64,000 nt of DNA from Christiangramia crocea (lineage in GTDB: Bacteria > Bacteroidota > Bacteroidia > Flavobacteriales > Flavobacteriaceae). A model generated the notes under the pieces. That model did no database searches. It saw only the letters and a program-made list of their open reading frames with translations, and was not told where the DNA came from. Below are positions 1-64,000 of the stretch, piece by piece. Made by a program: the position numbers and the translations under genes. The stretch is from positions 62,001-126,000 of the forward strand of contig NZ_JAJSON010000007.1 of assembly GCF_022410465.1 (NCBI RefSeq), given 5' to 3'. The stretch's first letter is position 1. Each line of letters starts with the position of its first letter.

Positions 1-222
1 ACTCATCACAGAACCTTTTTAAATCAACGGTCTGGAAACGGAAGAAGTTGCTGGTATAACCGGAGAAAATTCGGAATTTAATTTCATTAAAAATCATCAT
101 TCATCAATCATCAAAATTCATCAGTCATGAAATCGCATATCAAAGTTAACATCAAACAACGGCCAAGGGGTATGTATTACGGTTTAATCCTTAGAAGGCT
201 GGCAGAAACAGTGATTATCAGG

Positions 223-363
223 TGAAAATCCGGCATTTAAAACTGAGGAGCAAGACGGGGAAATCATTCATCAATCAGATTTTTAACTTGAAAGACGTTC
301 TTTCCAGACCCGGACAGTAAAAACCTCAGATTGAATTAGTCAAAGCCGAGTGCCGGATTTTCA
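223..363. repeat. 13-bp perfect inverted repeat flanking a 115-bp interior
   Basis: The arms TGAAAATCCGGCA (223-235) and TGCCGGATTTTCA (351-363) are exact reverse complements. Inside them CTGAGG (243-248) can pair with CCTCAG (324-329), and GAAAG/CTTTC (290-304) makes a small hairpin. The arms are GC-richer than the surroundings. It may be a folded RNA or the remnant of a small mobile element; no target-site duplication was identified. Confidence 0.5.
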
Positions 364-376
364 TTAGATAACAAAC

Positions 377-413
377 ATCAATCATCACATCTCAACAATC
401 AATCATCACATCT
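377..413. repeat. Two copies of a 16-bp repeat, period 21
   Basis: ATCAATCATCACATCT occurs at 377-392 and again at 398-413. Related ATCAATCA strings lie near 100-115 and 265-276. The spacer is only 5 bp, so this is not CRISPR-like; it looks like low-complexity intergenic expansion. Confidence 0.6.
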
Positions 414-428
414 GTATCTTTTTTAACG

Positions 429-466
429 AAAGTACCCGGGTTCATCACCTCAGGGTACTTTTTTAT
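429..466 (+). terminator. Intrinsic terminator
   Basis: A 9-bp perfect stem, AAAGTACCC (429-437) with GGGTACTTT (453-461), has a 15-nt loop and runs into a T-tract on the plus strand. It ends whatever transcript enters from the left, although no plus-strand gene is visible upstream inside the window. Confidence 0.8.
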
Positions 467-552
467 TGATTTAATATCTGGTTTCAAATAAAAAGCAGAT
501 TCCAAAATTCTAAATGTTCGTATATTCAGGCCACCTTTAACACTATCACAAA

Positions 553-2703
553 ATGAACATACAAATAAGAAAAGACCTGGGTATTATATTACTGGTCTCT
601 ATTTTTGGCTGTAACAACAGCCCCGAAACTGTAAATGAAAATGAATCAATGAGTAATCCCTTATTATCAGAATGGAGCGGCCCTTATGAAGGTGTACCCG
701 CATTCGACGAAATGAAAGTAGAGCTTGTGAAGCCTGCAATCAGGAAAGGCATGGAATTACATCTTGCCGAAATAGATAAAATAGCCGGCAACCCTGAGGA
801 ACCAAGTTTTGAGAATACCATTGTCCCGATGGAAGAAGCAGGAAAAGAACTGGAACGAGCCTTTGTTTACTATGGTATTTACAGCAGTAATATTTCAAGT
901 CCTGAATTTAGGGAAGTTCAAAAGGAACTAGCCCCCGAGATCTCAGAGTTCTATTCAAAGATCAGCCAGAATACAGAACTTTTTAAACGTATCAAAACGG
1001 TTTATGAGAACGCTCAGGAAGATTCGCTACCGGCACCAGAGCAACGAACCATAGAGCTTATTTATGAAGAATTTGCCATGCAGGGCGCTAACCTGAATGA
1101 AGAGGATAAGGAGCGCTATGCTGCAATAAATAAGGAACTGTCAGAACTATATACCAGGTTTTCCAATAATGTACTTGCCGATGAAGAAAACTATGTGATC
1201 TATCTCGAAGAGGATCAGCTTGGTGGTCTTCCCGAATCCTATATAAAATCTGCTGCCAAAGCAGCTGCCGACCGGGGGAAGGATGGAAAGTATGCGGTTA
1301 CCAATACCAGGTCTTCCATGGATCCTTTCCTAACCTATTCTACAGAAAGGGATCTCCGTGAAAAAGTTTGGAAAAATTATTACTCCCGTGGCGATAATAA
1401 TGATGAATTTGACAATAACGAGATCATTTCAAAGATCCTTAAATTACGGGATGAACGCGTAGAGCTTTTAGGTTATGATAATTATGCCCAATGGAGACTC
1501 CAGAACAGGATGGCTAAAAATCCTGAAAATGCAATGGATCTTATGATGAAGGTCTGGCCTGCTGCCCTTGCCAGAGTGGAAGAAGAAGTGGCCGATATGC
1601 AAAAGATTGCCGATGCTGAGGGTGCCAATATCACGATCAAACCCTGGGATTATCGCTTCTATGCTGAAAAAGTAAGGAAAGAAAAATATGATCTGGACAG
1701 TGAAGAGGTAAAACAATACCTGGAATTGGGAAATCTCACACAGGCCTTATTCTTTACAGCGGGAGAATTATTCAATTTCAATTTCACCCCTGTTGAAGAA
1801 GGGACTGTACCGGTATTCCATGAGGATGTAAAAGTCTGGGAGGTGACCGATAAGGATTCCGGAGAGATCATCGGCTTATGGTATCTTGACCCATATGCCA
1901 GACAGGGTAAAAGATCCGGAGCATGGGCTACCACCTATCGTGCATACACAAAACTGGAAGGAGAGAAACCTGTACTGGCTTCAAACAACTCCAATTTTAT
2001 AGAACCAGCCCCAGGTGAGCCCGTTCTGGTTTCCTGGGACGATGCTGAGACTTTCTTTCATGAATTCGGGCACGCCCTCCACTTCCTTTCTGCCAATGTG
2101 AAATATCCAACGCTGAATGGAGGAGTTAGGGATTATACTGAATTCCAGTCACAATTGCTGGAAAGATGGTTATATACAGATCAAGTGATCAATCAGTTCC
2201 TCAGACATCATGAAACGAATGAAGTAATTCCTGATGCACTGGTAAAAAAGATTAAGAAAGCATCTACCTTTAACCAGGGCTTTGCTACCACAGAGTTCCT
2301 GGCGTCAGCTATCATGGATATGAAATATCACACCACCGATCCGGAGAATATAGATCCTGATAAGTTTGAAAAGGAAACCCTGAAAGAACTGAATATGCCG
2401 GAAGAGATCGTGATGCGCCACCGCACACCACACTTTGGGCATGTATTCTCGGGGGAGGGATATGCTGCCGGCTATTATGGTTATCTATGGGCAGACGTGC
2501 TTACATCTGATGCTGCCGAGGCATTTGCAGATGCCCCGGGTGGTTTCTATGATAAGGAACTGGCTCATAAACTGGTGAAATATCTTTTTGCGCCAAGAAA
2601 CGCGATGGATCCTGCAGAAGCCTATAAAAAATTCCGTGGAAGGGATGCTAAGATAGACGCTTTAATGAGGGATCGTGGTTTTCCGGTGCCAGAAAATAAT
2701 TAA
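553..2703 (+). CDS. dcp: M3-family peptidyl-dipeptidase (Dcp-like), lipoprotein
   Basis: Zinc metallopeptidase of family M3 (peptidyl-dipeptidase Dcp / oligopeptidase A group), expected to trim dipeptides or degrade short peptides in the periplasm. The protein is 716 aa, the usual length for Dcp. The N-terminus is a lipoprotein signal with lipobox SIFGC, so Cys20 would be lipidated. The catalytic motif HEFGH falls at residues 503-507 (His503 and His507 as zinc ligands, Glu504 as base). The C-terminal FAPRNAMDPAEAYKKFRGRD stretch is typical of the family. The gene stands alone, with intrinsic terminators on both sides. Dcp rather than OpdA is inferred from the overall pattern and the export signal. 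Confidence 0.93.
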   Translation: MNIQIRKDLGIILLVSIFGCNNSPETVNENESMSNPLLSEWSGPYEGVPAFDEMKVELVKPAIRKGMELHLAEIDKIAGNPEEPSFENTIVPMEEAGKELERAFVYYGIYSSNISSPEFREVQKELAPEISEFYSKISQNTELFKRIKTVYENAQEDSLPAPEQRTIELIYEEFAMQGANLNEEDKERYAAINKELSELYTRFSNNVLADEENYVIYLEEDQLGGLPESYIKSAAKAAADRGKDGKYAVTNTRSSMDPFLTYSTERDLREKVWKNYYSRGDNNDEFDNNEIISKILKLRDERVELLGYDNYAQWRLQNRMAKNPENAMDLMMKVWPAALARVEEEVADMQKIADAEGANITIKPWDYRFYAEKVRKEKYDLDSEEVKQYLELGNLTQALFFTAGELFNFNFTPVEEGTVPVFHEDVKVWEVTDKDSGEIIGLWYLDPYARQGKRSGAWATTYRAYTKLEGEKPVLASNNSNFIEPAPGEPVLVSWDDAETFFHEFGHALHFLSANVKYPTLNGGVRDYTEFQSQLLERWLYTDQVINQFLRHHETNEVIPDALVKKIKKASTFNQGFATTEFLASAIMDMKYHTTDPENIDPDKFEKETLKELNMPEEIVMRHRTPHFGHVFSGEGYAAGYYGYLWADVLTSDAAEAFADAPGGFYDKELAHKLVKYLFAPRNAMDPAEAYKKFRGRDAKIDALMRDRGFPVPENN

Positions 2704-2711
2704 TCAATATT

Positions 2712-2736
2712 CACCCCGAAAAATTTCGGGGTGTTT
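2712..2736 (+). terminator. Intrinsic terminator after the M3 peptidase gene
   Basis: CACCCCGAA (2712-2720) pairs with TTCGGGGTG (2725-2733) around a 4-nt loop and is followed by TTT. It lies 9 nt after the peptidase stop codon. A GTG that would lengthen the next gene (2731) sits inside this hairpin, which argues against that start. Confidence 0.85.
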
Positions 2737-2757
2737 AATTATAAATTAATACTCAAA

Positions 2758-4317
2758 ATGAAAAAGATATACTTTCTCCTTCCCCTTCTTTTATTTTATA
2801 TACCTGCATCATTTGGTCAGAATAAAGGAGAAGGGCCCTTTCCCCACCTCATCATACGAGGTGTCACACTTATTAACGGAAATGGTGCTCCGCCAATGGG
2901 TCCCGTAGATATTACCGTGGAGAACAATAAGATCACAGGCATCCATAATGTGGGGTATCCAGGAGTGAAAATAGACCAATCTAAGAGACCAAAGCTGAAA
3001 AAAGGCGGACGAGAACTTGATGCCAGCGGAATGTACCTCCTACCCGGTTTTATCGATATGCATACTCATATTGGGGGAAAGGCACAGGGAGCAACCCCGG
3101 AATATGTTTTCAATCTCTGGCTGGCTCACGGAGTTACCACTGTTCGCGAAGTGGGAGGTCCTGGTATTGACTGGACCCTCGACCTGAAGAAAAAAATTAA
3201 GGCTAAGGAACTGGCAGGTCCCAGGATCATTAGTTACTCTGTTTTTGGCTCAGGAGAAGAGGAACCTATCACCACTACTGAGGAAGCCCGGGAATGGGTT
3301 AGAAAAAATGCTGAAAATGGTGCCGATGGGATAAAATTCTTCGGAGCTTCACCTGCTGTAATGAAAGCCGCTCTGGATGAAAACACAAAGCTTGGCAAAG
3401 GTTCGGCCATGCACCATGCACAGTTGAGCGTGGGACGATGGAATGTACTTAACTCTGCCAAAGCCGGCCTCACTTCAATGGAACACTGGTACGGACTCCC
3501 GGAAGCTCTTTTCGATGATCGTACCGTACAGGACTACCCGCTGGATTATAATTATCTTAATGAACAGCACAGGTTTGCCGAAGCAGGGAAACTCTGGGCT
3601 CAGGCCGCTGGTCCGGACTCGGAACACTGGAAGCAAACCATGGATACATTACTGGCCCTTGATTTCACCCTGGACCCTACTTTCAATATTTATGAAGCCA
3701 GTCGGGATCTGATGCGGGCACGAAGAGCCGAATGGCATGAGACCTATACCCTCCCCTCTTTATGGGAGTTCTATCAACCCAGTAAAATATCCCACGGTTC
3801 CTACTGGCATTACTGGGGAACTGAGGAAGAAGTGGCCTGGAAGGAAAATTTCAGGATCTGGATGCAGTTCGTCAACGAATATAAGAACCGTGGCGGAAGG
3901 GTCACAACGGGCTCTGATTCCGGATTTATATTCCAGCTCTACGGTTTTGCCTACATAAGAGAACTCGAATTACTCCGGGAGGCCGGTTTTCATCCCCTTG
4001 AAGTGATAAGAGCTGCTACATTTAATGGTGCAGAGGCTTTGGGAATGGATGATGAATTAGGTACTGTTGAACCCGGTAAACTGGCAGATTTTGTGATCGT
4101 GGAAGAAAACCCGCTTCAGAATCTAAAGGTACTATACGGGACCGGGGCCATAAAACTCACTGAAGATAATAAGGTGGTTCGCGTAGGTGGAGTTAAGTAC
4201 ACCATTAAGGACGGGATCATCTATGATTCAAAAGCACTGCTAAAAGAAGTTGAAGAGATGGTGGCAAAGGAAAAGGAAGAGCAGAATTTTGAGATCACTC
4301 AACCCGGAATGGATTAA
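2758..4317 (+). CDS. Secreted amidohydrolase (imidazolonepropionase-like)
   Basis: Metal-dependent hydrolase of the amidohydrolase superfamily, in the group of exported imidazolonepropionase-like/prolidase-like enzymes (COG1228). I start it at ATG 2758, which gives a clean Sec signal peptide (KKIYFLLPLLLFYIPASFGQ); the upstream in-frame GTG at 2731 lies in a terminator hairpin. The mature protein shows the metal-binding HTH (His102 and His104 in GFIDMHTHIGG), a later HHAQ, and a metal-ligand Asp in TTGSDSGF. The C-terminal ADFVIVEENPL is the usual composite-sheet ending. Substrate is unknown; dipeptides or cyclic amides are likely. Length (519 aa) is a little longer than simple family members. 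Confidence 0.85.
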   Translation: MKKIYFLLPLLLFYIPASFGQNKGEGPFPHLIIRGVTLINGNGAPPMGPVDITVENNKITGIHNVGYPGVKIDQSKRPKLKKGGRELDASGMYLLPGFIDMHTHIGGKAQGATPEYVFNLWLAHGVTTVREVGGPGIDWTLDLKKKIKAKELAGPRIISYSVFGSGEEEPITTTEEAREWVRKNAENGADGIKFFGASPAVMKAALDENTKLGKGSAMHHAQLSVGRWNVLNSAKAGLTSMEHWYGLPEALFDDRTVQDYPLDYNYLNEQHRFAEAGKLWAQAAGPDSEHWKQTMDTLLALDFTLDPTFNIYEASRDLMRARRAEWHETYTLPSLWEFYQPSKISHGSYWHYWGTEEEVAWKENFRIWMQFVNEYKNRGGRVTTGSDSGFIFQLYGFAYIRELELLREAGFHPLEVIRAATFNGAEALGMDDELGTVEPGKLADFVIVEENPLQNLKVLYGTGAIKLTEDNKVVRVGGVKYTIKDGIIYDSKALLKEVEEMVAKEKEEQNFEITQPGMD

Positions 4318-4355
4318 ATGATCTTTTGAATAGAGAGACTGTTTAAAAAGCAAAT

Positions 4356-4438
4356 CGAGGTGTCATTACGAATGAAGTGAAGTAATCTGTTTTTTGAATA
4401 CAATTATGCAAAGATTGCTTCGTTCCTCGCGGTGACTG
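4356..4438. repeat. Palindromic dispersed repeat (MITE/REP-like)
   Basis: Imperfect inverted repeat: the left arm (about 4360-4387, GTCATTACGAATGAAGTGAA then GTAATCT) resembles the reverse complement of the right arm (about 4412-4436, AGATTGCTTCGTTCCTCGCG then GTGAC). From general knowledge, elements with a GTCATTGCGAGGAACGAAGC-like consensus are scattered through many Bacteroidetes genomes. Only one copy is seen in this window. Confidence 0.6.
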
Positions 4439-4484
4439 ATGAAAAGAACTTTTTACACAGCCTCTTTTTTTCTATTTTCGGGCT

Positions 4485-5057
4485 ATGCACAGACATTTCA
4501 AGATATATAAACCTTACGGCTACCTCAGCCAGTTCATTACCAATCAGAAGAAACCCGGAAAACATAAACTTTTGGGAGAACTGTACGATTTCCCGGAAGG
4601 CACCATGGCTGTAGGAAGACTTGACAAAGATTCAGAAGGCCTGTTACTGTTAACTACCAACGGAAAACTTAGCACTATGATCACAGCGGGGGATTCAGAA
4701 AAGGAATACTATGTTCAGGTGGACGGAGAGATCACTGAAGAAGCAATCAGGAAACTTGAGGAGGGGGTTGATATAAGCATCAACGGCAAAATCTATCATA
4801 CCCTTCCATGTACGGTTGAAAAGCTCTTTAATATCCCCGATTTTCCCGAAAGAACAAAAAAGGTTAGAGACGAGAGGCACGGGCCTACAACCTGGATTAG
4901 TGTCACCCTAACCGAAGGTAAATTCCGCCAGGTAAAGAAAATGACGGCGGCTGTGGGATTCCCTACTCTAAGGCTCGTAAGGGTACGTATCGCCAATGAA
5001 AAACTTGACGATATGAATTCAGGTGAAGTGAGGGAACTTAGAGAAGTGAAGCTTTAG
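4485..5057 (+). CDS. rluE: 23S rRNA pseudouridine synthase, RluE-like
   Basis: RsuA/RluE-family pseudouridine synthase that isomerises a uridine of large-subunit rRNA (U2457 in E. coli). Catalytic motif GRLDKDSEGLLLLT carries the essential Asp at residue 47. The N-terminus YKPYGYLSQF and the C-terminal EGKFRQVKKM motif are diagnostic. At 190 aa it is the short RluE form without an N-terminal S4 domain. The start at 4485 leaves the conserved FKIYKPYG stretch near the N-terminus. The end overlaps the convergent gamma-glutamyltranspeptidase gene by 4 bp. RluE rather than RluB/F is inferred from length and the missing S4 domain. Confidence 0.88.
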   Translation: MHRHFKIYKPYGYLSQFITNQKKPGKHKLLGELYDFPEGTMAVGRLDKDSEGLLLLTTNGKLSTMITAGDSEKEYYVQVDGEITEEAIRKLEEGVDISINGKIYHTLPCTVEKLFNIPDFPERTKKVRDERHGPTTWISVTLTEGKFRQVKKMTAAVGFPTLRLVRVRIANEKLDDMNSGEVRELREVKL

Positions 5058-6766
5058 TATCCGGCAGCCTTTCCATCATAGCTTCTACTATCGGCAGCCC
5101 CAAATATCATCCCGGATTCCTTATCGATATAGATGCCCATCGCCTGTCCCTGAACAGACCTCAGCTCAATTTCATGTCCCATTTCCTGATAGATCCTTTT
5201 AGTATCCGGTGAAAATCCCCAATCCTCAAACCGGGTTACATCGGGTAACCACTGGTGATGAATTCTAGGTGACTCTATGGCCTCAGCTATATTCAGATTA
5301 TAATCTATAACATTCACAATAACCTGTAACACTGTATTTATAATGGTACGTCCTCCCGGAGACCCAATGATCATAACAGGTCTTCCTTCTTTTGCAACGA
5401 TAGTCGGGCTCATACTGGAAAGCATTCTTTTTTCCGGCTCTATCTGATTAGGTTCTGTCCCTATCAATCCCCTGGTATCGGTATGTCCCGGAATAGGATT
5501 AAAATCTCCCATTTCATTGTTAAGTAAAAAGCCTGCACCTTCAACAACAATTTTAGAACCATAGGACTGTTCCAGAGTGTAGGTAAGTGAAACTGCATTC
5601 CCTTCAGGATCTACTATTGAGAAATGCGTGGTTTGGGGACTTTCATATATTAAATGAGCTTCTGAAAAATTTGCTGAATCACTTACTGAAGCTCTGTGTG
5701 GTTCAATGGATTGGCGAAGATCTGCCGCATATTCTTTTGAAGTCAACTTTTCCAAGGGCATAGCCTCATTAAAATCAGGATCGCCCAGGAACAAGGCTCG
5801 GTCTGCATAGGCCCTTCTCATCGCTTCTGTTAAAAGGTGAAGGCTTTCCGCTGAATTATGCCCCTTTTTACTCAGGTCAAAACCTTCAAGAATATTGAGC
5901 ATTTCAATTAATACCGTGCCTCCGGAGCTTGGTGGAGGCATACTAATAATTTCATAGCCGCGGTAAGAACCCTTTATCGGATCCAGTTCCTGTGCTTCAT
6001 AATTACGAAGATCCTCCCGGGTAATAATTCCTCCTTCAGCTTTCATGAAATCGGTCAGTAATCCAGCCGTTTTTCCTTTATAGAACCCATCAGATCCTTT
6101 ATCCCTGATACGCTTAAGCGTTTCCGCCAGGTCTTGCTGAACTAAGGTATCGCCTGATCTTAAAGCAGTTTGTTCATCCTTAAGAAAGATTCTGGCTGTT
6201 GAAGGGTAAACTTCCTTATTTTGGAGCAACCATGTTGAAAAACCTTCTATTTCAGGACTTATGGGGAATCCTTTTTCAGCAATCTCAATTGCCGGTTGTA
6301 CAAGGTCGGCCCATTTCAGCTTGCCATACTTCTGATGAGCTTTGTATAAACCTGCTACCGTACCCGGAACCCCCACTGCCAGTATCCCTTCATGATTGGA
6401 ATTATCCTTTATTTTCCCTTCCTCATCAAGATACATAGTCTTTGTAGCAGCCAATGGGGCTTTCTCCCGGAAATTAAAAGTGGTCGATTCCCCGTTAGCG
6501 CTCTGATAAACCAGGAAACCTCCTCCACCAATATTACCTGCGGAAGGCAAGGTTACCGCCAAAACGAAAGCGGTAGTGACAGAAGCATCCACAGCAGAAC
6601 CTCCACGCGCCATTATATCCCGCCCTGCTTCAGAAGCAAGATAATGACTACTTGATACCATTGCATTTTCAGCACGAACCGGAATACGGCCGCCCTGAGC
6701 GATAATGGGAAAGTTAACTGATAGGACTAGAAAAAAGGAGAATACAAGCCTTGGATAAAGGAGCAT
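5054..6766 (-). CDS. ggt: Gamma-glutamyltranspeptidase
   Basis: N-terminal nucleophile hydrolase that cleaves or transfers the gamma-glutamyl group of glutathione and related peptides in the periplasm. The Sec signal peptide ends near PIIAQGG. The autoprocessing site and new N-terminal nucleophile is Thr379 in QTTHFSIVDPEGNAVS, giving a large subunit of about 350 residues and a small one of about 190. GNIGGGGF near residue 78 and PPPSSGGTV near 280 are family motifs. At 570 aa the length is normal. It lies 61 bp beyond the stop of the heme oxygenase gene on the same strand, so it may be a separate unit or receive read-through; functional linkage to light sensing is not suggested. Confidence 0.95.
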   Translation of the reverse strand: MLLYPRLVFSFFLVLSVNFPIIAQGGRIPVRAENAMVSSSHYLASEAGRDIMARGGSAVDASVTTAFVLAVTLPSAGNIGGGGFLVYQSANGESTTFNFREKAPLAATKTMYLDEEGKIKDNSNHEGILAVGVPGTVAGLYKAHQKYGKLKWADLVQPAIEIAEKGFPISPEIEGFSTWLLQNKEVYPSTARIFLKDEQTALRSGDTLVQQDLAETLKRIRDKGSDGFYKGKTAGLLTDFMKAEGGIITREDLRNYEAQELDPIKGSYRGYEIISMPPPSSGGTVLIEMLNILEGFDLSKKGHNSAESLHLLTEAMRRAYADRALFLGDPDFNEAMPLEKLTSKEYAADLRQSIEPHRASVSDSANFSEAHLIYESPQTTHFSIVDPEGNAVSLTYTLEQSYGSKIVVEGAGFLLNNEMGDFNPIPGHTDTRGLIGTEPNQIEPEKRMLSSMSPTIVAKEGRPVMIIGSPGGRTIINTVLQVIVNVIDYNLNIAEAIESPRIHHQWLPDVTRFEDWGFSPDTKRIYQEMGHEIELRSVQGQAMGIYIDKESGMIFGAADSRSYDGKAAGY

Positions 6767-6827
6767 AAATAAAAATTTAGGAGCTAAACTTAACCAATTT
6801 GTTTTATTATCAGGCGGAAAAAGAATT

Positions 6828-7382
6828 CTAACAATTAGAAAATTCTACATTAAAAGCCTTTTCAAAAAGTTTAAATGTTTCCCGGGCTTTGTTAGCTGCC
6901 AGCTCCTTTTCAGTTTCGCTGAATTCTCTGGATCGCAGAAACTTAAGAAATTCATTCCAGCCTTTCATACTCTCGCGGGTGCCAGTAAAGAAAGTTTGCC
7001 GGGGCAAGTGTTTTAAGGAACTGCAATTTTCCACCTCTTTACCTATGATCATTCCACCCATGGCAGAACCCTCAATAACATAGGCTGCGCCAATCGCTTC
7101 GGCTTCATTCTCGCACCTGAATTTAAATATGGATTCATCCAGATCGTTCACACCCATTTTGGACAGATCCTGCTTTAATCTATTAGATTTATCCCTGGTC
7201 TGGCCGGGAATAAATTCAATAAGATTTCTTTCTACCGCAGAATAGGCTATAAAGTTCTGGTAAAGCAATAACTTATATTCTTCAGGACTTATAGAATGGT
7301 CCATGATTTTATTGGCAAGATTTTCACCTTCCAGTTTTTTATGCAATTCGGCCGTAGCCTCTCTTAATCTATTCAGCATCAT
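6828..7382 (-). CDS. bphO: Heme oxygenase, biliverdin-producing
   Basis: Soluble bacterial heme oxygenase (184 aa) that opens heme to biliverdin, CO and iron. The proximal heme ligand is probably His14 in ATAELHKKLE, and the glycine-rich distal-helix segment is GSAMGGMIIG. The start codon is one of two consecutive ATGs (7382 or 7379) and overlaps the response regulator's end by 14 nt, so the two are translationally linked. It is the last gene of the bacteriophytochrome operon. Known bphO-bphP operons make their own biliverdin chromophore this way, so the role here is chromophore supply rather than iron scavenging, an inference from context. Confidence 0.88.
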   Translation of the reverse strand: MMLNRLREATAELHKKLEGENLANKIMDHSISPEEYKLLLYQNFIAYSAVERNLIEFIPGQTRDKSNRLKQDLSKMGVNDLDESIFKFRCENEAEAIGAAYVIEGSAMGGMIIGKEVENCSSLKHLPRQTFFTGTRESMKGWNEFLKFLRSREFSETEKELAANKARETFKLFEKAFNVEFSNC

Positions 7383-7926
7383 CCTCTATTTTAAACCTGT
7401 TCATGGCCTCCTTGATCTTTCTAATATTATCTACCTGCTCTGCATTATCAGCATTTATCTGGTCAAGATACTCGTAGATCTGGTTCACAGTGATCTTATT
7501 ATTTCTAATACGCTCTCTTAATTCGTCCCTGGCGACCATATTTACAACCACCTTTTTTAAAAAAGGTTCAAGCTTTTCTGCCAGATTATTCATATGTTTT
7601 TTCAGAATATAGCCGGAAGCGCCATTAAGAATGGTATTTGCAGCAAGTTCTTCATCTTGAATAGTTCCAGTTATAAAAATAAATTCAATGTTACTATCAA
7701 AATCCTTGACCAGCTCCATCACATCAAGTCCAGTACAGTTAGGTAGATTATAATCTGAAAGCACCACATCCGGGGCAAAATTTACAAGGTGCTTCCGGCA
7801 ATCCTCCAGATTATCGGTAACCTCTATAACTGGGTCTTCTACTATCTTCCGGATCTGCCGTTTAATTAGATTTACATCTGTTTCAAGATCTTCTACTAAT
7901 AATATGCGAAGGGAAGTTTTGATCAT
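7369..7926 (-). CDS. Response regulator with helical C-terminal extension
   Basis: CheY-like receiver protein of 185 aa. Acidic pocket Glu12/Asp13, phosphoacceptor Asp58 in VVLSDYNLP, Thr86 in FITGT and Lys109 in GYILKK are all present, so phosphorylation should work. Residues about 125-185 form a charged helical tail with no recognised DNA-binding output domain. It sits between the bacteriophytochrome and heme oxygenase genes and is the obvious partner of the phytochrome kinase, of the CheBR-kinase fusion, or of both. Its output is not visible from sequence; protein-protein interaction is the likely mode. Confidence 0.88.
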   Translation of the reverse strand: MIKTSLRILLVEDLETDVNLIKRQIRKIVEDPVIEVTDNLEDCRKHLVNFAPDVVLSDYNLPNCTGLDVMELVKDFDSNIEFIFITGTIQDEELAANTILNGASGYILKKHMNNLAEKLEPFLKKVVVNMVARDELRERIRNNKITVNQIYEYLDQINADNAEQVDNIRKIKEAMNRFKIEDDAE

Positions 7927-7995
7927 TAGATAATTAATTCAGAAATCGGGAATACGAAAATATTACAAAGGCTAATTTCTGGCAATTTTGTTCTG

Positions 7996-10206
7996 TTAAA
8001 CATGAAAGTAAAATGTAGTGCTTACTCCGGGTTCACTTTCTGCCCAGATCCTACCATTATGCTTTTCGATTATCTTTTTCACTATAGCCAGACCAATTCC
8101 GGTTCCTTTATACCCATCTCCTGAAAACCTGGAAAAAAGGTTAAAAATGTCTTCTTTATGTTTTGGATCAAAGCCTATTCCATTATCCTTAACGTAATAG
8201 GTTGTCCTACCCTCTATACCCTTTGCACCAATTTCAATCTTTGGATTCTCTTCCTTTTCAGAATATTTAAGGGCATTCGTAATAAGATTTGACCAAACCT
8301 GCATGATCATTCTTTTATCAGCCATCATTCTGGGTATCTCTTTATCCATAATGATACGTGTATTGGGATAATTTGTTTTGATATTGAATGACTGAAGGAT
8401 GTCTTCTACCAAATGGTTCACAGAAAAGATGCCTCTATTCATTGTTTGCCCGGAAACACCGGCAAAAGAAAGGATATTATCTATGAGCTCCTGCATTTCT
8501 TTTGCAGAACTAAGGATAGTATCCACGGCTTGTTGTCCGGGCTTATCCAGGCTATCGTAATGATCTTCCTTAAGAATATGGGCATACCCGTCTATTCCTC
8601 TTAACGGAGCCTTAAGATCATGCGACAGTCCCTGACTAAAAAGCTCAAGCTCATCATGTGCTTCTAGTAACTGTTTATTAAGCCTGTCTATCTTCAGCTT
8701 TTGTTTTTCAAGAATGATATTACTCAAACTCTCCCTTATGGCTTTGGCCGCGCTAATCTGATAATCTAACCAGGGATCGGATACACCGGTTAGCTTTTGA
8801 GTCCATTTTTCAAAGGACTTTCGCGGTGTCATCCGTTGTTTTTCTTCATCAAAACTCGCTTTTTTATCTGGATTTCCTCCCCAGCTCACATTCTGAACCA
8901 CTTCTGGCCTGAACCACATAAGGAAGTCTTTATTACTCCTACCCAGTTTCACACTTAAAATTCCTGAGGCCGAAGCCAGAAAATCCCTGGCGGGCTCGTA
9001 AAATTTAGCCAGGTTCTTGGTAAAGTATACTGATTCATCTTGCCTGGAAAGAAAGCTTTCAGCCAGTTTCCTAACCTGTTTTTTTGAGGGAGTATTTCCC
9101 ACCAACCGCATTTTTCCATCGAGAATAATTGCTCCTCCTTTACAATCCATCAAATCGGTAAAAAGAACCTTCTGTTCTGCCAGTCCCTTTTTAATCTTGC
9201 CTTCAGACTCTATCTGTGTCACCAGATCTCCTCTAATAGATTCCCAATCTTCAAGTTTCCCAATATACCTGTTGGTTTCCTTGAGAGTAAGTTCATTTGA
9301 AAATATCTGGGTGAGGAACTCACAGGTTTGCCGATGATAGTAATTAATATATTTTGCAGAATAATGATGGCAGGCAAGCAGTCCCCATAACTTACCCTTA
9401 CTTATTAAGGCTGCAGTAAGCGAAGCCCCAACCTTCATGTTTTTAAGATATTCTATATGTATTGGCGAAACGCCACGTAGTTCAGATTTTGAAAGATCCA
9501 GCGGTTCCCCATTTACCGGAGAAATTTCAGGTTCTATGGGTATGGGATCGTAGTTAACATTGGAAATGATACGAACCCGGTGCTTCATGAATAACTCACG
9601 GGATTGCCTCGGGATATCACTAGCCGGGTAATGCAATCCCAGCCAGCTTTCTAAATGTTCTTCCTTTTCTTCGGCTATCACCTCTCCATTCCATTCTTCA
9701 TCAAACTTATATACCATTACACGATCGTAGCCAAAGATATCCCTGGTAATCTTAGCTGCATCTGCACACAGATCTTCTGGGGTTTCCGAAGAACCAAGTA
9801 TATTCAGGATACTGGTAAGCTGTCTTTGGTATTCATAAGGATTATAGTCACTTCGGGCAGGTTCAAAATCAATAATAAGGCTGTCGCCGGAAATATGAGG
9901 GATCATGACAAACTCCTTATCATTGATTTTCACTTCCCTTACTACTGGCCTTTCTTCTTCATTTTTCAAAAGCTTAAGCTCGCTGGTCCTTTCCTCTCCT
10001 ATCAAAAAACTTAAAGGTTTAGAAAGCAGTTCTTTAGAAGGGGTTCCAAAGAAGTCTTCAGAGTTCCTTCCTATTTGAGTAATATTAAGACTAACCTTAT
10101 CACAGGCTACAATTACGCCATGGGACTGGGATTTGCCAATAATGTGAATGGGTTCCTTATCACAATTGGTCATATCCACTTTTTCAGGATAACTGATTTG
10201 GGGCAT
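7996..10206 (-). CDS. bphP: Bacteriophytochrome histidine kinase
   Basis: Red/far-red photoreceptor kinase, 736 aa, with the classic order PAS (about 15-110), GAF (130-305), PHY (320-500), HisKA and HATPase_c. Cys15 in DMTNCDKEPIHI is at the conserved thioether position for biliverdin. The GAF domain has PASDIP (194-199, Asp197) and the chromophore-contact His250 in SPIHIEYLKNM. The PHY tongue motif PRKSF is at 461-465. The phosphorylated His is His529 in FSQGLSHDLKAP; DNGIGF and GTGIGLAIVKK are the ATP-binding boxes. It begins 4 nt downstream of the CheBR-kinase stop and is co-transcribed with a receiver and heme oxygenase. Every diagnostic phytochrome residue checked is intact. Confidence 0.96.
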   Translation of the reverse strand: MPQISYPEKVDMTNCDKEPIHIIGKSQSHGVIVACDKVSLNITQIGRNSEDFFGTPSKELLSKPLSFLIGEERTSELKLLKNEEERPVVREVKINDKEFVMIPHISGDSLIIDFEPARSDYNPYEYQRQLTSILNILGSSETPEDLCADAAKITRDIFGYDRVMVYKFDEEWNGEVIAEEKEEHLESWLGLHYPASDIPRQSRELFMKHRVRIISNVNYDPIPIEPEISPVNGEPLDLSKSELRGVSPIHIEYLKNMKVGASLTAALISKGKLWGLLACHHYSAKYINYYHRQTCEFLTQIFSNELTLKETNRYIGKLEDWESIRGDLVTQIESEGKIKKGLAEQKVLFTDLMDCKGGAIILDGKMRLVGNTPSKKQVRKLAESFLSRQDESVYFTKNLAKFYEPARDFLASASGILSVKLGRSNKDFLMWFRPEVVQNVSWGGNPDKKASFDEEKQRMTPRKSFEKWTQKLTGVSDPWLDYQISAAKAIRESLSNIILEKQKLKIDRLNKQLLEAHDELELFSQGLSHDLKAPLRGIDGYAHILKEDHYDSLDKPGQQAVDTILSSAKEMQELIDNILSFAGVSGQTMNRGIFSVNHLVEDILQSFNIKTNYPNTRIIMDKEIPRMMADKRMIMQVWSNLITNALKYSEKEENPKIEIGAKGIEGRTTYYVKDNGIGFDPKHKEDIFNLFSRFSGDGYKGTGIGLAIVKKIIEKHNGRIWAESEPGVSTTFYFHV

Positions 10207-10210
10207 AAAT

Positions 10211-13200
10211 TTAGTTGGCTTTTAATTTGAAATAAAAGGTGCTCCCCACTCCTTCCTGAGAATCTAACCAGATAGTACCCTCATGTAAAAGAACGATCTT
10301 CTCCACATGTGCCAGGCCAACACCAGTACCATCCATATCTTCATTACCGGGAACGCGGTTGAAAATGGTAAAAATATTACGCTGATCTTCTGTGGAGATG
10401 CCCATACCGTTATCCACTATTGAAAAGACCCAGTATTTATCTTCCTTATAGGCTGAGATACGGATTTCCGGTTCTCTTTCCTTTGGTACATATTTTATAG
10501 CATTACTAATTAAATTTTGAAATAATAACCTTAACTCCACCTCATAGCCTTTAAGTTTAGGAAGGGCTCCGGTATGAATTCTGGCTCCGGTATCCCTTAT
10601 ACTCTTCCCCAGATCGTACTTCACTACTTCAACAATTTCCTTGGTATCTACAATGGTTTTCTTACCATTCCTACCAATTCTGGAATGTTCAAGCAGTGCA
10701 CGAATCTGTGCTGAAAGCCTGTCTGAAGCGTTCTTAATATACTTTATATAATTCTCTCCCTTCTCATCCAGTTTACTTGCATACATCTTCCCGAGCACAT
10801 CACTACCGAACTTAATTGTTGCAAGAGGCTCCTGAAGGTCATGTGAACATATCGATACAAATTGCTCAAGGTCGCGGTTGGCTGTTTCCAGGTCGCTTTT
10901 CTGCTCACGGAGTTGCTCCTGGGCCTTTTTAAGAGCAGAGATATCCACACAGGTATAGCGAATGGTTTTCAGATTGTTCTTTTCATCCTTTTCTGCAGTA
11001 GCATTAAGAATAACAGGTAAAACCCTTTTCTTCTTTGTGAGCATATTCTGCTCGAGATTCACCAGCTCACCTGACTTTTTAATACTGTTCTCCATCTTTA
11101 AGGCAGAAAGTTTGGAGTCCTCATCAAAAAGTTCATAAATAGGTTTTCCAATAAGGTCTTCCTTGGTTTCATACCCAAGTTTCTGAACCGCCTTTTTATT
11201 GCAATGTACGATCTCAGAAGATTTTGGATCTACACTAATATGTAATACAGGATCGTCCTCATAGAATGACTTGAAACGCTTTTCACTCGCCATTAATTTC
11301 TCCTTAGACTTCTGGATAGTTTCAATATCAATGAAGGCGATCACAACTCCATCAATATTGTTATCTGAATCCATATAGGGGGAAATACGTTGCAGATAAT
11401 TCTTCCCTTCTCTTGAAACTATAGGTTTTTCAAATACTTTTCCGGTATTGAGCACCTTTTCACAACGATCCAGGAAACTCTGCTTCCTGCTTAAACCAAA
11501 ACTATTGGTAAAGTTGTCTATAGGTCGTCCAATATCGCCGTTTATCAAGCTAAAATGCTTTTTAATCGCCGGGGTGAATTTTCTGATCTTTAAATTGGAA
11601 TCCAAAAATATAACACCGATATCTGTACTCTTAAGAAGGTTGTTCATATCGGCATTAAGTGCTGCCAGATCATCCATCTTCTGAATATTCTCAGCATTCA
11701 CCGTATTGATCTCCTCATTAACACTTTGAAGTTCTTCGTTCGTACTTTGAAGTTCCTCATTAGAAGCCAGAAGCTCCTCGTTAGCAGCCTGCAATTCCTC
11801 GTTACTCGTTTCAATTTCCTCAAGAGAGGTTTGCAGATCTTCCTTGGTCTTCTTTAACTCTTCTTCAAGACTGGCTACATATTCCTTGGTTTGGTTAGAA
11901 GGACTTACCTTGTCCATTTTTTTTACCTCCTCAAGGTTGAGTTCCTTTTCAATAAAAGAGATCACGTAGTTTGTCTCACCTTCTATACTATGATTTGTGA
12001 ATGGTTTGACAATGATATCGGCACCTATCTTTTTATCTTTCTGGGTTATAACTGCATCGCGATAAACCACTTTCTCCTTATCCTTATATGCTTTATTGAA
12101 AGTAGACTGCACAACAATCTTAAGATCTCCATCCAGCATATCCAGAAGGTTGATTGAAAATCCACTAACCGGCAGGTTTGCATATTTTCTGAATTCACCA
12201 ACGGCCTGTAATATGTTATATTCTGAATCAACAAAAAGTGAGGCACCACCAAACTGTTCCAAAATGGTCTCGTTCAGCTCATTCTGAAGTTTCTGTCTTA
12301 TAGGATTAGACTGTGATCTGAAATTTTTCCTTTCGGAAGTTGATTTATTTTCCAGTAATCTAGTAGTCTTGGCCCCAATGGCAGAGGCATGGCTAATACC
12401 ATTCTTAAGCCTTTTACTAGGTTCTACATTTTTGTAGATCTTCCATCTGCGGTCAATTTCCGAGAAATTATCCTTAAGGCCATGCACACTCTCGCTGGTC
12501 CCTAGAACCAGTACTCCATGTTTCCTTAATGCATAATGGAGCATGTTCAATGCTTTTTTCTGAATACTGTTCTGGAAATAGATAAGAAGGTTTCGGCATA
12601 CCACCATATCCATATTGCTGAAAGGTGGATTCTTGATGATATTATGTTGTGAGAATATCACCATTCTCCTGATTTTCTCAATAATCTGGTAGCCGTTGGA
12701 CTTGCTTAAAAAATATTTAAGCAGAAATTCCTTTGACACATCGGCCACAATACTTTCCGGATAAATACCTTTACTGCCTATATCAAGATGTGGCTGAGAA
12801 ATATCTGTTGCAAAAATTTTTATTTCAAGGTCTTTACCCTGCTTTTCCATCTCCTCATGCAGGCACATGGCAAAAGAATAAGCTTCTTCCCCGGTACTGC
12901 ACCCAACATCCCATACTTTTAAAGTGTCACCATCATTCTTTTCGGAAATCATTTTAGGGAATACCTCGGTTTTAAGCACTTCCCAAACCTTTTCATCCCT
13001 AAAGAACTTGGTTACCCCAATAAGGAATTCTCTGTAAAGGATCTCTACCTCTTCCTCCTGACTTGTAAGAAAATTGTAGTATTCAGACAGGTTCTTGCAT
13101 TTGCAGATATTTACCCTTCTTGCTACTCTTCGGGCAAGGGTGGCATATTTATATTCCCTGAAATCCAGCCCAGCCTTTTCATCAATATAATTAAGGATCT

Positions 13201-13873
13201 TATTAAGTTCCTTTTCGTCATACTGAACATCGCCATCCTTAAAATGGAAAATTGGCGGAGTTGAAATAAAATCCTTTAGCTCCGGTCCCATTTCAGAAAC
13301 GGGAAGTATATAATCTACCAGTCCTGTATTGATGGCACTGTTAGGCATGCCATCAAATTTAGCCTCGTCTGGTTCCTGCACCATGACCATTCCATCATTC
13401 TCCTTTATGGCGCGAACTCCTCTTGTTCCATCACTCCCTGTTCCACTTAAAATAACACCAATGGCCCTCTCCTTTCTTTGCCTGGCCATTGATTCAAAAA
13501 ACAAATCTATGGGAAGGTTTAATATCTGGGTTTTAGGTTTCTCCTGAAGTAAAAGGATATCATCCTCGAGAATAAGGTTGTTAGCCGGAGGTATCAAATA
13601 GATGTGTCCTGGCTTCACCTTCATCTGATTAGTGATCTGTATAATAGGAAGGTTCGTATTCTTTTTAAGGAGTTCTCCCATCATACTTTTATAATCGGGA
13701 GATAAATGTTGAATAACTACATAGGCATTCTCATCATCTGCTGAAATGTTCTTAAAGAATTTCTTAAGGGCTTCCAATCCTCCTGCACTCGCTCCAACGG
13801 CGATAATCCTGGTCTGTTCAGCCAATTTTTCTTTTTTAGTATCAGCCTGAGGCCTCTCTTTAAAGTTTTTCAT
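10211..13873 (-). CDS. CheB-CheR-PAS-histidine kinase fusion
   Basis: Giant signalling protein of 1220 aa. Residues about 20-205 are a CheB methylesterase lacking its receiver, with the triad Ser29 (GASAGG), His56 (VIQHLSPD) and Asp148 (SGTGSDGTRG). Residues about 210-490 are a CheR methyltransferase (SAM motif VWDVGCSTGEEAYSFA). A long coiled coil of EELQ/NEEL repeats follows (about 670-745), then two PAS domains, a HisKA with His in SICSHDLQEPL, and HATPase_c (DNGMGI, GTGVGLAHV). Hybrids like this are known in many bacteria without nearby chemoreceptors, and their methyl substrate is mostly unknown. As first gene of the phytochrome operon it likely receives or shapes the light signal. The long intergenic region upstream should carry the promoter. 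Confidence 0.93.
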   Translation of the reverse strand: MKNFKERPQADTKKEKLAEQTRIIAVGASAGGLEALKKFFKNISADDENAYVVIQHLSPDYKSMMGELLKKNTNLPIIQITNQMKVKPGHIYLIPPANNLILEDDILLLQEKPKTQILNLPIDLFFESMARQRKERAIGVILSGTGSDGTRGVRAIKENDGMVMVQEPDEAKFDGMPNSAINTGLVDYILPVSEMGPELKDFISTPPIFHFKDGDVQYDEKELNKILNYIDEKAGLDFREYKYATLARRVARRVNICKCKNLSEYYNFLTSQEEEVEILYREFLIGVTKFFRDEKVWEVLKTEVFPKMISEKNDGDTLKVWDVGCSTGEEAYSFAMCLHEEMEKQGKDLEIKIFATDISQPHLDIGSKGIYPESIVADVSKEFLLKYFLSKSNGYQIIEKIRRMVIFSQHNIIKNPPFSNMDMVVCRNLLIYFQNSIQKKALNMLHYALRKHGVLVLGTSESVHGLKDNFSEIDRRWKIYKNVEPSKRLKNGISHASAIGAKTTRLLENKSTSERKNFRSQSNPIRQKLQNELNETILEQFGGASLFVDSEYNILQAVGEFRKYANLPVSGFSINLLDMLDGDLKIVVQSTFNKAYKDKEKVVYRDAVITQKDKKIGADIIVKPFTNHSIEGETNYVISFIEKELNLEEVKKMDKVSPSNQTKEYVASLEEELKKTKEDLQTSLEEIETSNEELQAANEELLASNEELQSTNEELQSVNEEINTVNAENIQKMDDLAALNADMNNLLKSTDIGVIFLDSNLKIRKFTPAIKKHFSLINGDIGRPIDNFTNSFGLSRKQSFLDRCEKVLNTGKVFEKPIVSREGKNYLQRISPYMDSDNNIDGVVIAFIDIETIQKSKEKLMASEKRFKSFYEDDPVLHISVDPKSSEIVHCNKKAVQKLGYETKEDLIGKPIYELFDEDSKLSALKMENSIKKSGELVNLEQNMLTKKKRVLPVILNATAEKDEKNNLKTIRYTCVDISALKKAQEQLREQKSDLETANRDLEQFVSICSHDLQEPLATIKFGSDVLGKMYASKLDEKGENYIKYIKNASDRLSAQIRALLEHSRIGRNGKKTIVDTKEIVEVVKYDLGKSIRDTGARIHTGALPKLKGYEVELRLLFQNLISNAIKYVPKEREPEIRISAYKEDKYWVFSIVDNGMGISTEDQRNIFTIFNRVPGNEDMDGTGVGLAHVEKIVLLHEGTIWLDSQEGVGSTFYFKLKAN

Positions 13874-14490
13874 TCAATTAGACTAGTAGGTTTTTATATT
13901 CAATATAGAATACTTTTGAAATCGGTAATAATAGATAATTTTTCCAAAAAGTTTTATTCCATATCACATATTTATTGAGTCAAATGCTTAGTGTTTATTA
14001 CTGTTTTGCCTCAATTACCCCCATTAGAGAAAAATCCATGCCAAAAATTTTCATTAGAGTTCTAAGGTTTCCACTTCAAACCTCAAATACCTGACAGAAT
14101 TACATGATTTTGTCAAATATGCAAATAAAATTTCTTTAAAATTTAAATCAGAAATAAATAACATTATTTTAAGAATGGGTTCATATTCGGCTTTTTCTAT
14201 TTCAATTCTGTGATTTTCATATTAATAAAATAGAGGAATTTCTACACACTTATTCTTAATATCAATCCTCAATAATTGATTAATCGACAATTATACCGTT
14301 GATGATTTTAAGATATTTTACCAGATTTTATGTTTTTATTAGTGCACGCTTCCATAAAATCAAACTAAATTATTGCTTCAAACTGCCGGTTGGGCATTTA
14401 AAATAAACTTTATCGCATGGTCTTTGAACCAAATGGGGCGAAACATATGGCAAAAGCCTTTTTAAAAAACTTAGAACCAAAAAATAAAAA
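13874..14490. other. Divergent intergenic region (617 bp)
   Basis: Very AT-rich spacer between the leftward signalling operon and the rightward proline operon; it must hold both promoters. I could not place either with confidence. A TACTTTTG box on the plus strand (13911-13918) fits the Bacteroidetes TAnnTTTG -7 consensus but is about 570 bp from proC. A 7-bp inverted repeat ATAATTG (14272-14278) with CAATTAT (14288-14294) could be an operator. A 25-codon frame precedes proC (see separate entry). No long coding frame was seen. Confidence 0.45.
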
Positions 14491-14494
14491 ATGA
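14417..14494 (+). CDS. Possible 25-codon upstream ORF overlapping the proC start
   Basis: ATG at 14417 opens a frame of 25 codons whose TGA stop (14492-14494) overlaps the proC start codon (14491-14493) in an ATGA arrangement. A second in-frame ATG is at 14447. The peptide is basic, with two Pro residues and a Lys-rich end (LEPKNKK). The tight overlap could couple translation of proC to the small frame. In an AT-rich leader such a frame can arise by chance, so I hold this loosely. Confidence 0.2.
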   Translation: MVFEPNGAKHMAKAFLKNLEPKNKK

Positions 14495-15297
14495 AAACAT
14501 TAGTAATTGGAGCAGGTAATATGGGATTAACCTACGCTGAGGGTATGGCTAAATCTGCCATGCTTAATCGTAGAAATTTAATGGTATTTGATAAGTCTGC
14601 CGATGTTATTGCAAGACTTAGAGAACTTGACCATTTCGATGTTTATGAAAAGCTTGAGGATTGCCTGCCACAGGCAGATATGGTATTTGTTGCGGTAAAA
14701 CCTTATCACTGTGATACCCTTTTTGAAGAAATGAAACCAATGGTAAACGAAGAGCAGATCTTTGTTTCCCTTATGGCTGGTGTAACTATAGCAAAGATCC
14801 AGGCGGGTCTGGGAGTAAAGAAAGTAGTGAGATCTATGCCTAACCTTCCGGCACAGGTTGGAAAAGGTGTTACCTCATATACCGAATCTAAGGAAGTCTC
14901 CCGTGTAGAATTGCTTATGGTACGCAATCTTCTGGATACTACCGGAGAATCCATACATGTTAAAAATGAGAATTTTATAGATGCCTCCACCGGTATTTCT
15001 GGTAGTGGGCCGGCTTATGTATTCTACTTCATGCAGTCTATGCTTGAAGCAGCACTTAAAATGGGATTCTCAAAGCACGACTCCAAAGTTCTTGTTAGCC
15101 AAACCTTTGAGGGTGCCGTAGAACTCTTTAATCGTAATGACCTTTCCCCTGATACCTGGATGGAAAGAGTGGCTTCTAAGGGCGGAACAACCAGAGCTGC
15201 ACTTGATTCCATGGACGATAATAATGTAAAGGAGCTCATCAAAGAAGCGGCATATGCTGCTTTTGACCGTGCCGTAGAACTGGGAGAAGACAAATAA
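14491..15297 (+). CDS. proC: Pyrroline-5-carboxylate reductase
   Basis: NAD(P)H-dependent reductase for the last step of proline synthesis. Residues 3-10 (LVIGAGNMG) form the Rossmann dinucleotide motif, and the C-terminal half has the ProC signature around SGSGPAYVFYFMQSM and the helical dimer domain ending in SKGGTTRAAL. At 268 aa the length is typical. It is first in proC-proB-proA, all on the plus strand with gaps of 34 and 40 bp, so the whole glutamate-to-proline route is in one unit. No proline-responsive regulatory element was recognised upstream. Confidence 0.96.
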   Translation: MKTLVIGAGNMGLTYAEGMAKSAMLNRRNLMVFDKSADVIARLRELDHFDVYEKLEDCLPQADMVFVAVKPYHCDTLFEEMKPMVNEEQIFVSLMAGVTIAKIQAGLGVKKVVRSMPNLPAQVGKGVTSYTESKEVSRVELLMVRNLLDTTGESIHVKNENFIDASTGISGSGPAYVFYFMQSMLEAALKMGFSKHDSKVLVSQTFEGAVELFNRNDLSPDTWMERVASKGGTTRAALDSMDDNNVKELIKEAAYAAFDRAVELGEDK

Positions 15298-15331
15298 TTC
15301 TAAACTTAATTTAGCTTATAAATAAACTAAA

Positions 15332-16105
15332 ATGGACAATAAAAGAAGAATTGTTGTAAAGGTTGGTACTAATGTAATGACCAATAAAGACAATAGGATT
15401 TTAGGCCCTGTATTAAAAAGCCTGGTAAGGCAAATAGCTACCTTATATGAAGAAGATATTCTTGTTGTACTTGTTTCCTCAGGTTCTGCCATCGCAGGTA
15501 AAGAGATCCTTGGTGAAATAAACATCAAAGATGAAAGTAAAAGAAGGCAGGTATACTCCTCAGTAGGGCAGCCACGTATGATGCGCCACTATTATAGCAT
15601 TTTCCATGATTACGGAATGAGATGTGCACAGGTATTGGCCACCAAGCGTGATTTTAGTCCCGGGATCCATAGAGAAAATATGATAAACTGCTACGAGTCC
15701 CTGCTTTCAGAAGGTATCATCCCTATTGCAAATGAAGATGATGCCGTTTCGGTCACCATGTCTATGTTCTCTGATAATGATGAGCTCGCGAGTCTGGTAG
15801 CCGAACTTATCGGTGCTGAAAAACTAATTATTCTTAGTGATACCGAAGGACTTTATACCGGTCATCCTGAAGATGACGAATCTGAAAAGCTGAATAAGGT
15901 CCAGGTAGACGAGAATGTTGAAAAATATGTTCAGCAATCTGATAAGGGTGAAGGCGAAGGCCGTGGAGGTATGGAATCCAAGATAAAGATAGCGAAGGGT
16001 ACTGCAGCCAAGAATATCACAACTTACATTGCCAATGGAAAACGTGAAGATGTGATTCTTGATATTATGGCAGGAAAACCGGTAGGTACCAAGTTTACCT
16101 CATAA
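15332..16105 (+). CDS. proB: Glutamate 5-kinase (no PUA domain)
   Basis: Amino-acid kinase-fold enzyme that phosphorylates the gamma-carboxyl of glutamate, the first and usually feedback-inhibited step of proline synthesis. RRIVVKVGTNVM at the N-terminus is the nucleotide-binding start, SSGSAIAGKE the glycine-rich loop, and GRGGMESKIKIAK the C-terminal family signature. At 257 aa it holds only the catalytic domain; the C-terminal PUA domain of the E. coli enzyme is absent, a known variant. Product gamma-glutamyl phosphate is labile and is passed to ProA, encoded next. Confidence 0.95.
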   Translation: MDNKRRIVVKVGTNVMTNKDNRILGPVLKSLVRQIATLYEEDILVVLVSSGSAIAGKEILGEINIKDESKRRQVYSSVGQPRMMRHYYSIFHDYGMRCAQVLATKRDFSPGIHRENMINCYESLLSEGIIPIANEDDAVSVTMSMFSDNDELASLVAELIGAEKLIILSDTEGLYTGHPEDDESEKLNKVQVDENVEKYVQQSDKGEGEGRGGMESKIKIAKGTAAKNITTYIANGKREDVILDIMAGKPVGTKFTS

Positions 16106-16145
16106 AAGAATTAGATTAACATAACTAAACTAAAGAAACGAAAAA

Positions 16146-17345
16146 ATGAAGTTGATAAAATCAGAAACCAAAAATAACGTGCTTAAATCCATGATGAAGA
16201 TTCTGGATAAAAGACGTAAAGAAATTATTGAAGCCAATAAAAAAGATCTTGAGGCCTTCACTAAAGACGATCAGGCCATGTACGACCGATTGATCGTAGA
16301 TGATAAGAAGGTGGACGGGATGATCCAGTCTGTTAAAGAAGTAATGGAACAGGATGATCCGGTAGGCAAGGTGATTGAACACCGTACCCTTGATACAGGT
16401 CTTGATATTACTAATAAAACAGCTCCTTTCGGAAATATCATGATTATATATGAATCAAGACCCGATGTAACCATTGAGGCAGCAGTTTTAGCTTTCAAAG
16501 CTAATAACAAGATCTATCTTAAAGGAGGAAAAGAGGCGATTAACAGTAACAAGATCCTCGAAGAATGCTGGCATGAAGCCCTTGAGGAAAACGGCCTTGA
16601 AAAAGACTGGATCAAGTTGCTGCATATGAGCAGAACTGAAACCCAGGAATTCCTGAAAAACCCGCCAGAACAATTAGACCTTATAGTACCTCGAGGCGGT
16701 GAACGACTTATCGCATTTGTTAAGGAACATGCTACCGGTGCGGTACTGGTTAGTGGTAGAGGAAATAATTTCCTTTATGTTTCAAAAAATGCTGATTTTG
16801 AAGTTGCTAAAAAAGTGATGCTGAATGCCAAGATTGATAAGATCTCAGGATGTAATGCTTTAGATAAGGTACTTGTAGATAAGAATATTGAAGATTTTGA
16901 AGGGAAACTGAAAGAACTTCAGAAGCTATTCAAAGACAACAAGGTGAATATCCTGGTTGATGATGAAGTTTCTAAAGTACTTACCGATGAAGAAAAGGTA
17001 CCTTCAGAAGATACCTGGTATGAAGAATTCCTGGCGATGAAAATTGTTATAGGAGCCATTGATGGGCTGGATGCAGCCATCGAGAAGATAAATCATTATT
17101 CCGGTGGTCACTCGGCTTCAATCATCACTACAGATAAAAATGAGGCTCTCACCTTTATGGAACAGGTAGACAGCGCCGCAGTTTATCATAATGCCTCTAC
17201 CCGATTCACTGATGGTGGACAAATGGGTGTAGGTGCTGAACTTGCGATCTCTACCGATAAATTACACCATAGAGGACCTCTTGGACTAAAACAGTTGGTT
17301 ACCAACAAATATTATGTTCTGGGAGAAGGTCATGTTAGGGTATAA
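16146..17345 (+). CDS. proA: Gamma-glutamyl phosphate reductase
   Basis: Aldehyde dehydrogenase-fold enzyme that reduces gamma-glutamyl phosphate to glutamate semialdehyde with NADPH. Family features are GNIMIIYESRPDVTIEAAVL, LKGGKEAINSN, the IVPRGGERLI segment, the catalytic Cys in KISGCNALDK, and RFTDGGQMGVGAELAIST near the C-terminus. At 399 aa the length is slightly shorter than E. coli ProA but complete. It is last in the proline operon and is followed by a strong intrinsic terminator. Confidence 0.96.
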   Translation: MKLIKSETKNNVLKSMMKILDKRRKEIIEANKKDLEAFTKDDQAMYDRLIVDDKKVDGMIQSVKEVMEQDDPVGKVIEHRTLDTGLDITNKTAPFGNIMIIYESRPDVTIEAAVLAFKANNKIYLKGGKEAINSNKILEECWHEALEENGLEKDWIKLLHMSRTETQEFLKNPPEQLDLIVPRGGERLIAFVKEHATGAVLVSGRGNNFLYVSKNADFEVAKKVMLNAKIDKISGCNALDKVLVDKNIEDFEGKLKELQKLFKDNKVNILVDDEVSKVLTDEEKVPSEDTWYEEFLAMKIVIGAIDGLDAAIEKINHYSGGHSASIITTDKNEALTFMEQVDSAAVYHNASTRFTDGGQMGVGAELAISTDKLHHRGPLGLKQLVTNKYYVLGEGHVRV

Positions 17346-17364
17346 TATTGATATTCAAATTTGT

Positions 17365-17397
17365 ATAAAGGCACCGGTTGGTGCCTTTATTTTTTTG
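17365..17397 (+). terminator. Intrinsic terminator of the pro operon
   Basis: An 11-bp perfect stem, ATAAAGGCACC (17365-17375) with GGTGCCTTTAT (17380-17390), has a GGTT loop and is followed by seven T. It is placed 19 bp after the proA stop. Confidence 0.95.
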
Positions 17398-17445
17398 TAA
17401 CATTTTCACTTACTTTATGTCTTATAAAGTAAAGACAATTTATTT

Positions 17446-19311
17446 ATGAAGAAATTTATAATGGGGATTGCAGCAGCCTCGGTTTTATTTGCCTGTAAGA
17501 CCCCGAATGTACCCCAGGAAGAACAGCCTATTTTGGCTACCATAGATCTTGTAAATGTTGAAAATGACAAAGTGTGGGTTAGCGTAGATCCGGATAGGTT
17601 TACTTCAGAAACCACAACTTTCTATATTCCCAAAACAGTACCGGGAACCTATTCTACAGATAACTACGGCAAATTTTCAGAAAATTTCAAGGCTCTGGAT
17701 TATAAGGGTAGGGAAATGGACGTGGTAAAACTTGACGACAATAGCTGGAGTATTGCCAATGCAGAAGATCTTGATAAAGTGGTTTACCAGGTGAATGACT
17801 CTTTCGACTGGGAAAACGAAGGAGGCGTTTATTCCATGGCGGGAACAAACATTCTCAAAGACAAAAACTTCCTTTTAAACCTTCATGGATTTGTGGGTTA
17901 TTTCAAGGATATGAAAGAGGAAGAATACCGACTTCAGATTGAGCGTCCGGCAGGTCTTATTCCCGGAACTTCACTTACTGTAGACAGAACTATGAATTCT
18001 GAAAATGGCAGTTCTAAGACCGATATTTTCAATTTGAGCCGCTATTTTGAGGTGATAGACAATCCTATCATGTACGCTGAACCTGATACCGCCAGGATAA
18101 AGGTTCAGGGAATGGAAGTACTGCTGAATGTTTATTCGCCTAACGATAAATATTCGGCACAGGATATCAAGCCATCCATGCAAAAGATGATTAATGCACA
18201 AAAAAAATTCCTTGGAGATATCGATAATACCGGGAAGTATGCCATCCTTTTATATCTTGCCGAAAATGATAAACCCGATGCCGGCAATTTTGGAGCCCTG
18301 GAACACCATACCTCTACGGTGGTCGTACTGTCTGAAGACTCCTCGCTTTCTTCACTGGAAAATTCAATGATCGATATAGTATCCCACGAATTCTTTCATA
18401 TACTCACTCCACTGAATGTTCACTCCAAAGAGATACATTATTTTGATTACAACGATCCTAAAATGTCTCAGCATCTATGGATGTATGAAGGCGTAACCGA
18501 ATATTTCGCTAATCTTTTCCAGGTTAACCAGGGGCTTATTAGTAATCAGGAATTCTATAACCGAATGGTTGAGAAGATCAACATTGCTAAGAATTTTGAT
18601 GACACCATGCCTTTTACGGTAATGAGTAAGAATATACTGGAAGATGATTATAAAGACAGTTACTATAATGTATATATGAAAGGTGCCTTAATAGGTATGG
18701 CTCTGGACATACGTTTACGGGAATTAAGTGGTGGCCGCATGGGCATACTTGACCTTATGAAAAAACTGAGTGAGAAATACGGAAAAAACAAACCCTTTAA
18801 TGATGATGAATTGATCTCGGAAATCGTGAAACTTACCTATCCTGAGATTCAGGACTTTTTTGATACCTATGTAAGTGGTACTACTCCCATTCCTTATTAT
18901 GAGTTTTTTGAAAAGGCAGGTCTGGAAGAAAAAGAAATCATGACCGAAGTGGGATATTTCTTAAGAGGCCAGGTACCATACATTACCGCAAATCAGCAAA
19001 CCATGGAGCTCGTTTTCAGGAATGATATTGAACTGAACACATTTTTAAAAGATCTTGGTGTTCAGGGAGGAGATACCATCAAATCTATCAATGGAAAAGA
19101 ATATACGATTCAGAATGTGTATGATCTAATCAATGCGACTCAAAGCTGGGAAGAAGGAAACCGAATTAGCATGACTGTTGAAAGGGATGGGGAAGAAATT
19201 ACACTTGAAGGTGAAATTACAAAACCTATGGACATGGATAAAAGGCTTGTAGAGATACAGAATGCTGATGGCGAACAAATGGAACTTCGTAATGCCTGGT
19301 TAAAAGGCTAA
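17446..19311 (+). CDS. M61-family aminopeptidase with PDZ domain, lipoprotein
   Basis: Zinc metallopeptidase of the M61 (glycyl aminopeptidase) family, 621 aa. A lipoprotein signal with lipobox LFAC puts the lipid on Cys17, so it acts at the periplasmic face of a membrane. The zinc motif is HEFFH at 314-318, with Glu348 in MYEGVTEYF as the probable third ligand. An N-terminal beta-rich domain (about 30-240) precedes the catalytic domain, and a PDZ-like domain follows (about 510-600, around GVQGGDTIKSINGKEY). A single gene between two terminators. The biological substrate is unknown. Confidence 0.93.
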   Translation: MKKFIMGIAAASVLFACKTPNVPQEEQPILATIDLVNVENDKVWVSVDPDRFTSETTTFYIPKTVPGTYSTDNYGKFSENFKALDYKGREMDVVKLDDNSWSIANAEDLDKVVYQVNDSFDWENEGGVYSMAGTNILKDKNFLLNLHGFVGYFKDMKEEEYRLQIERPAGLIPGTSLTVDRTMNSENGSSKTDIFNLSRYFEVIDNPIMYAEPDTARIKVQGMEVLLNVYSPNDKYSAQDIKPSMQKMINAQKKFLGDIDNTGKYAILLYLAENDKPDAGNFGALEHHTSTVVVLSEDSSLSSLENSMIDIVSHEFFHILTPLNVHSKEIHYFDYNDPKMSQHLWMYEGVTEYFANLFQVNQGLISNQEFYNRMVEKINIAKNFDDTMPFTVMSKNILEDDYKDSYYNVYMKGALIGMALDIRLRELSGGRMGILDLMKKLSEKYGKNKPFNDDELISEIVKLTYPEIQDFFDTYVSGTTPIPYYEFFEKAGLEEKEIMTEVGYFLRGQVPYITANQQTMELVFRNDIELNTFLKDLGVQGGDTIKSINGKEYTIQNVYDLINATQSWEEGNRISMTVERDGEEITLEGEITKPMDMDKRLVEIQNADGEQMELRNAWLKG

Positions 19312-19331
19312 TAGGTTTTATCAGAATAGAC

Positions 19332-19378
19332 AGCGGCAGGAAAATGGACTTAACCCCAACATCCTACCGCTTTTTTTT
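19332..19378 (+). terminator. Probable intrinsic terminator after the M61 gene
   Basis: AGCGGCAGGA (19332-19341) pairs with TCCTACCGCT (19362-19371) with one mismatch, a 20-nt loop, and a T-run directly after the stem. Confidence 0.75.
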
Positions 19379-19438
19379 GTTTAAAATAGAGTCCAAGCCC
19401 TTTATCTTCTTATATTTAAAATTCAATTAAACCAACCT

Positions 19439-21442
19439 ATGGAAATTCCTATTCTTCAGGATATAGTCATTATACTGGGGTTATCAATTTTGATAATTCT
19501 TATTTTTCAACGGTTGAAACTCCCCGCCATTCTTGGGTTTCTTATAGCAGGGATCATTGCCGGGCCCCATGCCTTTAATTTAATAAGTTCACAACACGAA
19601 GTAGAACTGCTCTCCGAGATCGGGATCATCTTTCTGCTTTTCGTGATCGGTATCGAACTGTCACTGAAAGGTCTGGCCTCTATCAAGAGGATCATATTCC
19701 TGGGAGGTGGCTTACAGGTTGGCGGTACCATCCTTATCACGGCGGCTATCTCACATTTTATAGGCTTACCCTGGAATACATCAATATTCCTTGGTTTCCT
19801 TTTTAGTTTGAGCAGTACTGCTATCGTACTCAAGCTATTGCAGGAAAAAGGGGAAATTGGATCTCCTCATGGAAAAATCGGTTTGGGAATACTTATTTTC
19901 CAGGACATCATCGTAGTTCCCATGATGCTTTTCACTCCGCTGCTTGCTGGTGAGACACCAAATATTCTTTATACTATTTCTATCATGGCCTTAAAGATAT
20001 TGATCGTTCTTATCCTTGTTTATATTCTTGCCAGGTATGTGGCTCCAAAAATATTTGGATGGGTAGTAAAAACTAGGAATCAGGAACTTTTCGTGCTCAC
20101 TGTGGTGGTATTTTGTTTTGGTGTCGCGTGGCTCACGTCTACGGTGGGTCTTTCCCTGGCTCTGGGTGCATTTTTCGCAGGGCTCATCATTTCTGAATCG
20201 GATTATAGCCATCAGGCAACAGCAAACGTACTTCCCTTCCGGGAGATCTTTATTAGCTTCTTCTTTATTTCGGTAGGAACACTGCTCAACCTTGATTTCT
20301 TTTTTAACAATATCATCAATATCCTGCTTCTGGTGATTGGAGTGATCCTTTTAAAAATGCTGGTAGTCGGACTTACTGTGCTTATTTTAAAATACCCTGT
20401 CAGGACTATTTTCCTTGCATTGTTCAGCCTTTTCCAGGTGGGTGAATTTTCCCTGCTCCTATCGGGTGTTGGCAAAGAAAGCGAATTAATTCCCGAAAAT
20501 ATTTACCAGTATTTCCTGGCTATTTCAATCATTACGATGGGCATCACACCGTTTCTCATTGAAAAAGCTCCGCGCATCACCTATGCCCTTCTGAAGGCCC
20601 CCATCCCTTCAGCAGTACGAAAACGTCTTGAAAACATTAAAAGAAGCAGCAAGGCCGAAGAAGAGTTTTCCGAAGAAAATCTTCATGACCATCTTGTGAT
20701 AATCGGTTACGGGATTAATGGAGAAAACATTTCAAAAGCCGCCAGAAAGGCTGAGATCCCTTATGTGATCCTGGACACCAACCCTGATACTTTTGAAAAG
20801 GCCAAAGCAAAAAAGGAACCCATAATTTTTGGTGATGCTACAAATAATTCTATCCTTAAACACGCTCATGTCCAGGAAGCCCGGGTTATAGTGATCGCAA
20901 TTTCCGATCCCGGGGCCACCAGAAAAATTCTTACCAATATAAGGCAGTTTACCCAAACTGCCACGGTTATAGTAAGAACGAAATATGTAAGGGAGATCAA
21001 AGATGCGATAAGGCTGGGCGCAGATGAAGTGGTACCTGAAGAATTTGAGACCTCCATCGAGATATTTACAAGGGTCTTAAAAAAATACCTGGTACCGTTT
21101 GATGAAATTCAGGAATTTATAAACCAGATCCGTTCTTCAGATTATGAGATGCTTACTTCTATGAAGAAAAGTCCGCACTCTCCTGCCCTGCAACACCTCA
21201 ACATACCTAATAAAGAAATAGTTACCCTAAAGGTACAGAGGGACAACCATAAGATAGTGGGTAAGAGCATTGAAGAATCAGGGATTGGGAAGAACTACCG
21301 GGTAACAATTCTGGCCATACAGCGGGATAAACGTTATCTCACCGAGATATCACCAGAGACGACAATACACCAGGGTGACCTGCTGTATCTTTTTGGACAT
21401 CCCAATAATATTAACCATATAAACAATATGCTTTCTTTCTGA
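19439..21442 (+). CDS. Kef-type cation:proton antiporter (CPA2) with RCK/TrkA domains
   Basis: Membrane protein of 667 aa: residues about 1-385 form a run of about 12 hydrophobic helices of the CPA2 fold, with IGIELSLKGL and the Kef-type FQD ion-site motif in LGILIFQDIIVVP. Residues about 415-535 are a TrkA-N/RCK domain with NAD-binding HLVIIGYGINGENI, and about 575-665 a TrkA-C domain. It exchanges K+ (or Na+) for protons in the inner membrane and is probably gated by ligand binding to the RCK part. It could be KefB/KefC-like or closer to the YbaL group; no ancillary KefF/G subunit is nearby. Confidence 0.92.
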   Translation: MEIPILQDIVIILGLSILIILIFQRLKLPAILGFLIAGIIAGPHAFNLISSQHEVELLSEIGIIFLLFVIGIELSLKGLASIKRIIFLGGGLQVGGTILITAAISHFIGLPWNTSIFLGFLFSLSSTAIVLKLLQEKGEIGSPHGKIGLGILIFQDIIVVPMMLFTPLLAGETPNILYTISIMALKILIVLILVYILARYVAPKIFGWVVKTRNQELFVLTVVVFCFGVAWLTSTVGLSLALGAFFAGLIISESDYSHQATANVLPFREIFISFFFISVGTLLNLDFFFNNIINILLLVIGVILLKMLVVGLTVLILKYPVRTIFLALFSLFQVGEFSLLLSGVGKESELIPENIYQYFLAISIITMGITPFLIEKAPRITYALLKAPIPSAVRKRLENIKRSSKAEEEFSEENLHDHLVIIGYGINGENISKAARKAEIPYVILDTNPDTFEKAKAKKEPIIFGDATNNSILKHAHVQEARVIVIAISDPGATRKILTNIRQFTQTATVIVRTKYVREIKDAIRLGADEVVPEEFETSIEIFTRVLKKYLVPFDEIQEFINQIRSSDYEMLTSMKKSPHSPALQHLNIPNKEIVTLKVQRDNHKIVGKSIEESGIGKNYRVTILAIQRDKRYLTEISPETTIHQGDLLYLFGHPNNINHINNMLSF

Positions 21443-21489
21443 TACTGGTTTATTTTATAAATTTAGAACCCTAACAATTTAAATGACCA

Positions 21490-23160
21490 ATGAGCAACAC
21501 GCCAGATAAGATCAAGAGATATTACAAATTCATTCATTTTATGCTGAAATACTGGAATAGTGACCTGTTCCGGCAAACCACCTCAGCAGCTATTGATGAA
21601 GGCCTTGCTGAAGAAGATGATGAACATCACTTCGATCAGACTCCCGAAGAACTGGTCGAGGATCTTAAAGCCATGGGGCCTACTTACATTAAATTAGGGC
21701 AGCTTCTTTCTACAAGACCAGATCTGTTACCGGACGAATACTTAAAGGCACTGGCCAATCTGCAGGATAATGTTTCTCCTGTTCCTTTTGAGGAAGTAAA
21801 AAATATCATTGAGGAAGAACTGGGAACAAAAATCTCTAAAGCTTTCAATCTTTTTGATGAAAAGCCCATAGCAAGTGCTTCTATAGGTCAGGTGCATCAC
21901 GCTGAACTTCATTCCGGGAAACCTGTCGCGGTTAAGGTCCAGCGGCCTGGAATTAGAAAGCAATTCATGCAGGACCTTGAAACACTGGATGAAATGACGC
22001 AACTGGCCGTAAAACATCTCGAAAAGGCCAAGACCTATGCCATAGATGAAGTATTTGCGGAGTTAAGGCGTATTTTAATAAATGAACTCGACTATTTTAA
22101 GGAAGCACAGAACCTGAAGACCCTAAAGCAAAACCTCCAGAGATATGAACATCTCATTATTCCGGCACCCGTGGATGATTATAGTTCTTCCAGGGTACTA
22201 ACCATGGAGTTTGTTAGCGGAAAAAAGATCACTTCTCTTTCCCCTTTGAGGCAGATGGAAAATGACTTTTCTGAACTAGTGGAAGAGCTTGTTGAAGCCT
22301 ATTTACAGCAGATCATAAACGACGGTTTTGCGCATGCCGATCCACATCCAGGGAATATAAAATTCACCGATGATAACCGGATCGCACTTATAGACCTGGG
22401 AATGGTAGCACGCTTCACTCCCCAACTTCAGGAAAATCTCATTGAATTACTTCTGGCCATAAGTCAGAGTAACGGGGAGAAAACTGCTCACATTCTGCTC
22501 AAGATGAGTGAAATGAGTGAGGAGTCGCAACCCAAAGCCTTTGCGAAGACTGTTAGCGATGTGATCATGGAAAGCGAGAACAGCAGGGCTAAAGACCTGC
22601 AAACAGGCCGCATATTAATTCAACTAAACCGGCTTGCACTTAATACGCATATAAAACTACCGGTGGAGATCAATATTCTTGGGAAGATACTTCTTAACCT
22701 TGACCAGATCGTAGCAATTTTAAATCCGGAATTTGACCTGAGAGCTGCTATCCAGCGAAATGTGCATGAGATCATGCGAAAAAAGATGCTCAGTGAACTG
22801 AAACCTGAGAATTTCTTTAGCACTCTCATAGAATCAAAACACTTTCTGGAGAAAATGCCTGAAAGAATGAACCGGATCTCTGAAAACCTGGCTAACAACG
22901 AGATGAAGATCAAGATAGACGCCATAGACGAAAAACGCGTGACTGATGGTTTTCAAAAAGTAGCAAACCGTATCACTCTGGGTCTCATTATAGCAGCCAT
23001 GATCATCGGTGCCTCCATGCTCATGCAAATACCATCAGATTTTACCATTTTTGGTTATCCTGGCCTGGCCATGTTATTCTTTATTCTGGCAGCAGTAGGA
23101 GCCATCGTACTAAGCTATGTTATAGTCTTCAGAGACGAGAACCTCAATAATAAAAATTAA
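21490..23160 (+). CDS. UbiB/ABC1-family atypical kinase
   Basis: ABC1/ADCK/UbiB kinase-like protein, 556 aa. Hallmarks are the KxGQ motif in MGPTYIKLGQLLSTRPDLLP, the alanine-loop variant ASASIGQVHHA, VAVKVQRPG with the ATP-anchoring Lys, the catalytic HADPHPGNI, and the metal-binding LIDLGM. Two C-terminal transmembrane helices (about 490-550) match membrane-attached UbiB proteins. In quinone-producing bacteria UbiB supports isoprenoid quinone synthesis; flavobacteria usually make menaquinone, so the exact role here is uncertain. It follows the antiporter by 47 bp and may be co-transcribed. Confidence 0.92.
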   Translation: MSNTPDKIKRYYKFIHFMLKYWNSDLFRQTTSAAIDEGLAEEDDEHHFDQTPEELVEDLKAMGPTYIKLGQLLSTRPDLLPDEYLKALANLQDNVSPVPFEEVKNIIEEELGTKISKAFNLFDEKPIASASIGQVHHAELHSGKPVAVKVQRPGIRKQFMQDLETLDEMTQLAVKHLEKAKTYAIDEVFAELRRILINELDYFKEAQNLKTLKQNLQRYEHLIIPAPVDDYSSSRVLTMEFVSGKKITSLSPLRQMENDFSELVEELVEAYLQQIINDGFAHADPHPGNIKFTDDNRIALIDLGMVARFTPQLQENLIELLLAISQSNGEKTAHILLKMSEMSEESQPKAFAKTVSDVIMESENSRAKDLQTGRILIQLNRLALNTHIKLPVEINILGKILLNLDQIVAILNPEFDLRAAIQRNVHEIMRKKMLSELKPENFFSTLIESKHFLEKMPERMNRISENLANNEMKIKIDAIDEKRVTDGFQKVANRITLGLIIAAMIIGASMLMQIPSDFTIFGYPGLAMLFFILAAVGAIVLSYVIVFRDENLNNKN

Positions 23161-23189
23161 CTTTTGAACTTTAGAATTCTAAAATTAAC

Positions 23190-24680
23190 ATGAGAAAATT
23201 TTCATTTTTAATTGGCTTAAGCCTTTTTTCAATTTTCGCCACTTATGCCCAGCAAATAGAAATTCCCCTGGACACTTCTGTGGTGACCCGGCATTCTGTG
23301 AACATCAATGGAAAATCGATTGATTATACCGCTGAGACCGGTACTATTCCTCTGTGGAACGAAGACAGGGAACCAATCGCGAGTTTATTCTATACTTATT
23401 ATACTCGAAGTGGAATTAAAAATACAGAAAACCGGCCACTGGTAGTTTCTTTTAATGGCGGCCCGGGTTCGGCCTCTGTTTGGATGCACATAGCCTACAC
23501 AGGCCCACGTGTACTAAAAATAGATGAAGAGGGTTTTCCTGTTCAACCCTATGGAATAAAGGAAAATCCGCATTCAATTCTGGATGTGGCTGATATCGTA
23601 TATGTTAACCCTGTGAACACCGGTTACTCACGCCCTATCCCCAATAAAGAAGGAAAGGTAGACCGGGAAAAATTCTTCGGAGTTCAGGCCGATATTGAAT
23701 ATCTTGCCGAATGGCTGAATACTTTCGTAACCCGAAAGAACCGATGGTTGTCACCAAAATATCTGATTGGAGAAAGTTACGGGACCACTCGGGTTTCCGG
23801 TCTTGCACTCGAATTACAGAACAGCCAGTGGATGTACCTTAACGGAGTGATCCTGGTTTCTCCTACAGAAATAGGACTGGACCGGGAAGGGCCGGTTGAG
23901 ATTGCTAACCGTCTCCCATATTTTGCCGCGGCAGCATGGTACCATGAAGCTTTACCTCAGGAACTTCAGAGTAAGGACCTGGATGATTTACTGCCCGAAG
24001 TTGAAAACTATGCTATAAACGAATTATTACCTGTTTTGGTGAAAGGAGGATTTACTGAAGCCTCAAAAAAACAGGAAGTGGCCCAAAAAATGGCCTACTA
24101 TTCAGGAATTTCAGAAAAAGTAATCCTTCAGAATAACCTTGAAGTACCCTTCAGGTATTTCTGGAAGGAGCTTCTGCGCGAAAAAGAAGGATACACGGTT
24201 GGCCGACTTGATTCAAGATATCGGGGACTGGACGCCAAGGAATCAGGAGACGATCCCGATTATAATTCAGAACTAACTTCCTGGTTGCACTCTTTCACTC
24301 CGGCGATAAACTATTATCTACGCGAAGAACTGAACTTCAAGACAGATCTTAAATATTTTATGTTCGGGCCGGTTCATCCATGGGATCGAAGCGGGAATAA
24401 TACCGGTGAGAATTTAAGACAGGCCATGGCTCAAAATCCGAATCTGGATGTGATGATTCAGTCTGGCTATTTTGATGGTGCTACCACTTACTTCAATGCG
24501 AAATACTCCATGTGGCAACTTGACCCAAGCGGCAAAATGAAAGACCGCCTCAGCTTTAAGGGATACCGAAGCGGCCATATGATGTATTTAAGAAGCGAGG
24601 ACCTTGAAAAGGCTAATGATGATCTGAGAGAATTTATCCTGAACACCTTACCAGGAGAAGGCGAACCCGCAAAATATTAA
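23190..24680 (+). CDS. Secreted S10-family serine carboxypeptidase
   Basis: Alpha/beta-hydrolase peptidase of family S10, 496 aa, with a Sec signal peptide ending near SIFATYAQQ. The oxyanion loop SFNGGPGSASVW is near residues 87-98, the nucleophile is Ser196 in GESYGTT, and the acid and His appear in MIQSGYFDGATTYF and YRSGHMMYL. S10 enzymes remove C-terminal residues at low pH. It joins the M3 and M61 peptidases of this window as a set of exported peptide-processing enzymes. Its stop is 3 bp from the stop of convergent thrC, with no obvious terminator between. Confidence 0.92.
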   Translation: MRKFSFLIGLSLFSIFATYAQQIEIPLDTSVVTRHSVNINGKSIDYTAETGTIPLWNEDREPIASLFYTYYTRSGIKNTENRPLVVSFNGGPGSASVWMHIAYTGPRVLKIDEEGFPVQPYGIKENPHSILDVADIVYVNPVNTGYSRPIPNKEGKVDREKFFGVQADIEYLAEWLNTFVTRKNRWLSPKYLIGESYGTTRVSGLALELQNSQWMYLNGVILVSPTEIGLDREGPVEIANRLPYFAAAAWYHEALPQELQSKDLDDLLPEVENYAINELLPVLVKGGFTEASKKQEVAQKMAYYSGISEKVILQNNLEVPFRYFWKELLREKEGYTVGRLDSRYRGLDAKESGDDPDYNSELTSWLHSFTPAINYYLREELNFKTDLKYFMFGPVHPWDRSGNNTGENLRQAMAQNPNLDVMIQSGYFDGATTYFNAKYSMWQLDPSGKMKDRLSFKGYRSGHMMYLRSEDLEKANDDLREFILNTLPGEGEPAKY

Positions 24681-24683
24681 TAT

Positions 24684-25979
24684 TTAACTCATCAAATATC
24701 CCTTCAGGTCTTCATAATTGCTGATCTGGAGGGATTTTTTTTCTTTATCAACAATTCTGGCTATTGAATCCGGAATTGCCACCTTCTTTCCTATCACCTC
24801 TTCAACAGTCTCTAAAAACTTAACTGGATGAGCGGTTTCCAGAAAAGTACCGTAATAACCATTTTTGTCCTTCAGAAACTCCTGAAGTCCTAAATATCCC
24901 ACAGCCCCATGTGGATCCATGACATAACCGGTCTCCTCAAAGACCTCCTTAATTGCCTTCTTCGTTTCTTCATCATCAAAACTATAGGCAGTTAAATTCT
25001 TTTTTAGTGAATGGTATTCATTATCAAAAAGCTGAAGAATACGCACAAAGTTACTGGGATCTCCCACATCCATAGCGTTCGAGATGGTCTGGACACTTGG
25101 TTTTGGTTTGTAAATTTCGGTTTCCAGATAACTCGTGACAGTATCATTCGCGTTATTTGAGGCTACAAATTGATCGATTGGTAATCCCATTTCCCTGGCA
25201 AGCATTCCGGCGCAAATATTTCCGAAATTCCCACTGGGAACTGAAAATACCAGCTTTTCATCCTTCTCCTCTAACTGCTTATACGCAAGGAAATAATAGA
25301 ACATCTGTGGTAACCACCTTGCTAGGTTGATAGAATTTGCAGAAGTAAGTTTTCGTTTCGCAGAGATGTCCTCATCCAGAAAAGCCTGTTTTACCATGGC
25401 CTGGCATTCATCAAAGGCTCCGTCAACTTCTAGAGCAGTGATATTCTGCCCCAAAGTAGTAAGTTGCTTTTCCTGGATCTCACTTACCTTTCCCTTAGGA
25501 TAGAGAATTACAACGTCTATACCATCAACCCCTAAAAATCCATTGGCCACGGCACCACCCGTATCTCCCGAAGTTGCCACCAGAACAGTTACATTTCCAA
25601 TATTACCCTTTTTTATAAAGTAACCCAGACTACCCGCCATAAACCGGGCCCCAACATCCTTAAAAGCAAGTGTTGGTCCATGAAAAAGCTCCAGGCTACC
25701 TATCCCCTTTTTTACATCCACTACGGGAAAATCAAAATCCAGAGTCTTACTAATGATGTTTTCTAATTCGTTATCTGGAATTTCACCTCCTACATAATCC
25801 TTAATGACCTGAAATCCAATTTCAGTTTTACTCAATTCAGGAAGTTTCTTAAAGAACGATTCAGGAAGTTTCACTATTTCCTCAGGAAAATAAAGCCCCT
25901 TATCAGGAGCCAGACCACGAATAACGGCATTTTCAAAATTGCTTCTGTGTTCCCTGTTATTTAAACTGAAATATTTCAT
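24684..25979 (-). CDS. thrC: Threonine synthase
   Basis: PLP enzyme that converts O-phosphohomoserine to threonine. The PLP-binding Lys is Lys107 in HGPTLAFKDVGARFM, and the phosphate-binding SGDTGGAVANGF loop and SVPSGNFGN motif are present. At 431 aa it is of the long E. coli-like class. Its start overlaps the thrB stop as ATGA, so the two are translationally coupled. Last gene of thrA-thrB-thrC, presumably under control of the leader upstream of thrA. Confidence 0.96.
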   Translation of the reverse strand: MKYFSLNNREHRSNFENAVIRGLAPDKGLYFPEEIVKLPESFFKKLPELSKTEIGFQVIKDYVGGEIPDNELENIISKTLDFDFPVVDVKKGIGSLELFHGPTLAFKDVGARFMAGSLGYFIKKGNIGNVTVLVATSGDTGGAVANGFLGVDGIDVVILYPKGKVSEIQEKQLTTLGQNITALEVDGAFDECQAMVKQAFLDEDISAKRKLTSANSINLARWLPQMFYYFLAYKQLEEKDEKLVFSVPSGNFGNICAGMLAREMGLPIDQFVASNNANDTVTSYLETEIYKPKPSVQTISNAMDVGDPSNFVRILQLFDNEYHSLKKNLTAYSFDDEETKKAIKEVFEETGYVMDPHGAVGYLGLQEFLKDKNGYYGTFLETAHPVKFLETVEEVIGKKVAIPDSIARIVDKEKKSLQISNYEDLKGYLMS

Positions 25980-26896
25980 AGTATTTTTACTCCCTGTTTA
26001 TTAATTGCTGAAAGATGAAGATCAAAGTCGATCCCTTTCTTCTCATAAAATTTCTTGATTGCCTGCTTTACCTTTTCCGCATTTTCATCTCCTTTGCAAA
26101 GGGCATATACTGAAGGTCCCGACCCTGAGATACCAAAACCTAAAGCCCCATTGGCCACTGATAGTTCATCCAGTTCCTGGAAATAAGGAATAAGGATGGA
26201 ACGTATAGGTTCCACGATCTCATCTTCAAGGCTCCTCCCCAAAAGATCATAATCATCAGTATAAAGAGCACTTATTAATGCTCCAAGGTTTCCCCACTGA
26301 TTTATGGCTGATTTAAGACTTATATTCTGCTTGATAATGGAACGGGAATCTTTAGTCTTTATCTCAATTAAAGGGTGTAACACCACCATTCTCAATTCTG
26401 AAGGAACGGGCAAACTAAGGACTTCCAAGGGACAGTAGCTTCTTACAAGGCTAAAGCCCCCAAGCAGTGCCGGTGCAACATTATCTGCATGCTCATTCCC
26501 ACTTGCTATAAGCTCTCCCTGCATTGCGAAAGGTATCAGCTGGTTAGAACTGTAAGGTTCTCCCAGCAGTTTATTCACGGCGAAAACCGCTCCGGCAGAA
26601 CTTGCAGCACTACTGCCGATCCCACTTCCTGGTTTGATCCTTTTGGTTATCTCTATATCGAATCCCTGATCAGATTCCAGGTCCTTCAATAAGGCCTTAA
26701 CAGCTACCCCTGCAACATTCTTATCGGCTTCCATTGGAAGTTCCTGTCCGGTGACTTTAGTAATCCTGATTTCATTCAGGTCATTTTTTCTCACTACCAT
26801 CTCATCACCCACAGAATCGAGGCAACAACCCAGAACATCAAAGCCACAGGAAAGGTTGGCAACAGTTGCCGGCGCAAAAACTTTTAATTCCTTCAT
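25976..26896 (-). CDS. thrB: Homoserine kinase
   Basis: GHMP-family kinase that makes O-phosphohomoserine from homoserine and ATP. The N-terminal VFAPATVANLSCGFDVLG and the phosphate-binding loop PGSGIGSSAASSAGAV (about 89-104) are family signatures, and GISGSGPSVYAL is the C-terminal motif. At 306 aa the length is standard. It starts 2 bp after the thrA stop and overlaps thrC by 4 nt, so the three genes form one tight operon. Confidence 0.96.
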   Translation of the reverse strand: MKELKVFAPATVANLSCGFDVLGCCLDSVGDEMVVRKNDLNEIRITKVTGQELPMEADKNVAGVAVKALLKDLESDQGFDIEITKRIKPGSGIGSSAASSAGAVFAVNKLLGEPYSSNQLIPFAMQGELIASGNEHADNVAPALLGGFSLVRSYCPLEVLSLPVPSELRMVVLHPLIEIKTKDSRSIIKQNISLKSAINQWGNLGALISALYTDDYDLLGRSLEDEIVEPIRSILIPYFQELDELSVANGALGFGISGSGPSVYALCKGDENAEKVKQAIKKFYEKKGIDFDLHLSAINKQGVKIL

Positions 26897-26898
26897 AC

Positions 26899-29346
26899 CT
26901 ATTTCTTTCCTACCCTGATTATATCTGCAAATATTCCCGACGCGGTCACTTCAGCTCCAGCCCCGGCTCCTTTCACGATTAATGGTTGTTCGGGATATCT
27001 TTCAGTAAAAAATAATACAATATTATCACTTCCGCTAAGTCCGGCAAAAGGATGATCGGCACCTACTTCCTGAAGTCCTACTTTTGCCTTTCCATCTTCA
27101 AGCTGAGCCACATATTTCAGTTCGGCATTATTTTCTACAGCATGATTGTACATCTTCTTAAATTCAGGTTCATCATGTTCAAGCAATTCAAAGAATCTTT
27201 CATTCGATTCTGAATTAAGACTTTCCTGTGAAAGGAAATCATCCCTTTCTATATCCTCCAGCTCCAGTTGATGTCCGCTCTCACGGGCAAGGATGAGTAT
27301 TTTTCTTGCAACATCTACCCCGCTAAGATCTATCTTCGGATCGGGTTCAGTATAACCTTCCTTCATGGCTTTTTCAACCACCTTATAGAAGGGTTCTGAA
27401 GCATCATAGTTATTAAATACAAAATTAAGGCTGCCGGAAAGAACTGCCTGGATCTTGGTTATCCTGTCTCCGGAAGCCACAAGATTCTGTAAAGTGTCAA
27501 TTATTGGAAGTCCGGCGCCTACATTGGTCTCATAAAGGAATGAAGCTCCATATTCCCTTGCCAGGTTCTGAAGGTTCTCATAATTCTCAAAGTCATCGGC
27601 ACATGCGATCTTGTTACAGGTGACTACTGAAATGGAATTTGCAAGATAGTGCTTATACCAGTCAGATATTTCCGGACTGGCCGTATTATCCACAAAAACA
27701 CTGTTTCTAAGGTTAAATTCCTTCACCCTGTTGAAGAATTCTTTTCTATCAGCATTTTCAGCATTCTCCAATTCTTCTTGCCAATTATTCAGATCTATTC
27801 CATCTTCGTTAAAGAGCATCTTTCGCGAATTGGAAAGGCCCAGCACCCTAACCTTTAATCTTAACTTTTCAAGCAGGTATTTTTCCTGTTTCTTAAGCTG
27901 ATTAATAAGTTTACTACCAACATTTCCAACTCCTGTAATGAAGAGGTTCATCTCTTTTGAAGGTACCTCAAAGAACTGTTCATGCAGGGTGTTCAATGCC
28001 TTTACCACATCTTTCTTTGCGATCACTGCTGAAATATTTCTCTCAGAAGATCCCTGGGCAATAGCCCTGATATTTATGTTGTTATTCCCAAGGGCGCTGA
28101 ACATTTTCCCGCTAAGACCATGATGGCTTCTCATCCTGTCTCCGACAAGGGCGATAATTGCCACATCATCCTCGATCTCCACAGGTTTAATTTTTTTATA
28201 GTCTATCTCAACTTCAAAGGCCTCGTCTATAGCCTCTTTGGCCTGGTCAGCTTCATCAGCTTTCACGGCGATACAAATACTGTGTTCAGAGGAAGCCTGA
28301 GTAATAAGCACCACGTTTATGTTCTCCTGAAAAAGAACCTCGAACAAACGCTTGGAAAAACCGGGGATTCCAACCATACCACTACCCTCAATATTCAGAA
28401 GTTTTATTGAATCTATATGTGTAATTCCCGTTACCCAGCGAAAATTCTTTTTGCTGGACCTCGAAATAAGGGTGCCCGGATTATCGGGCTCAAAGGTGTT
28501 TTTTATATGAATTTGGATATTTTTATCGAGCAGTGGCTGTAATGTTGGCGGATATAAAACCTTGGCACCAAAATGTGAAAGTTCCATTGCTTCTTCATAA
28601 GAGATTTCCTTCAAGGAATAAGCCTGGGGAACCAGGTTAGGGTTTGCAGTGAACATCCCGTTTACATCGGTATAAATAATTACCTTGTCAAGATTGAGTG
28701 CTCCACCTATAATGGCGGCAGTAAAATCTGATCCTCCACGACCCAGGGTACTTGGCACACCAAGATCATTTTTGGCAACAAAACCGGGAACTATATAAAG
28801 ATCAGCTTCGTTCTTCTTGAAATATTCAGTGATGTTACTGTTTGTCTTTTCATAATTCACCTGAACCTTTTCATTCTGATTTTTACAAACGATAAGTTCC
28901 CGGGAATCGGTAAACAAACTTTTTATTTTAAGGCTTTTAAAATATTCTGAAATAATCAGGGAACTTAGAATTTCTCCAAAACCGGAAATAACATGACGGG
29001 TTTTATCTGAAAGTTCATTCAATAAAAAAACTCCTTCATAAAGAGTTTCTAGTCGATTAAACTGATTTTTTACCTGGCTCAGGATACCACTTTGGGCTGT
29101 CACCGGAATCAACTCCCTTACTGCCTCCAGGTGCCGTTTTTCATTCTTTTCAAGGATTTCTTTGTAACTAAGATCCTCTCTTGCGGCCAATTCAGCCATG
29201 AGCAAAAGATCATTAGTTACACCGCCAAAAGCTGAGACCACCGTAATCACAGAGTCTTCTTCAAGATGTTGCTGAATAGTTTTGGATACCAGTTTTATTC
29301 TTTCTGGCGAAGCGAGGGACGTCCCTCCAAATTTCAGGATATGCAT
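26899..29346 (-). CDS. thrA: Bifunctional aspartate kinase / homoserine dehydrogenase
   Basis: Fusion of 815 aa. The N-terminal aspartate kinase begins MHILKFGGTSLASPERI and contains LGRGGSDFTAA; tandem ACT regulatory domains lie about 310-460; the C-terminal homoserine dehydrogenase starts at FITGVGNVGSKL (about 465) and contains the GAGLPIIDTL segment and the VVKGAGAGAEVTASG ending. It catalyses the first and third steps from aspartate towards threonine. ACT domains imply feedback by threonine. The ATG at 29346 is 65 nt after the stop of an Ile/Thr-rich leader frame, which suggests attenuation as a second control layer. Confidence 0.96.
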   Translation of the reverse strand: MHILKFGGTSLASPERIKLVSKTIQQHLEEDSVITVVSAFGGVTNDLLLMAELAAREDLSYKEILEKNEKRHLEAVRELIPVTAQSGILSQVKNQFNRLETLYEGVFLLNELSDKTRHVISGFGEILSSLIISEYFKSLKIKSLFTDSRELIVCKNQNEKVQVNYEKTNSNITEYFKKNEADLYIVPGFVAKNDLGVPSTLGRGGSDFTAAIIGGALNLDKVIIYTDVNGMFTANPNLVPQAYSLKEISYEEAMELSHFGAKVLYPPTLQPLLDKNIQIHIKNTFEPDNPGTLISRSSKKNFRWVTGITHIDSIKLLNIEGSGMVGIPGFSKRLFEVLFQENINVVLITQASSEHSICIAVKADEADQAKEAIDEAFEVEIDYKKIKPVEIEDDVAIIALVGDRMRSHHGLSGKMFSALGNNNINIRAIAQGSSERNISAVIAKKDVVKALNTLHEQFFEVPSKEMNLFITGVGNVGSKLINQLKKQEKYLLEKLRLKVRVLGLSNSRKMLFNEDGIDLNNWQEELENAENADRKEFFNRVKEFNLRNSVFVDNTASPEISDWYKHYLANSISVVTCNKIACADDFENYENLQNLAREYGASFLYETNVGAGLPIIDTLQNLVASGDRITKIQAVLSGSLNFVFNNYDASEPFYKVVEKAMKEGYTEPDPKIDLSGVDVARKILILARESGHQLELEDIERDDFLSQESLNSESNERFFELLEHDEPEFKKMYNHAVENNAELKYVAQLEDGKAKVGLQEVGADHPFAGLSGSDNIVLFFTERYPEQPLIVKGAGAGAEVTASGIFADIIRVGKK

Positions 29347-29393
29347 AACTGAAACCGTTTAAAAATTAATAAGGTTAATAAGAAATTAAAATA

Positions 29394-29448
29394 TACAGGT
29401 ACGAACGAAAATTATATAATAAGAACCCCAAAAGGGGTAATACCTGTA
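29394..29448 (-). promoter_or_regulatory. Candidate attenuator hairpin of the thr operon
   Basis: On the transcript an 8-bp stem can form between TACAGGTA (29448-29441) and TACCTGTA (29401-29394). It encloses a smaller hairpin ACCCC-TTTT-GGGGT (29438-29425) and is followed by a U-rich stretch reading TATTTTAATTTCTT. The 5' arm lies inside the leader frame at its Thr-Gly codons, so a ribosome stalled on the Ile/Thr codons would prevent pairing. Whether it ends transcription or acts on translation cannot be told from sequence. Confidence 0.5.
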
Positions 29449-29501
29449 ATCATGATAATACCAATAATACGCATTCGGAAAGGAATATTTCCAGCATTCA
29501 T
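29412..29501 (-). CDS. Ile/Thr-rich leader peptide of the thr operon (29 aa)
   Basis: ATG at 29501 opens a 29-codon frame ending in TAA at 29412-29414. Its central part RIIGIIMITGITPFGVLII is loaded with isoleucine and threonine: Ile at positions 6, 12, 13, 15, 16, 18, 21, 28 and 29, Thr at 19 and 22. It precedes thrA by 65 nt, and a promoter can be placed just upstream. In enterobacteria the thrL leader, rich in Thr and Ile codons, controls the same genes by ribosome stalling; this frame fits that idea. Against it, AT-rich DNA naturally yields ATT codons, so comparison with relatives is decisive. Confidence 0.6.
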   Translation of the reverse strand: MNAGNIPFRMRIIGIIMITGITPFGVLII

Positions 29502-29550
29502 ATCGATATTTTTTAGAAGATTTTTCACAGCTTTTGCTTGTAAACTTGAA

Positions 29551-29580
29551 TAAAGGTATTCAAATAAATTTAGCGGCAAA
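29551..29580 (-). promoter_or_regulatory. Candidate promoter of the thr operon
   Basis: On the minus strand TTTG (29580-29577) and TACCTTTA (29558-29551) are 18 nt apart, close to the Bacteroidetes -33 TTTG / -7 TAnnTTTG pattern (one mismatch in the -7 box). Transcription would begin near 29545, about 43 nt before the leader ATG. Confidence 0.5.
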
Positions 29581-29631
29581 ACTTTTTATTTATATCCTTT
29601 TAAGAATTATCACATTAATAATTTTTCCGAA

Positions 29632-29662
29632 TAAAAAACCCGATAATAAAATATATCGGGCT
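29632..29662 (-). terminator. Intrinsic terminator of the ATPase-VWA operon
   Basis: CCCGATA (29639-29645) and TATCGGG (29654-29660) form a 7-bp stem; on the minus strand it is followed by TTTTTTAT. It lies 28 bp beyond the ATPase stop and insulates the thr operon promoter. Confidence 0.85.
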
Positions 29663-29689
29663 GTTTATTAATAATTTGAAAATCTAAAT

Positions 29690-31153
29690 TTAGAGTCCGC
29701 TGATATAACTTCCATATAGATCTTTGAACTGAAGGCCTTTTGAAAACCTGTGTTTACTTAATTTTTTATATTCCACCAATGCCCAGAGCAAAAACTCTTT
29801 CATAAAATATTTATCCTGATCATCAATCTCAGGTTGATACTTTTCTATCAATTTATTAAGCGGATCGATGGAATCCAGTTTTTCCTTGTATTCAGATTCA
29901 GGCAGATCATCGGGCAGTTCAAAACCGGATCCTTCAAAGAACCATTCTACCAGATCGTCATAAGGAGTTGTCTCATCCGGTCTTTTCAATTTTTCTATCT
30001 TTGGAAAATAATCAGGAAAAAGACTTTTCACCGCCTCTCCTATCAATTGAAGTGCAACAAAGGCGGCTCCCTCCTGCTCTCCTTCATAAACGAGTTCCAC
30101 CTTTCCCGTGATCGAAGGGACAACTCCCAGAAAATCACCAAACCTCAACATGGTTTGTTCCTCTCGGTTCTTAATTGCTCTTCTTTCAGCCGTACTTAAA
30201 AGATTTTCAAAAGCGGTAATGCTCATTCTCGCACTTACACCACTCTTATGATCAATGAATTCACTATCCCTGGCTTCGAAACTTATTTGCTCCAGTAAAT
30301 CCTTTGCCATCTCCGGTACATATACCAGTTCTTTTTGACGGTCATCCAGCTGGGCTTCCTGGGTCGTTATGATCTTAGCCACCTCTATACTTTCAGGATA
30401 ATGGGTGAGTATCTGGGAACCAATCCGGTCTTTAAGAGGGGTAACTATACTTCCCCGATTGGTATAATCTTCAGGATTGGCTGTAAATACAAACTGCATA
30501 TCCAGTGGAAGTCTTAGTTTAAACCCGCGTATCTGAACATCGCCTTCCTGAAGAATATTAAAAAGAGCTACCTGTATCCTCGCCTGAAGATCGGGCAACT
30601 CATTGATCACAAAAATACTGCGATTCGCACGCGGGATCATCCCGAAATGTATGACGCGTTCATCGGCATAGCTCAATCGTAAATTGGCTGCTTTGATGGG
30701 ATCCACATCCCCAATAAGATCGGCCACGGTAACATCAGGCGTTGCCAGTTTCTCAAAGAACCTTTCTTCTCTGTGGATCCAGGCTACAGGTGTTTCATCT
30801 CCTTTAGTATTGATAAGGTCTTTTGCATAGCGGCTTATAGGCTTTAGCGGATCATCATTGATCTCTGAACCTTCCACAACCGGGATCCATTCATCAAGAA
30901 GGTTAACCATGAGGCGTGCAAGTCTTGTCTTGGCCTGACCCCGGAGTCCAAGGAAGTTAATATTATGCCTGGAAAGAATTGCTCTTTCCAGTTCGGGGAT
31001 TACACTGTAATCGTAACCATGAATGCCTTCAAAGGCATTCTCATTATTCCTGATCTTTTCCTTGAGGTTTTCCCTAAGTTCTTCTTTTATACTCTTACTC
31101 TGGTATCCGGCCTTTTTTAAAGCCCCCAGTGTCCTGATATTTTTTGTTTCCAT
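29690..31153 (-). CDS. AAA+ ATPase, magnesium-chelatase ChlI/MoxR-like
   Basis: AAA+ protein of 487 aa resembling magnesium chelatase subunit I and MoxR chaperone ATPases. Walker A is GLRGQAKT (69-76), with Ala where Gly is usual before the Lys. Walker B-like residues lie in RSIFVINELPDL, and sensor 1 in FVFTANPEDY. The C-terminal region has the helical lid. It is followed upstream by a VWA protein gene 12 bp away; such ATPase/VWA pairs act as metal-chelatase-like or chaperone modules. No chlorophyll or cobalamin genes are near, so a true chelatase role is unlikely and the client is unknown. Confidence 0.85.
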   Translation of the reverse strand: METKNIRTLGALKKAGYQSKSIKEELRENLKEKIRNNENAFEGIHGYDYSVIPELERAILSRHNINFLGLRGQAKTRLARLMVNLLDEWIPVVEGSEINDDPLKPISRYAKDLINTKGDETPVAWIHREERFFEKLATPDVTVADLIGDVDPIKAANLRLSYADERVIHFGMIPRANRSIFVINELPDLQARIQVALFNILQEGDVQIRGFKLRLPLDMQFVFTANPEDYTNRGSIVTPLKDRIGSQILTHYPESIEVAKIITTQEAQLDDRQKELVYVPEMAKDLLEQISFEARDSEFIDHKSGVSARMSITAFENLLSTAERRAIKNREEQTMLRFGDFLGVVPSITGKVELVYEGEQEGAAFVALQLIGEAVKSLFPDYFPKIEKLKRPDETTPYDDLVEWFFEGSGFELPDDLPESEYKEKLDSIDPLNKLIEKYQPEIDDQDKYFMKEFLLWALVEYKKLSKHRFSKGLQFKDLYGSYISGL

Positions 31154-31165
31154 ATATTCCTTTTC

Positions 31166-32296
31166 TTAGCCTCTAATTCTTTTTTTTCGGTTTATTTCAT
31201 AATCCTCAAATATCATTTCGCCTAAGCCCTTCAAGCCAGTATAGAAAGCCTTGCCCTGATTAGCTATGGTGAATTCCTGAACAAAGCGGGTTAGATAAGG
31301 ATCCTGGGCGATCATAAAAGTAGTGATTGGGATATGAAGTTTCCTTGCCTGTCTTGCCATATTATAGCACTTATCCACAATATAAGGGTCCAGGCCCATA
31401 CTATTCTTGTAATAACTGCCATCTCTTTCCCTTACGCAGCTTGGCTTTCCATCAGTGATCATAAAGATCTGCTTATTGGTATTTCTTTTCCGGCGAAGCA
31501 AATCCATAGCCAGTTGGAGACCATCCACAGTATTTGTATGATAAGGACCAACCTTGAGGTAAGGCAGTTCTGAAATTGAAATAGGCCAGGCATCATTCCC
31601 AAAAACCAGAATATCAAGTGTGTCCTTGGGATAGCGGGTTGTGATAAGTTCGGAAAGTGCCATAGCCACTTTTTTAGCCGGAGTGATCCTGTCTTCACCA
31701 TAAAGTATCATACTATGGCTTATATCTATCATTAGCACAGTACTCATTTGAGATTTATAATGAGTTTCTTCCACCACAAGATCATCTTCTGACATCTTGA
31801 AGTCTCCGATTCCATGATTTATCTGAGCATTTCTGAGACTTTCGGTCATTGAAATTCTGGACAGGGAATCACCAAAGTGATAATCTCTAAAATCTCCAGT
31901 ATGCTCATCACCCTCACCAATATAGCTTGTCCTGTGATTACCGGATGAACCTTTCTTCAGTTTTCCGAAGATCTGCTCAAGGGCCTGCTGTCTTATGGCT
32001 CTTTCAGTTTTTGCGGTTATGGCCATTTTACCACCCCCGTTTTGATCTATCTCCTCCCTGATATATCCTTTCTTCTTTAGGTCCTCTACAAAATCATCCA
32101 GGGTATAGTCATCATCGGTAAGCTGATATTCCTCATCCAGCTGTTTCATCCAGTCCAGAGCCTCATCCAGATCACCCGAAGTATGTGTAATGATCTCCTT
32201 GAAGATCTCAAATAGTTTATCAAAAGGAGATTTTTCCGGCTCATCATACTTGTTGAAAATGAAACCTCTAATCTCTTTATCTGCATTCCTTTTCAT
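31166..32296 (-). CDS. VWA-domain protein, partner of the MoxR-like ATPase
   Basis: Protein of 376 aa from ATG 32296; the frame stays open to 32350, but the upstream start would add an unconvincing segment. The C-terminal half is a von Willebrand A domain with an intact MIDAS motif DISHS (Asp191, Ser193, Ser195) and later MITDGKPS. The N-terminal half is charged and helical. MIDAS-containing partners of MoxR/ChlI ATPases bind a client through Mg2+. First of a two-gene operon with the ATPase downstream. Cytoplasmic, since no signal peptide or membrane helix is seen. Function beyond the pairing is unknown. Confidence 0.82.
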   Translation of the reverse strand: MKRNADKEIRGFIFNKYDEPEKSPFDKLFEIFKEIITHTSGDLDEALDWMKQLDEEYQLTDDDYTLDDFVEDLKKKGYIREEIDQNGGGKMAITAKTERAIRQQALEQIFGKLKKGSSGNHRTSYIGEGDEHTGDFRDYHFGDSLSRISMTESLRNAQINHGIGDFKMSEDDLVVEETHYKSQMSTVLMIDISHSMILYGEDRITPAKKVAMALSELITTRYPKDTLDILVFGNDAWPISISELPYLKVGPYHTNTVDGLQLAMDLLRRKRNTNKQIFMITDGKPSCVRERDGSYYKNSMGLDPYIVDKCYNMARQARKLHIPITTFMIAQDPYLTRFVQEFTIANQGKAFYTGLKGLGEMIFEDYEINRKKRIRG

Positions 32297-32492
32297 ATCT
32301 TTAAAAATAAACCATTTTATACAGAAAGTGAAAACATGTCTTGTAAACACTCACTAAACTTTTGTTAATTGAAATCTCCAAAACGAAAAAGCGCTATTGT
32401 TATTCTTTTCTTAATTACTCTTCAATTTTCTTCAGAAAAAAAGAGATTTGAAAAAATATCGCAATGATCTATTCCTTTTAAATTGGTAACAT

Positions 32493-33605
32493 ATGGATAT
32501 AGGAGAAATAATAATCTTATTCTTCTCGGTTTTAACATGCATTCCTACAATTGCTTCCATAACAAGGTTTGACCAATGGTGGATCCGGGGTTTTGATTTC
32601 CCACGTATACAAATAAGTTTTTTAATCACTGTTGTAATTATAGCTTCAGTCATCTATTATGATTTTTCAGAATCCTGGCATCTTATTGCAGTCATAATTC
32701 TGGCATTAAGCCTGGTATATCAATTAGTAAAGATCTATCCATATTCTTATATATCTAAAAAGCAGGTACTCAAATTTAAAGGAAGTGATCCAAATGCTAC
32801 CATATCAATTCTTGTGAGCAACGTGCTTACTCCCAATAAACGATGTGATAAACTTATTACCCTGGTGAGAGAGCGCCAGCCCGATATTCTTTTAACACTT
32901 GAAAGTGATAAAAGATGGGAAAAGGAGCTATCGGTCCTGGAAGATGAATATAAATATACCGTTAAGATCCCGCAGGATAACTTATATGGGATGCATTTAT
33001 ATTCTAAATTAAAACTGGAAGATGTAAAGGTGCGCAATATAGTTCAGAAGGATATACCCAGCATTCATGCTTTTGTGGTCCTTAGAAGTGGTAAAAAGGT
33101 GAAGCTTCATTGTCTGCACCCTATGCCACCCAGCCCAACTGAAAGTGAAACCTCTACCAATCGTGATGCAGAATTATTGATGCTGGGAAGAGATGTGGAT
33201 GCAGATACACAAACAACTTTGGTAATTGGTGACCTAAATGATGTAGCCTGGTCGCGCACTACCAAATTATTTTTGAAAATGAGTGGCATGATGGATCCCA
33301 GGATAGGCCGTGGCTTTTTTAACACCTTCCATGCTGATTATTTTTTGCTTAGGTGGCCTTTGGATCACGTATTCCATACAAAGGATTTCACATTAATAGA
33401 TATTGCCAGGGAAAGAAATATAGGTTCAGACCATTTCCCGATGTACATTAAGTTGAATTACGAACCTACCGCAGAATTGATCAATGAAGACACAGAGAAG
33501 GCTGAACGCGAAGAAGAAGAATGGGCCGAAGAAAAAATTCAGAATGCCGACCCTCTACAACAAAAGATCGATCTCAGTTTTCCTCAAAAAAAGGCGATAA
33601 CGTAG
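32493..33605 (+). CDS. Membrane-anchored endonuclease/exonuclease/phosphatase protein
   Basis: EEP-superfamily protein of 370 aa. The N-terminus has about three hydrophobic helices (residues 1-95), so the catalytic domain (about 105-330) is anchored to the membrane. Family residues are the Asn in SILVSNVLT, the Glu in LLTLESD, VIGDLNDVAWS and the final SDHFPMYI. A charged Glu-rich tail follows. Substrate could be nucleic acid, a phosphoinositide-like lipid or another phosphodiester. The 3' end overlaps the convergent response-regulator gene by 32 bp. Confidence 0.82.
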   Translation: MDIGEIIILFFSVLTCIPTIASITRFDQWWIRGFDFPRIQISFLITVVIIASVIYYDFSESWHLIAVIILALSLVYQLVKIYPYSYISKKQVLKFKGSDPNATISILVSNVLTPNKRCDKLITLVRERQPDILLTLESDKRWEKELSVLEDEYKYTVKIPQDNLYGMHLYSKLKLEDVKVRNIVQKDIPSIHAFVVLRSGKKVKLHCLHPMPPSPTESETSTNRDAELLMLGRDVDADTQTTLVIGDLNDVAWSRTTKLFLKMSGMMDPRIGRGFFNTFHADYFLLRWPLDHVFHTKDFTLIDIARERNIGSDHFPMYIKLNYEPTAELINEDTEKAEREEEEWAEEKIQNADPLQQKIDLSFPQKKAIT

Positions 33606-33993
33606 ATACACCTTTTAACTTATTACAGTGTTTGGCTGAAACAGGCTTTTCAATGAAGTCTATCACATGGGGATCGTTTGCCGCATTCCTCTTATCCTTA
33701 CGATCTATTGATGAAGTTACCATTACAACATGGCAATGTTCATTATTGGGAATCTCTTTTAGACGATCCAGAAATTCCCAACCGGTCATTGCCGGCATAT
33801 TGATGTCAAGCATTATCAAATAATGACCGGGATCCTTAGTTAAGTTTTCCTTCAGAAAATCAATGGCTTCCAGCGGATCTTTAAAAATAACAGGAACTTT
33901 ATCCAGGCCAGTCTTGCTAACTATTTTACTTTGCAGGAAAGTAACTATAGAGTCGTCATCAATAATAATTGTTTGTAGGGTTTGTAGGGTCAT
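33574..33993 (-). CDS. Single-domain response regulator
   Basis: CheY/Rcp1-like receiver of 139 aa. Acidic pocket DDD at 12-14, phosphoacceptor Asp63 in IMLDINMPAMTGWEF, Ser in VTSSID and Lys in FIEKPV are present. No output domain. It lies 11 bp downstream of the multi-PAS sensor and is surely co-transcribed, so it is the likely partner or a shared phosphoryl carrier. Its last 32 bp overlap the convergent EEP gene. Confidence 0.9.
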   Translation of the reverse strand: MTLQTLQTIIIDDDSIVTFLQSKIVSKTGLDKVPVIFKDPLEAIDFLKENLTKDPGHYLIMLDINMPAMTGWEFLDRLKEIPNNEHCHVVMVTSSIDRKDKRNAANDPHVIDFIEKPVSAKHCNKLKGVSTLSPFFEEN

Positions 33994-34004
33994 TTAGGTC
34001 TTTT

Positions 34005-36956
34005 TTATAAGTGTTCTTCTGTCTGGACGGCAATCTGCCTTATTATCTTATCTAGCTCATATGCTGAATTTAAAATATTCTGAAGTAATTCATCCACATT
34101 ATCGAGATCATTTTTATAATTCAAAAGCAGGTCTACCAGTCCCATAACCTTCGCTAAAGGTGCTCTAACTACGTGAGACTGTGTCCAGGCAATCTCTTTC
34201 AACCTTTTATTATGGTTCTCTATCTCAATAAGATGTTGTTTACGTTCCGTGATATCCTGCATGGAACCAATTATTCTTTTAGCGATATTATTTTCATCCG
34301 TAAGAAGGTAGCTTCTATCAAGTATATGTTTATAAGAACCATCCCTGCATTGAAAACGATATTCGGCAGTAAGGTTTTTTATTCTCCTTGTTTTCATTTT
34401 TCGGAAAATCTTTTTTACACTTTCATAATCATCAGGATGGATCTTATCGTCCCACCAGGCACCATTCCTGCCAATTTCTTCAGGCAGGAAACCAAGCATC
34501 TCTGAGGCAGCCTCATTTACTGTTACCTCATCCTTATCAATATCATAATCGGTAATAATATCACTTGTAGCTTTAGAGACGATGTCGTAACGTTGAAGAC
34601 TATCTGTAAGTTTTTTCTTCTGTTCTACAAATTCAGTAATGTCCCTGGAATTCATTATGATACCTCCCACAGCCTGCTCATTTTTTAAATTAGTAACAAT
34701 GGTTTCTATCCAGCGCCATTGGTCATTCGTATTTCTTATCCTGTAAGCAGGTAGTTGAATTCTTTTCTGGGTCTTTAATTTTGTCATATTTGCATCAACC
34801 ACTGCAATATCTTCTTTGTGGATATAATCTCTGAAATTGGTCCCTTTTAGATGATCTGGATCCAAACCAAAAACACATCGCGAAGCCGGACTATTGTATA
34901 TATAATTATGATTGCAATCTACTATAGAGATAAGATCTGATCCCTCCTGAACCAAGGCTTTAAACCTCTTTTCACTATTAACCAGTTTCTCTTCGGCCTT
35001 GACCATCGCTGTTATATCGTTGACCAGGGAGACCCTGGCCTTCACCCCGTCAAAGATCAAAGGATTGCTCTTCACTATAACATAGAGAAAATCACCATTT
35101 TTAGTTACATGTTTTACTTTTACCTTGAAGAAGTCGTCATGATTATCATTCACGACTTTTTTAATCCTTTTTTCCTGATTGGGAGCCCAAAGATCCTGTA
35201 CTTTCATATTCAAGAATTCTTCCTTCGTATATCCATACAAATCGATAGCAGCTTGATTAACACTTAGAAACTTAAGTTGCTCCCTATCTAAAACCCACAT
35301 TGGCAATGGATTTACATTAAAAAGGCTTCTGTACTTCTCTTCAGATAATTGTAATTGATTCTGTATTTTTTGTCGCTCAAGGATTTGAGTAGATAATTCA
35401 TGATAAGCATTTTTAAGAGGTGTGATATCTGTACCAAATACGTAAACAACATTTTCATCTTCGAAGAAGCGCGAAAAGCGCCATGAGATCCAGAGATAAT
35501 CCCCATCCTTTTTTTTGCACCTTATCTCAAACTTTGAATCAGGCACCGACAACTCGCTAATGGCCTGCAAGACTTTTTCCAGATCATTGGGATGAATGAA
35601 ATCCATAAAAGGCTGACTCAGTATTTCATTTTGCGTATAACCAAATTTATACTGGAAAGAAGGATTCATAGTTTTCACAAAACCATCCAGGCCTATAACC
35701 GCTATTAGATTCAATGAATAATGGAAAAAATCACTCAGCTGATCCTGACTTTTTTTACCTTCTATAACAGAAGCGATCTGGATGGATACTTCTTTGAGAT
35801 ACTCCGTTTCAATTTTCTTATCTTCTTCAATCGATCCAAGACATATAATTGAAACTATCCTGTTCCCAAACATTATAGGAAAACCAACTGCCGATTTTAA
35901 TGGTTCTTTACCATCAACTAGCATATTTTTAAGCAGGCCTGATTCCAGCTTAAGTACCTTAAGTATTTTAGACTCCCATACCAACCCGGGAAGGCCTTCG
36001 CCCATTTCATAAGTACAATAATCATCTTTATCTGAAAGATCCTGATCTGGTGGCCAAAATGCAGTTCTTATAAGATTATTCTTATCCATGCTTACTTTAT
36101 AGGCCTCTCCATAATCATATCCAAGTTCTTTGCATAATAGACCAAGGCTCTCTGCCATTGCCTCTTTAAGCGTAGAATAATCACCGAAGGACTTAATAAT
36201 ATTTAAAATAAGCTCCCGCTTTTTTTCCTGTTTATAATTAGAGGTGACATCCCTTGCAATACCAACCAGGCCGGATATCTTATCATCTTCATTTTTTAGC
36301 GGGACTTTAGTAAGGAGTACTCTTTCCTCATTTCCACTTGTGGTTATAACTACATCCGGTCTGTTAATAACAGGATTTCCGGTTCTCATTACCTCCTCAT
36401 TATCAGCAATAATTTCCTTTCCCTTTTCTTCTTCGAAATAGTCTAAAGGAGTTTGACCTCTATACAGGTTTCTCTTATTCTTTTTCAGAATATTTTCAGA
36501 GAACTTCTTATTAAAAAGGACTGATCTATGTTCTCTATCCTTTACAAAAATATAATCGGGGATATTATCTATAATGGCCCGAAGCATACGTCCCTCACGG
36601 GTTGCAAAATCTTCCGCTTCTGTTGATGGGGTGATGGAAATGGACAGCATGGAAAATTCGGCATTCTCATCCATTACCGGGGTAAACAAAATTCGATAAC
36701 CACCAATGCCGGAATTATTTAGAATATCACAAGTTTCAATGCAGCCCCCTATTGAACTTTGGAGCTTCTCCAGGATATCGGGTGATTGCTTATCATTGAA
36801 CAACTCAGGGAAATAAGTTCCTTTTTGAATTGAACTGCCAAGGAAATTTAAAAACAGGATTTCTGAACTTTTATTAAAGGCCAGCACTCTGAAATCCTTA
36901 TTCAGACTAATAAAAAACTGACCATTAAAATTAGAAGTTTCGGTCTTCCGGTTCAA
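34005..36956 (-). CDS. Multi-PAS/GAF sensor with HisKA-like end but no ATPase domain
   Basis: Soluble sensor of 983 aa: PAS-like domains at about 10-110 and 125-245, a GAF domain about 255-400, then four more PAS/PAC units to about 905. It ends with a helical pair that looks like a dimerisation/phosphoacceptor domain (His928 in TQSHVVRAPLAKVMGL), and stops about 55 residues later with no HATPase_c domain. I see no frameshift, and the receiver gene follows at once, so the short end looks natural; similar endings occur in other Bacteroidetes PAS proteins. The start is a TTG; an in-frame stop lies just upstream and no nearby in-frame ATG exists. Confidence 0.85.
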   Translation of the reverse strand: MNRKTETSNFNGQFFISLNKDFRVLAFNKSSEILFLNFLGSSIQKGTYFPELFNDKQSPDILEKLQSSIGGCIETCDILNNSGIGGYRILFTPVMDENAEFSMLSISITPSTEAEDFATREGRMLRAIIDNIPDYIFVKDREHRSVLFNKKFSENILKKNKRNLYRGQTPLDYFEEEKGKEIIADNEEVMRTGNPVINRPDVVITTSGNEERVLLTKVPLKNEDDKISGLVGIARDVTSNYKQEKKRELILNIIKSFGDYSTLKEAMAESLGLLCKELGYDYGEAYKVSMDKNNLIRTAFWPPDQDLSDKDDYCTYEMGEGLPGLVWESKILKVLKLESGLLKNMLVDGKEPLKSAVGFPIMFGNRIVSIICLGSIEEDKKIETEYLKEVSIQIASVIEGKKSQDQLSDFFHYSLNLIAVIGLDGFVKTMNPSFQYKFGYTQNEILSQPFMDFIHPNDLEKVLQAISELSVPDSKFEIRCKKKDGDYLWISWRFSRFFEDENVVYVFGTDITPLKNAYHELSTQILERQKIQNQLQLSEEKYRSLFNVNPLPMWVLDREQLKFLSVNQAAIDLYGYTKEEFLNMKVQDLWAPNQEKRIKKVVNDNHDDFFKVKVKHVTKNGDFLYVIVKSNPLIFDGVKARVSLVNDITAMVKAEEKLVNSEKRFKALVQEGSDLISIVDCNHNYIYNSPASRCVFGLDPDHLKGTNFRDYIHKEDIAVVDANMTKLKTQKRIQLPAYRIRNTNDQWRWIETIVTNLKNEQAVGGIIMNSRDITEFVEQKKKLTDSLQRYDIVSKATSDIITDYDIDKDEVTVNEAASEMLGFLPEEIGRNGAWWDDKIHPDDYESVKKIFRKMKTRRIKNLTAEYRFQCRDGSYKHILDRSYLLTDENNIAKRIIGSMQDITERKQHLIEIENHNKRLKEIAWTQSHVVRAPLAKVMGLVDLLLNYKNDLDNVDELLQNILNSAYELDKIIRQIAVQTEEHL

Positions 36957-37022
36957 GGTGTAAAGCTTAGGTTAAGTGATTGGGCTGGGAGTTAAAATAC
37001 AAAAAATTTATTTACCCCTTAT

Positions 37023-38378
37023 TTAAAAGATGGTTTTGCTGAAGTTGATCCCGAATCCAAAATTGGAATCCTGATGGGAATTAATATCAGCACCGAATTG
37101 AGCCTTTAGGTTATACTCAGAATCGATTAATTGCAGTTCCAGGAGGCTTGATAATATTTCTTTTTTCTGAGGGAAATAGGAACCTTTCACACCATAATTC
37201 TGCCTATAGCTTAATAAAAGACGGTATGGGAATTCATCCAATACTTTTCCTTTTAGACCTATATGATGAACCGCAACTATATTGGTTCCAATTCTGAAGC
37301 GATTGTCATTCAACAAAATAAAAGGCACTCCTATTACCTGATTTTTATAGGTCCAACCCGAGCGATACAGGTTATTATTGAAATAATTATCGGCACCATC
37401 TATCGCCGAACTCATCCTGTCCCGGCTCTGGTTCTTGGTATAATAGAATTCATACATAAATGCCTTTAGCCATGGGGATCCCCAAAACTCATCACGGTTA
37501 TCTTCCACATATATAGCATATCGCCCATCGGGAAAATTACCCATTTTCATCCCGGAAGCATCTTCGAAAATGTGATTATATAAAAACTGGAAATCCAAAT
37601 CTTTTATTTTGGTGTTCAATCTTATTTCATAAGAGCCTATTTGATTCCCCAGAGCATTAACCTCTTCTCCTCCCACGGGATCTCCAGAAGTACCGGTAAA
37701 CACTTTAATATAATCTTCAAATGAGTTTGGTAGTTTTCCATAATCTGGCGAAATACCCGCCCATTGTACGAAATGCTGTACTCCAAGTGCAATCTGTAAA
37801 TCCCGTTGATTTTTAAATACAAAATGAAAACTTTTATGGTGTAAACGTGAATCCCTAACATACCTGTCATCATTAAGCAGATATTCCTCAAGTCCAGCCA
37901 TAAAACCGATTCCATGGTTTTCTCGCAAAAAAATGGGAGTTGTTGTAAAAATCCTTATCCCAGGGATAGAGGGCGAATTTAAAGACCATAGAATATTTTC
38001 GTTACTCGCACTAAGCCCCTGGAATAAATCTTCTTTATGTTTTTTACCTAGAACTACACCAATTTTTCTTGATTTGTATTCAAAATAAACTTCATCCAGT
38101 CTAACTCCGTTCTCAAAACCATCTTTATATAAAGCTCCAACCCCCAACCTAAAATAAGTGGAATCACTTATCTGAATATTTCCCGTACCGGATAAAAGCG
38201 TGGATATGTGAGTTTTTTCATCAAGTCTACCTCTATTATTTGTATGTAGCCAAAACGGTGATGTTTCTCCAGAGTATAACTGTCCGATTCCTTCTAAATC
38301 AACTCCATAATCAATATTCTGAGCTGAAAGCTCAAATACCAGGAAACAAAAAAAGATTGCTAAGGAGTATTTTCTCAT
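37023..38378 (-). CDS. Wzi-like capsule assembly outer-membrane protein
   Basis: Secreted beta-rich protein of 451 aa with a Sec signal peptide ending near LVFELSAQN. The sequence alternates polar and aromatic residues as in an outer-membrane barrel and ends in Phe (FSKTIF), the usual barrel C-terminus. Overall pattern (YSGETSPFWLHTNNRGR near the N-terminus) fits the Bacteroidetes Wzi capsule-assembly family, which anchors capsular polysaccharide at the cell surface. It stands divergent to the PHP phosphatase gene at the border of the polysaccharide locus. Confidence 0.8.
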   Translation of the reverse strand: MRKYSLAIFFCFLVFELSAQNIDYGVDLEGIGQLYSGETSPFWLHTNNRGRLDEKTHISTLLSGTGNIQISDSTYFRLGVGALYKDGFENGVRLDEVYFEYKSRKIGVVLGKKHKEDLFQGLSASNENILWSLNSPSIPGIRIFTTTPIFLRENHGIGFMAGLEEYLLNDDRYVRDSRLHHKSFHFVFKNQRDLQIALGVQHFVQWAGISPDYGKLPNSFEDYIKVFTGTSGDPVGGEEVNALGNQIGSYEIRLNTKIKDLDFQFLYNHIFEDASGMKMGNFPDGRYAIYVEDNRDEFWGSPWLKAFMYEFYYTKNQSRDRMSSAIDGADNYFNNNLYRSGWTYKNQVIGVPFILLNDNRFRIGTNIVAVHHIGLKGKVLDEFPYRLLLSYRQNYGVKGSYFPQKKEILSSLLELQLIDSEYNLKAQFGADINSHQDSNFGFGINFSKTIF

Positions 38379-38429
38379 GTAACCGATCTAGGAACGATGC
38401 AAATATTACTAATAAGAATTTAAATTATG

Positions 38430-38437
38430 TAATTTTG
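38430..38437 (+). promoter_or_regulatory. Candidate -7 box of the PHP phosphatase gene
   Basis: TAATTTTG fits the Bacteroidetes TAnnTTTG consensus exactly and ends 18 bp before the ATG at 38456. A matching -33 TTTG is not visible. Confidence 0.35.
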
Positions 38438-38455
38438 GAGTGAAAAATAGAATTA

Positions 38456-39196
38456 ATGTTTTCGATATTTAAAAAAAGAGCATTCTTAGTAAATCTACTG
38501 GAAGGTATAACAGATTTTCATAACCATATATTGCCAGGTATCGATGATGGTGCACAAACCCTAGATGAATCCTTAGAATTAATCAAAGCTTTCGAAAATA
38601 TAGGAATTACAAAATTCGTGGCCACACCTCACGTAATAGGAGAGTATTACCCAAACACTCCTCAAACAATTCAATCAGCACATAAAAAGGTTCAGGATAA
38701 AGTGAAACCGAATATTAAAATCAGAGCGGCTGCAGAATATATAATGGATCAGCATTTTCTTGAAATCATCGATAACCAAGATATTCTTACGGTCTCAGAT
38801 AAAAATGTACTTGTGGAGATGTCCTATTTTCAGCCGCCTATAAATTTAAATGAAATATTGTTCAAACTCCAAAACAACTCCTTCCTACCTATTTTAGCTC
38901 ATCCTGAAAGATATGGCTATTTGCATTCTAAATCACTGGAGAAATATAAGGACTTGAAATCAAGAGGCTGTAAATTCCAATTAAATATGCTATCTCTATC
39001 CGGACATTATGGTGAATCTATTCAGAAAACTTCATTTAAATTACTGGAAGAAGATTTACTGGATTTTATTTGCAGTGATGTACATCGAATAGACCATATT
39101 GATAAAATTAAAAAGATCAAAATACCTAAAAAATATCATGATAAGGTGAAAATATTAATAGATAACAATAAGCTTCTATTCTCAACTGAGAATTAG
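38456..39196 (+). CDS. PHP-type tyrosine-protein phosphatase (CpsB/YwqE-like)
   Basis: Metal-dependent phosphatase of the PHP fold, 246 aa. Metal-binding motifs are DFHNHILPGIDDGA near residue 20, ATPHV, LAHPERYGY and the final CSDVHR. This family (CpsB/Wzb, YwqE) removes phosphate from the tyrosine tail of capsule kinases. It faces the Wzc gene tail to tail with only 5 bp between stops, and Wzc carries a Tyr-rich tail, so Wzc is the expected substrate. It is transcribed opposite to the rest of the locus and thus has its own promoter. Confidence 0.9.
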   Translation: MFSIFKKRAFLVNLLEGITDFHNHILPGIDDGAQTLDESLELIKAFENIGITKFVATPHVIGEYYPNTPQTIQSAHKKVQDKVKPNIKIRAAAEYIMDQHFLEIIDNQDILTVSDKNVLVEMSYFQPPINLNEILFKLQNNSFLPILAHPERYGYLHSKSLEKYKDLKSRGCKFQLNMLSLSGHYGESIQKTSFKLLEEDLLDFICSDVHRIDHIDKIKKIKIPKKYHDKVKILIDNNKLLFSTEN

Positions 39197-39201
39197 AAAG
39201 G

Positions 39202-41604
39202 TTAACTAAAAAGCCTCCTTTTTAATCTTTTCCATCTACTCTCCTTATCTACTCCATATCCATAGCCATAGCCATAAGAGTAACCATACTGGGCACCATA
39301 AGAGAATTTAGAATAATCCACATCATTTAGTATTACAGCCACGCCTTTGAGTTTACCCTGCTTTTTAAGATCTTTTGGAAATTCAAGAAGATTCTTTTCT
39401 GTGAAATCGGCCCTTGTAACATACAGAGTATAATCGGCTAACTGACTAATTAACAAAGTATCAGTAACTATCATGGTTGGTGCTGTATCAACAATAATAT
39501 AATCATATTCCTTCTTTGCACCATCTAAAAGTATTTCCATTCTGTCGTTCATAAGAAGTTCGGCAGGATTTGGAGGTATGGGCCCTGAAAGTATCACATC
39601 CACAGTAATACCATCATCATTGGTTTTTGAAATAATGTCACTTGGAGTTACCTCATAATCATATAAATAATCAGAAAGCCCCTTTTCCTGTGCACCTTCT
39701 GTATTTGCTGTATAGCGATGCAGTTTAGGATTTCGAATATCTCCCCCTATCAACAAAACTTTTTTATTTGTACTGGCCAGCGTACGGGATAAGTTATAGG
39801 AGATAAAGGTTTTGCCTTCTCCCTTAATTGTTGAAGTCACAAAAATAACGTCGCCTATATTTTTATCTTTATTCTGAATCAGATAAGCCAGATTGGTTCT
39901 TAAAATCCGAAAAGATTCGGCAAGTGGTGATCTGTCATTAACATGAATAATATCCTGTTGCTCTGCACCTATTCTTGGAATTTCTCCAATGAAAGGAACA
40001 ACCTTCATCAAGGAAGCCAAGTCACCCTTGTGATGAACTTTAGTGTCTAAAAAGTTTTTAACAAATATTATCAATATAGGAAGAATTATCCCAACTATAA
40101 ATCCTGCCAGTAATATAAGCCATGGTTTGGGATCTACTGGGTCATTATGTGTAAAGGCCGAGTCTATTACTCTCGCAACGGAAGCAGTGGCAGCAAAAGA
40201 AATAGCTGCTTCCTCCCTTCTTTGCAGCAGAAATAAATAAAGCTGTTCTTTTATTTGCTGCTGCCGTTCAATACTTCGCATTCCCTTTTCCAGTCCGGGA
40301 AAATTACTGAACCGGCTTTGGGCAATATTCTCCCTTTGATTCAACTCTTTTAATTTAACATTAATTGAGCGACGGGTACTTTGGATACTCTCGAATAGAT
40401 TATCTTTTAAACTATCAAGTTGTTCCGTAAGATTTTCTACTACAGGATTTTGGGAGGTAGAGCCCTTAAGATACATATTGCGTTCCATCACAATACTGTT
40501 ATAGGAATTGATAAATCCTGAAACTCCGGCATCCTCTATTCCTACTTCAGGAAGAAAATCATAATCAGCCTGTTCCTTCAAAAGGTCTTCAATTGAATTA
40601 ATAAGTTCTAATTGAGTTTCAAGCTCAAAAATTTGTTGTTCAGCTGTGGTAAATTTACTATGAAACTCAGAAGCACCGGATTCGACGCTCATCAAACGAT
40701 TCTCCCTTTTGAATTCGGCAATACCAATTTCTACAGAATCAAGTTCCATGGTGATCATTTCCAGTCTATCCTGAATAAACGTTGTTGTATTTTCTGCAAC
40801 TTCCTGCTTATCTGCAACCCCCTCCTCGTTAAACCTATGCATTAATTTATTAAGGAAATCCTCAGATTTTTTACTCGACTGATTGACCATACTTAAAGCA
40901 AGAATATCTTTTGCCTGCCCTTTGGTTGCTATCATAAGGCTTTGAATGAAATCATTCGCTACCTGTCTAACCGAATTTAATTTTATATTAACAGTACTGG
41001 TACGTTTAAAACTTCCTTCTTCTCCGCCTGATCGCGGTAAAATTGTAAACCTAAGTTCATTTAAATTAATAATCTCACCTATCTCATGTATCTCAGAATA
41101 ATTCAAATCCTCTTCTTCCAGCTTAAACGAAGTATCCGATACCGGGGTTACAAAAAAATTCCCATTGACATTATTAACAATAGAATCGGCTGTAATAAAT
41201 TCAATAAGAATAGGGCTGGATTTATAAGCCTCCACTGTTATTACATTACCTTCTATATAATAAGACACATTCAGGTCTAACTCATCGACCACACTTTCAA
41301 CTAACTGCTTCGATTTTAATTTTTCAATATGATTCTGGATACCATCACTTTCCAAAGATAAAATTGCAGCCCCTCCCGATGGAAGTGCACTCATTGCATT
41401 CTTTTCCTGTTCATTTACAATTATCATTGTGGCTTCAGTCCTATACTTCGGGATAGTATACCTGTTATATAGGAACGCCAAAAAGCCACCAAGAAAGAAA
41501 CCTAGAAAAAGCCATTTCCAGTGAATGAGATATTTATAGATCTCAGCTTTAAGATCAAAATTGGATTCATTTTTCTCCTCAGAAAAATCTGTAATCTCTT
41601 CCAT
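39202..41604 (-). CDS. wzc: Wzc-like polysaccharide co-polymerase / BY-kinase
   Basis: Inner-membrane chain-length regulator fused to a bacterial tyrosine kinase, 800 aa. A Wzz domain with TM helices near residues 30-50 and about 505-525 encloses a periplasmic coiled-coil region; the cytoplasmic kinase (about 590-770) has Walker A STIKGEGKTF and the Walker B-type IIVDTAPTMIVTD. The tail holds eight Tyr residues in about 20 (YGYSYGYGYGYG and neighbours), the autophosphorylation cluster. It forms an export complex with Wza, encoded 3 bp upstream, and is countered by the PHP phosphatase. Confidence 0.95.
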   Translation of the reverse strand: MEEITDFSEEKNESNFDLKAEIYKYLIHWKWLFLGFFLGGFLAFLYNRYTIPKYRTEATMIIVNEQEKNAMSALPSGGAAILSLESDGIQNHIEKLKSKQLVESVVDELDLNVSYYIEGNVITVEAYKSSPILIEFITADSIVNNVNGNFFVTPVSDTSFKLEEEDLNYSEIHEIGEIINLNELRFTILPRSGGEEGSFKRTSTVNIKLNSVRQVANDFIQSLMIATKGQAKDILALSMVNQSSKKSEDFLNKLMHRFNEEGVADKQEVAENTTTFIQDRLEMITMELDSVEIGIAEFKRENRLMSVESGASEFHSKFTTAEQQIFELETQLELINSIEDLLKEQADYDFLPEVGIEDAGVSGFINSYNSIVMERNMYLKGSTSQNPVVENLTEQLDSLKDNLFESIQSTRRSINVKLKELNQRENIAQSRFSNFPGLEKGMRSIERQQQIKEQLYLFLLQRREEAAISFAATASVARVIDSAFTHNDPVDPKPWLILLAGFIVGIILPILIIFVKNFLDTKVHHKGDLASLMKVVPFIGEIPRIGAEQQDIIHVNDRSPLAESFRILRTNLAYLIQNKDKNIGDVIFVTSTIKGEGKTFISYNLSRTLASTNKKVLLIGGDIRNPKLHRYTANTEGAQEKGLSDYLYDYEVTPSDIISKTNDDGITVDVILSGPIPPNPAELLMNDRMEILLDGAKKEYDYIIVDTAPTMIVTDTLLISQLADYTLYVTRADFTEKNLLEFPKDLKKQGKLKGVAVILNDVDYSKFSYGAQYGYSYGYGYGYGVDKESRWKRLKRRLFS

Positions 41605-41607
41605 ATT

Positions 41608-42375
41608 TTAGAGGCCGTTTATAAGTAAATATAGACTAATAATAGTAGTTCCCACTGAGATGATACCCTGATAACTTGTAAAGAAACCAGCAGATTTTAC
41701 AGTCCGGTAAGTAGGTTCCACATATACAATATCATTTTGTTTTAAATAGTAAAAAGGACTGTTAAACAAATCAGTTTCGGTCATATCAATTCGACCAATT
41801 TTTTTTATACCATTTTCCTCTCTTATTATCAAAATATTCTCTCTTTTACCATCATATGAAATATCACCTACTTCAGCTATAAGTTCGGGCATCGTAATTC
41901 TACCATCATCAATCTTTACCCTTGTTGCACCTGCCTCACCCAAGACGGTAACTGAAAAATTCATTATCCTAACATTTACAATAGGATCTTTTACATATGC
42001 TTTAATGGCTTTCTCTATCTTATCCTCGACTTGAGATCTCGTTAAATCACTAACTTTTGTTTTACCTAAAACCGGAAATTTTATGTTTCCTTCAGGATTA
42101 ACAATGTATCCTGTCATTGATTGATTTTGCCCACCACCTCCTCCACCTTGAAGATTCTGACCAGGCATTTGAAAAGGTTCAACAATTTCTTTGTTTAAAG
42201 ATGAAGAGGAGACAGTAATATGAAGGATGTCATTAACTTGGATTACAGGCTCGTAATCCAAAATATTTTCCATGCCTTCGAGACTTTCTGCATCATTGAA
42301 ATAAACAATTTGATCTTTCGTGGCACACCCAATGATCATAAAGGTGCTCAAAAGCAGCATTATTATTTTCCTCAT
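41608..42375 (-). CDS. wza: Wza-like polysaccharide export lipoprotein
   Basis: Outer-membrane polysaccharide exporter, 255 aa, shorter than E. coli Wza but usual for Bacteroidetes. The signal peptide has a lipobox-like IIGC. Poly_export domain begins around VNDILHITVSSS, followed by a Gly-rich/Gln loop and a SLBB domain (VTVLGEAGATRVKID). A C-terminal hydrophobic segment (about 225-253) may span the membrane. It lies between the PglF-like dehydratase and wzc in one operon. Confidence 0.92.
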   Translation of the reverse strand: MRKIIMLLLSTFMIIGCATKDQIVYFNDAESLEGMENILDYEPVIQVNDILHITVSSSSLNKEIVEPFQMPGQNLQGGGGGGQNQSMTGYIVNPEGNIKFPVLGKTKVSDLTRSQVEDKIEKAIKAYVKDPIVNVRIMNFSVTVLGEAGATRVKIDDGRITMPELIAEVGDISYDGKRENILIIREENGIKKIGRIDMTETDLFNSPFYYLKQNDIVYVEPTYRTVKSAGFFTSYQGIISVGTTIISLYLLINGL

Positions 42376-42385
42376 AGATTTTAGC

Positions 42386-44353
42386 TTATTCTCTTTCTAG
42401 CTCCGGAGTGTTATCCAAACGCTCGTATAGCGAATTATTACTTTTAAATTCGGGGATCAAATCTTTTAATTTGGCAACAACTTTTTCATTTTTTAATTTA
42501 CTGGCAGATTTGATGATCTTAATTATTTTCTCATTTATCATTTCGTAGTCACGAACGACATCCTGACCTATCATTATTTTTTTATGATGAGTTGGCAAAG
42601 TTTTACATTCATCATTAAGTAATTCTTCGTACAATTTTTCACCTGGCCTTAGCCCGGTTATCCTTACCTTAATATGCTTATTTGGCTGATATCCGGCAAG
42701 TTTAATCATTTTAATTGCCAGGTCCATGATTTTTACCGGCTCTCCCATATCAAACACGAATATTTCTCCTCCCTTGCCCATGGCACCTGCCTCCAGAACA
42801 AGCTGGCAGGCTTCAGGAATTGTCATAAAGTATCTTATAATATCCGGATGGGTTATAGTAACCGGCCCTCCCTTTTCAATTTGTTTTTTAAATAAAGGAA
42901 CTACAGAGCCGTTAGACCCTAAAACATTTCCGAATCGTGTAGTAATAAATTTAGTTTTACCCCAGCCCTGCCTCTTTTGTTCATGATAAAGAGATTGTAC
43001 ATACATTTCAGCGGCTCTTTTAGATGCTCCCATAACGTTGCTGGGATTCACTGCCTTATCTGTAGATACCATCACAAAATGGCCAACATAATACTTTATT
43101 GCAAGGTCTGCGAGATTCTTTGTGCCCATTATGTTTACTGAAATAGCTTCGTGTGGATTACTCTCCATAAGAGGTACATGTTTATACGCAGCTGCATGAT
43201 ATATTACATCGATATTCTGATTCCGGAACATTAATTCCAGTCTTTTCTGATTGCCTACATCGCATACAATCACCTTGAAATTGAGTTCTGGATATTTAGA
43301 TTCAATTTCCAGTTGTAAATTATGTAAGGGGGTTTCTGCCTGATCAAGGATGATGAGCTTCTTTGGGTTATATTCAGCTACCTGCCTTACTATTTCGCTG
43401 CCTATTGAACCTGCAGCCCCCGTTACCAGGATTGTTCTACCTGTAAGTTGCTCTATTTTATTCTGAACTTCCAATTGAATAGGCTCCCTATCAAGTAAAT
43501 CTTCAATTTGTAATGTTTTAACCTTTTTGGCTATAGGCTGATTATCATCCCACGAGGAAACCAAAGGCGCATTATATACGGCAATATCGTGTTCTAAACA
43601 TTCTTCTACCAGCTGAAATTTTTCTTCTGAAGAAAAAGTGTTTTCTGAAAAGATAATAGCATCAGCACCTAAAGATTTTACTTCCCTATGAATTTTTTGG
43701 GTATGTCTTAGAACAGGCTTGTCTAAAATCCTTAAACTTTTATGCGATCCCTGGGTTAGAAAACCTACAATTTTAAAACGTCTGGGGTGTTCAATATCAA
43801 GCGCACCTGCTATTGAAATGGCATTCTCGTCTACACCTAAGATAACGGCTTTTATAAGAGATTCATTCTTCTGTAAAATTTTAAAATATTCATAAACCTG
43901 TTTTACTCCAAGTCTGAATAAGAATAAAAGTGAGAAAGATATCCACAGGTTGATTAATAATCCGCCCACTAAAAATATCTTTTCACCCAGGAAGAAAAAA
44001 GAAATATAATTTATCGCAAGTAAACTAATAAATGAACTTATCGTAGCAAGTAATAACTTGAGAGCATCAATATTCGAAGAATATCTTATTATACCTGCAT
44101 AAGTCTTAAATATGTAGAAAAAAATAATATTTACTGCTACAACCACAACTGTTTTATCAAAATAGCTCAGTAATGGATAAGCGTTTGGAGCAAGATCCAG
44201 TAAGATAAGAATAGTTAGAACAGTTGATACCGTTACCAGGCCAATATCTATCAGCATAACTGCCCACCGCGGAAGATATTTGATATTTCTAATATCTAAG
44301 GCATTGTCGGGACCAGAAAGTATATTATTCAGGGCTCTGTTAATTTTACCCAT
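42386..44353 (-). CDS. PglF/CapD-type membrane nucleotide-sugar 4,6-dehydratase
   Basis: Protein of 655 aa with four N-terminal transmembrane helices (about 30-150), a middle Rossmann-like domain and a C-terminal SDR domain. NAD-binding motif is TGAAGSIGSEIVRQ (about residue 310), and the catalytic region STDKAVNPSNVMGASK has the Thr-Asp-Lys set with Met in place of the usual Tyr, as in PglF/FlaA1. Expected reaction: UDP-GlcNAc to the 4-keto-6-deoxy sugar. With the PglE-, PglD- and PglC-like genes just upstream it makes the start of a bacillosamine-type route. Confidence 0.92.
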   Translation of the reverse strand: MGKINRALNNILSGPDNALDIRNIKYLPRWAVMLIDIGLVTVSTVLTILILLDLAPNAYPLLSYFDKTVVVVAVNIIFFYIFKTYAGIIRYSSNIDALKLLLATISSFISLLAINYISFFFLGEKIFLVGGLLINLWISFSLLFLFRLGVKQVYEYFKILQKNESLIKAVILGVDENAISIAGALDIEHPRRFKIVGFLTQGSHKSLRILDKPVLRHTQKIHREVKSLGADAIIFSENTFSSEEKFQLVEECLEHDIAVYNAPLVSSWDDNQPIAKKVKTLQIEDLLDREPIQLEVQNKIEQLTGRTILVTGAAGSIGSEIVRQVAEYNPKKLIILDQAETPLHNLQLEIESKYPELNFKVIVCDVGNQKRLELMFRNQNIDVIYHAAAYKHVPLMESNPHEAISVNIMGTKNLADLAIKYYVGHFVMVSTDKAVNPSNVMGASKRAAEMYVQSLYHEQKRQGWGKTKFITTRFGNVLGSNGSVVPLFKKQIEKGGPVTITHPDIIRYFMTIPEACQLVLEAGAMGKGGEIFVFDMGEPVKIMDLAIKMIKLAGYQPNKHIKVRITGLRPGEKLYEELLNDECKTLPTHHKKIMIGQDVVRDYEMINEKIIKIIKSASKLKNEKVVAKLKDLIPEFKSNNSLYERLDNTPELERE

Positions 44354-44362
44354 AATGTAGTT

Positions 44363-45523
44363 TTAGACTCTGTTTTTAAAACAATTTAATATTGCCTGTT
44401 CTATCCTATTCCTTTCATTGCTTGTTAAATTGGAGCCACTGGGCAAACATAAACCATTTTGGAACATCTTTTCGGCAATTCCCGTGCCGTAATATGGATA
44501 GTGATTAAAAACTGGCTGCATATGCATTGGTTTCCAAAGAGGGCGACTTTCAATATTTTCGGCTTCCAGATACTTCCTGAGCTTTTCCCTGTCTAAGCCG
44601 CCAGTTTTAGACTCATCAATTTCTATAACAGTTAACCAATGATTACTAAAATAGTCATCCGAGGGTTCCTTAAAAACCCTCACGCCTTCAATCTGGCGGA
44701 ATAAATTTACATAAAAATGAAACATATTGCGCCTGGCTTCTACTCTTTTATCTAAAACCTGCATTTGTCCCCGACCTATTCCCGCACTAACATTACTCAA
44801 TCTATAGTTATAACCTACCTCACTATGCTGGTAATGAGGAGCATCATCCCGTGCCTGGGTGGCAAGAAAGATGGCCTTCTTTTTAGCCTCAAGATTCTTT
44901 GTGATCAAAGCTCCGCCTCCAGAAGTGGTTATTATCTTATTCCCGTTAAAAGATAAAATAGAGTAATCTCCCAAAGTCCCACAATAAGCATTTTTATATT
45001 TACTCCCAAGGGCCTCAGCACTGTCTTCTATAACGGGGATTTCATATTTTTTAGCCACTTTGTTAATCTCATCAACTTTATAAGGCATTCCGTAAAGATG
45101 GACCGCTATTATGGCTTTTGGTTTTTTACCCCTGGCCATTCTATCTTTGATCGAAATCTCCAGTTGCTCGGGACAAATATTCATCGTATCTACTTCACTA
45201 TCAATAAATACCGGTATCGCCCCTAAATAAACGATAGGATTTGCAGATGCCGCAAATGTCATACTCTGACAAATAACCTCGTCACCTCTTTCAACTCCTA
45301 AAAGGATCAAAGCTAAATGCAGGGCAGCAGTACCTGAACTCAGAGCAGCCACTTCTATATCTGAAGAGCCGTTCTGAGTTAGATACTCCCTTATGTCATT
45401 TTCGAAACCGGTAACGTTTGGACCCAATGGAGCAATCCAGTTATCTTCAAATGCCTTATTAACATATTTCAATTCTTCTCCTCCCATATGAGGAGAAGAA
45501 AGCCATATTTTCTCGTTATTCAT
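44363..45523 (-). CDS. PglE-like nucleotide-sugar aminotransferase
   Basis: DegT/DnrJ/EryC1/StrS-family PLP enzyme, 386 aa from ATG 45523; the frame can be extended to 45565, but that start lies inside the acetyltransferase gene and lacks family residues. LSSPHMGGEE at the N-terminus, EDSAEALGS and the PLP Lys196 in SFNGNKIITTSGGG are PglE-like. It would transfer an amino group to C4 of the UDP-4-keto-6-deoxy sugar. The start codon overlaps the upstream acetyltransferase stop, showing coupled translation. Confidence 0.92.
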   Translation of the reverse strand: MNNEKIWLSSPHMGGEELKYVNKAFEDNWIAPLGPNVTGFENDIREYLTQNGSSDIEVAALSSGTAALHLALILLGVERGDEVICQSMTFAASANPIVYLGAIPVFIDSEVDTMNICPEQLEISIKDRMARGKKPKAIIAVHLYGMPYKVDEINKVAKKYEIPVIEDSAEALGSKYKNAYCGTLGDYSILSFNGNKIITTSGGGALITKNLEAKKKAIFLATQARDDAPHYQHSEVGYNYRLSNVSAGIGRGQMQVLDKRVEARRNMFHFYVNLFRQIEGVRVFKEPSDDYFSNHWLTVIEIDESKTGGLDREKLRKYLEAENIESRPLWKPMHMQPVFNHYPYYGTGIAEKMFQNGLCLPSGSNLTSNERNRIEQAILNCFKNRV

Positions 45524-46130
45524 CTTCAATCCTGTTGAATTTAATAATCTTCGCGGGGTTTCCAACCACTACTGCAAAATCCGGAATATCTTCAAGTACC
45601 ACTGCGCCCGCCCCAACGGTAACCCATTTTCCAATCTGAAGACCGGGAATGATAGTTGCCCCGGCTCCAATCTGGGTACCCTTCCCAATATTGACATTTC
45701 CAGTGACCGTGGAGCCCGGAGAAATATGAACAAAATCTTCCATCTTTACATCATGCTCTACAATTGCTCCCGAATTAATAATGCAATGTTTGCCAATAAC
45801 TGTAGAAGAATTAATAACAGCATTAGCCATCACCACACTTCCTTCGTTGATATTTACATTCTCAGAAATTACAGCCGATGCGTGTATTAAGGCTGAACAA
45901 TAACCCTGCTGAAGTTTATTAGCCAGTTTATGCCTAATAAGATTATTACCGATAGCAAGAACTAACTTTTCATCCTTCATATCATCAGTTAGCTGATGCT
46001 TTACTTCAAAGCCCAAAAGGTTTTTAACTTTAGGGTCATCATCTAAAACAAAATCTATGGAATGGCCATCCATCAATTTTATTATATCTATTATTACTTT
46101 AGCATGACCGCTTGCTCCGTATATGATCAT
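45516..46130 (-). CDS. PglD/NeuD-family sugar O/N-acetyltransferase
   Basis: Acetyltransferase of 204 aa: an N-terminal Rossmann-like segment (MIIYGASGHAKVIIDII) followed by a left-handed beta-helix made of hexapeptide repeats (about 90-190). This is the layout of PglD and NeuD. Next to a PglE-like aminotransferase it should N-acetylate the 4-amino sugar to a UDP-diacetamido-trideoxy sugar. It shares 1 bp with the upstream sugar transferase. Confidence 0.92.
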   Translation of the reverse strand: MIIYGASGHAKVIIDIIKLMDGHSIDFVLDDDPKVKNLLGFEVKHQLTDDMKDEKLVLAIGNNLIRHKLANKLQQGYCSALIHASAVISENVNINEGSVVMANAVINSSTVIGKHCIINSGAIVEHDVKMEDFVHISPGSTVTGNVNIGKGTQIGAGATIIPGLQIGKWVTVGAGAVVLEDIPDFAVVVGNPAKIIKFNRIEDE

Positions 46131-46744
46131 TAATTATTTCCGTTAAAAGGTTCGGTTGTTGCCATATTTTGAGTATTAATTCCTTCTGAGACTAGCACTT
46201 TCTTTATTGTTTGGAACAAAATTTTCAAATCCAGAAAAAAGGATTGATTTTCAACATACCACACATCATATTCAAACTTCTGGGTCCAGCTTATGGTATT
46301 TCGTCCATTCACCTGTGCCCAACCTGTAATTCCCGGTTTTACATCATGCCTTTTCATCTGTTTTTCATTGTACAATGCTAAATATTCTGGCAATAATGGC
46401 CTGGGCCCAATAATACTCATATCCCCCTTCAAAACATTTATCAATTGGGGAATTTCATCAATAGAAGTTTTCCTGATTACCTTTCCAATATAGGTTAACC
46501 TTACAGAATCAGACAACAAATTGCCATTTTCATCTGTTTCATCGGTCATGGTTTTAAATTTAACTATTTTAAAATTTCTACCGAATTTACCCGGTCTTTT
46601 TTGAAAAAAGAAAGGTTTGCCTTTATTGGCCAAAGCTAATAACAGTATTATTAATATCAGTAAAGGGCTTATTATAACTAGGCTTATTAAGGCTACTAAA
46701 AAATCCAGAGCTGGTTTAATAATTTTCCTATACATTCTGAACAA
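46130..46744 (-). CDS. PglC-like initiating sugar-phosphate transferase
   Basis: Monotopic phosphoglycosyl transferase of 204 aa with one N-terminal membrane segment (about 10-40). Signatures are FKIVKFKTM, KTSIDEIPQLINVLKGDMS, GPRPLLPEY and KPGITGWAQVNGR. It moves a sugar-1-phosphate (here probably the diacetamido sugar) to undecaprenyl phosphate and thereby starts the repeat unit. With its three downstream neighbours it is a full PglF/E/D/C set. Confidence 0.93.
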   Translation of the reverse strand: MFRMYRKIIKPALDFLVALISLVIISPLLILIILLLALANKGKPFFFQKRPGKFGRNFKIVKFKTMTDETDENGNLLSDSVRLTYIGKVIRKTSIDEIPQLINVLKGDMSIIGPRPLLPEYLALYNEKQMKRHDVKPGITGWAQVNGRNTISWTQKFEYDVWYVENQSFFLDLKILFQTIKKVLVSEGINTQNMATTEPFNGNN

Positions 46745-46782
46745 TTAAAGGAACATGACGTCTCACTCTTGTGGCGGCGAAT

Positions 46783-47943
46783 TTAATCATGTTTATTTAA
46801 GACTTCTAAATCTTTATATTCTTTTAACAAAATTTCCCAAAATCGCTTCCGCTCATATTTCTTTTGAATCAATTCACGTGCGTTATGTGCTAAAGAAGAG
46901 CAAAATTCCTGATCGTCTATAATTTTCAACATTGATTGCAGGAGAATTCCTTCATTTTTAACCGGAATAACAATCCCATTTCTCCCATTTTCAACTATTT
47001 CATTACAACCATTTATATCGGTCACAATAGCCGGTAGATTCATCGCGTTAGCCTGCATAACCACATTGGGGAAACCTTCCCTGTAACTTGGAAAAGCCAA
47101 AACATCTGCTATGGCAAAATAAGGCCTTACATCTCGCTGATACCCAGTGGTGAAAATTTTTTTATGAGACTGTATCTGCTTAAAAACCTCTTCATCTACC
47201 GGATCCAGCTTCTGCTCAAATGGTCCCACAAGTAAAAGGGAACATTTCGGATGATGCTTTTGTAAATTCACAAAGGCTCTTACCAGCTCATTGATACCTT
47301 TTTCCTTAACCAGCCGGCCTATAAAGATAAAAATGAAATCTTCATGCGGGATACCTAGTTCTTCTCTTATTCCAGGTCTTTCTTCTGTATAAAGTGCCGG
47401 ATCAAAATATCCCGTATCAATACCATTGGAGCTTCCTTCTCCCAGCACCTTTAATTTATTTTTATTGGTGTAGCCTTCCTTAAGTATAATTTTTTTTAAT
47501 TCGAAGGAATTAGGGTATACACGGGTTGCCAGTTTATAAGTAAGTTTTTCCACGGCATCCAGAAGTTTCCTTTTAAATCCATGTGTCTCCAGCAAAGGTA
47601 AACCGGCTACTGTATGCAATCTTATTGGAACTCCGGCTAATTTTCCCGACAGCATGCCAATTATACCCGCTTTAGGAGTATGCGTATGAACTATAAAAGG
47701 CTTTTCCTTTATTAGGAATCTATAAATTTTCCACAAGCTCTTAAGATCCTTCAAAGGCGTAATCGCTCTGGTCAGTTCCACGCAAAAAGTTCTTACTCCA
47801 TTATCCCGTCCATATTTCTTAAGTCTCTCTTTTTCCGCGGATATTGCGATCACCTCATAATGATCGTTCATAAATGTAAGCTGACCTTCCAGTAGCTTTT
47901 CCAGGGAAAGGGGAATGGTGGTTATTCGAACAAGTTTTTGCAC
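46783..47943 (-). CDS. Glycosyltransferase family 4 (GTG start)
   Basis: GT-B glycosyltransferase of 386 aa. The C-terminal half has FIFIGRLVKEKGI and the EGFPNVVMQAN nucleotide-sugar motif; HTHTPKAGIIG is the N-terminal-domain motif. It probably adds the second sugar of the repeat unit, inferred from position next to the initiating transferase. The start is GTG at 47943: an in-frame TGA lies two codons upstream (47947-47949) and the N-terminus LVRITTIPLSLEKLLEGQ is family-like, so a later ATG is unlikely. A TATCTTTG box (47955-47948) ends just 4 nt before the GTG. Confidence 0.9.
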   Translation of the reverse strand: MQKLVRITTIPLSLEKLLEGQLTFMNDHYEVIAISAEKERLKKYGRDNGVRTFCVELTRAITPLKDLKSLWKIYRFLIKEKPFIVHTHTPKAGIIGMLSGKLAGVPIRLHTVAGLPLLETHGFKRKLLDAVEKLTYKLATRVYPNSFELKKIILKEGYTNKNKLKVLGEGSSNGIDTGYFDPALYTEERPGIREELGIPHEDFIFIFIGRLVKEKGINELVRAFVNLQKHHPKCSLLLVGPFEQKLDPVDEEVFKQIQSHKKIFTTGYQRDVRPYFAIADVLAFPSYREGFPNVVMQANAMNLPAIVTDINGCNEIVENGRNGIVIPVKNEGILLQSMLKIIDDQEFCSSLAHNARELIQKKYERKRFWEILLKEYKDLEVLNKHD

Positions 47944-48028
47944 TAATCAAAGATATTTTAGCTGCAAATCTAAGATTTTTAAATTTGAGCAAACACGTAT
48001 AAAATAAATTTACTTAGGCTGATTAGAA

Positions 48029-49252
48029 CTAAACTGAAAGTTGTTTTTCAGGCATTCCTATCCTTTCCAGCTTTAGCTTTAAAGCTTCCGACTTTTCATA
48101 GGCAAGAAAGTAATATATCACAAAAAACATAAAATACATGATCATGGTTTTCTGACGAATCATAATTCCAAGGTTAGACATAATAAATGTCATGGCTATA
48201 GAAGTAAGCATGAAGATCATCAAACAGGACTTGACATGGGAAGGGGCATTCCTCCAGAACTTTATGAAGTTCATTCGTAAAAGTTTAGCAAAAAGAAGTA
48301 TATAAATAAAGTTTTCTATAGACACAATCAATCCTAAAAATCCAGGTGCATCAAGAAATAATGGCCTGAACCAGAAGGTGAATATTTTCTCCGGCAAACT
48401 ATATCCTGCCATATTCAGTCCGGAAGTGGCTGAACTAAGAGCTTCAGATCTATTAGAGGAAAATGCAAGAAAATCTGCCCATAGATTAGTAGAATGGTTA
48501 AGATTAACAACTGCTAAAATATGTTCATGTATGAGTAATAACCCTACCAGTATAGCCAAGCCACCTATAACTTTATTCTTTATTGATATCATATTCTTTC
48601 CAAAATAAAGCCCGTAAAGGCCACCTATGCATAATAACAAAAACATATGGGGCCTTATAGCAAAGACCAGTAGGGAGGAAATGATCAAACCTAATTTCCG
48701 CTCCTTTATTTTTCCGATGGAATAAGCGAATAACATTAAACCAAAAAATATTGGCGCCCCCTTACCCAGGGAAGCAGACCAGAAATGCATATTTGGAAAG
48801 AACAGTATTAAGGTTAACAGGTCAATTCGTTTAAAGACGGTGACCTTTTGAGGGATATTCTCTTTAAAAAATAAAAAACCAAATACAAAACCCCAGTAAC
48901 CTATCCAGGTAAAAAGAAGCATCATCATTTCATAGCTAAAACCTAATCCATTAATAAAAGGGTAGGAAATAAAATCAATGAAGGTGGTTTCTGTACCAAA
49001 ATAATCGAACCATCCTTTTGTAGAATTAAAGGGTATTTCAAAGTATCTTTTAGAATCTGAAGGATTAAATAATGCGTATATGTAATATACAATTCCAAAA
49101 AATATATGATATACAAAAAGCTTATTCATTAATTTCCTGGAGAAAAATAGATGTTCACTCTCCAACTTCCCAAAAATGAACTGATTCAAACCAAATAAAA
49201 GTCTGGTTGCCAGAATTGCATCAGCAATACATAATATTTCTCCGGTATGCAT
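48029..49252 (-). CDS. EpsG/Wzy-like polytopic membrane protein (copy 1)
   Basis: Integral membrane protein of 407 aa with about ten hydrophobic helices. The motif run FFPNMHFWSASLGKGAPIFFGLM and FAIRPHMFL with conserved Arg/His is the kind seen in oligosaccharide polymerases and EpsG proteins. It likely polymerises repeat units at the periplasmic face. A close paralogue lies at 52705-53922 and shares NPSDS, GTxTTFIxF, LTLILFFPNMHFW and SNLGI segments. Both keep the Arg-Pro-His motif. A ligase or acceptor-binding role is possible instead. Confidence 0.75.
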   Translation of the reverse strand: MHTGEILCIADAILATRLLFGLNQFIFGKLESEHLFFSRKLMNKLFVYHIFFGIVYYIYALFNPSDSKRYFEIPFNSTKGWFDYFGTETTFIDFISYPFINGLGFSYEMMMLLFTWIGYWGFVFGFLFFKENIPQKVTVFKRIDLLTLILFFPNMHFWSASLGKGAPIFFGLMLFAYSIGKIKERKLGLIISSLLVFAIRPHMFLLLCIGGLYGLYFGKNMISIKNKVIGGLAILVGLLLIHEHILAVVNLNHSTNLWADFLAFSSNRSEALSSATSGLNMAGYSLPEKIFTFWFRPLFLDAPGFLGLIVSIENFIYILLFAKLLRMNFIKFWRNAPSHVKSCLMIFMLTSIAMTFIMSNLGIMIRQKTMIMYFMFFVIYYFLAYEKSEALKLKLERIGMPEKQLSV

Positions 49253-49766
49253 ATTTTAAATCTAAATTTCGCAATCGGTTAATTCAATATTCTAACCATC
49301 TTTAAATTGAATATATAATACCCCTTATTCTAAACCAATAAAACACTGTCTAATAGATGTTTAAGGCATTTTAATTATTATAGAGTGTAGTTCCTGAAAC
49401 CCGTTTATTTGTAGAATATTCCTGAGAACTGTAGAGCACTTCCACACTTTACTTATTTCACGCCATTAGTTTATTGGAAATTGGTTAGGAGCAGGATTTT
49501 TATATGCAGGAGTTATCTAACTAGCATTTAAATTTATGAAGAACCAAAATAGGATATATCCAATGCGGAAGTTTGTGACTATAAAGAGAAACTTTTAACT
49601 ATCTAGTGCTTCACCGGAAAACAGAAAGCACTTCTTCCAGAGAACAAGGTGGCACTTTTGGAAGTATACAACAATGATAAGGTTAGATCAGATATTTTAA
49701 AAAAACCTGAAGGCAGAGTGTCCTTAATTTAACTCCCGGCAATATAAAAATAAGAGCTAATAAAAA
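49253..49766. other. 514-bp gene-free gap with a possible gene remnant
   Basis: No complete gene. On the plus strand 49607-49732 is a 41-codon open stretch with no ATG that reads like protein (ALLPENKVALLEVYNNDKV followed by a Lys/Arg-rich end), closed by TAA. It may be the decayed end of a lost gene. The break falls between the two polymerase-like regions of the locus. The promoter for the 49252 gene should lie here but was not placed. Confidence 0.3.
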
Positions 49767-51671
49767 TCAGATATGGTGGAGATAAGTTCTTTGATACCAT
49801 TTCTGAAAACAATAATAAGTCCAGATCTTAAAGGTATTATCTATTTTTCCTGATAGATGGTTTTTGACAAGACTGGTAATTTCCTGAGCATTGAATATAT
49901 TCTGTTGATTAAGAAAATCTTTTTCGATATATGATTCCAACTCAGCAGATAAATCATTTCTCAACCAATCACCTACCGGAACTCCAAAACCTTTTTTAGA
50001 TTTATCAAGAAAACCCTTAGGAAAATAATGTTTAAAGGATTCTTTAAGCAAATACTTCTTATCCCATCCTTTCATTAAATAATCCTCAGGAAGTTGCATA
50101 GTGAAATTCCATAATTCCTTATTGAGAAATGGCGCCCTGCTTTCCAACGATGTTAACATACTGGTCCTATCAACCTTAACTAACATATCCCCTTCAAGGC
50201 TCATTATCTTATCAATATTTCTGAAATCGGTAAGAGAGTTGGCCTTATGTCCTACACTATCTTTATAATAATTAAATACTCCAGGACTTTGCATAGATGG
50301 TTTTAACAACGCTTTCATCTCTTCCTCTTGATAAGCCAGTGATATGATATTGTAATAAAAGTCACCTTCATAATTAATAGCATTGAGAAGTCTCTTAATT
50401 TTAAACCTGATACCTCTTTTATCATCTTTTGTGGAAAATAAAGAATTAGAAAGACTTCTAAAACTATAATGCATACCTCTTGGGACCACTGAAGAATATC
50501 GCTGATTCAGTTTACTTATATAGTATTTATTATATCCCCCAAAAACTTCATCTCCGCCGTCCCCGGTAAGGGCTACTTTTACGTTTTGCCTGGTCTTATG
50601 TGCTACCAGGTAAGTAGGTAATGAAGAAGAATCAGCAAAAGGTTCATCAAAATTCAGCAGAATATTATCGATATTCTGTTTCAAATCTTTAACTGAAATA
50701 ACAAATTCATGGTGATTGCTATTTATAAGTTTGGCTACAGTGCGCGACTTGTCAGTCTCGTCAAAAGATTTCTTTTCGAAACCCACTGAAAATGTATCAA
50801 TTTTGCTGCTTTTCTCCCTGGCCAAGGCCAAAGAAACAATAGAAGAATCTACGCCTCCGGAAAGAAAGGTACCCAATGGAACATCTGCCATAGATCTGGA
50901 GTGAACACTTTTATTTACCAGCTCATGAGTTTTTTTTACAGCTTCCTTAAAAGATAAGCCGGGATCGACTTCATTTTTGAATTCCTGAACGATCTCATGA
51001 TCATTCACAGTATGAGTTTTACAGTCTATTTCCAGATAATGATTCGCTTCAAGCTTATTTATATCTTCATAAATGGTGAATGGAGCCGGGATATAAGTTA
51101 GCCGAAAATAAAGATTGAGACCATGCACAGATATGCTGGGCTTTTCCGAAATAATTTTAGTAATAGATTTTAATTCTGAGGCCCAAATAAAATTATCTTT
51201 CTTATGAAAATAATATAAAGGCTTTTCTCCAAAAAAATCTCTGGCGATGAAAAGCTTTTCTATATTCGAATCATATATACTAAAGGCAAACATTCCATCC
51301 AACTTTGGAAAAGCATCCGTTCCATACCTTTCGTATAAGCGAAGTATCACCTCAGTATCTGAAGTTGTGCTGAATTTAACCCCCTGTTCAGTAAGATTAT
51401 TTTTTAAAACCTTATAGTTATATATTTCACCATTGAAAACTATGCATACAGAACCATCATCAGAATATATAGGTTGTTTTCCCGTATTAAGATCTATGAT
51501 CGACAGCCTTCTCATTGCCATTCCTATCTGGTAGTCCTCTGTTTCATGGATAAAGAATCCATCCTCATCGGGTCCACGATGAAAGATTTCCATATTCATT
51601 TTAGAAAGGTGTTTGGAAAGATCTGTTCGCTTCTCCCGTCTAAATTGAATTATTCCATTGATTCCGCACAT
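49767..51671 (-). CDS. asnB: Asparagine synthase-family glutamine amidotransferase
   Basis: Class II glutamine amidotransferase, 634 aa. Cys2 in MCGINGI is the glutaminase nucleophile after Met removal; the C-terminal synthetase domain has the ATP pyrophosphatase loop LSGGVDSSIVSLAL (about 270). Housekeeping asparagine synthetase is possible, but homologues of this size are common inside polysaccharide loci, where they may amidate uronic acids or act on another acceptor; context supports that. It has a candidate promoter box 24 bp upstream. Confidence 0.9.
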   Translation of the reverse strand: MCGINGIIQFRREKRTDLSKHLSKMNMEIFHRGPDEDGFFIHETEDYQIGMAMRRLSIIDLNTGKQPIYSDDGSVCIVFNGEIYNYKVLKNNLTEQGVKFSTTSDTEVILRLYERYGTDAFPKLDGMFAFSIYDSNIEKLFIARDFFGEKPLYYFHKKDNFIWASELKSITKIISEKPSISVHGLNLYFRLTYIPAPFTIYEDINKLEANHYLEIDCKTHTVNDHEIVQEFKNEVDPGLSFKEAVKKTHELVNKSVHSRSMADVPLGTFLSGGVDSSIVSLALAREKSSKIDTFSVGFEKKSFDETDKSRTVAKLINSNHHEFVISVKDLKQNIDNILLNFDEPFADSSSLPTYLVAHKTRQNVKVALTGDGGDEVFGGYNKYYISKLNQRYSSVVPRGMHYSFRSLSNSLFSTKDDKRGIRFKIKRLLNAINYEGDFYYNIISLAYQEEEMKALLKPSMQSPGVFNYYKDSVGHKANSLTDFRNIDKIMSLEGDMLVKVDRTSMLTSLESRAPFLNKELWNFTMQLPEDYLMKGWDKKYLLKESFKHYFPKGFLDKSKKGFGVPVGDWLRNDLSAELESYIEKDFLNQQNIFNAQEITSLVKNHLSGKIDNTFKIWTYYCFQKWYQRTYLHHI

Positions 51672-51695
51672 AAATGGTATTTAATGTAAAATCCG

Positions 51696-51703
51696 CAAAT
51701 ATA
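51696..51703 (-). promoter_or_regulatory. Candidate -7 box of the asparagine synthase gene
   Basis: On the minus strand TATATTTG (51703-51696) fits TAnnTTTG exactly and lies 24 bp before the ATG. No clear -33 TTTG is seen. It would give an internal promoter in the polysaccharide operon. Confidence 0.35.
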
Positions 51704-51737
51704 AAGAAACACTTACGGAGGTAACTGTAATTAAATT

Positions 51738-52703
51738 TTATTTAAGAATCATATCACCTAATTCAGCCATATTAAGAGACTGAAAGTTATATTCCTTACT
51801 CAAACTTTGAAAATGTGAAAGAATTTCGTTCAGATCTCTCATACTTCTTTCTGGATGATCCCCAAAATTATGTGGATGCCACCATAAATGGTAAATTTCA
51901 TTCTTCTTTGCTGCTGTTTCCATTTCCCGTTTAATTCTGTTCAACTTTATTTTGCGCAGTAGATCGGTTTCTTCTGAAGGCCTTAAAAATCTACTAGCCA
52001 TCTGTTCATTTGGCTCCGCATTTTTGCCTTTTAATTCATTTAACCTGTATGTTTTTTTCCCTAAAGGAATATAGGCATCACCGGTTCTCGCCAATCTTGT
52101 AACTATGCTATCTGACCTTACATCTTCCCAGTACCATGAATAAGGATTAGACCTTACATTAACAATTCCCAGGTCCCTACAAATCTCTAAGTAATCTTCA
52201 GAAATCTGATTTCTTGGAAAAACAAGGGATTTGAGTTGTATATTAAATTTACTGGCCAGACTCACAGCTGTAGATATATCAGCTCTAAAATTTTCCTGGT
52301 CCTGTCCGGGTTCCATACAATAATAATGAGAATAGGTATGTGTACCTATTTCCTGTCCCGGAAATTCAGAAATATGTCTTATCAATTCAGGAGCGAAGCA
52401 TAATTCTTCAATTCCGTCTTTATAATGGTTCATGCCAAAATTATAAGCTGAAAGAGCTTTATTATGATAAGCCGGTATTGATTCAGGTATATTGCTTTTC
52501 CATTCATCCCAGTTTTCATTAAATAGCATTCCTACGGTCGCCCATGTGGAATGTATTTCTTTTTCTTGAAAGGATTTTAGAATTTCAGGAATAACCTGCC
52601 TTGTATTTCTGAAATATGTTTTTTTTTTGGAAAAGTCCATAACGTCAAATACCCCCCATAGAAGTTCAAAATCCAGTGAAATTACAAAATAACCGTTCTG
52701 CAT
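51738..52703 (-). CDS. Polysaccharide deacetylase (NodB-like)
   Basis: Carbohydrate esterase 4-like protein of 321 aa. The N-terminal FVISLDFELLWGV contains the motif-1 Asp (Asp11), GTHTYSHYY the metal-binding His pair, and LVFPRNQ the third motif. No signal peptide is seen, so it may act on a lipid-linked or nucleotide-bound sugar in the cytoplasm. It would remove an N-acetyl (or other acyl) group. It starts 1 bp from the polymerase-like gene upstream. Confidence 0.88.
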   Translation of the reverse strand: MQNGYFVISLDFELLWGVFDVMDFSKKKTYFRNTRQVIPEILKSFQEKEIHSTWATVGMLFNENWDEWKSNIPESIPAYHNKALSAYNFGMNHYKDGIEELCFAPELIRHISEFPGQEIGTHTYSHYYCMEPGQDQENFRADISTAVSLASKFNIQLKSLVFPRNQISEDYLEICRDLGIVNVRSNPYSWYWEDVRSDSIVTRLARTGDAYIPLGKKTYRLNELKGKNAEPNEQMASRFLRPSEETDLLRKIKLNRIKREMETAAKKNEIYHLWWHPHNFGDHPERSMRDLNEILSHFQSLSKEYNFQSLNMAELGDMILK

Positions 52704-52704
52704 A

Positions 52705-53922
52705 TTATTCCGTTATGAGTTCTGGGTGCTCCCGTTTTTCTTTTAGTTTCTTTTTTAACCTTCTGAGCCTTATTAATTTATCATACTTCTTTTGAGCCAG
52801 GTAGTAATAAATCACAAAAAAGAGGAAATACATCACCATCGATTTTTGTCGCATAATGATTCCAAGGTTAGACATTACAAACGTCATGGCAAATGAGGCC
52901 ATTAAAAAGATCACAAAACTCATCTTCACCAAAGCCGGAGATTTCTTTAAAAATTTTATAAACCTCAATGACAAGATTTTAATAAACAACAAAAGATAAA
53001 TTAGATTTTCTACAGATGTTATTATTCCTAAAAGGTTTGGTGCATCGATAAATAGAGGCCTAAACCAGAAAGTAAAAAGTTTAAAAGGCAAAGGATATGA
53101 CGACATATCCACCCCTGAACCGGCTGAACTTAGATCTTCAGCATTCTTTGATGATACAGCTTGAAAATCTTCGATTAAATTGTCGGAATTCTGAAGTCCC
53201 ATCACCCCCAGGATCTTATCCTGGACTAAAATCAAAACACCTGTTAAACCTATAAAAACTAAAGCCTTTTGCCAGAATGGAATCTTTTCCTTTCCACTCA
53301 TATTACCTAATACAGCTCCCACTGCAACGAACATGAAAACATGAGGTCTAATGTGAAAAATTATTAAAGAGCTTAGAACGAGGAGGAACAATCGTTTTTT
53401 AGGCTGTATAATAGCATAGGTAAACATCATTAAACCAAGAAAGATAGGAGCCCCCTTGCCAAGCGACGCAGTCCAAAAATGCATATTGGGAAAGAACAGA
53501 ATAAGTGTAAATAAATCTATATTTTTAAAAACCTTTATATCTAAAGGAATTTTTTCCTTAAAAAAAAGATAGGCGTAAAAAAAACCAAGGTATCCCAACC
53601 AGGCAAAACTGAACATTAACATGTCATAGGAAAAACCTAGTTGAAAAAATGGATATGCCAGAAAATTTATAAATGTAGTATCAGTTCCGAACAGGCTGAA
53701 CCAGCCTCCTCCATCATGCCTTACTAAATCTTCATAATAACCGTGTGAATCGGACGGATTATTATAAGCATACCAGGTATAAACTCCGTAAAAAAAGCAA
53801 TGGTAAATATACAGGAGATTTAATTTCTTTTTATCAAGAAAAGAATGGGATTTCTCATAAACACCAAAAAAGACCTGGTTCAGGATAAAATATAAAATGA
53901 ATAAAAAAAAGACTCCTATCAT
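52705..53922 (-). CDS. EpsG/Wzy-like polytopic membrane protein (copy 2)
   Basis: Integral membrane protein of 405 aa, about ten hydrophobic segments and a basic tail (RLRRLKKKLKEKREH). It is a clear paralogue of the product of 48029-49252: shared segments include DLFTLILFFPNMHFW, SLGKGAPIFLGLM, IRPH and VMSNLGIIMRQKSMVMYF. Two versions in one locus suggest two linkages or a polymerase plus a related transferase. Paralogy is visible, the reaction is inferred. Confidence 0.75.
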   Translation of the reverse strand: MIGVFFLFILYFILNQVFFGVYEKSHSFLDKKKLNLLYIYHCFFYGVYTWYAYNNPSDSHGYYEDLVRHDGGGWFSLFGTDTTFINFLAYPFFQLGFSYDMLMFSFAWLGYLGFFYAYLFFKEKIPLDIKVFKNIDLFTLILFFPNMHFWTASLGKGAPIFLGLMMFTYAIIQPKKRLFLLVLSSLIIFHIRPHVFMFVAVGAVLGNMSGKEKIPFWQKALVFIGLTGVLILVQDKILGVMGLQNSDNLIEDFQAVSSKNAEDLSSAGSGVDMSSYPLPFKLFTFWFRPLFIDAPNLLGIITSVENLIYLLLFIKILSLRFIKFLKKSPALVKMSFVIFLMASFAMTFVMSNLGIIMRQKSMVMYFLFFVIYYYLAQKKYDKLIRLRRLKKKLKEKREHPELITE

Positions 53923-53924
53923 CT

Positions 53925-54872
53925 TTAAAACAATTCTAAATCTCCTATACTATTATTCCAGTTCTCAATTTCTAATAACCTGGAATATTCGCTTTCCTTG
54001 AGGTTCAATTCGCGTACTGTAAGTATCGGGCCGTAGCCTCCTTTTAACATCAAGCCTTTTAATGGAAGTATGTCTGGGGCAAAACTTATCATGTGAGCCC
54101 CCAATTTTCGAGCCAGTTTCTTTATGGCTTTATTCAGGCCAGAGGATACTACCTTATCTTTTCTGTAAATACATTCAGATACACGGAACTCTCTAATTTT
54201 CCTTCTTTTTTTGATATATGAAGCTATATAAAAATCTTCTGTTGCCAGGACTTCATATTTTTGCAAAGGGTTTCGTTCATATCTCCAGCACAAGAACTCC
54301 CGGCTTTTAGGGGTAAATAACCTGCTTTCCCCCTCCATTTTATCATTCCAATTACTACAAAGTTTGTTAATACTTTCTTCAGAGTGAATATTTATTTCAT
54401 AATTTCCAGAATGATTGCCTTTCGAAAGAAAAGAAGAAAAAGAGGGTTTTAAAGCAACATTTACATTACCAGCAATTTGCCATCCGATTTTAAGATAACC
54501 TGGTCTACTTTGATCATTAGGCGTATTAAAAATAAAATTATATCCTTGATCTTTCGCCACCTCCACGGCCTTTAATGTCAACTTCTTAAAAATACCACGC
54601 CCCTGGTATTCGGGATGAGTAGCAGTATCAACAGCCCTTAATGCACGGTAAACGAGCTTCTCTTTCTTCCATTCCCACCTCATAAAAGCCCTTACTCCAA
54701 CAATTTTTTTATCCTCTTCTGCTACCAGCACAAGAGAAGTTCCAAATGGGTTCACGTCATGCTTAAAGTTCCAGATCTCCTCAGAAAGTGGCAGATCATT
54801 TTCTCCAAGACTGGCTTTAAGTACCTTAACTATCTCGGGAATATCTTTTGAACTGGCTTCTCTTATTATCAT
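53925..54872 (-). CDS. GNAT-type acyltransferase with C-terminal extension
   Basis: Protein of 315 aa. The first about 150 residues are a GNAT domain (DTATHPEYQGRGIFKKLTL with the acetyl-CoA-binding QGRG loop). The remainder is a second GNAT-like or unknown domain with a Trp/Tyr-rich stretch (FLCWRYERNPLQKYEVL). Similar two-part proteins in exopolysaccharide loci are thought to acylate amino sugars. It overlaps the upstream glycosyltransferase by 4 nt. Confidence 0.8.
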   Translation of the reverse strand: MIIREASSKDIPEIVKVLKASLGENDLPLSEEIWNFKHDVNPFGTSLVLVAEEDKKIVGVRAFMRWEWKKEKLVYRALRAVDTATHPEYQGRGIFKKLTLKAVEVAKDQGYNFIFNTPNDQSRPGYLKIGWQIAGNVNVALKPSFSSFLSKGNHSGNYEINIHSEESINKLCSNWNDKMEGESRLFTPKSREFLCWRYERNPLQKYEVLATEDFYIASYIKKRRKIREFRVSECIYRKDKVVSSGLNKAIKKLARKLGAHMISFAPDILPLKGLMLKGGYGPILTVRELNLKESEYSRLLEIENWNNSIGDLELF

Positions 54873-55981
54873 TTTTCAAGAACACTAATATAAGTCGATT
54901 CTAATTCGTTAACCATATTTCTCATACTAAAGCTATCCATAACCCTAGTTCTGGCAGCTTTCTGAAGTTTTTTTAAAAATGCCTGATCATTAATTACCTT
55001 AAGACATTGCTCAGCTAACCTTTGATGGTCATTTACTTCGCAAAGCATTCCCGATTCACCATCTAAAACCACTTCCTTTACTCCACCGGCAGCAGTAGAG
55101 ACTATCGCACACTCCATACTCATTGCTTCTAGTAAAGCCACAGGCAAGCCCTCAAAGGATGAACTCATCATGAAAATATCCATAGCCGAAAAGTAAGAAA
55201 CCGTATCAGTTTGCAATCCCGGGAAAACAAGTCTGGATTCCAGACCATGATCTTTGGAGAGAGCTTTTATTTTCAATTCTTCGGGACCTGCCCCCACCAA
55301 AATACCATATACATCAGGGTTTTGATCTACAATTATTTTAAAAGCTTTTAACCAGGCCGGAAGATTCTTTTGCTCACGGAAAACCGCAATATTTCCTATT
55401 ACCACTGCCTCGGCAGGAATATTATATTGCTTTCTCATTTCGGTACCTTTTTTAGGGTTCCGTTTAAATTTATCGGTATTTACCCCATTTAATAGAGTTT
55501 TAACAGGAATATGAGGATTTATATTCTCATTTATAGATCTCGAAGCGTCTGCCGAAACCCCTAAAGCTGCGCTTTGCCAGTTAAAGCTTAATTTATTTAA
55601 CAACTTAGTCACTTTATGATATCTTTCCTGTATATTATGTTCTGTATAAACCACAGGAATTCCCGTCTTCTTAAATATAAGCCTGGCCAAAAAACCAGAC
55701 CATGGTAAATGAGCATGAATTAATTGGATATTGTTCTTCTGACAGTAATCTATCAACGCCGGATACTTGAAAATCAGCTCAATATTATTTTTTGCAGGAA
55801 TACAGGTAACTTTTCCTCCCTTTCCTTCGATTTCCTTCACCATCTGGTTTTTCCACGGAAGAAAGTAAATATAATGAAATTCAAACTTTTCAGAATGAAG
55901 ACCTAGAGTTTCAGGCAATAACATTTCGGCCCCTCCTCTACCCAATGATTTTATAATATGTAGGACTTTAATTTGTGGCAT
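54869..55981 (-). CDS. Glycosyltransferase family 4
   Basis: GT-B enzyme of 370 aa. N-terminal GRGGAEMLLPETL is the typical acceptor-side loop; IAVFREQKNLPAWLKAF and SSFEGLPVALLEAMSMECAI (with the E-x7-E pattern) are the donor-side motifs. It adds one sugar to the growing lipid-linked repeat unit; donor and linkage cannot be told. Confidence 0.9.
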   Translation of the reverse strand: MPQIKVLHIIKSLGRGGAEMLLPETLGLHSEKFEFHYIYFLPWKNQMVKEIEGKGGKVTCIPAKNNIELIFKYPALIDYCQKNNIQLIHAHLPWSGFLARLIFKKTGIPVVYTEHNIQERYHKVTKLLNKLSFNWQSAALGVSADASRSINENINPHIPVKTLLNGVNTDKFKRNPKKGTEMRKQYNIPAEAVVIGNIAVFREQKNLPAWLKAFKIIVDQNPDVYGILVGAGPEELKIKALSKDHGLESRLVFPGLQTDTVSYFSAMDIFMMSSSFEGLPVALLEAMSMECAIVSTAAGGVKEVVLDGESGMLCEVNDHQRLAEQCLKVINDQAFLKKLQKAARTRVMDSFSMRNMVNELESTYISVLEK

Positions 55982-56014
55982 AAAATTTTTTTCTGAAATA
56001 AAATGGAGTTTAGA

Positions 56015-57127
56015 TTAATTATTTTTATTTACTAATTGTATATACAGGGTTTCAAACTTCTGAGCATTTTTCAATGGATTGAAATCCCTCTCCACTAATC
56101 TAAAAGCATTCTCTCCCATACGATTTTTTAATTTTTCATCGGATAGTAAAGAAATCACTCGCATTTTAAATTCATTTTTATTAAAATCGTCAATTATAAA
56201 ACCTGTTTCATTATCAATTATAACTTCAGAAACCCCTCCAACGTTAGTAGCCACACTAGGTACTTTTTGACTGGCAGCTTCCAATATCACTCCCGGAACC
56301 CCTTCAATTTTGCTGGCTAAAACCAAGCAATGAGCTTGAGTTAATAATTCAGATATATCCTTTCGAAATCCCAATAGTTTAATGGTGTCCTCCAGATTTC
56401 TTTTTTTTATTTTTTCTTTTATATCCTGATATGTCTCACCTTCTCCAACACATACCAATTTTATATGTGAAAAGCTCTTTTTAATATCAGAGAAGATATC
56501 CAGAAGAAAATTATGATTTTTCTCTGGACTGAAATTCCCAATATGCATAACAATTTTTTCGTTTGAGAAAAAGCCTAATTCACTTTTTAAATAAGACAGA
56601 TCTTCTGGGCTTAATGATTTAACAGGTATTCCTCTTCTAATAACCGAGGTTTGTTCCTGCGGGTAGTCAAGCGTTTCTATCAGGTCTTGGATAGATTCAG
56701 AACCTACTGAGGTTACATGGTCAACTTTTTTAAAAAGGGTTTTATAAAAATTAAGTTTTAAAGAGCTGTCAATCCATTTACTAATTGTACTAATATTTCG
56801 GTAGGTTATATGAGTTTTTCTCGTAAAGAAAGAGGCGGCTACCGTAAATTTCAAGGTATCGGATCCGTTACATTGAATAACATCCGGTTTTTCACTATTT
56901 ATAAGCTTAACTAAGTTCTTTATAAGTTGTAAAGAAGATAAGAGCGACTTATCGTTACTAAGATCTATATTTTTGCCTTTTTCTACTCTTAACACCTCTG
57001 AATCATTAAGATAGAGTCCAGCAAAAATGATCTCATGGCCTAATTTAATTAATTCATCACTCAAATTTGCAGCAAAAACCTCTGCTCCTCTATACTGCCT
57101 CTTTGTAACCAGCTGTAATATCTTCAC
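56015..57127 (-). CDS. Glycosyltransferase family 4
   Basis: GT-B enzyme of 370 aa, with N-terminal QYRGAEVFAANLSDEL, HIGNFSPEKNHNFLLDIF, and donor motif SKIEGVPGVILEAASQKVP. Base composition is noticeably more AT-rich than in the housekeeping genes, as for the other transferases here. It is related in layout to the neighbouring family-4 genes. Confidence 0.9.
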   Translation of the reverse strand: MKILQLVTKRQYRGAEVFAANLSDELIKLGHEIIFAGLYLNDSEVLRVEKGKNIDLSNDKSLLSSLQLIKNLVKLINSEKPDVIQCNGSDTLKFTVAASFFTRKTHITYRNISTISKWIDSSLKLNFYKTLFKKVDHVTSVGSESIQDLIETLDYPQEQTSVIRRGIPVKSLSPEDLSYLKSELGFFSNEKIVMHIGNFSPEKNHNFLLDIFSDIKKSFSHIKLVCVGEGETYQDIKEKIKKRNLEDTIKLLGFRKDISELLTQAHCLVLASKIEGVPGVILEAASQKVPSVATNVGGVSEVIIDNETGFIIDDFNKNEFKMRVISLLSDEKLKNRMGENAFRLVERDFNPLKNAQKFETLYIQLVNKNN

Positions 57128-57143
57128 CTCTTATAAATTTTAT

Positions 57144-58820
57144 TTACCAAAACCTGGCTCGCCTGTATATTCCGTCTATAAAAGTCAATTTATTTTCAAA
57201 ATTAAAGGTATGTACACCTTTGAGGTTATTATCCCAGTCTGGTAATACCATATCAATAATTGTTTCTTTATAATTCTCTTCAGTTAAAATCTCAATTTTA
57301 TTAAAGTTAAGCCCATATCCGTAATGTTTAGAACAATTTTGAGAAGGCCTGTAGAGGTTCTCATTAAATTCAAAAATTTTCCCAGCAGGCCTGGCTCGTT
57401 TCACATCAGATATTATAGGATTGGCAGGATGACTTTTCCAGTTCTTTGAACAGAGGTTAGTAGAAGAAAATAGGAACAACTCATCATGAGATGACGCTCC
57501 GGCATTTTGCCGAATATTGGTAAAAAGCCAGTATAAATTATCTTTATAGATAATTGTTGAATCTACAGCATGAACATTTTCCATTAAGGTATCAGCAAAT
57601 TCCCATTGGTATGGAAAATCTATACATTTATATAGATCTATGCGTTTGGTAGCATTGCATTCAGGAATCATATAAATTTCATCTTCCACTTCAAAAATAT
57701 TAGGATAAGAAAGATGATGTTCGTTTTTCAATACGACTTTGGGCTGAGAATAGTTTCCTTTTGAATCCATTTCGAGTACCGAAATATGACCATTATTCTC
57801 AGAAAAGAACAACTCTTCTATAAAAATATAATAGTTACCATTTTTCTGAACTACAAAGGGATCTGCCCATATACGATCTTTAGGTGGAATAATTTTTTTA
57901 AACTGATAAAATGCTGTGGAAGGTTCAGGCTTAGTTGAAAATCTATATAGTAAGATCCATTGATCAAACCAGAAAATATCTTTTGATCTTATTCGCGTTT
58001 CCCGAATAATTTTTCTAAAAATCAATTTTAGCATTTTAAAATTACCCGGATCTTTATATAAGGGCTTATCGTAAAATTGAAGTTCCGCATTTTCATATGA
58101 TGCTTTTTTAAAAAACTCTGATCCACCTACCAACCATAGTTCTTTCAATTTTGCAGGCAAAAAAGAAAGTGCCTTCCAGTAATAGTTATTGGTATTTCGG
58201 TTAACACTAACCCTATCTGTGAGAGAATAAGATTTAAATAAATTTAAGCCTCCATCCAAATCTTCAGTAAGAATTTGAAGCACTACACCGGTCTCCGGTT
58301 CATTATTCATTACTTCCCAAAAACCAGGGGGTCCTCCTCTATTAACCTTATTATCTCCATGATGAAATGACCAGATACCATAATTTGCAGCAGTTAATAT
58401 ATCACCTCTAAGAATTCTGAATCCTAGCCTGACCAAAACATCTACCTTATACTTTTTAATTTTTTCGACATCCTCCTTTATAATATAGTCACTGTATTTT
58501 GTTTGTCTTGGGGTTGTCGCGATTACTGGCACATCTCCAATACTGTCCTGTATATTCTTTCTTTGAAAAGCATCGGGTGAAACTTTAAATATCTTTCTGT
58601 CTAATTTTCTATAAAGTTTATAAAGTATCTTATTAGAATCTTCAAATAAGGCTTTCAGTTTATTTGAAGGAGTCCCGGTTTTTGCTTCATTTTTAATCAA
58701 GACCACAATCTCTACATAATCACTATTTTTAAGCTGCCTTATCATTTCGTAGGTCCATGCAGGGACAAGAAAGCTATTTAAAAGTAAACCTACTTTTATT
58801 TTATTACCGCTTTGTCTCAT
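57144..58820 (-). CDS. Formyltransferase-like / beta-propeller fusion
   Basis: Protein of 558 aa in two parts. Residues about 5-260 look like a formyltransferase fold: a YGIWSFHHGDNKVNRGGPPG segment at the place of the catalytic His loop, then TGVVLQILTEDLDGG. Residues about 275-558 are a propeller-like region (IWADPFVVQKNGNYYIFIEE, YPNIFEVEDEIYMIPE), resembling the N-terminal domain of plant glucosamine inositolphosphorylceramide transferase and GH43-type folds. It probably modifies an amino sugar or lipid-linked sugar. The canonical Asn before the active His is not evident, so N-formylation is unproven. Confidence 0.7.
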   Translation of the reverse strand: MRQSGNKIKVGLLLNSFLVPAWTYEMIRQLKNSDYVEIVVLIKNEAKTGTPSNKLKALFEDSNKILYKLYRKLDRKIFKVSPDAFQRKNIQDSIGDVPVIATTPRQTKYSDYIIKEDVEKIKKYKVDVLVRLGFRILRGDILTAANYGIWSFHHGDNKVNRGGPPGFWEVMNNEPETGVVLQILTEDLDGGLNLFKSYSLTDRVSVNRNTNNYYWKALSFLPAKLKELWLVGGSEFFKKASYENAELQFYDKPLYKDPGNFKMLKLIFRKIIRETRIRSKDIFWFDQWILLYRFSTKPEPSTAFYQFKKIIPPKDRIWADPFVVQKNGNYYIFIEELFFSENNGHISVLEMDSKGNYSQPKVVLKNEHHLSYPNIFEVEDEIYMIPECNATKRIDLYKCIDFPYQWEFADTLMENVHAVDSTIIYKDNLYWLFTNIRQNAGASSHDELFLFSSTNLCSKNWKSHPANPIISDVKRARPAGKIFEFNENLYRPSQNCSKHYGYGLNFNKIEILTEENYKETIIDMVLPDWDNNLKGVHTFNFENKLTFIDGIYRRARFW

Positions 58821-58821
58821 T

Positions 58822-59988
58822 TTACTTATCCTTCATTTGATCTATATTAGTTTTTATAGCAGTCCTATAAAAATCCTCATATACCTGAGAGATCAATTCT
58901 ATATTAAATTTTTCAGATGCAATTTTAAAGGCTTTTTCTGACCTTTCTTCTAATCTTGGAAGATTGGATATGGCAAAAGAAATCTTTTCAAGCATATCCT
59001 TCCTGTTGCCAACTTCGAAAATAACAGCAGATGTTTCATCGATGCATTCTAAGTTTACCGGAATATTAGAAGTACATATAACAGTATTTGAGATCATAGC
59101 CTCTATTAAAGCTCCCGGGAGTCCCTCAAGATAGGTTGGAAAAATGAACACATCTGAAAGAGAGAGAAGTTCAGGTACATCTGACCTATTCCCCAACAGG
59201 AAAACTTTATCTTTTAGACCTTTTTCCTGTATCATTTCTTCCAATTCCCTTCTTCTATTTCCTTCTCCCGCTACTAATAGTACAATATTAGGAAAGGAAT
59301 TAAGAAGATGTGGCATGATTTCTATGATATCGGCCTGACCTTTTGTTTTTATCAATCTACCTACATTGATCAATATTGTTTTGCCCTGTAAATTGTATTC
59401 ATCAATAATAGCATTTGATATTTCAGAATCAAAAAACCGGCTTAATTTCTTTACATCCCTGCCTCTATAGATTACCTTCACCTTTTTGGGGGGTATATTT
59501 AGTGCTTTGCACATACTGAATTTTATAGTTTCAGAATTAGAGATGAAATAATCAACTTTAGAAACGGTATTACGGTCCCATAACTGAATTAGCCTTCCTT
59601 TAAATTTCCTAAGGAAATTATATTCTTCGAATTTTTCTTGAGAATACGAATCACTTACAAAACTATTAACCAAGGGAATGTGCGGATAGTACTTTTTTAA
59701 CCTTCTCGTGACAATTTCAGAGCGAAAAAGTGTAGCATGTATTATGTCCGGTTGCTCAAGATCATATATTTTTTTTAATCTTTCCTGAGCCAATTTTAAA
59801 TTCCAGGAGCCAGGGAGGTTTAAAGAATGTACCTTGATTTTATTTTTAAGAAAATCATTTTTTAAAGCATTCTCGGAATAAATATGGACGAACACAGGAA
59901 CTATCTCCTTAAAGTTTTTTGAAATTTCCAAGAGGCTTTTTTCTGCTCCCGCATTATATAGGGTATCGATTACAAATAATACTTTCAC
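58822..59988 (-). CDS. Glycosyltransferase family 4
   Basis: GT-B enzyme of 388 aa with N-terminal DTLYNAGAEKSLLEISKNF, LINVGRLIKTKGQADIIEIM, and donor motif EGLPGALIEAMISNTVI. It starts 13 bp after the upstream family-2 transferase gene and its stop is 1 bp from the next gene, fully within the operon. Confidence 0.9.
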   Translation of the reverse strand: MKVLFVIDTLYNAGAEKSLLEISKNFKEIVPVFVHIYSENALKNDFLKNKIKVHSLNLPGSWNLKLAQERLKKIYDLEQPDIIHATLFRSEIVTRRLKKYYPHIPLVNSFVSDSYSQEKFEEYNFLRKFKGRLIQLWDRNTVSKVDYFISNSETIKFSMCKALNIPPKKVKVIYRGRDVKKLSRFFDSEISNAIIDEYNLQGKTILINVGRLIKTKGQADIIEIMPHLLNSFPNIVLLVAGEGNRRRELEEMIQEKGLKDKVFLLGNRSDVPELLSLSDVFIFPTYLEGLPGALIEAMISNTVICTSNIPVNLECIDETSAVIFEVGNRKDMLEKISFAISNLPRLEERSEKAFKIASEKFNIELISQVYEDFYRTAIKTNIDQMKDK

Positions 59989-60001
59989 ACCTTGTTAAGC
60001 T

Positions 60002-60874
60002 TTAAGATTTTCTTTCCCATTTATAACTGCGAATTGGTGGAATATAGCTAATAAGAAGGCTCAAAAATGAGTCAAAACCCGGTTTTTTCAAAAATAGTTT
60101 TTTAAGTATGACCCTCCCCCTTTTAATTTTATTAATTCTTATAGAGTTTATTGCTGCTTGCTTAAGAAAAGCGTATTTGTTAAAATGTAACACTCCGTTA
60201 TAATAATATTTTTTATATAAATATAACCCCGCATGTGCCCTGTCCCTATCTCTTAAATAAGTTTTCTCGGGGAACTCTTCAAGATTATACTTTAAATTAC
60301 ATTTGTTTATAGATAATATTTTTAATTTATTAACCTTACTATATTCAAGAGCTCTGGCCATAAGCTCCCAATTTTCACTGTGCTTCAAATTAATATCATA
60401 ACCCTTTATTCCTTTAATTACTTTCTGGTGTAGCAAAAAAGAGCCGGGAATATTTTGGTATTTATAGTTACTTATATTTTTATTTATTCTGGGTAGTCTA
60501 TCCTTGCCCTTTATAAGTTTTATACCACAACTGACTATTCCTACTTCAGTAGTATCCTTAATAATTTTGTAAAAATCTTCTAACCACCTCGAAGTAACTT
60601 CATCATCACTATCTAAAAATAAGACATACTCCCCTTGGGCGCAATCAATACCCCTGTTTCTGGCCATAGAAACCCCGGAATTCTTCTGGTAAACGTACCG
60701 GATTCGCGGATCATTTTGAAACTCCGTAACAACTTCAGAAGTATGGTCAGTAGAACCATCATCCACAATAATCAACTCCCAGTTCTCAAAACTCTGCTTT
60801 AGCAAACTATTGACAGCGCGGGAAATTTTGTCTCCGTGATTGTACGTAGGAATTATAATCGAAAAAGTAATCAT
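60002..60874 (-). CDS. Glycosyltransferase family 2
   Basis: GT-A enzyme of 290 aa. SIIIPTYNHGDKISRAVNSL begins the fold, IIVDDGSTDHT binds nucleotide, and LFLDSDDEV is the DxD-type metal site. ATGA overlap with the upstream family-2 gene. The C-terminal third is basic and variable. Donor unknown. Confidence 0.92.
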   Translation of the reverse strand: MITFSIIIPTYNHGDKISRAVNSLLKQSFENWELIIVDDGSTDHTSEVVTEFQNDPRIRYVYQKNSGVSMARNRGIDCAQGEYVLFLDSDDEVTSRWLEDFYKIIKDTTEVGIVSCGIKLIKGKDRLPRINKNISNYKYQNIPGSFLLHQKVIKGIKGYDINLKHSENWELMARALEYSKVNKLKILSINKCNLKYNLEEFPEKTYLRDRDRAHAGLYLYKKYYYNGVLHFNKYAFLKQAAINSIRINKIKRGRVILKKLFLKKPGFDSFLSLLISYIPPIRSYKWERKS

Positions 60875-61737
60875 AATTTATAAGACCGATGTTTTAAGTA
60901 AAAAAATGCATATTTCAAGCCTTTTAAAATATGGTAATTCTTCAGATTACAGAATAAAATAGTTTTGTGTGCCATTTTAATCTTATTACTATAATATTCA
61001 GCGATCTCAAGATTATTATTTGAAATATGATAATCCCTGATGACCTGGTATGAAATAATTTTTGATTCTAACCTCTTTAGTTTACTGGTCATGCTCCAGA
61101 CTCCACCTTCATGTACCCGGTAACAGGCGGGTTCAACTTCTACATAACCTCCTTTTCCTTGAGTCCCCAGAACACTAATTAAAAAGGTATCCCCATTTGT
61201 TATATTCTCTATTTCAACTGGAATAAAACCCAATCTCCTGTAACACAGCGTTAAAGGTAAAGGCTGATTTCCCTTCATAAGAGCTTCCCGAGACAATTCT
61301 TTTGGCGGATTTCCATTTGCGAATTTGCCCAAGACCTTTCCTTTTACATCTATAGAAACTGCATCATGATAACAAAGAATATACTCTGGATTCCTCTCCA
61401 AAAACTGAACCTGTTTTTTAAGTTTAAAAGGGTCATTCCAGTAATCATCCCCTTCGCAAACTGCTATAAATTTCCCCGAGCCAGTATTATATGCTTTAAT
61501 ATAGTTACGATTAGCTCCCAGATTCATTTCATTCTTAAAATATTTTATGAGAGAACCTCTGGGATGATCTCGAATGATCTTATTAACAACTTCATGTGTT
61601 TTATCAGGGGAATTATCATCAGCTATAATTAATTCAAAATTAAAATCTGTTTGTTGTTCCAGCACACTATTTATAGCCTGTCCTATAAACTTTTCATGTT
61701 TATAGGTAATCATTATGACACTAACTCTCGGAATCAT
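60871..61737 (-). CDS. Glycosyltransferase family 2
   Basis: GT-A enzyme of 288 aa: VSVIMITYKHEKFIGQAI, LIIADDNSPDKTHE, and the EGDDYWNDPFKLKKQV motif common in capsule hexosyl- or N-acetylhexosaminyltransferases. Overlaps the GNAT gene upstream and the next family-2 gene downstream, each by 4 nt, so three genes are translationally linked. Confidence 0.92.
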   Translation of the reverse strand: MIPRVSVIMITYKHEKFIGQAINSVLEQQTDFNFELIIADDNSPDKTHEVVNKIIRDHPRGSLIKYFKNEMNLGANRNYIKAYNTGSGKFIAVCEGDDYWNDPFKLKKQVQFLERNPEYILCYHDAVSIDVKGKVLGKFANGNPPKELSREALMKGNQPLPLTLCYRRLGFIPVEIENITNGDTFLISVLGTQGKGGYVEVEPACYRVHEGGVWSMTSKLKRLESKIISYQVIRDYHISNNNLEIAEYYSNKIKMAHKTILFCNLKNYHILKGLKYAFFYLKHRSYKL

Positions 61738-62144
61738 AGTAATTTCTTAATCATAAAGATTCTTTGCTCTCTGTCTTCTACAGAAGAAAATCCCCGTTGA
61801 TGGTAAAATTTCAATGCCTTTTCATTGTTTTTGATTACCTCCAGACCGAGTTCCCTGAAATCATTATTTTTAAGGTATGCTATAGAACTGTCTAAAAGGA
61901 TTTTCCCCAATCCTCTATCCCTGTATGACTTTTTTACACCAATGAAAGAGATAAAACCTTTTTTACGCTTCTTATCGTTGCCATAAAATGCTATGCACCC
62001 AACTAAGTCCTCATGAGAATACTGTAAAATGACTTCAGCATTTCCCAAGAGTCTGTTCACATATTTTTCAATACTTTCCTCAATTAATTCACCGTTGAAC
62101 TCCAAATTTATTTCTGTGATCAATTTGATTAGATCTTCTTTCAT
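61734..62144 (-). CDS. GNAT-family acetyltransferase
   Basis: Small single-domain GNAT protein (136 aa) with SYRDRGLGKILLDSSIAYL as the acetyl-CoA loop and NEKALKFYHQRGF near the C-terminus. In this place it most likely acylates an amino sugar made by the aminotransferase upstream. A general amino-acid or antibiotic acetyltransferase cannot be excluded. Confidence 0.85.
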   Translation of the reverse strand: MKEDLIKLITEINLEFNGELIEESIEKYVNRLLGNAEVILQYSHEDLVGCIAFYGNDKKRKKGFISFIGVKKSYRDRGLGKILLDSSIAYLKNNDFRELGLEVIKNNEKALKFYHQRGFSSVEDREQRIFMIKKLL

Positions 62145-62198
62145 TGTAACTTAATTTAAATCTTCATTACCTATTTTCTCATTGCATTAAACCCTTAT

Positions 62199-63401
62199 TC
62201 AGGAAAGATTTATTTTAATTAATTTATCCCGATTCTCCATTAAATGTTCAATTTGTTCGGTGGTATCAAAATTAAAAATCAATGTCCCAATAGCATAATT
62301 TGCTGAAGAAAATGGATAAATTCTATCCCCAATATCTACCCACAAATCCTTTTCTTTAAGGTATGGGTTTAGAGATGAATGAATTTCCATTCCAGCAAAT
62401 TCACCCTCATCCTTACTGTAAAGGATTAATTCGCACCAATTTCCTTTATAATTCACTTTTTCATTCATGGAAATCTGTTCTCCCATCGCTCCTTGAATCG
62501 CATAACGAATAAGGTTTAGCCCAGACGCATTTTTTACCATTTCCGATAATCGATTTCCTCCACCTCTGGGAGACACTTCCATTATGTATGGTAGTCCATT
62601 AAGTCCCACCCTTACCTCAATATTAAAAAGAGAAGTCCCCAAATTAAGAAGACTTATTAATCTTTGAAGTTCCCTTTCGAGATAGTCCTGGTCTTTAGTT
62701 TCCATACTTGATGGCCAGCTATAAGCAGAAGGAGTGTAAGGGTTTTCAGAATTAGCATTGAAATATTGATTTGAAAAGGTCACCACTTCTAAATTACCAT
62801 TAAGTGAAAAACCGTCAGAATCAGAAGCATAGTCTTTAACTTCAATAAACTCTTCAACAATAAAAGTATTTGAAACAGAATTGAGAATCGCTGATCTAAC
62901 AGCATATTCAAGTTCCTTCATACTAGTTACTTTCGAAACTCCTTTACTACCCGCCGAATCAACCGGCTTAACGATTAGTGGAAAATTAAATTTAGAGATA
63001 TTATCAACTGCGGCTGAATAAGTATGGAAAGTTTTTGCCAGTGGGACATTGAAACCATATTCTTTAAGAAAAGACCTGAAAAGACCTTTATTTTGAAGAA
63101 TCTCCACAGATTTTAATGGACAGCCCGGTAATCCCAGCTTTTCGGCAACATAAGCAGCCGTAAGTACTCCAGGGTCTACCGCAAACGACATTATCCCGTC
63201 TATTCCTAATTTCTGAGCCAATTTGAGTACAGCAATTCTGTCTGTAATACTAATATTATGGTACTCGTCAGAATATTGATGTGCTATATTTTCGGGTAGA
63301 TAATCGCAGGTAATTGTATAATAACCTAATTCTTTAGCTTCTTTAATTACAGGGAGTAAGTAACGAAGTCCTCCTAATAACAATAATTTCTTCATAATCA
63401 A
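62199..63401 (-). CDS. ATP-grasp ligase
   Basis: Protein of 400 aa (399 or 398 if a following ATG is used) of the ATP-grasp superfamily, carbamoyl-phosphate-synthase-like. The N-terminal preATP-grasp domain starts KKLLLLGGLRYLLPVIKEA; the ATP-grasp core has FPLIVKPVDSAGSKGVSKV and the metal-binding IMEVSPRGGGNRL. Such enzymes join a carboxylate to an amine through an acyl phosphate. Beside a sugar aminotransferase it may attach an amino or hydroxy acid to an amino sugar. It overlaps the aminotransferase stop by 4 nt. Confidence 0.87.
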   Translation of the reverse strand: MIMKKLLLLGGLRYLLPVIKEAKELGYYTITCDYLPENIAHQYSDEYHNISITDRIAVLKLAQKLGIDGIMSFAVDPGVLTAAYVAEKLGLPGCPLKSVEILQNKGLFRSFLKEYGFNVPLAKTFHTYSAAVDNISKFNFPLIVKPVDSAGSKGVSKVTSMKELEYAVRSAILNSVSNTFIVEEFIEVKDYASDSDGFSLNGNLEVVTFSNQYFNANSENPYTPSAYSWPSSMETKDQDYLERELQRLISLLNLGTSLFNIEVRVGLNGLPYIMEVSPRGGGNRLSEMVKNASGLNLIRYAIQGAMGEQISMNEKVNYKGNWCELILYSKDEGEFAGMEIHSSLNPYLKEKDLWVDIGDRIYPFSSANYAIGTLIFNFDTTEQIEHLMENRDKLIKINLS

Positions 63402-64000
63402 ATACAGTCTACGATCAATTTAAGGTCCGTATCTTTCAAACCTTTATACAAAGGCAGGCATAAAATTCTTGAAGAAATATCTTCTGATATTTCCATTTTA
63501 ATTTTTCCGGCAAAATCTACTGTATTCAAGGATGGATAGAAATATCTGCGTGGATATATATTTCGATCTTTTAACCTTTTAAGAGATCTAAGAAGAGCAT
63601 CTTCCGATTCCAGTATTACCGGATAATAACTATAATTCCATTCTGTTTTCTCCCGGATCTTTAGTCTCTGCATCCGGGAAAAGTCCAGGTTCCGGTCATA
63701 GAACTCCACTACATATCTTCTGGCTTCCATTATATCTTCCATATAGGGCAACACACTTAAACCCATCGCAGCCTGAAGTTCACTCATCTTGGCATTGATA
63801 CCAACCCCATAAAACTCTTCTGGACCCTTATGACCAAAATTATGACCATAAAATAATTCCTCGTGAAGCTTAGCATTTTGAGTAAAAAAAGCACCTCCTT
63901 CACCAGTATGAAAAATTTTGGTAGCATGGAAGCTACAGGTACTTAAATCTCCATAGTTAAAAATACTTTGACCATCATATTCAACTCCAAAACAGTGAGC
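63398..64000 (-). CDS. Sugar aminotransferase, DegT/FdtB-like (partial, cut by window edge)
   Basis: The frame stays open to the right edge, so only the C-terminal 200 residues are present. The visible start is AHCFGVEYDG, then SFHATKIFHTGEGGAFFT with the PLP Lys at visible residue 28, and GVGINAKMSELQAAMGL, typical of the VioA/FdtB/DesV group of nucleotide-sugar 3- or 4-aminotransferases. An internal ATG at 63787 is not the real start. With the ATP-grasp and GNAT genes downstream it likely builds an acylated amino sugar. Confidence 0.9.
   Translation of the reverse strand, partial: AHCFGVEYDGQSIFNYGDLSTCSFHATKIFHTGEGGAFFTQNAKLHEELFYGHNFGHKGPEEFYGVGINAKMSELQAAMGLSVLPYMEDIMEARRYVVEFYDRNLDFSRMQRLKIREKTEWNYSYYPVILESEDALLRSLKRLKDRNIYPRRYFYPSLNTVDFAGKIKMEISEDISSRILCLPLYKGLKDTDLKLIVDCI

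Follow-up and report, generated by a model that had tools for sequence, protein, structure and literature searches.

Upstream of the gene for a fused aspartokinase-homoserine dehydrogenase in Christiangramia crocea, the minus strand carries a short frame rich in isoleucine and threonine codons. This locus raises the question of whether the operon behind that frame is controlled through it and, if so, by what kind of off-switch. The locus was analysed in a window of 64,000 nucleotides, to which all coordinates refer. The gene itself, thrA, encodes a protein of 815 aa with the Pfam domains AA_kinase, ACT, NAD_binding_3 and Homoserine_dh (26899..29346, minus strand). On the same strand lie a homoserine kinase of the GHMP family (25976..26896; Pfam GHMP_kinases_N and _C), named thrB because of its position in the operon, and a thrC-like threonine synthase (24684..25979; Pfam Thr_synth_N and PALP). 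A further homologue of this fused enzyme, full-length and 36% identical, is encoded elsewhere in the genome in an open frame of 1128 residues (contig C16, L002).

A promoter had been read from the sequence upstream of thrA (29551..29580, minus strand), and it was confirmed as one of Bacteroidota type: TTTG lies at 29580-29577 and, after 18 nt, TACCTTTA at 29558-29551. The -7 consensus used here, TAnnTTTG, is the promoter consensus named in the consulted parts of PMC9723704. The corresponding box, TAnnTTT[GA], was present upstream in all 94 leaders compared, versus 43 of 94 shuffled sequences.

The comparison was built on 102 thrA upstream regions, 22 from the genus itself and 80 from elsewhere in the family. 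Of 24 genomes searched within the genus, 22 had a complete thrA with its upstream DNA; the other two, without a complete thrA, were not used (L030 is partial and L031 a paralogue). Christiangramia oceanisediminis (L006) is a genus-mate and belongs to the Flavobacteriaceae. In the wider search, 114 of 149 genomes, C. crocea included, matched at an E value of 1e-200, and 80 of the 113 others were taken. Eight of the 102 regions were without the hairpin P1 described below and do not enter the leader counts (L065, L066, L104, L105, L109, L112, L115 and L116); one comparison used 92 of the 94 leaders, with two near-duplicates dropped. Among the regions left out, L105 has no leader and its thrA stands directly behind a 225-aa frame resembling the last part of ilvA, and by eye L104 and L112 likewise have thrA behind an ilvA-like end, without a leader. 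The leader of L115, also in the Flavobacteriaceae, is seemingly of the terminator type, with a Thr/Ile frame, a hairpin and a T-run recognized by eye.

The leader frame and its control codons

The sequence-only reading had described a frame of 29 codons containing nine Ile and two Thr codons. The codons were indeed found between ATG 29501 and the TAA at 29412 on the minus strand; the ATG start was not upheld. The frame is open upstream of this ATG, which is not common to the genus, and in the window species the predicted leader peptide frame starts at GTG 29528, has 38 codons and ends in ...RIIGIIMITGITPFGVLII with the stop TAA at 29414-29412 (29412..29528, minus strand). An in-frame start was found 28-30 codons before P1 in all 22 genus members (GTG in 20, ATG in L021 and TTG in L015), and all 22 share a related C-terminal part of the leader, ITGITPFGVLAI and its variants, shortened in some. 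Four typed leader peptides gave no match in Pfam or NCBIfam.

The putative control codons form an Ile/Thr-rich stretch of 12 codons directly before P1 (29439..29474, minus strand). In this stretch the 94 leaders had a mean of 6.31 Thr and Ile codons in the leader frame versus 0.48 and 0.22 in the other two frames, and stop codons occurred in 0 of 94 leaders in the leader frame and in 46 and 23 in the others. The best 12-codon count of Thr plus Ile in the window's leader was 8, which was equalled by only 1 of 2000 dinucleotide shuffles and was the highest among 45 upstream regions of the window. The stop codon lay inside P1 in 11 of the 94 leaders and at most 20 nt after the GGG of P1 in 83.

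Judged by these comparisons, the leader frame is real and conserved, and the operon is preceded by what appears to be a small frame whose control codons match its product, as an attenuator would have it. The claim that the leader reads the two end products of the pathway, Thr and Ile, is strongly supported by the conserved frame and its codons in the Flavobacteriaceae and in parts of some other families. The leader is very likely a Thr/Ile sensor operating by stalled ribosomes; the frame would be translated and stall ribosomes, and Ile as well as Thr would be sensed.

Hairpins of the leader

An inner GC hairpin noted earlier in the window is the element that we call P1 (29425..29438, minus strand), ACCCC-TTTT-GGGGT, which overlaps the end of the leader frame. 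Its CCC..GGG core was present in 94 of the 102 thrA upstream regions, and 97.9% of the P1 cells were paired in 19 aligned rows of the 22 from the genus. The fourth pair was C-G in 60, A-T in 33 and T-G in 1 of the 94 leaders, compared with 50.9 paired on average and a maximum of 64 in the shuffled control; as the register was picked sequence by sequence for stem length, selection accounts for part of the pairing at the inner P1 levels. Our model R1 recovered 89 of 97 given loci, all 89 among the 92 with P1. In its alignment 28 and 27 of the 88 rows did not pair at the two outer P1 positions, which we put down to 3- and 4-base loops standing out of register. On the evidence of the alignments, P1 is a conserved, covarying hairpin of the leader.

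The outer stem of 8 bp, whose arm TACAGGTA at 29448-29441 lies opposite TACCTGTA at 29401-29394 (29394..29448, minus strand), fared differently. It exists as described and is stable: together with the inner hairpin it folds at -16.4 kcal/mol (z -3.7), and none of 200 shuffles was as low. The small frame and its Thr/Ile codons proved to be conserved in the relatives compared, whereas the arms of this stem showed no preference for their own partner (6.0 bp, against 5.99 bp with the partner of another species; n=22, shifts allowed). Only 63% of its cells were paired in the 19 genus rows, versus 98% in P1, although the low figure is owed in part to an insertion of 2 nt by which the 3' arm is displaced in many rows, and three of its inner pairs were broken in 12 to 14 of the 19 rows. 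We therefore rejected the outer stem as a functional hairpin, as it is not conserved in the genus; given the good fold in this one species, it may still have a local role there.

Further hairpins were predicted elsewhere in the family. RNAalifold, applied to 21 chosen Flavobacterium-like rows, which were also used for the other P0, P2 and antiterminator analyses, gave P1 together with two further hairpins, P0 within the frame and P2 beyond the conserved motif described below. Compensatory changes were seen at 9 of the 18 pairs of the three. The arms of P2 favoured their own partner (-6.49 versus -4.64 kcal/mol; 0 of 5000 permutations as low), and a second hairpin is present after the motif in many genera. 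A candidate P0 lies within the window's leader frame, upstream of the control codons (29476..29493, minus strand), and a distance of about 36 nt from the end of a hairpin to P1 is common, with a mean longest stem of 6.4 bp versus 5.5 bp in shuffled sequences. The 19 rows of the window's own genus yielded P1 alone, with neither P0 nor P2 predicted. A general long-range pairing between the 5' leader and the stretch behind P1 was not supported (cognate -11.7 versus -11.5 kcal/mol for non-cognate pairs; 93 of 94 leaders, long-spacer rows left out); four loci (L048, L055, L060 and L078) show CGGAC/GUCCG complementarity between these two parts.

The tail of the leader and its distribution

P1 is followed by a conserved motif, TATATAATTTTCGTTCG in the window (29402..29418, minus strand) and YATAT..TCNG as the family consensus. 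It was found within the first 28 nt after P1 in 78 of 94 leaders, versus 4.2 of 94 in shuffled sequences and 1 of 93 further downstream, by a loose pattern set after the sequences were seen. The spacing between P1 and the motif is variable, mostly 4-14 nt, and a rigid polymerase pause therefore fits poorly.

The U-rich stretch reported after the hairpin is present. It does not amount to a canonical terminator, although the window's own P1 passes a relaxed rule. Under the strict scan (stem of 5 bp or more, with 3 or more GC pairs, and 6 or more T among 8 positions) an intrinsic terminator lay between leader and thrA in a single one of the 94 thr leaders, versus 0.2 for shuffled regions, while in the control set of his leaders, made up of 8 from the genus (C. 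crocea among them) and 3 from different families within the order, it was found in 11 of 11. The relaxed rule was passed by 25 of 94 leaders versus 6.2 shuffled, and by 37 versus 12.6 when 4-bp stems were allowed. Since the canonical terminator is absent, the off-switch probably works in another way. Among the control loci, the region upstream of hisG in C. crocea (contig C10, L127) has a textbook-like his attenuator, with a small frame containing HHHH codons (MRPIFVHHHHFSIHAQAR from its ATG), then a strong terminator hairpin and a T-run. In L131, from the same order, a leader MRVNNVILSIIILLCQL is followed by a terminator-like hairpin and a T-run before ilvD; by eye, nothing comparable was seen upstream of ilvD in eight genus loci.

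The tail between P1 and thrA (29347..29424 in the window, minus strand) is instead marked by its composition. C exceeded G in 93 of 93 leaders (93 of the 94 were used), with a C/G ratio of 2.44, compared with 1.04 upstream of 15 other genes of the window, 1.27 ahead of hisG and 1.09 in the DNA preceding the thr promoters. The window's own tail, with 10 C and 6 G in 78 nt, has a modest bias. The leaders accordingly carry C-rich, G-poor untranslated RNA past the leader stop, as a Rho-dependent attenuator would, weakly so in the window species. The coding 80 nt before P1 also has more C than G (ratio 1.67; 92% of rows), the tail shows little enrichment of YC dinucleotides (8.2 versus 7.1 per 80 nt), and a C-over-G bias can have causes other than Rho. 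The genome encodes rho (PF07497, 121.6 bits).

A second kind of leader was found in f6, a family of the same class that may be the Sphingobacteriaceae. A Thr/Ile leader precedes the orthologous thrA in 24 of 26 f6 genomes, the other 2 being without a leader, and 21 of the 24 leaders have an ordinary terminator. With the terminator left out, the tails of these 21 rows had a C/G ratio of 0.90. The three that failed the scan were L210 and L211, which are of the P1 type, and L234, which has a hairpin and an interrupted T-run; L233 has a terminator and also passes the loose P1 pattern. L210 and L211 belong to one genus, and their ThrA is 55-56% identical to that of the window, compared with 45-48% for the other f6 proteins compared. 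As the ThrA of these two is closer to the window's than is the rest of f6, the sequences suggest that leader and thrA moved together. Family f24 of the phylum has the leader in 7 of 21 cases, all P1-type by the loose pattern, with a terminator in 0 of 7 and a tail C/G ratio of 3.04. By eye, P1-type leaders also occur in Niabella (L007, Chitinophagaceae) and in a Chitinophagaceae MAG (L008).

In a wider sample of 65 regions from the phylum, 9 from the Flavobacteriaceae and 56 from other families, scored by one automatic rule, the leader was found in 28. P1 was present in 5 of 9 regions of the Flavobacteriaceae, 6 of 14 of f24, 4 of 5 of f7 and 1 of 1 of f5; a terminator was present in 5 of 5 of f6 and 1 of 4 of f17. 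A leader with neither occurred in 4 of 4 regions of f11 and in one each of f1 and f7, and no leader was found in 23 regions from twelve other families. Judging from this sample, the element is widespread in the phylum, though far from universal. In at least some of the f11 leaders (L168, L177, L178 and L179) a hairpin of reversed polarity, like GGGG..CCC, was seen by eye. That other operons of the C. crocea genome share the module found no support in a scan with R1, in which 150 of 1935 first-look candidates were scored and which was thus not exhaustive: the one strong match was the thrA leader, and of two weak matches (21.1 and 18.3 bits) one precedes an unrelated gene and the other falls within a large reading frame. 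One Thr/Ile sensor seems to have been joined to two output modules.

A proposed mechanism, its alternatives and known systems

We propose that the region before thrA is the regulatory leader of the thrABC operon and acts as a ribosome-mediated Thr/Ile attenuator whose off state is reached through P1 and a Rho-type zone. We give this explanation an even chance of being correct. A ribosome would translate the Ile/Thr-rich leader peptide and, with ample charged tRNA, would reach the stop just past P1 and leave. P1 could then form in the nascent RNA as the off signal, and RNA polymerase would run on into the ribosome-free, C-rich and G-poor tail, where a factor, most likely Rho, would terminate transcription, probably with pauses at P1 and the conserved motif as an aid. 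Under a shortage of Thr or Ile, the ribosome would stall on the control codons, which extend into the 5' arm of P1; P1 would be barred, the polymerase would escape and thrABC would be made. The computational support consists of the conserved frame, start, codon run, promoter box, P1 and motif, the C-over-G tail and the lack of a canonical terminator; the Rho-type zone is proposed because of the C-over-G bias, the missing U-tract and the contrast with f6.

Alternatively, P1 could be a weak or non-canonical intrinsic terminator, acting alone or with NusA or NusG, and the stalled ribosome would block P1 directly. This we consider rather unlikely. P1 does adjoin the control codons, in the window it is followed by the AU-rich TCTTATTAT, and the relaxed scans found more candidates than in shuffled sequences; against this, the strict scan is almost empty while the his and f6 thr leaders have ordinary U-tracts under the same rule, and many P1 hairpins are followed by sequences like AAGCAACTATATAT, GCTAATTATATAT or CCTTGCTATAT, which are not U-runs.

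It is less probable still that control is translational, the leader altering how readily ribosomes reach the thrA start and any loss of mRNA being secondary, as proposed for toiL-topAI. Such a switch would accord with the 93 of 94 leaders that are without a canonical terminator and has a precedent in PMC12121999, as far as its consulted text goes, and for some members of the genus pairing is possible between the thrA start and the stretch behind P1. Masking of that start, which the earlier reading had also considered, found no support in the duplex energies: cognate pairs averaged -5.60 kcal/mol and non-cognate pairs -5.69 kcal/mol (permutation p 0.70; n=90 of 94, long-spacer rows left out), shuffled segments gave stronger duplexes (-6.35 kcal/mol), and the genus alone gave p 0.11 (n=22).

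Classical attenuation by mutually exclusive structures, in which an antiterminator arises from pairing of the leader codons with the 5' arm of P2, is improbable. The last control codons can form at least 7 pairs with this arm in 8 of the 21 Flavobacterium-like rows, but the cognate advantage is weak (p 0.088; 21 rows), no P2 is predicted in the window's genus and P2 makes no canonical terminator. That the locus is non-regulatory, a chance frame beside a chance hairpin, can hardly be credited, for although Ile codons are frequent in AT-rich DNA, this reading is contradicted by the conservation of codons, start, hairpin and motif.

Beyond the single locus, the proposed attenuator might represent a distinct class in part of the Bacteroidota, in which a stalled-ribosome Thr/Ile leader drives factor-dependent termination (by Rho, pausing or both) and a compact RNA module of P1, YATAT..TCNG and often P2 replaces the intrinsic terminator, having moved with thrA between families; we hold this broader proposal more tentatively, at somewhat less than an even chance. 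Textbook amino acid attenuation ends in an intrinsic terminator; in the large family studied here this sensor seems to be coupled to a different output, while another family retains the classical one on the same gene.

The enteric thrL is a short frame of Thr and Ile codons directly upstream of thrABC that acts through an intrinsic terminator. The leader studied here resembles it in having a short Thr/Ile-rich frame just upstream of thrABC and differs in the near absence of canonical terminators, which bears out the earlier caution that the mechanism may differ from that of thrL. Rfam gave no match in the window at gathering score, the enteric Thr leader included; over 14 tested loci the only match was a tRNA in L158, with none over the leader at gathering score, and a further comparison of the leader gave three matches far below that score. 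In our search of freely accessible literature, no description of a terminator-less thr leader was found; Lopatovskaya et al. 2010, as cited in the consulted text of PMC4833913, is possibly relevant.

Within the same family, leader-peptide attenuation has been proposed upstream of amino acid operons in F. psychrophilum, with pheA and hisG among the conserved 5' elements (PMC9723704, in the parts consulted), and ours is likewise a predicted leader peptide before an amino acid biosynthesis operon; the terms thrA and threonine are absent from the main text of that paper as consulted. In the texts covered, attenuation in flavobacteria has been proposed and not dissected. Small frames reminiscent of leader peptides are mentioned for B. 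thetaiotaomicron in the consulted portion of PMC7366714. In toiL-topAI of E. coli, according to the consulted text of PMC12121999, repression is brought about in part by premature Rho-dependent termination and is lifted when a ribosome stalls in a short frame upstream; toiL responds to antibiotics, and the toiL region masks the start of the gene behind it. The thrA leader would share with it the coupling of a short-frame stall to premature Rho-dependent termination, a dependence that we infer at thrA, and it differs in that start masking is unsupported. A further comparison is with the f6 thr leaders, which are alike in placing a Thr/Ile leader before an orthologous thrA and unlike in their ordinary terminators and tails that are not C-rich. 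P1-type and terminator-type leaders on the same gene would thus make a natural pair for studying terminator-less control of transcription by ribosome stalling.
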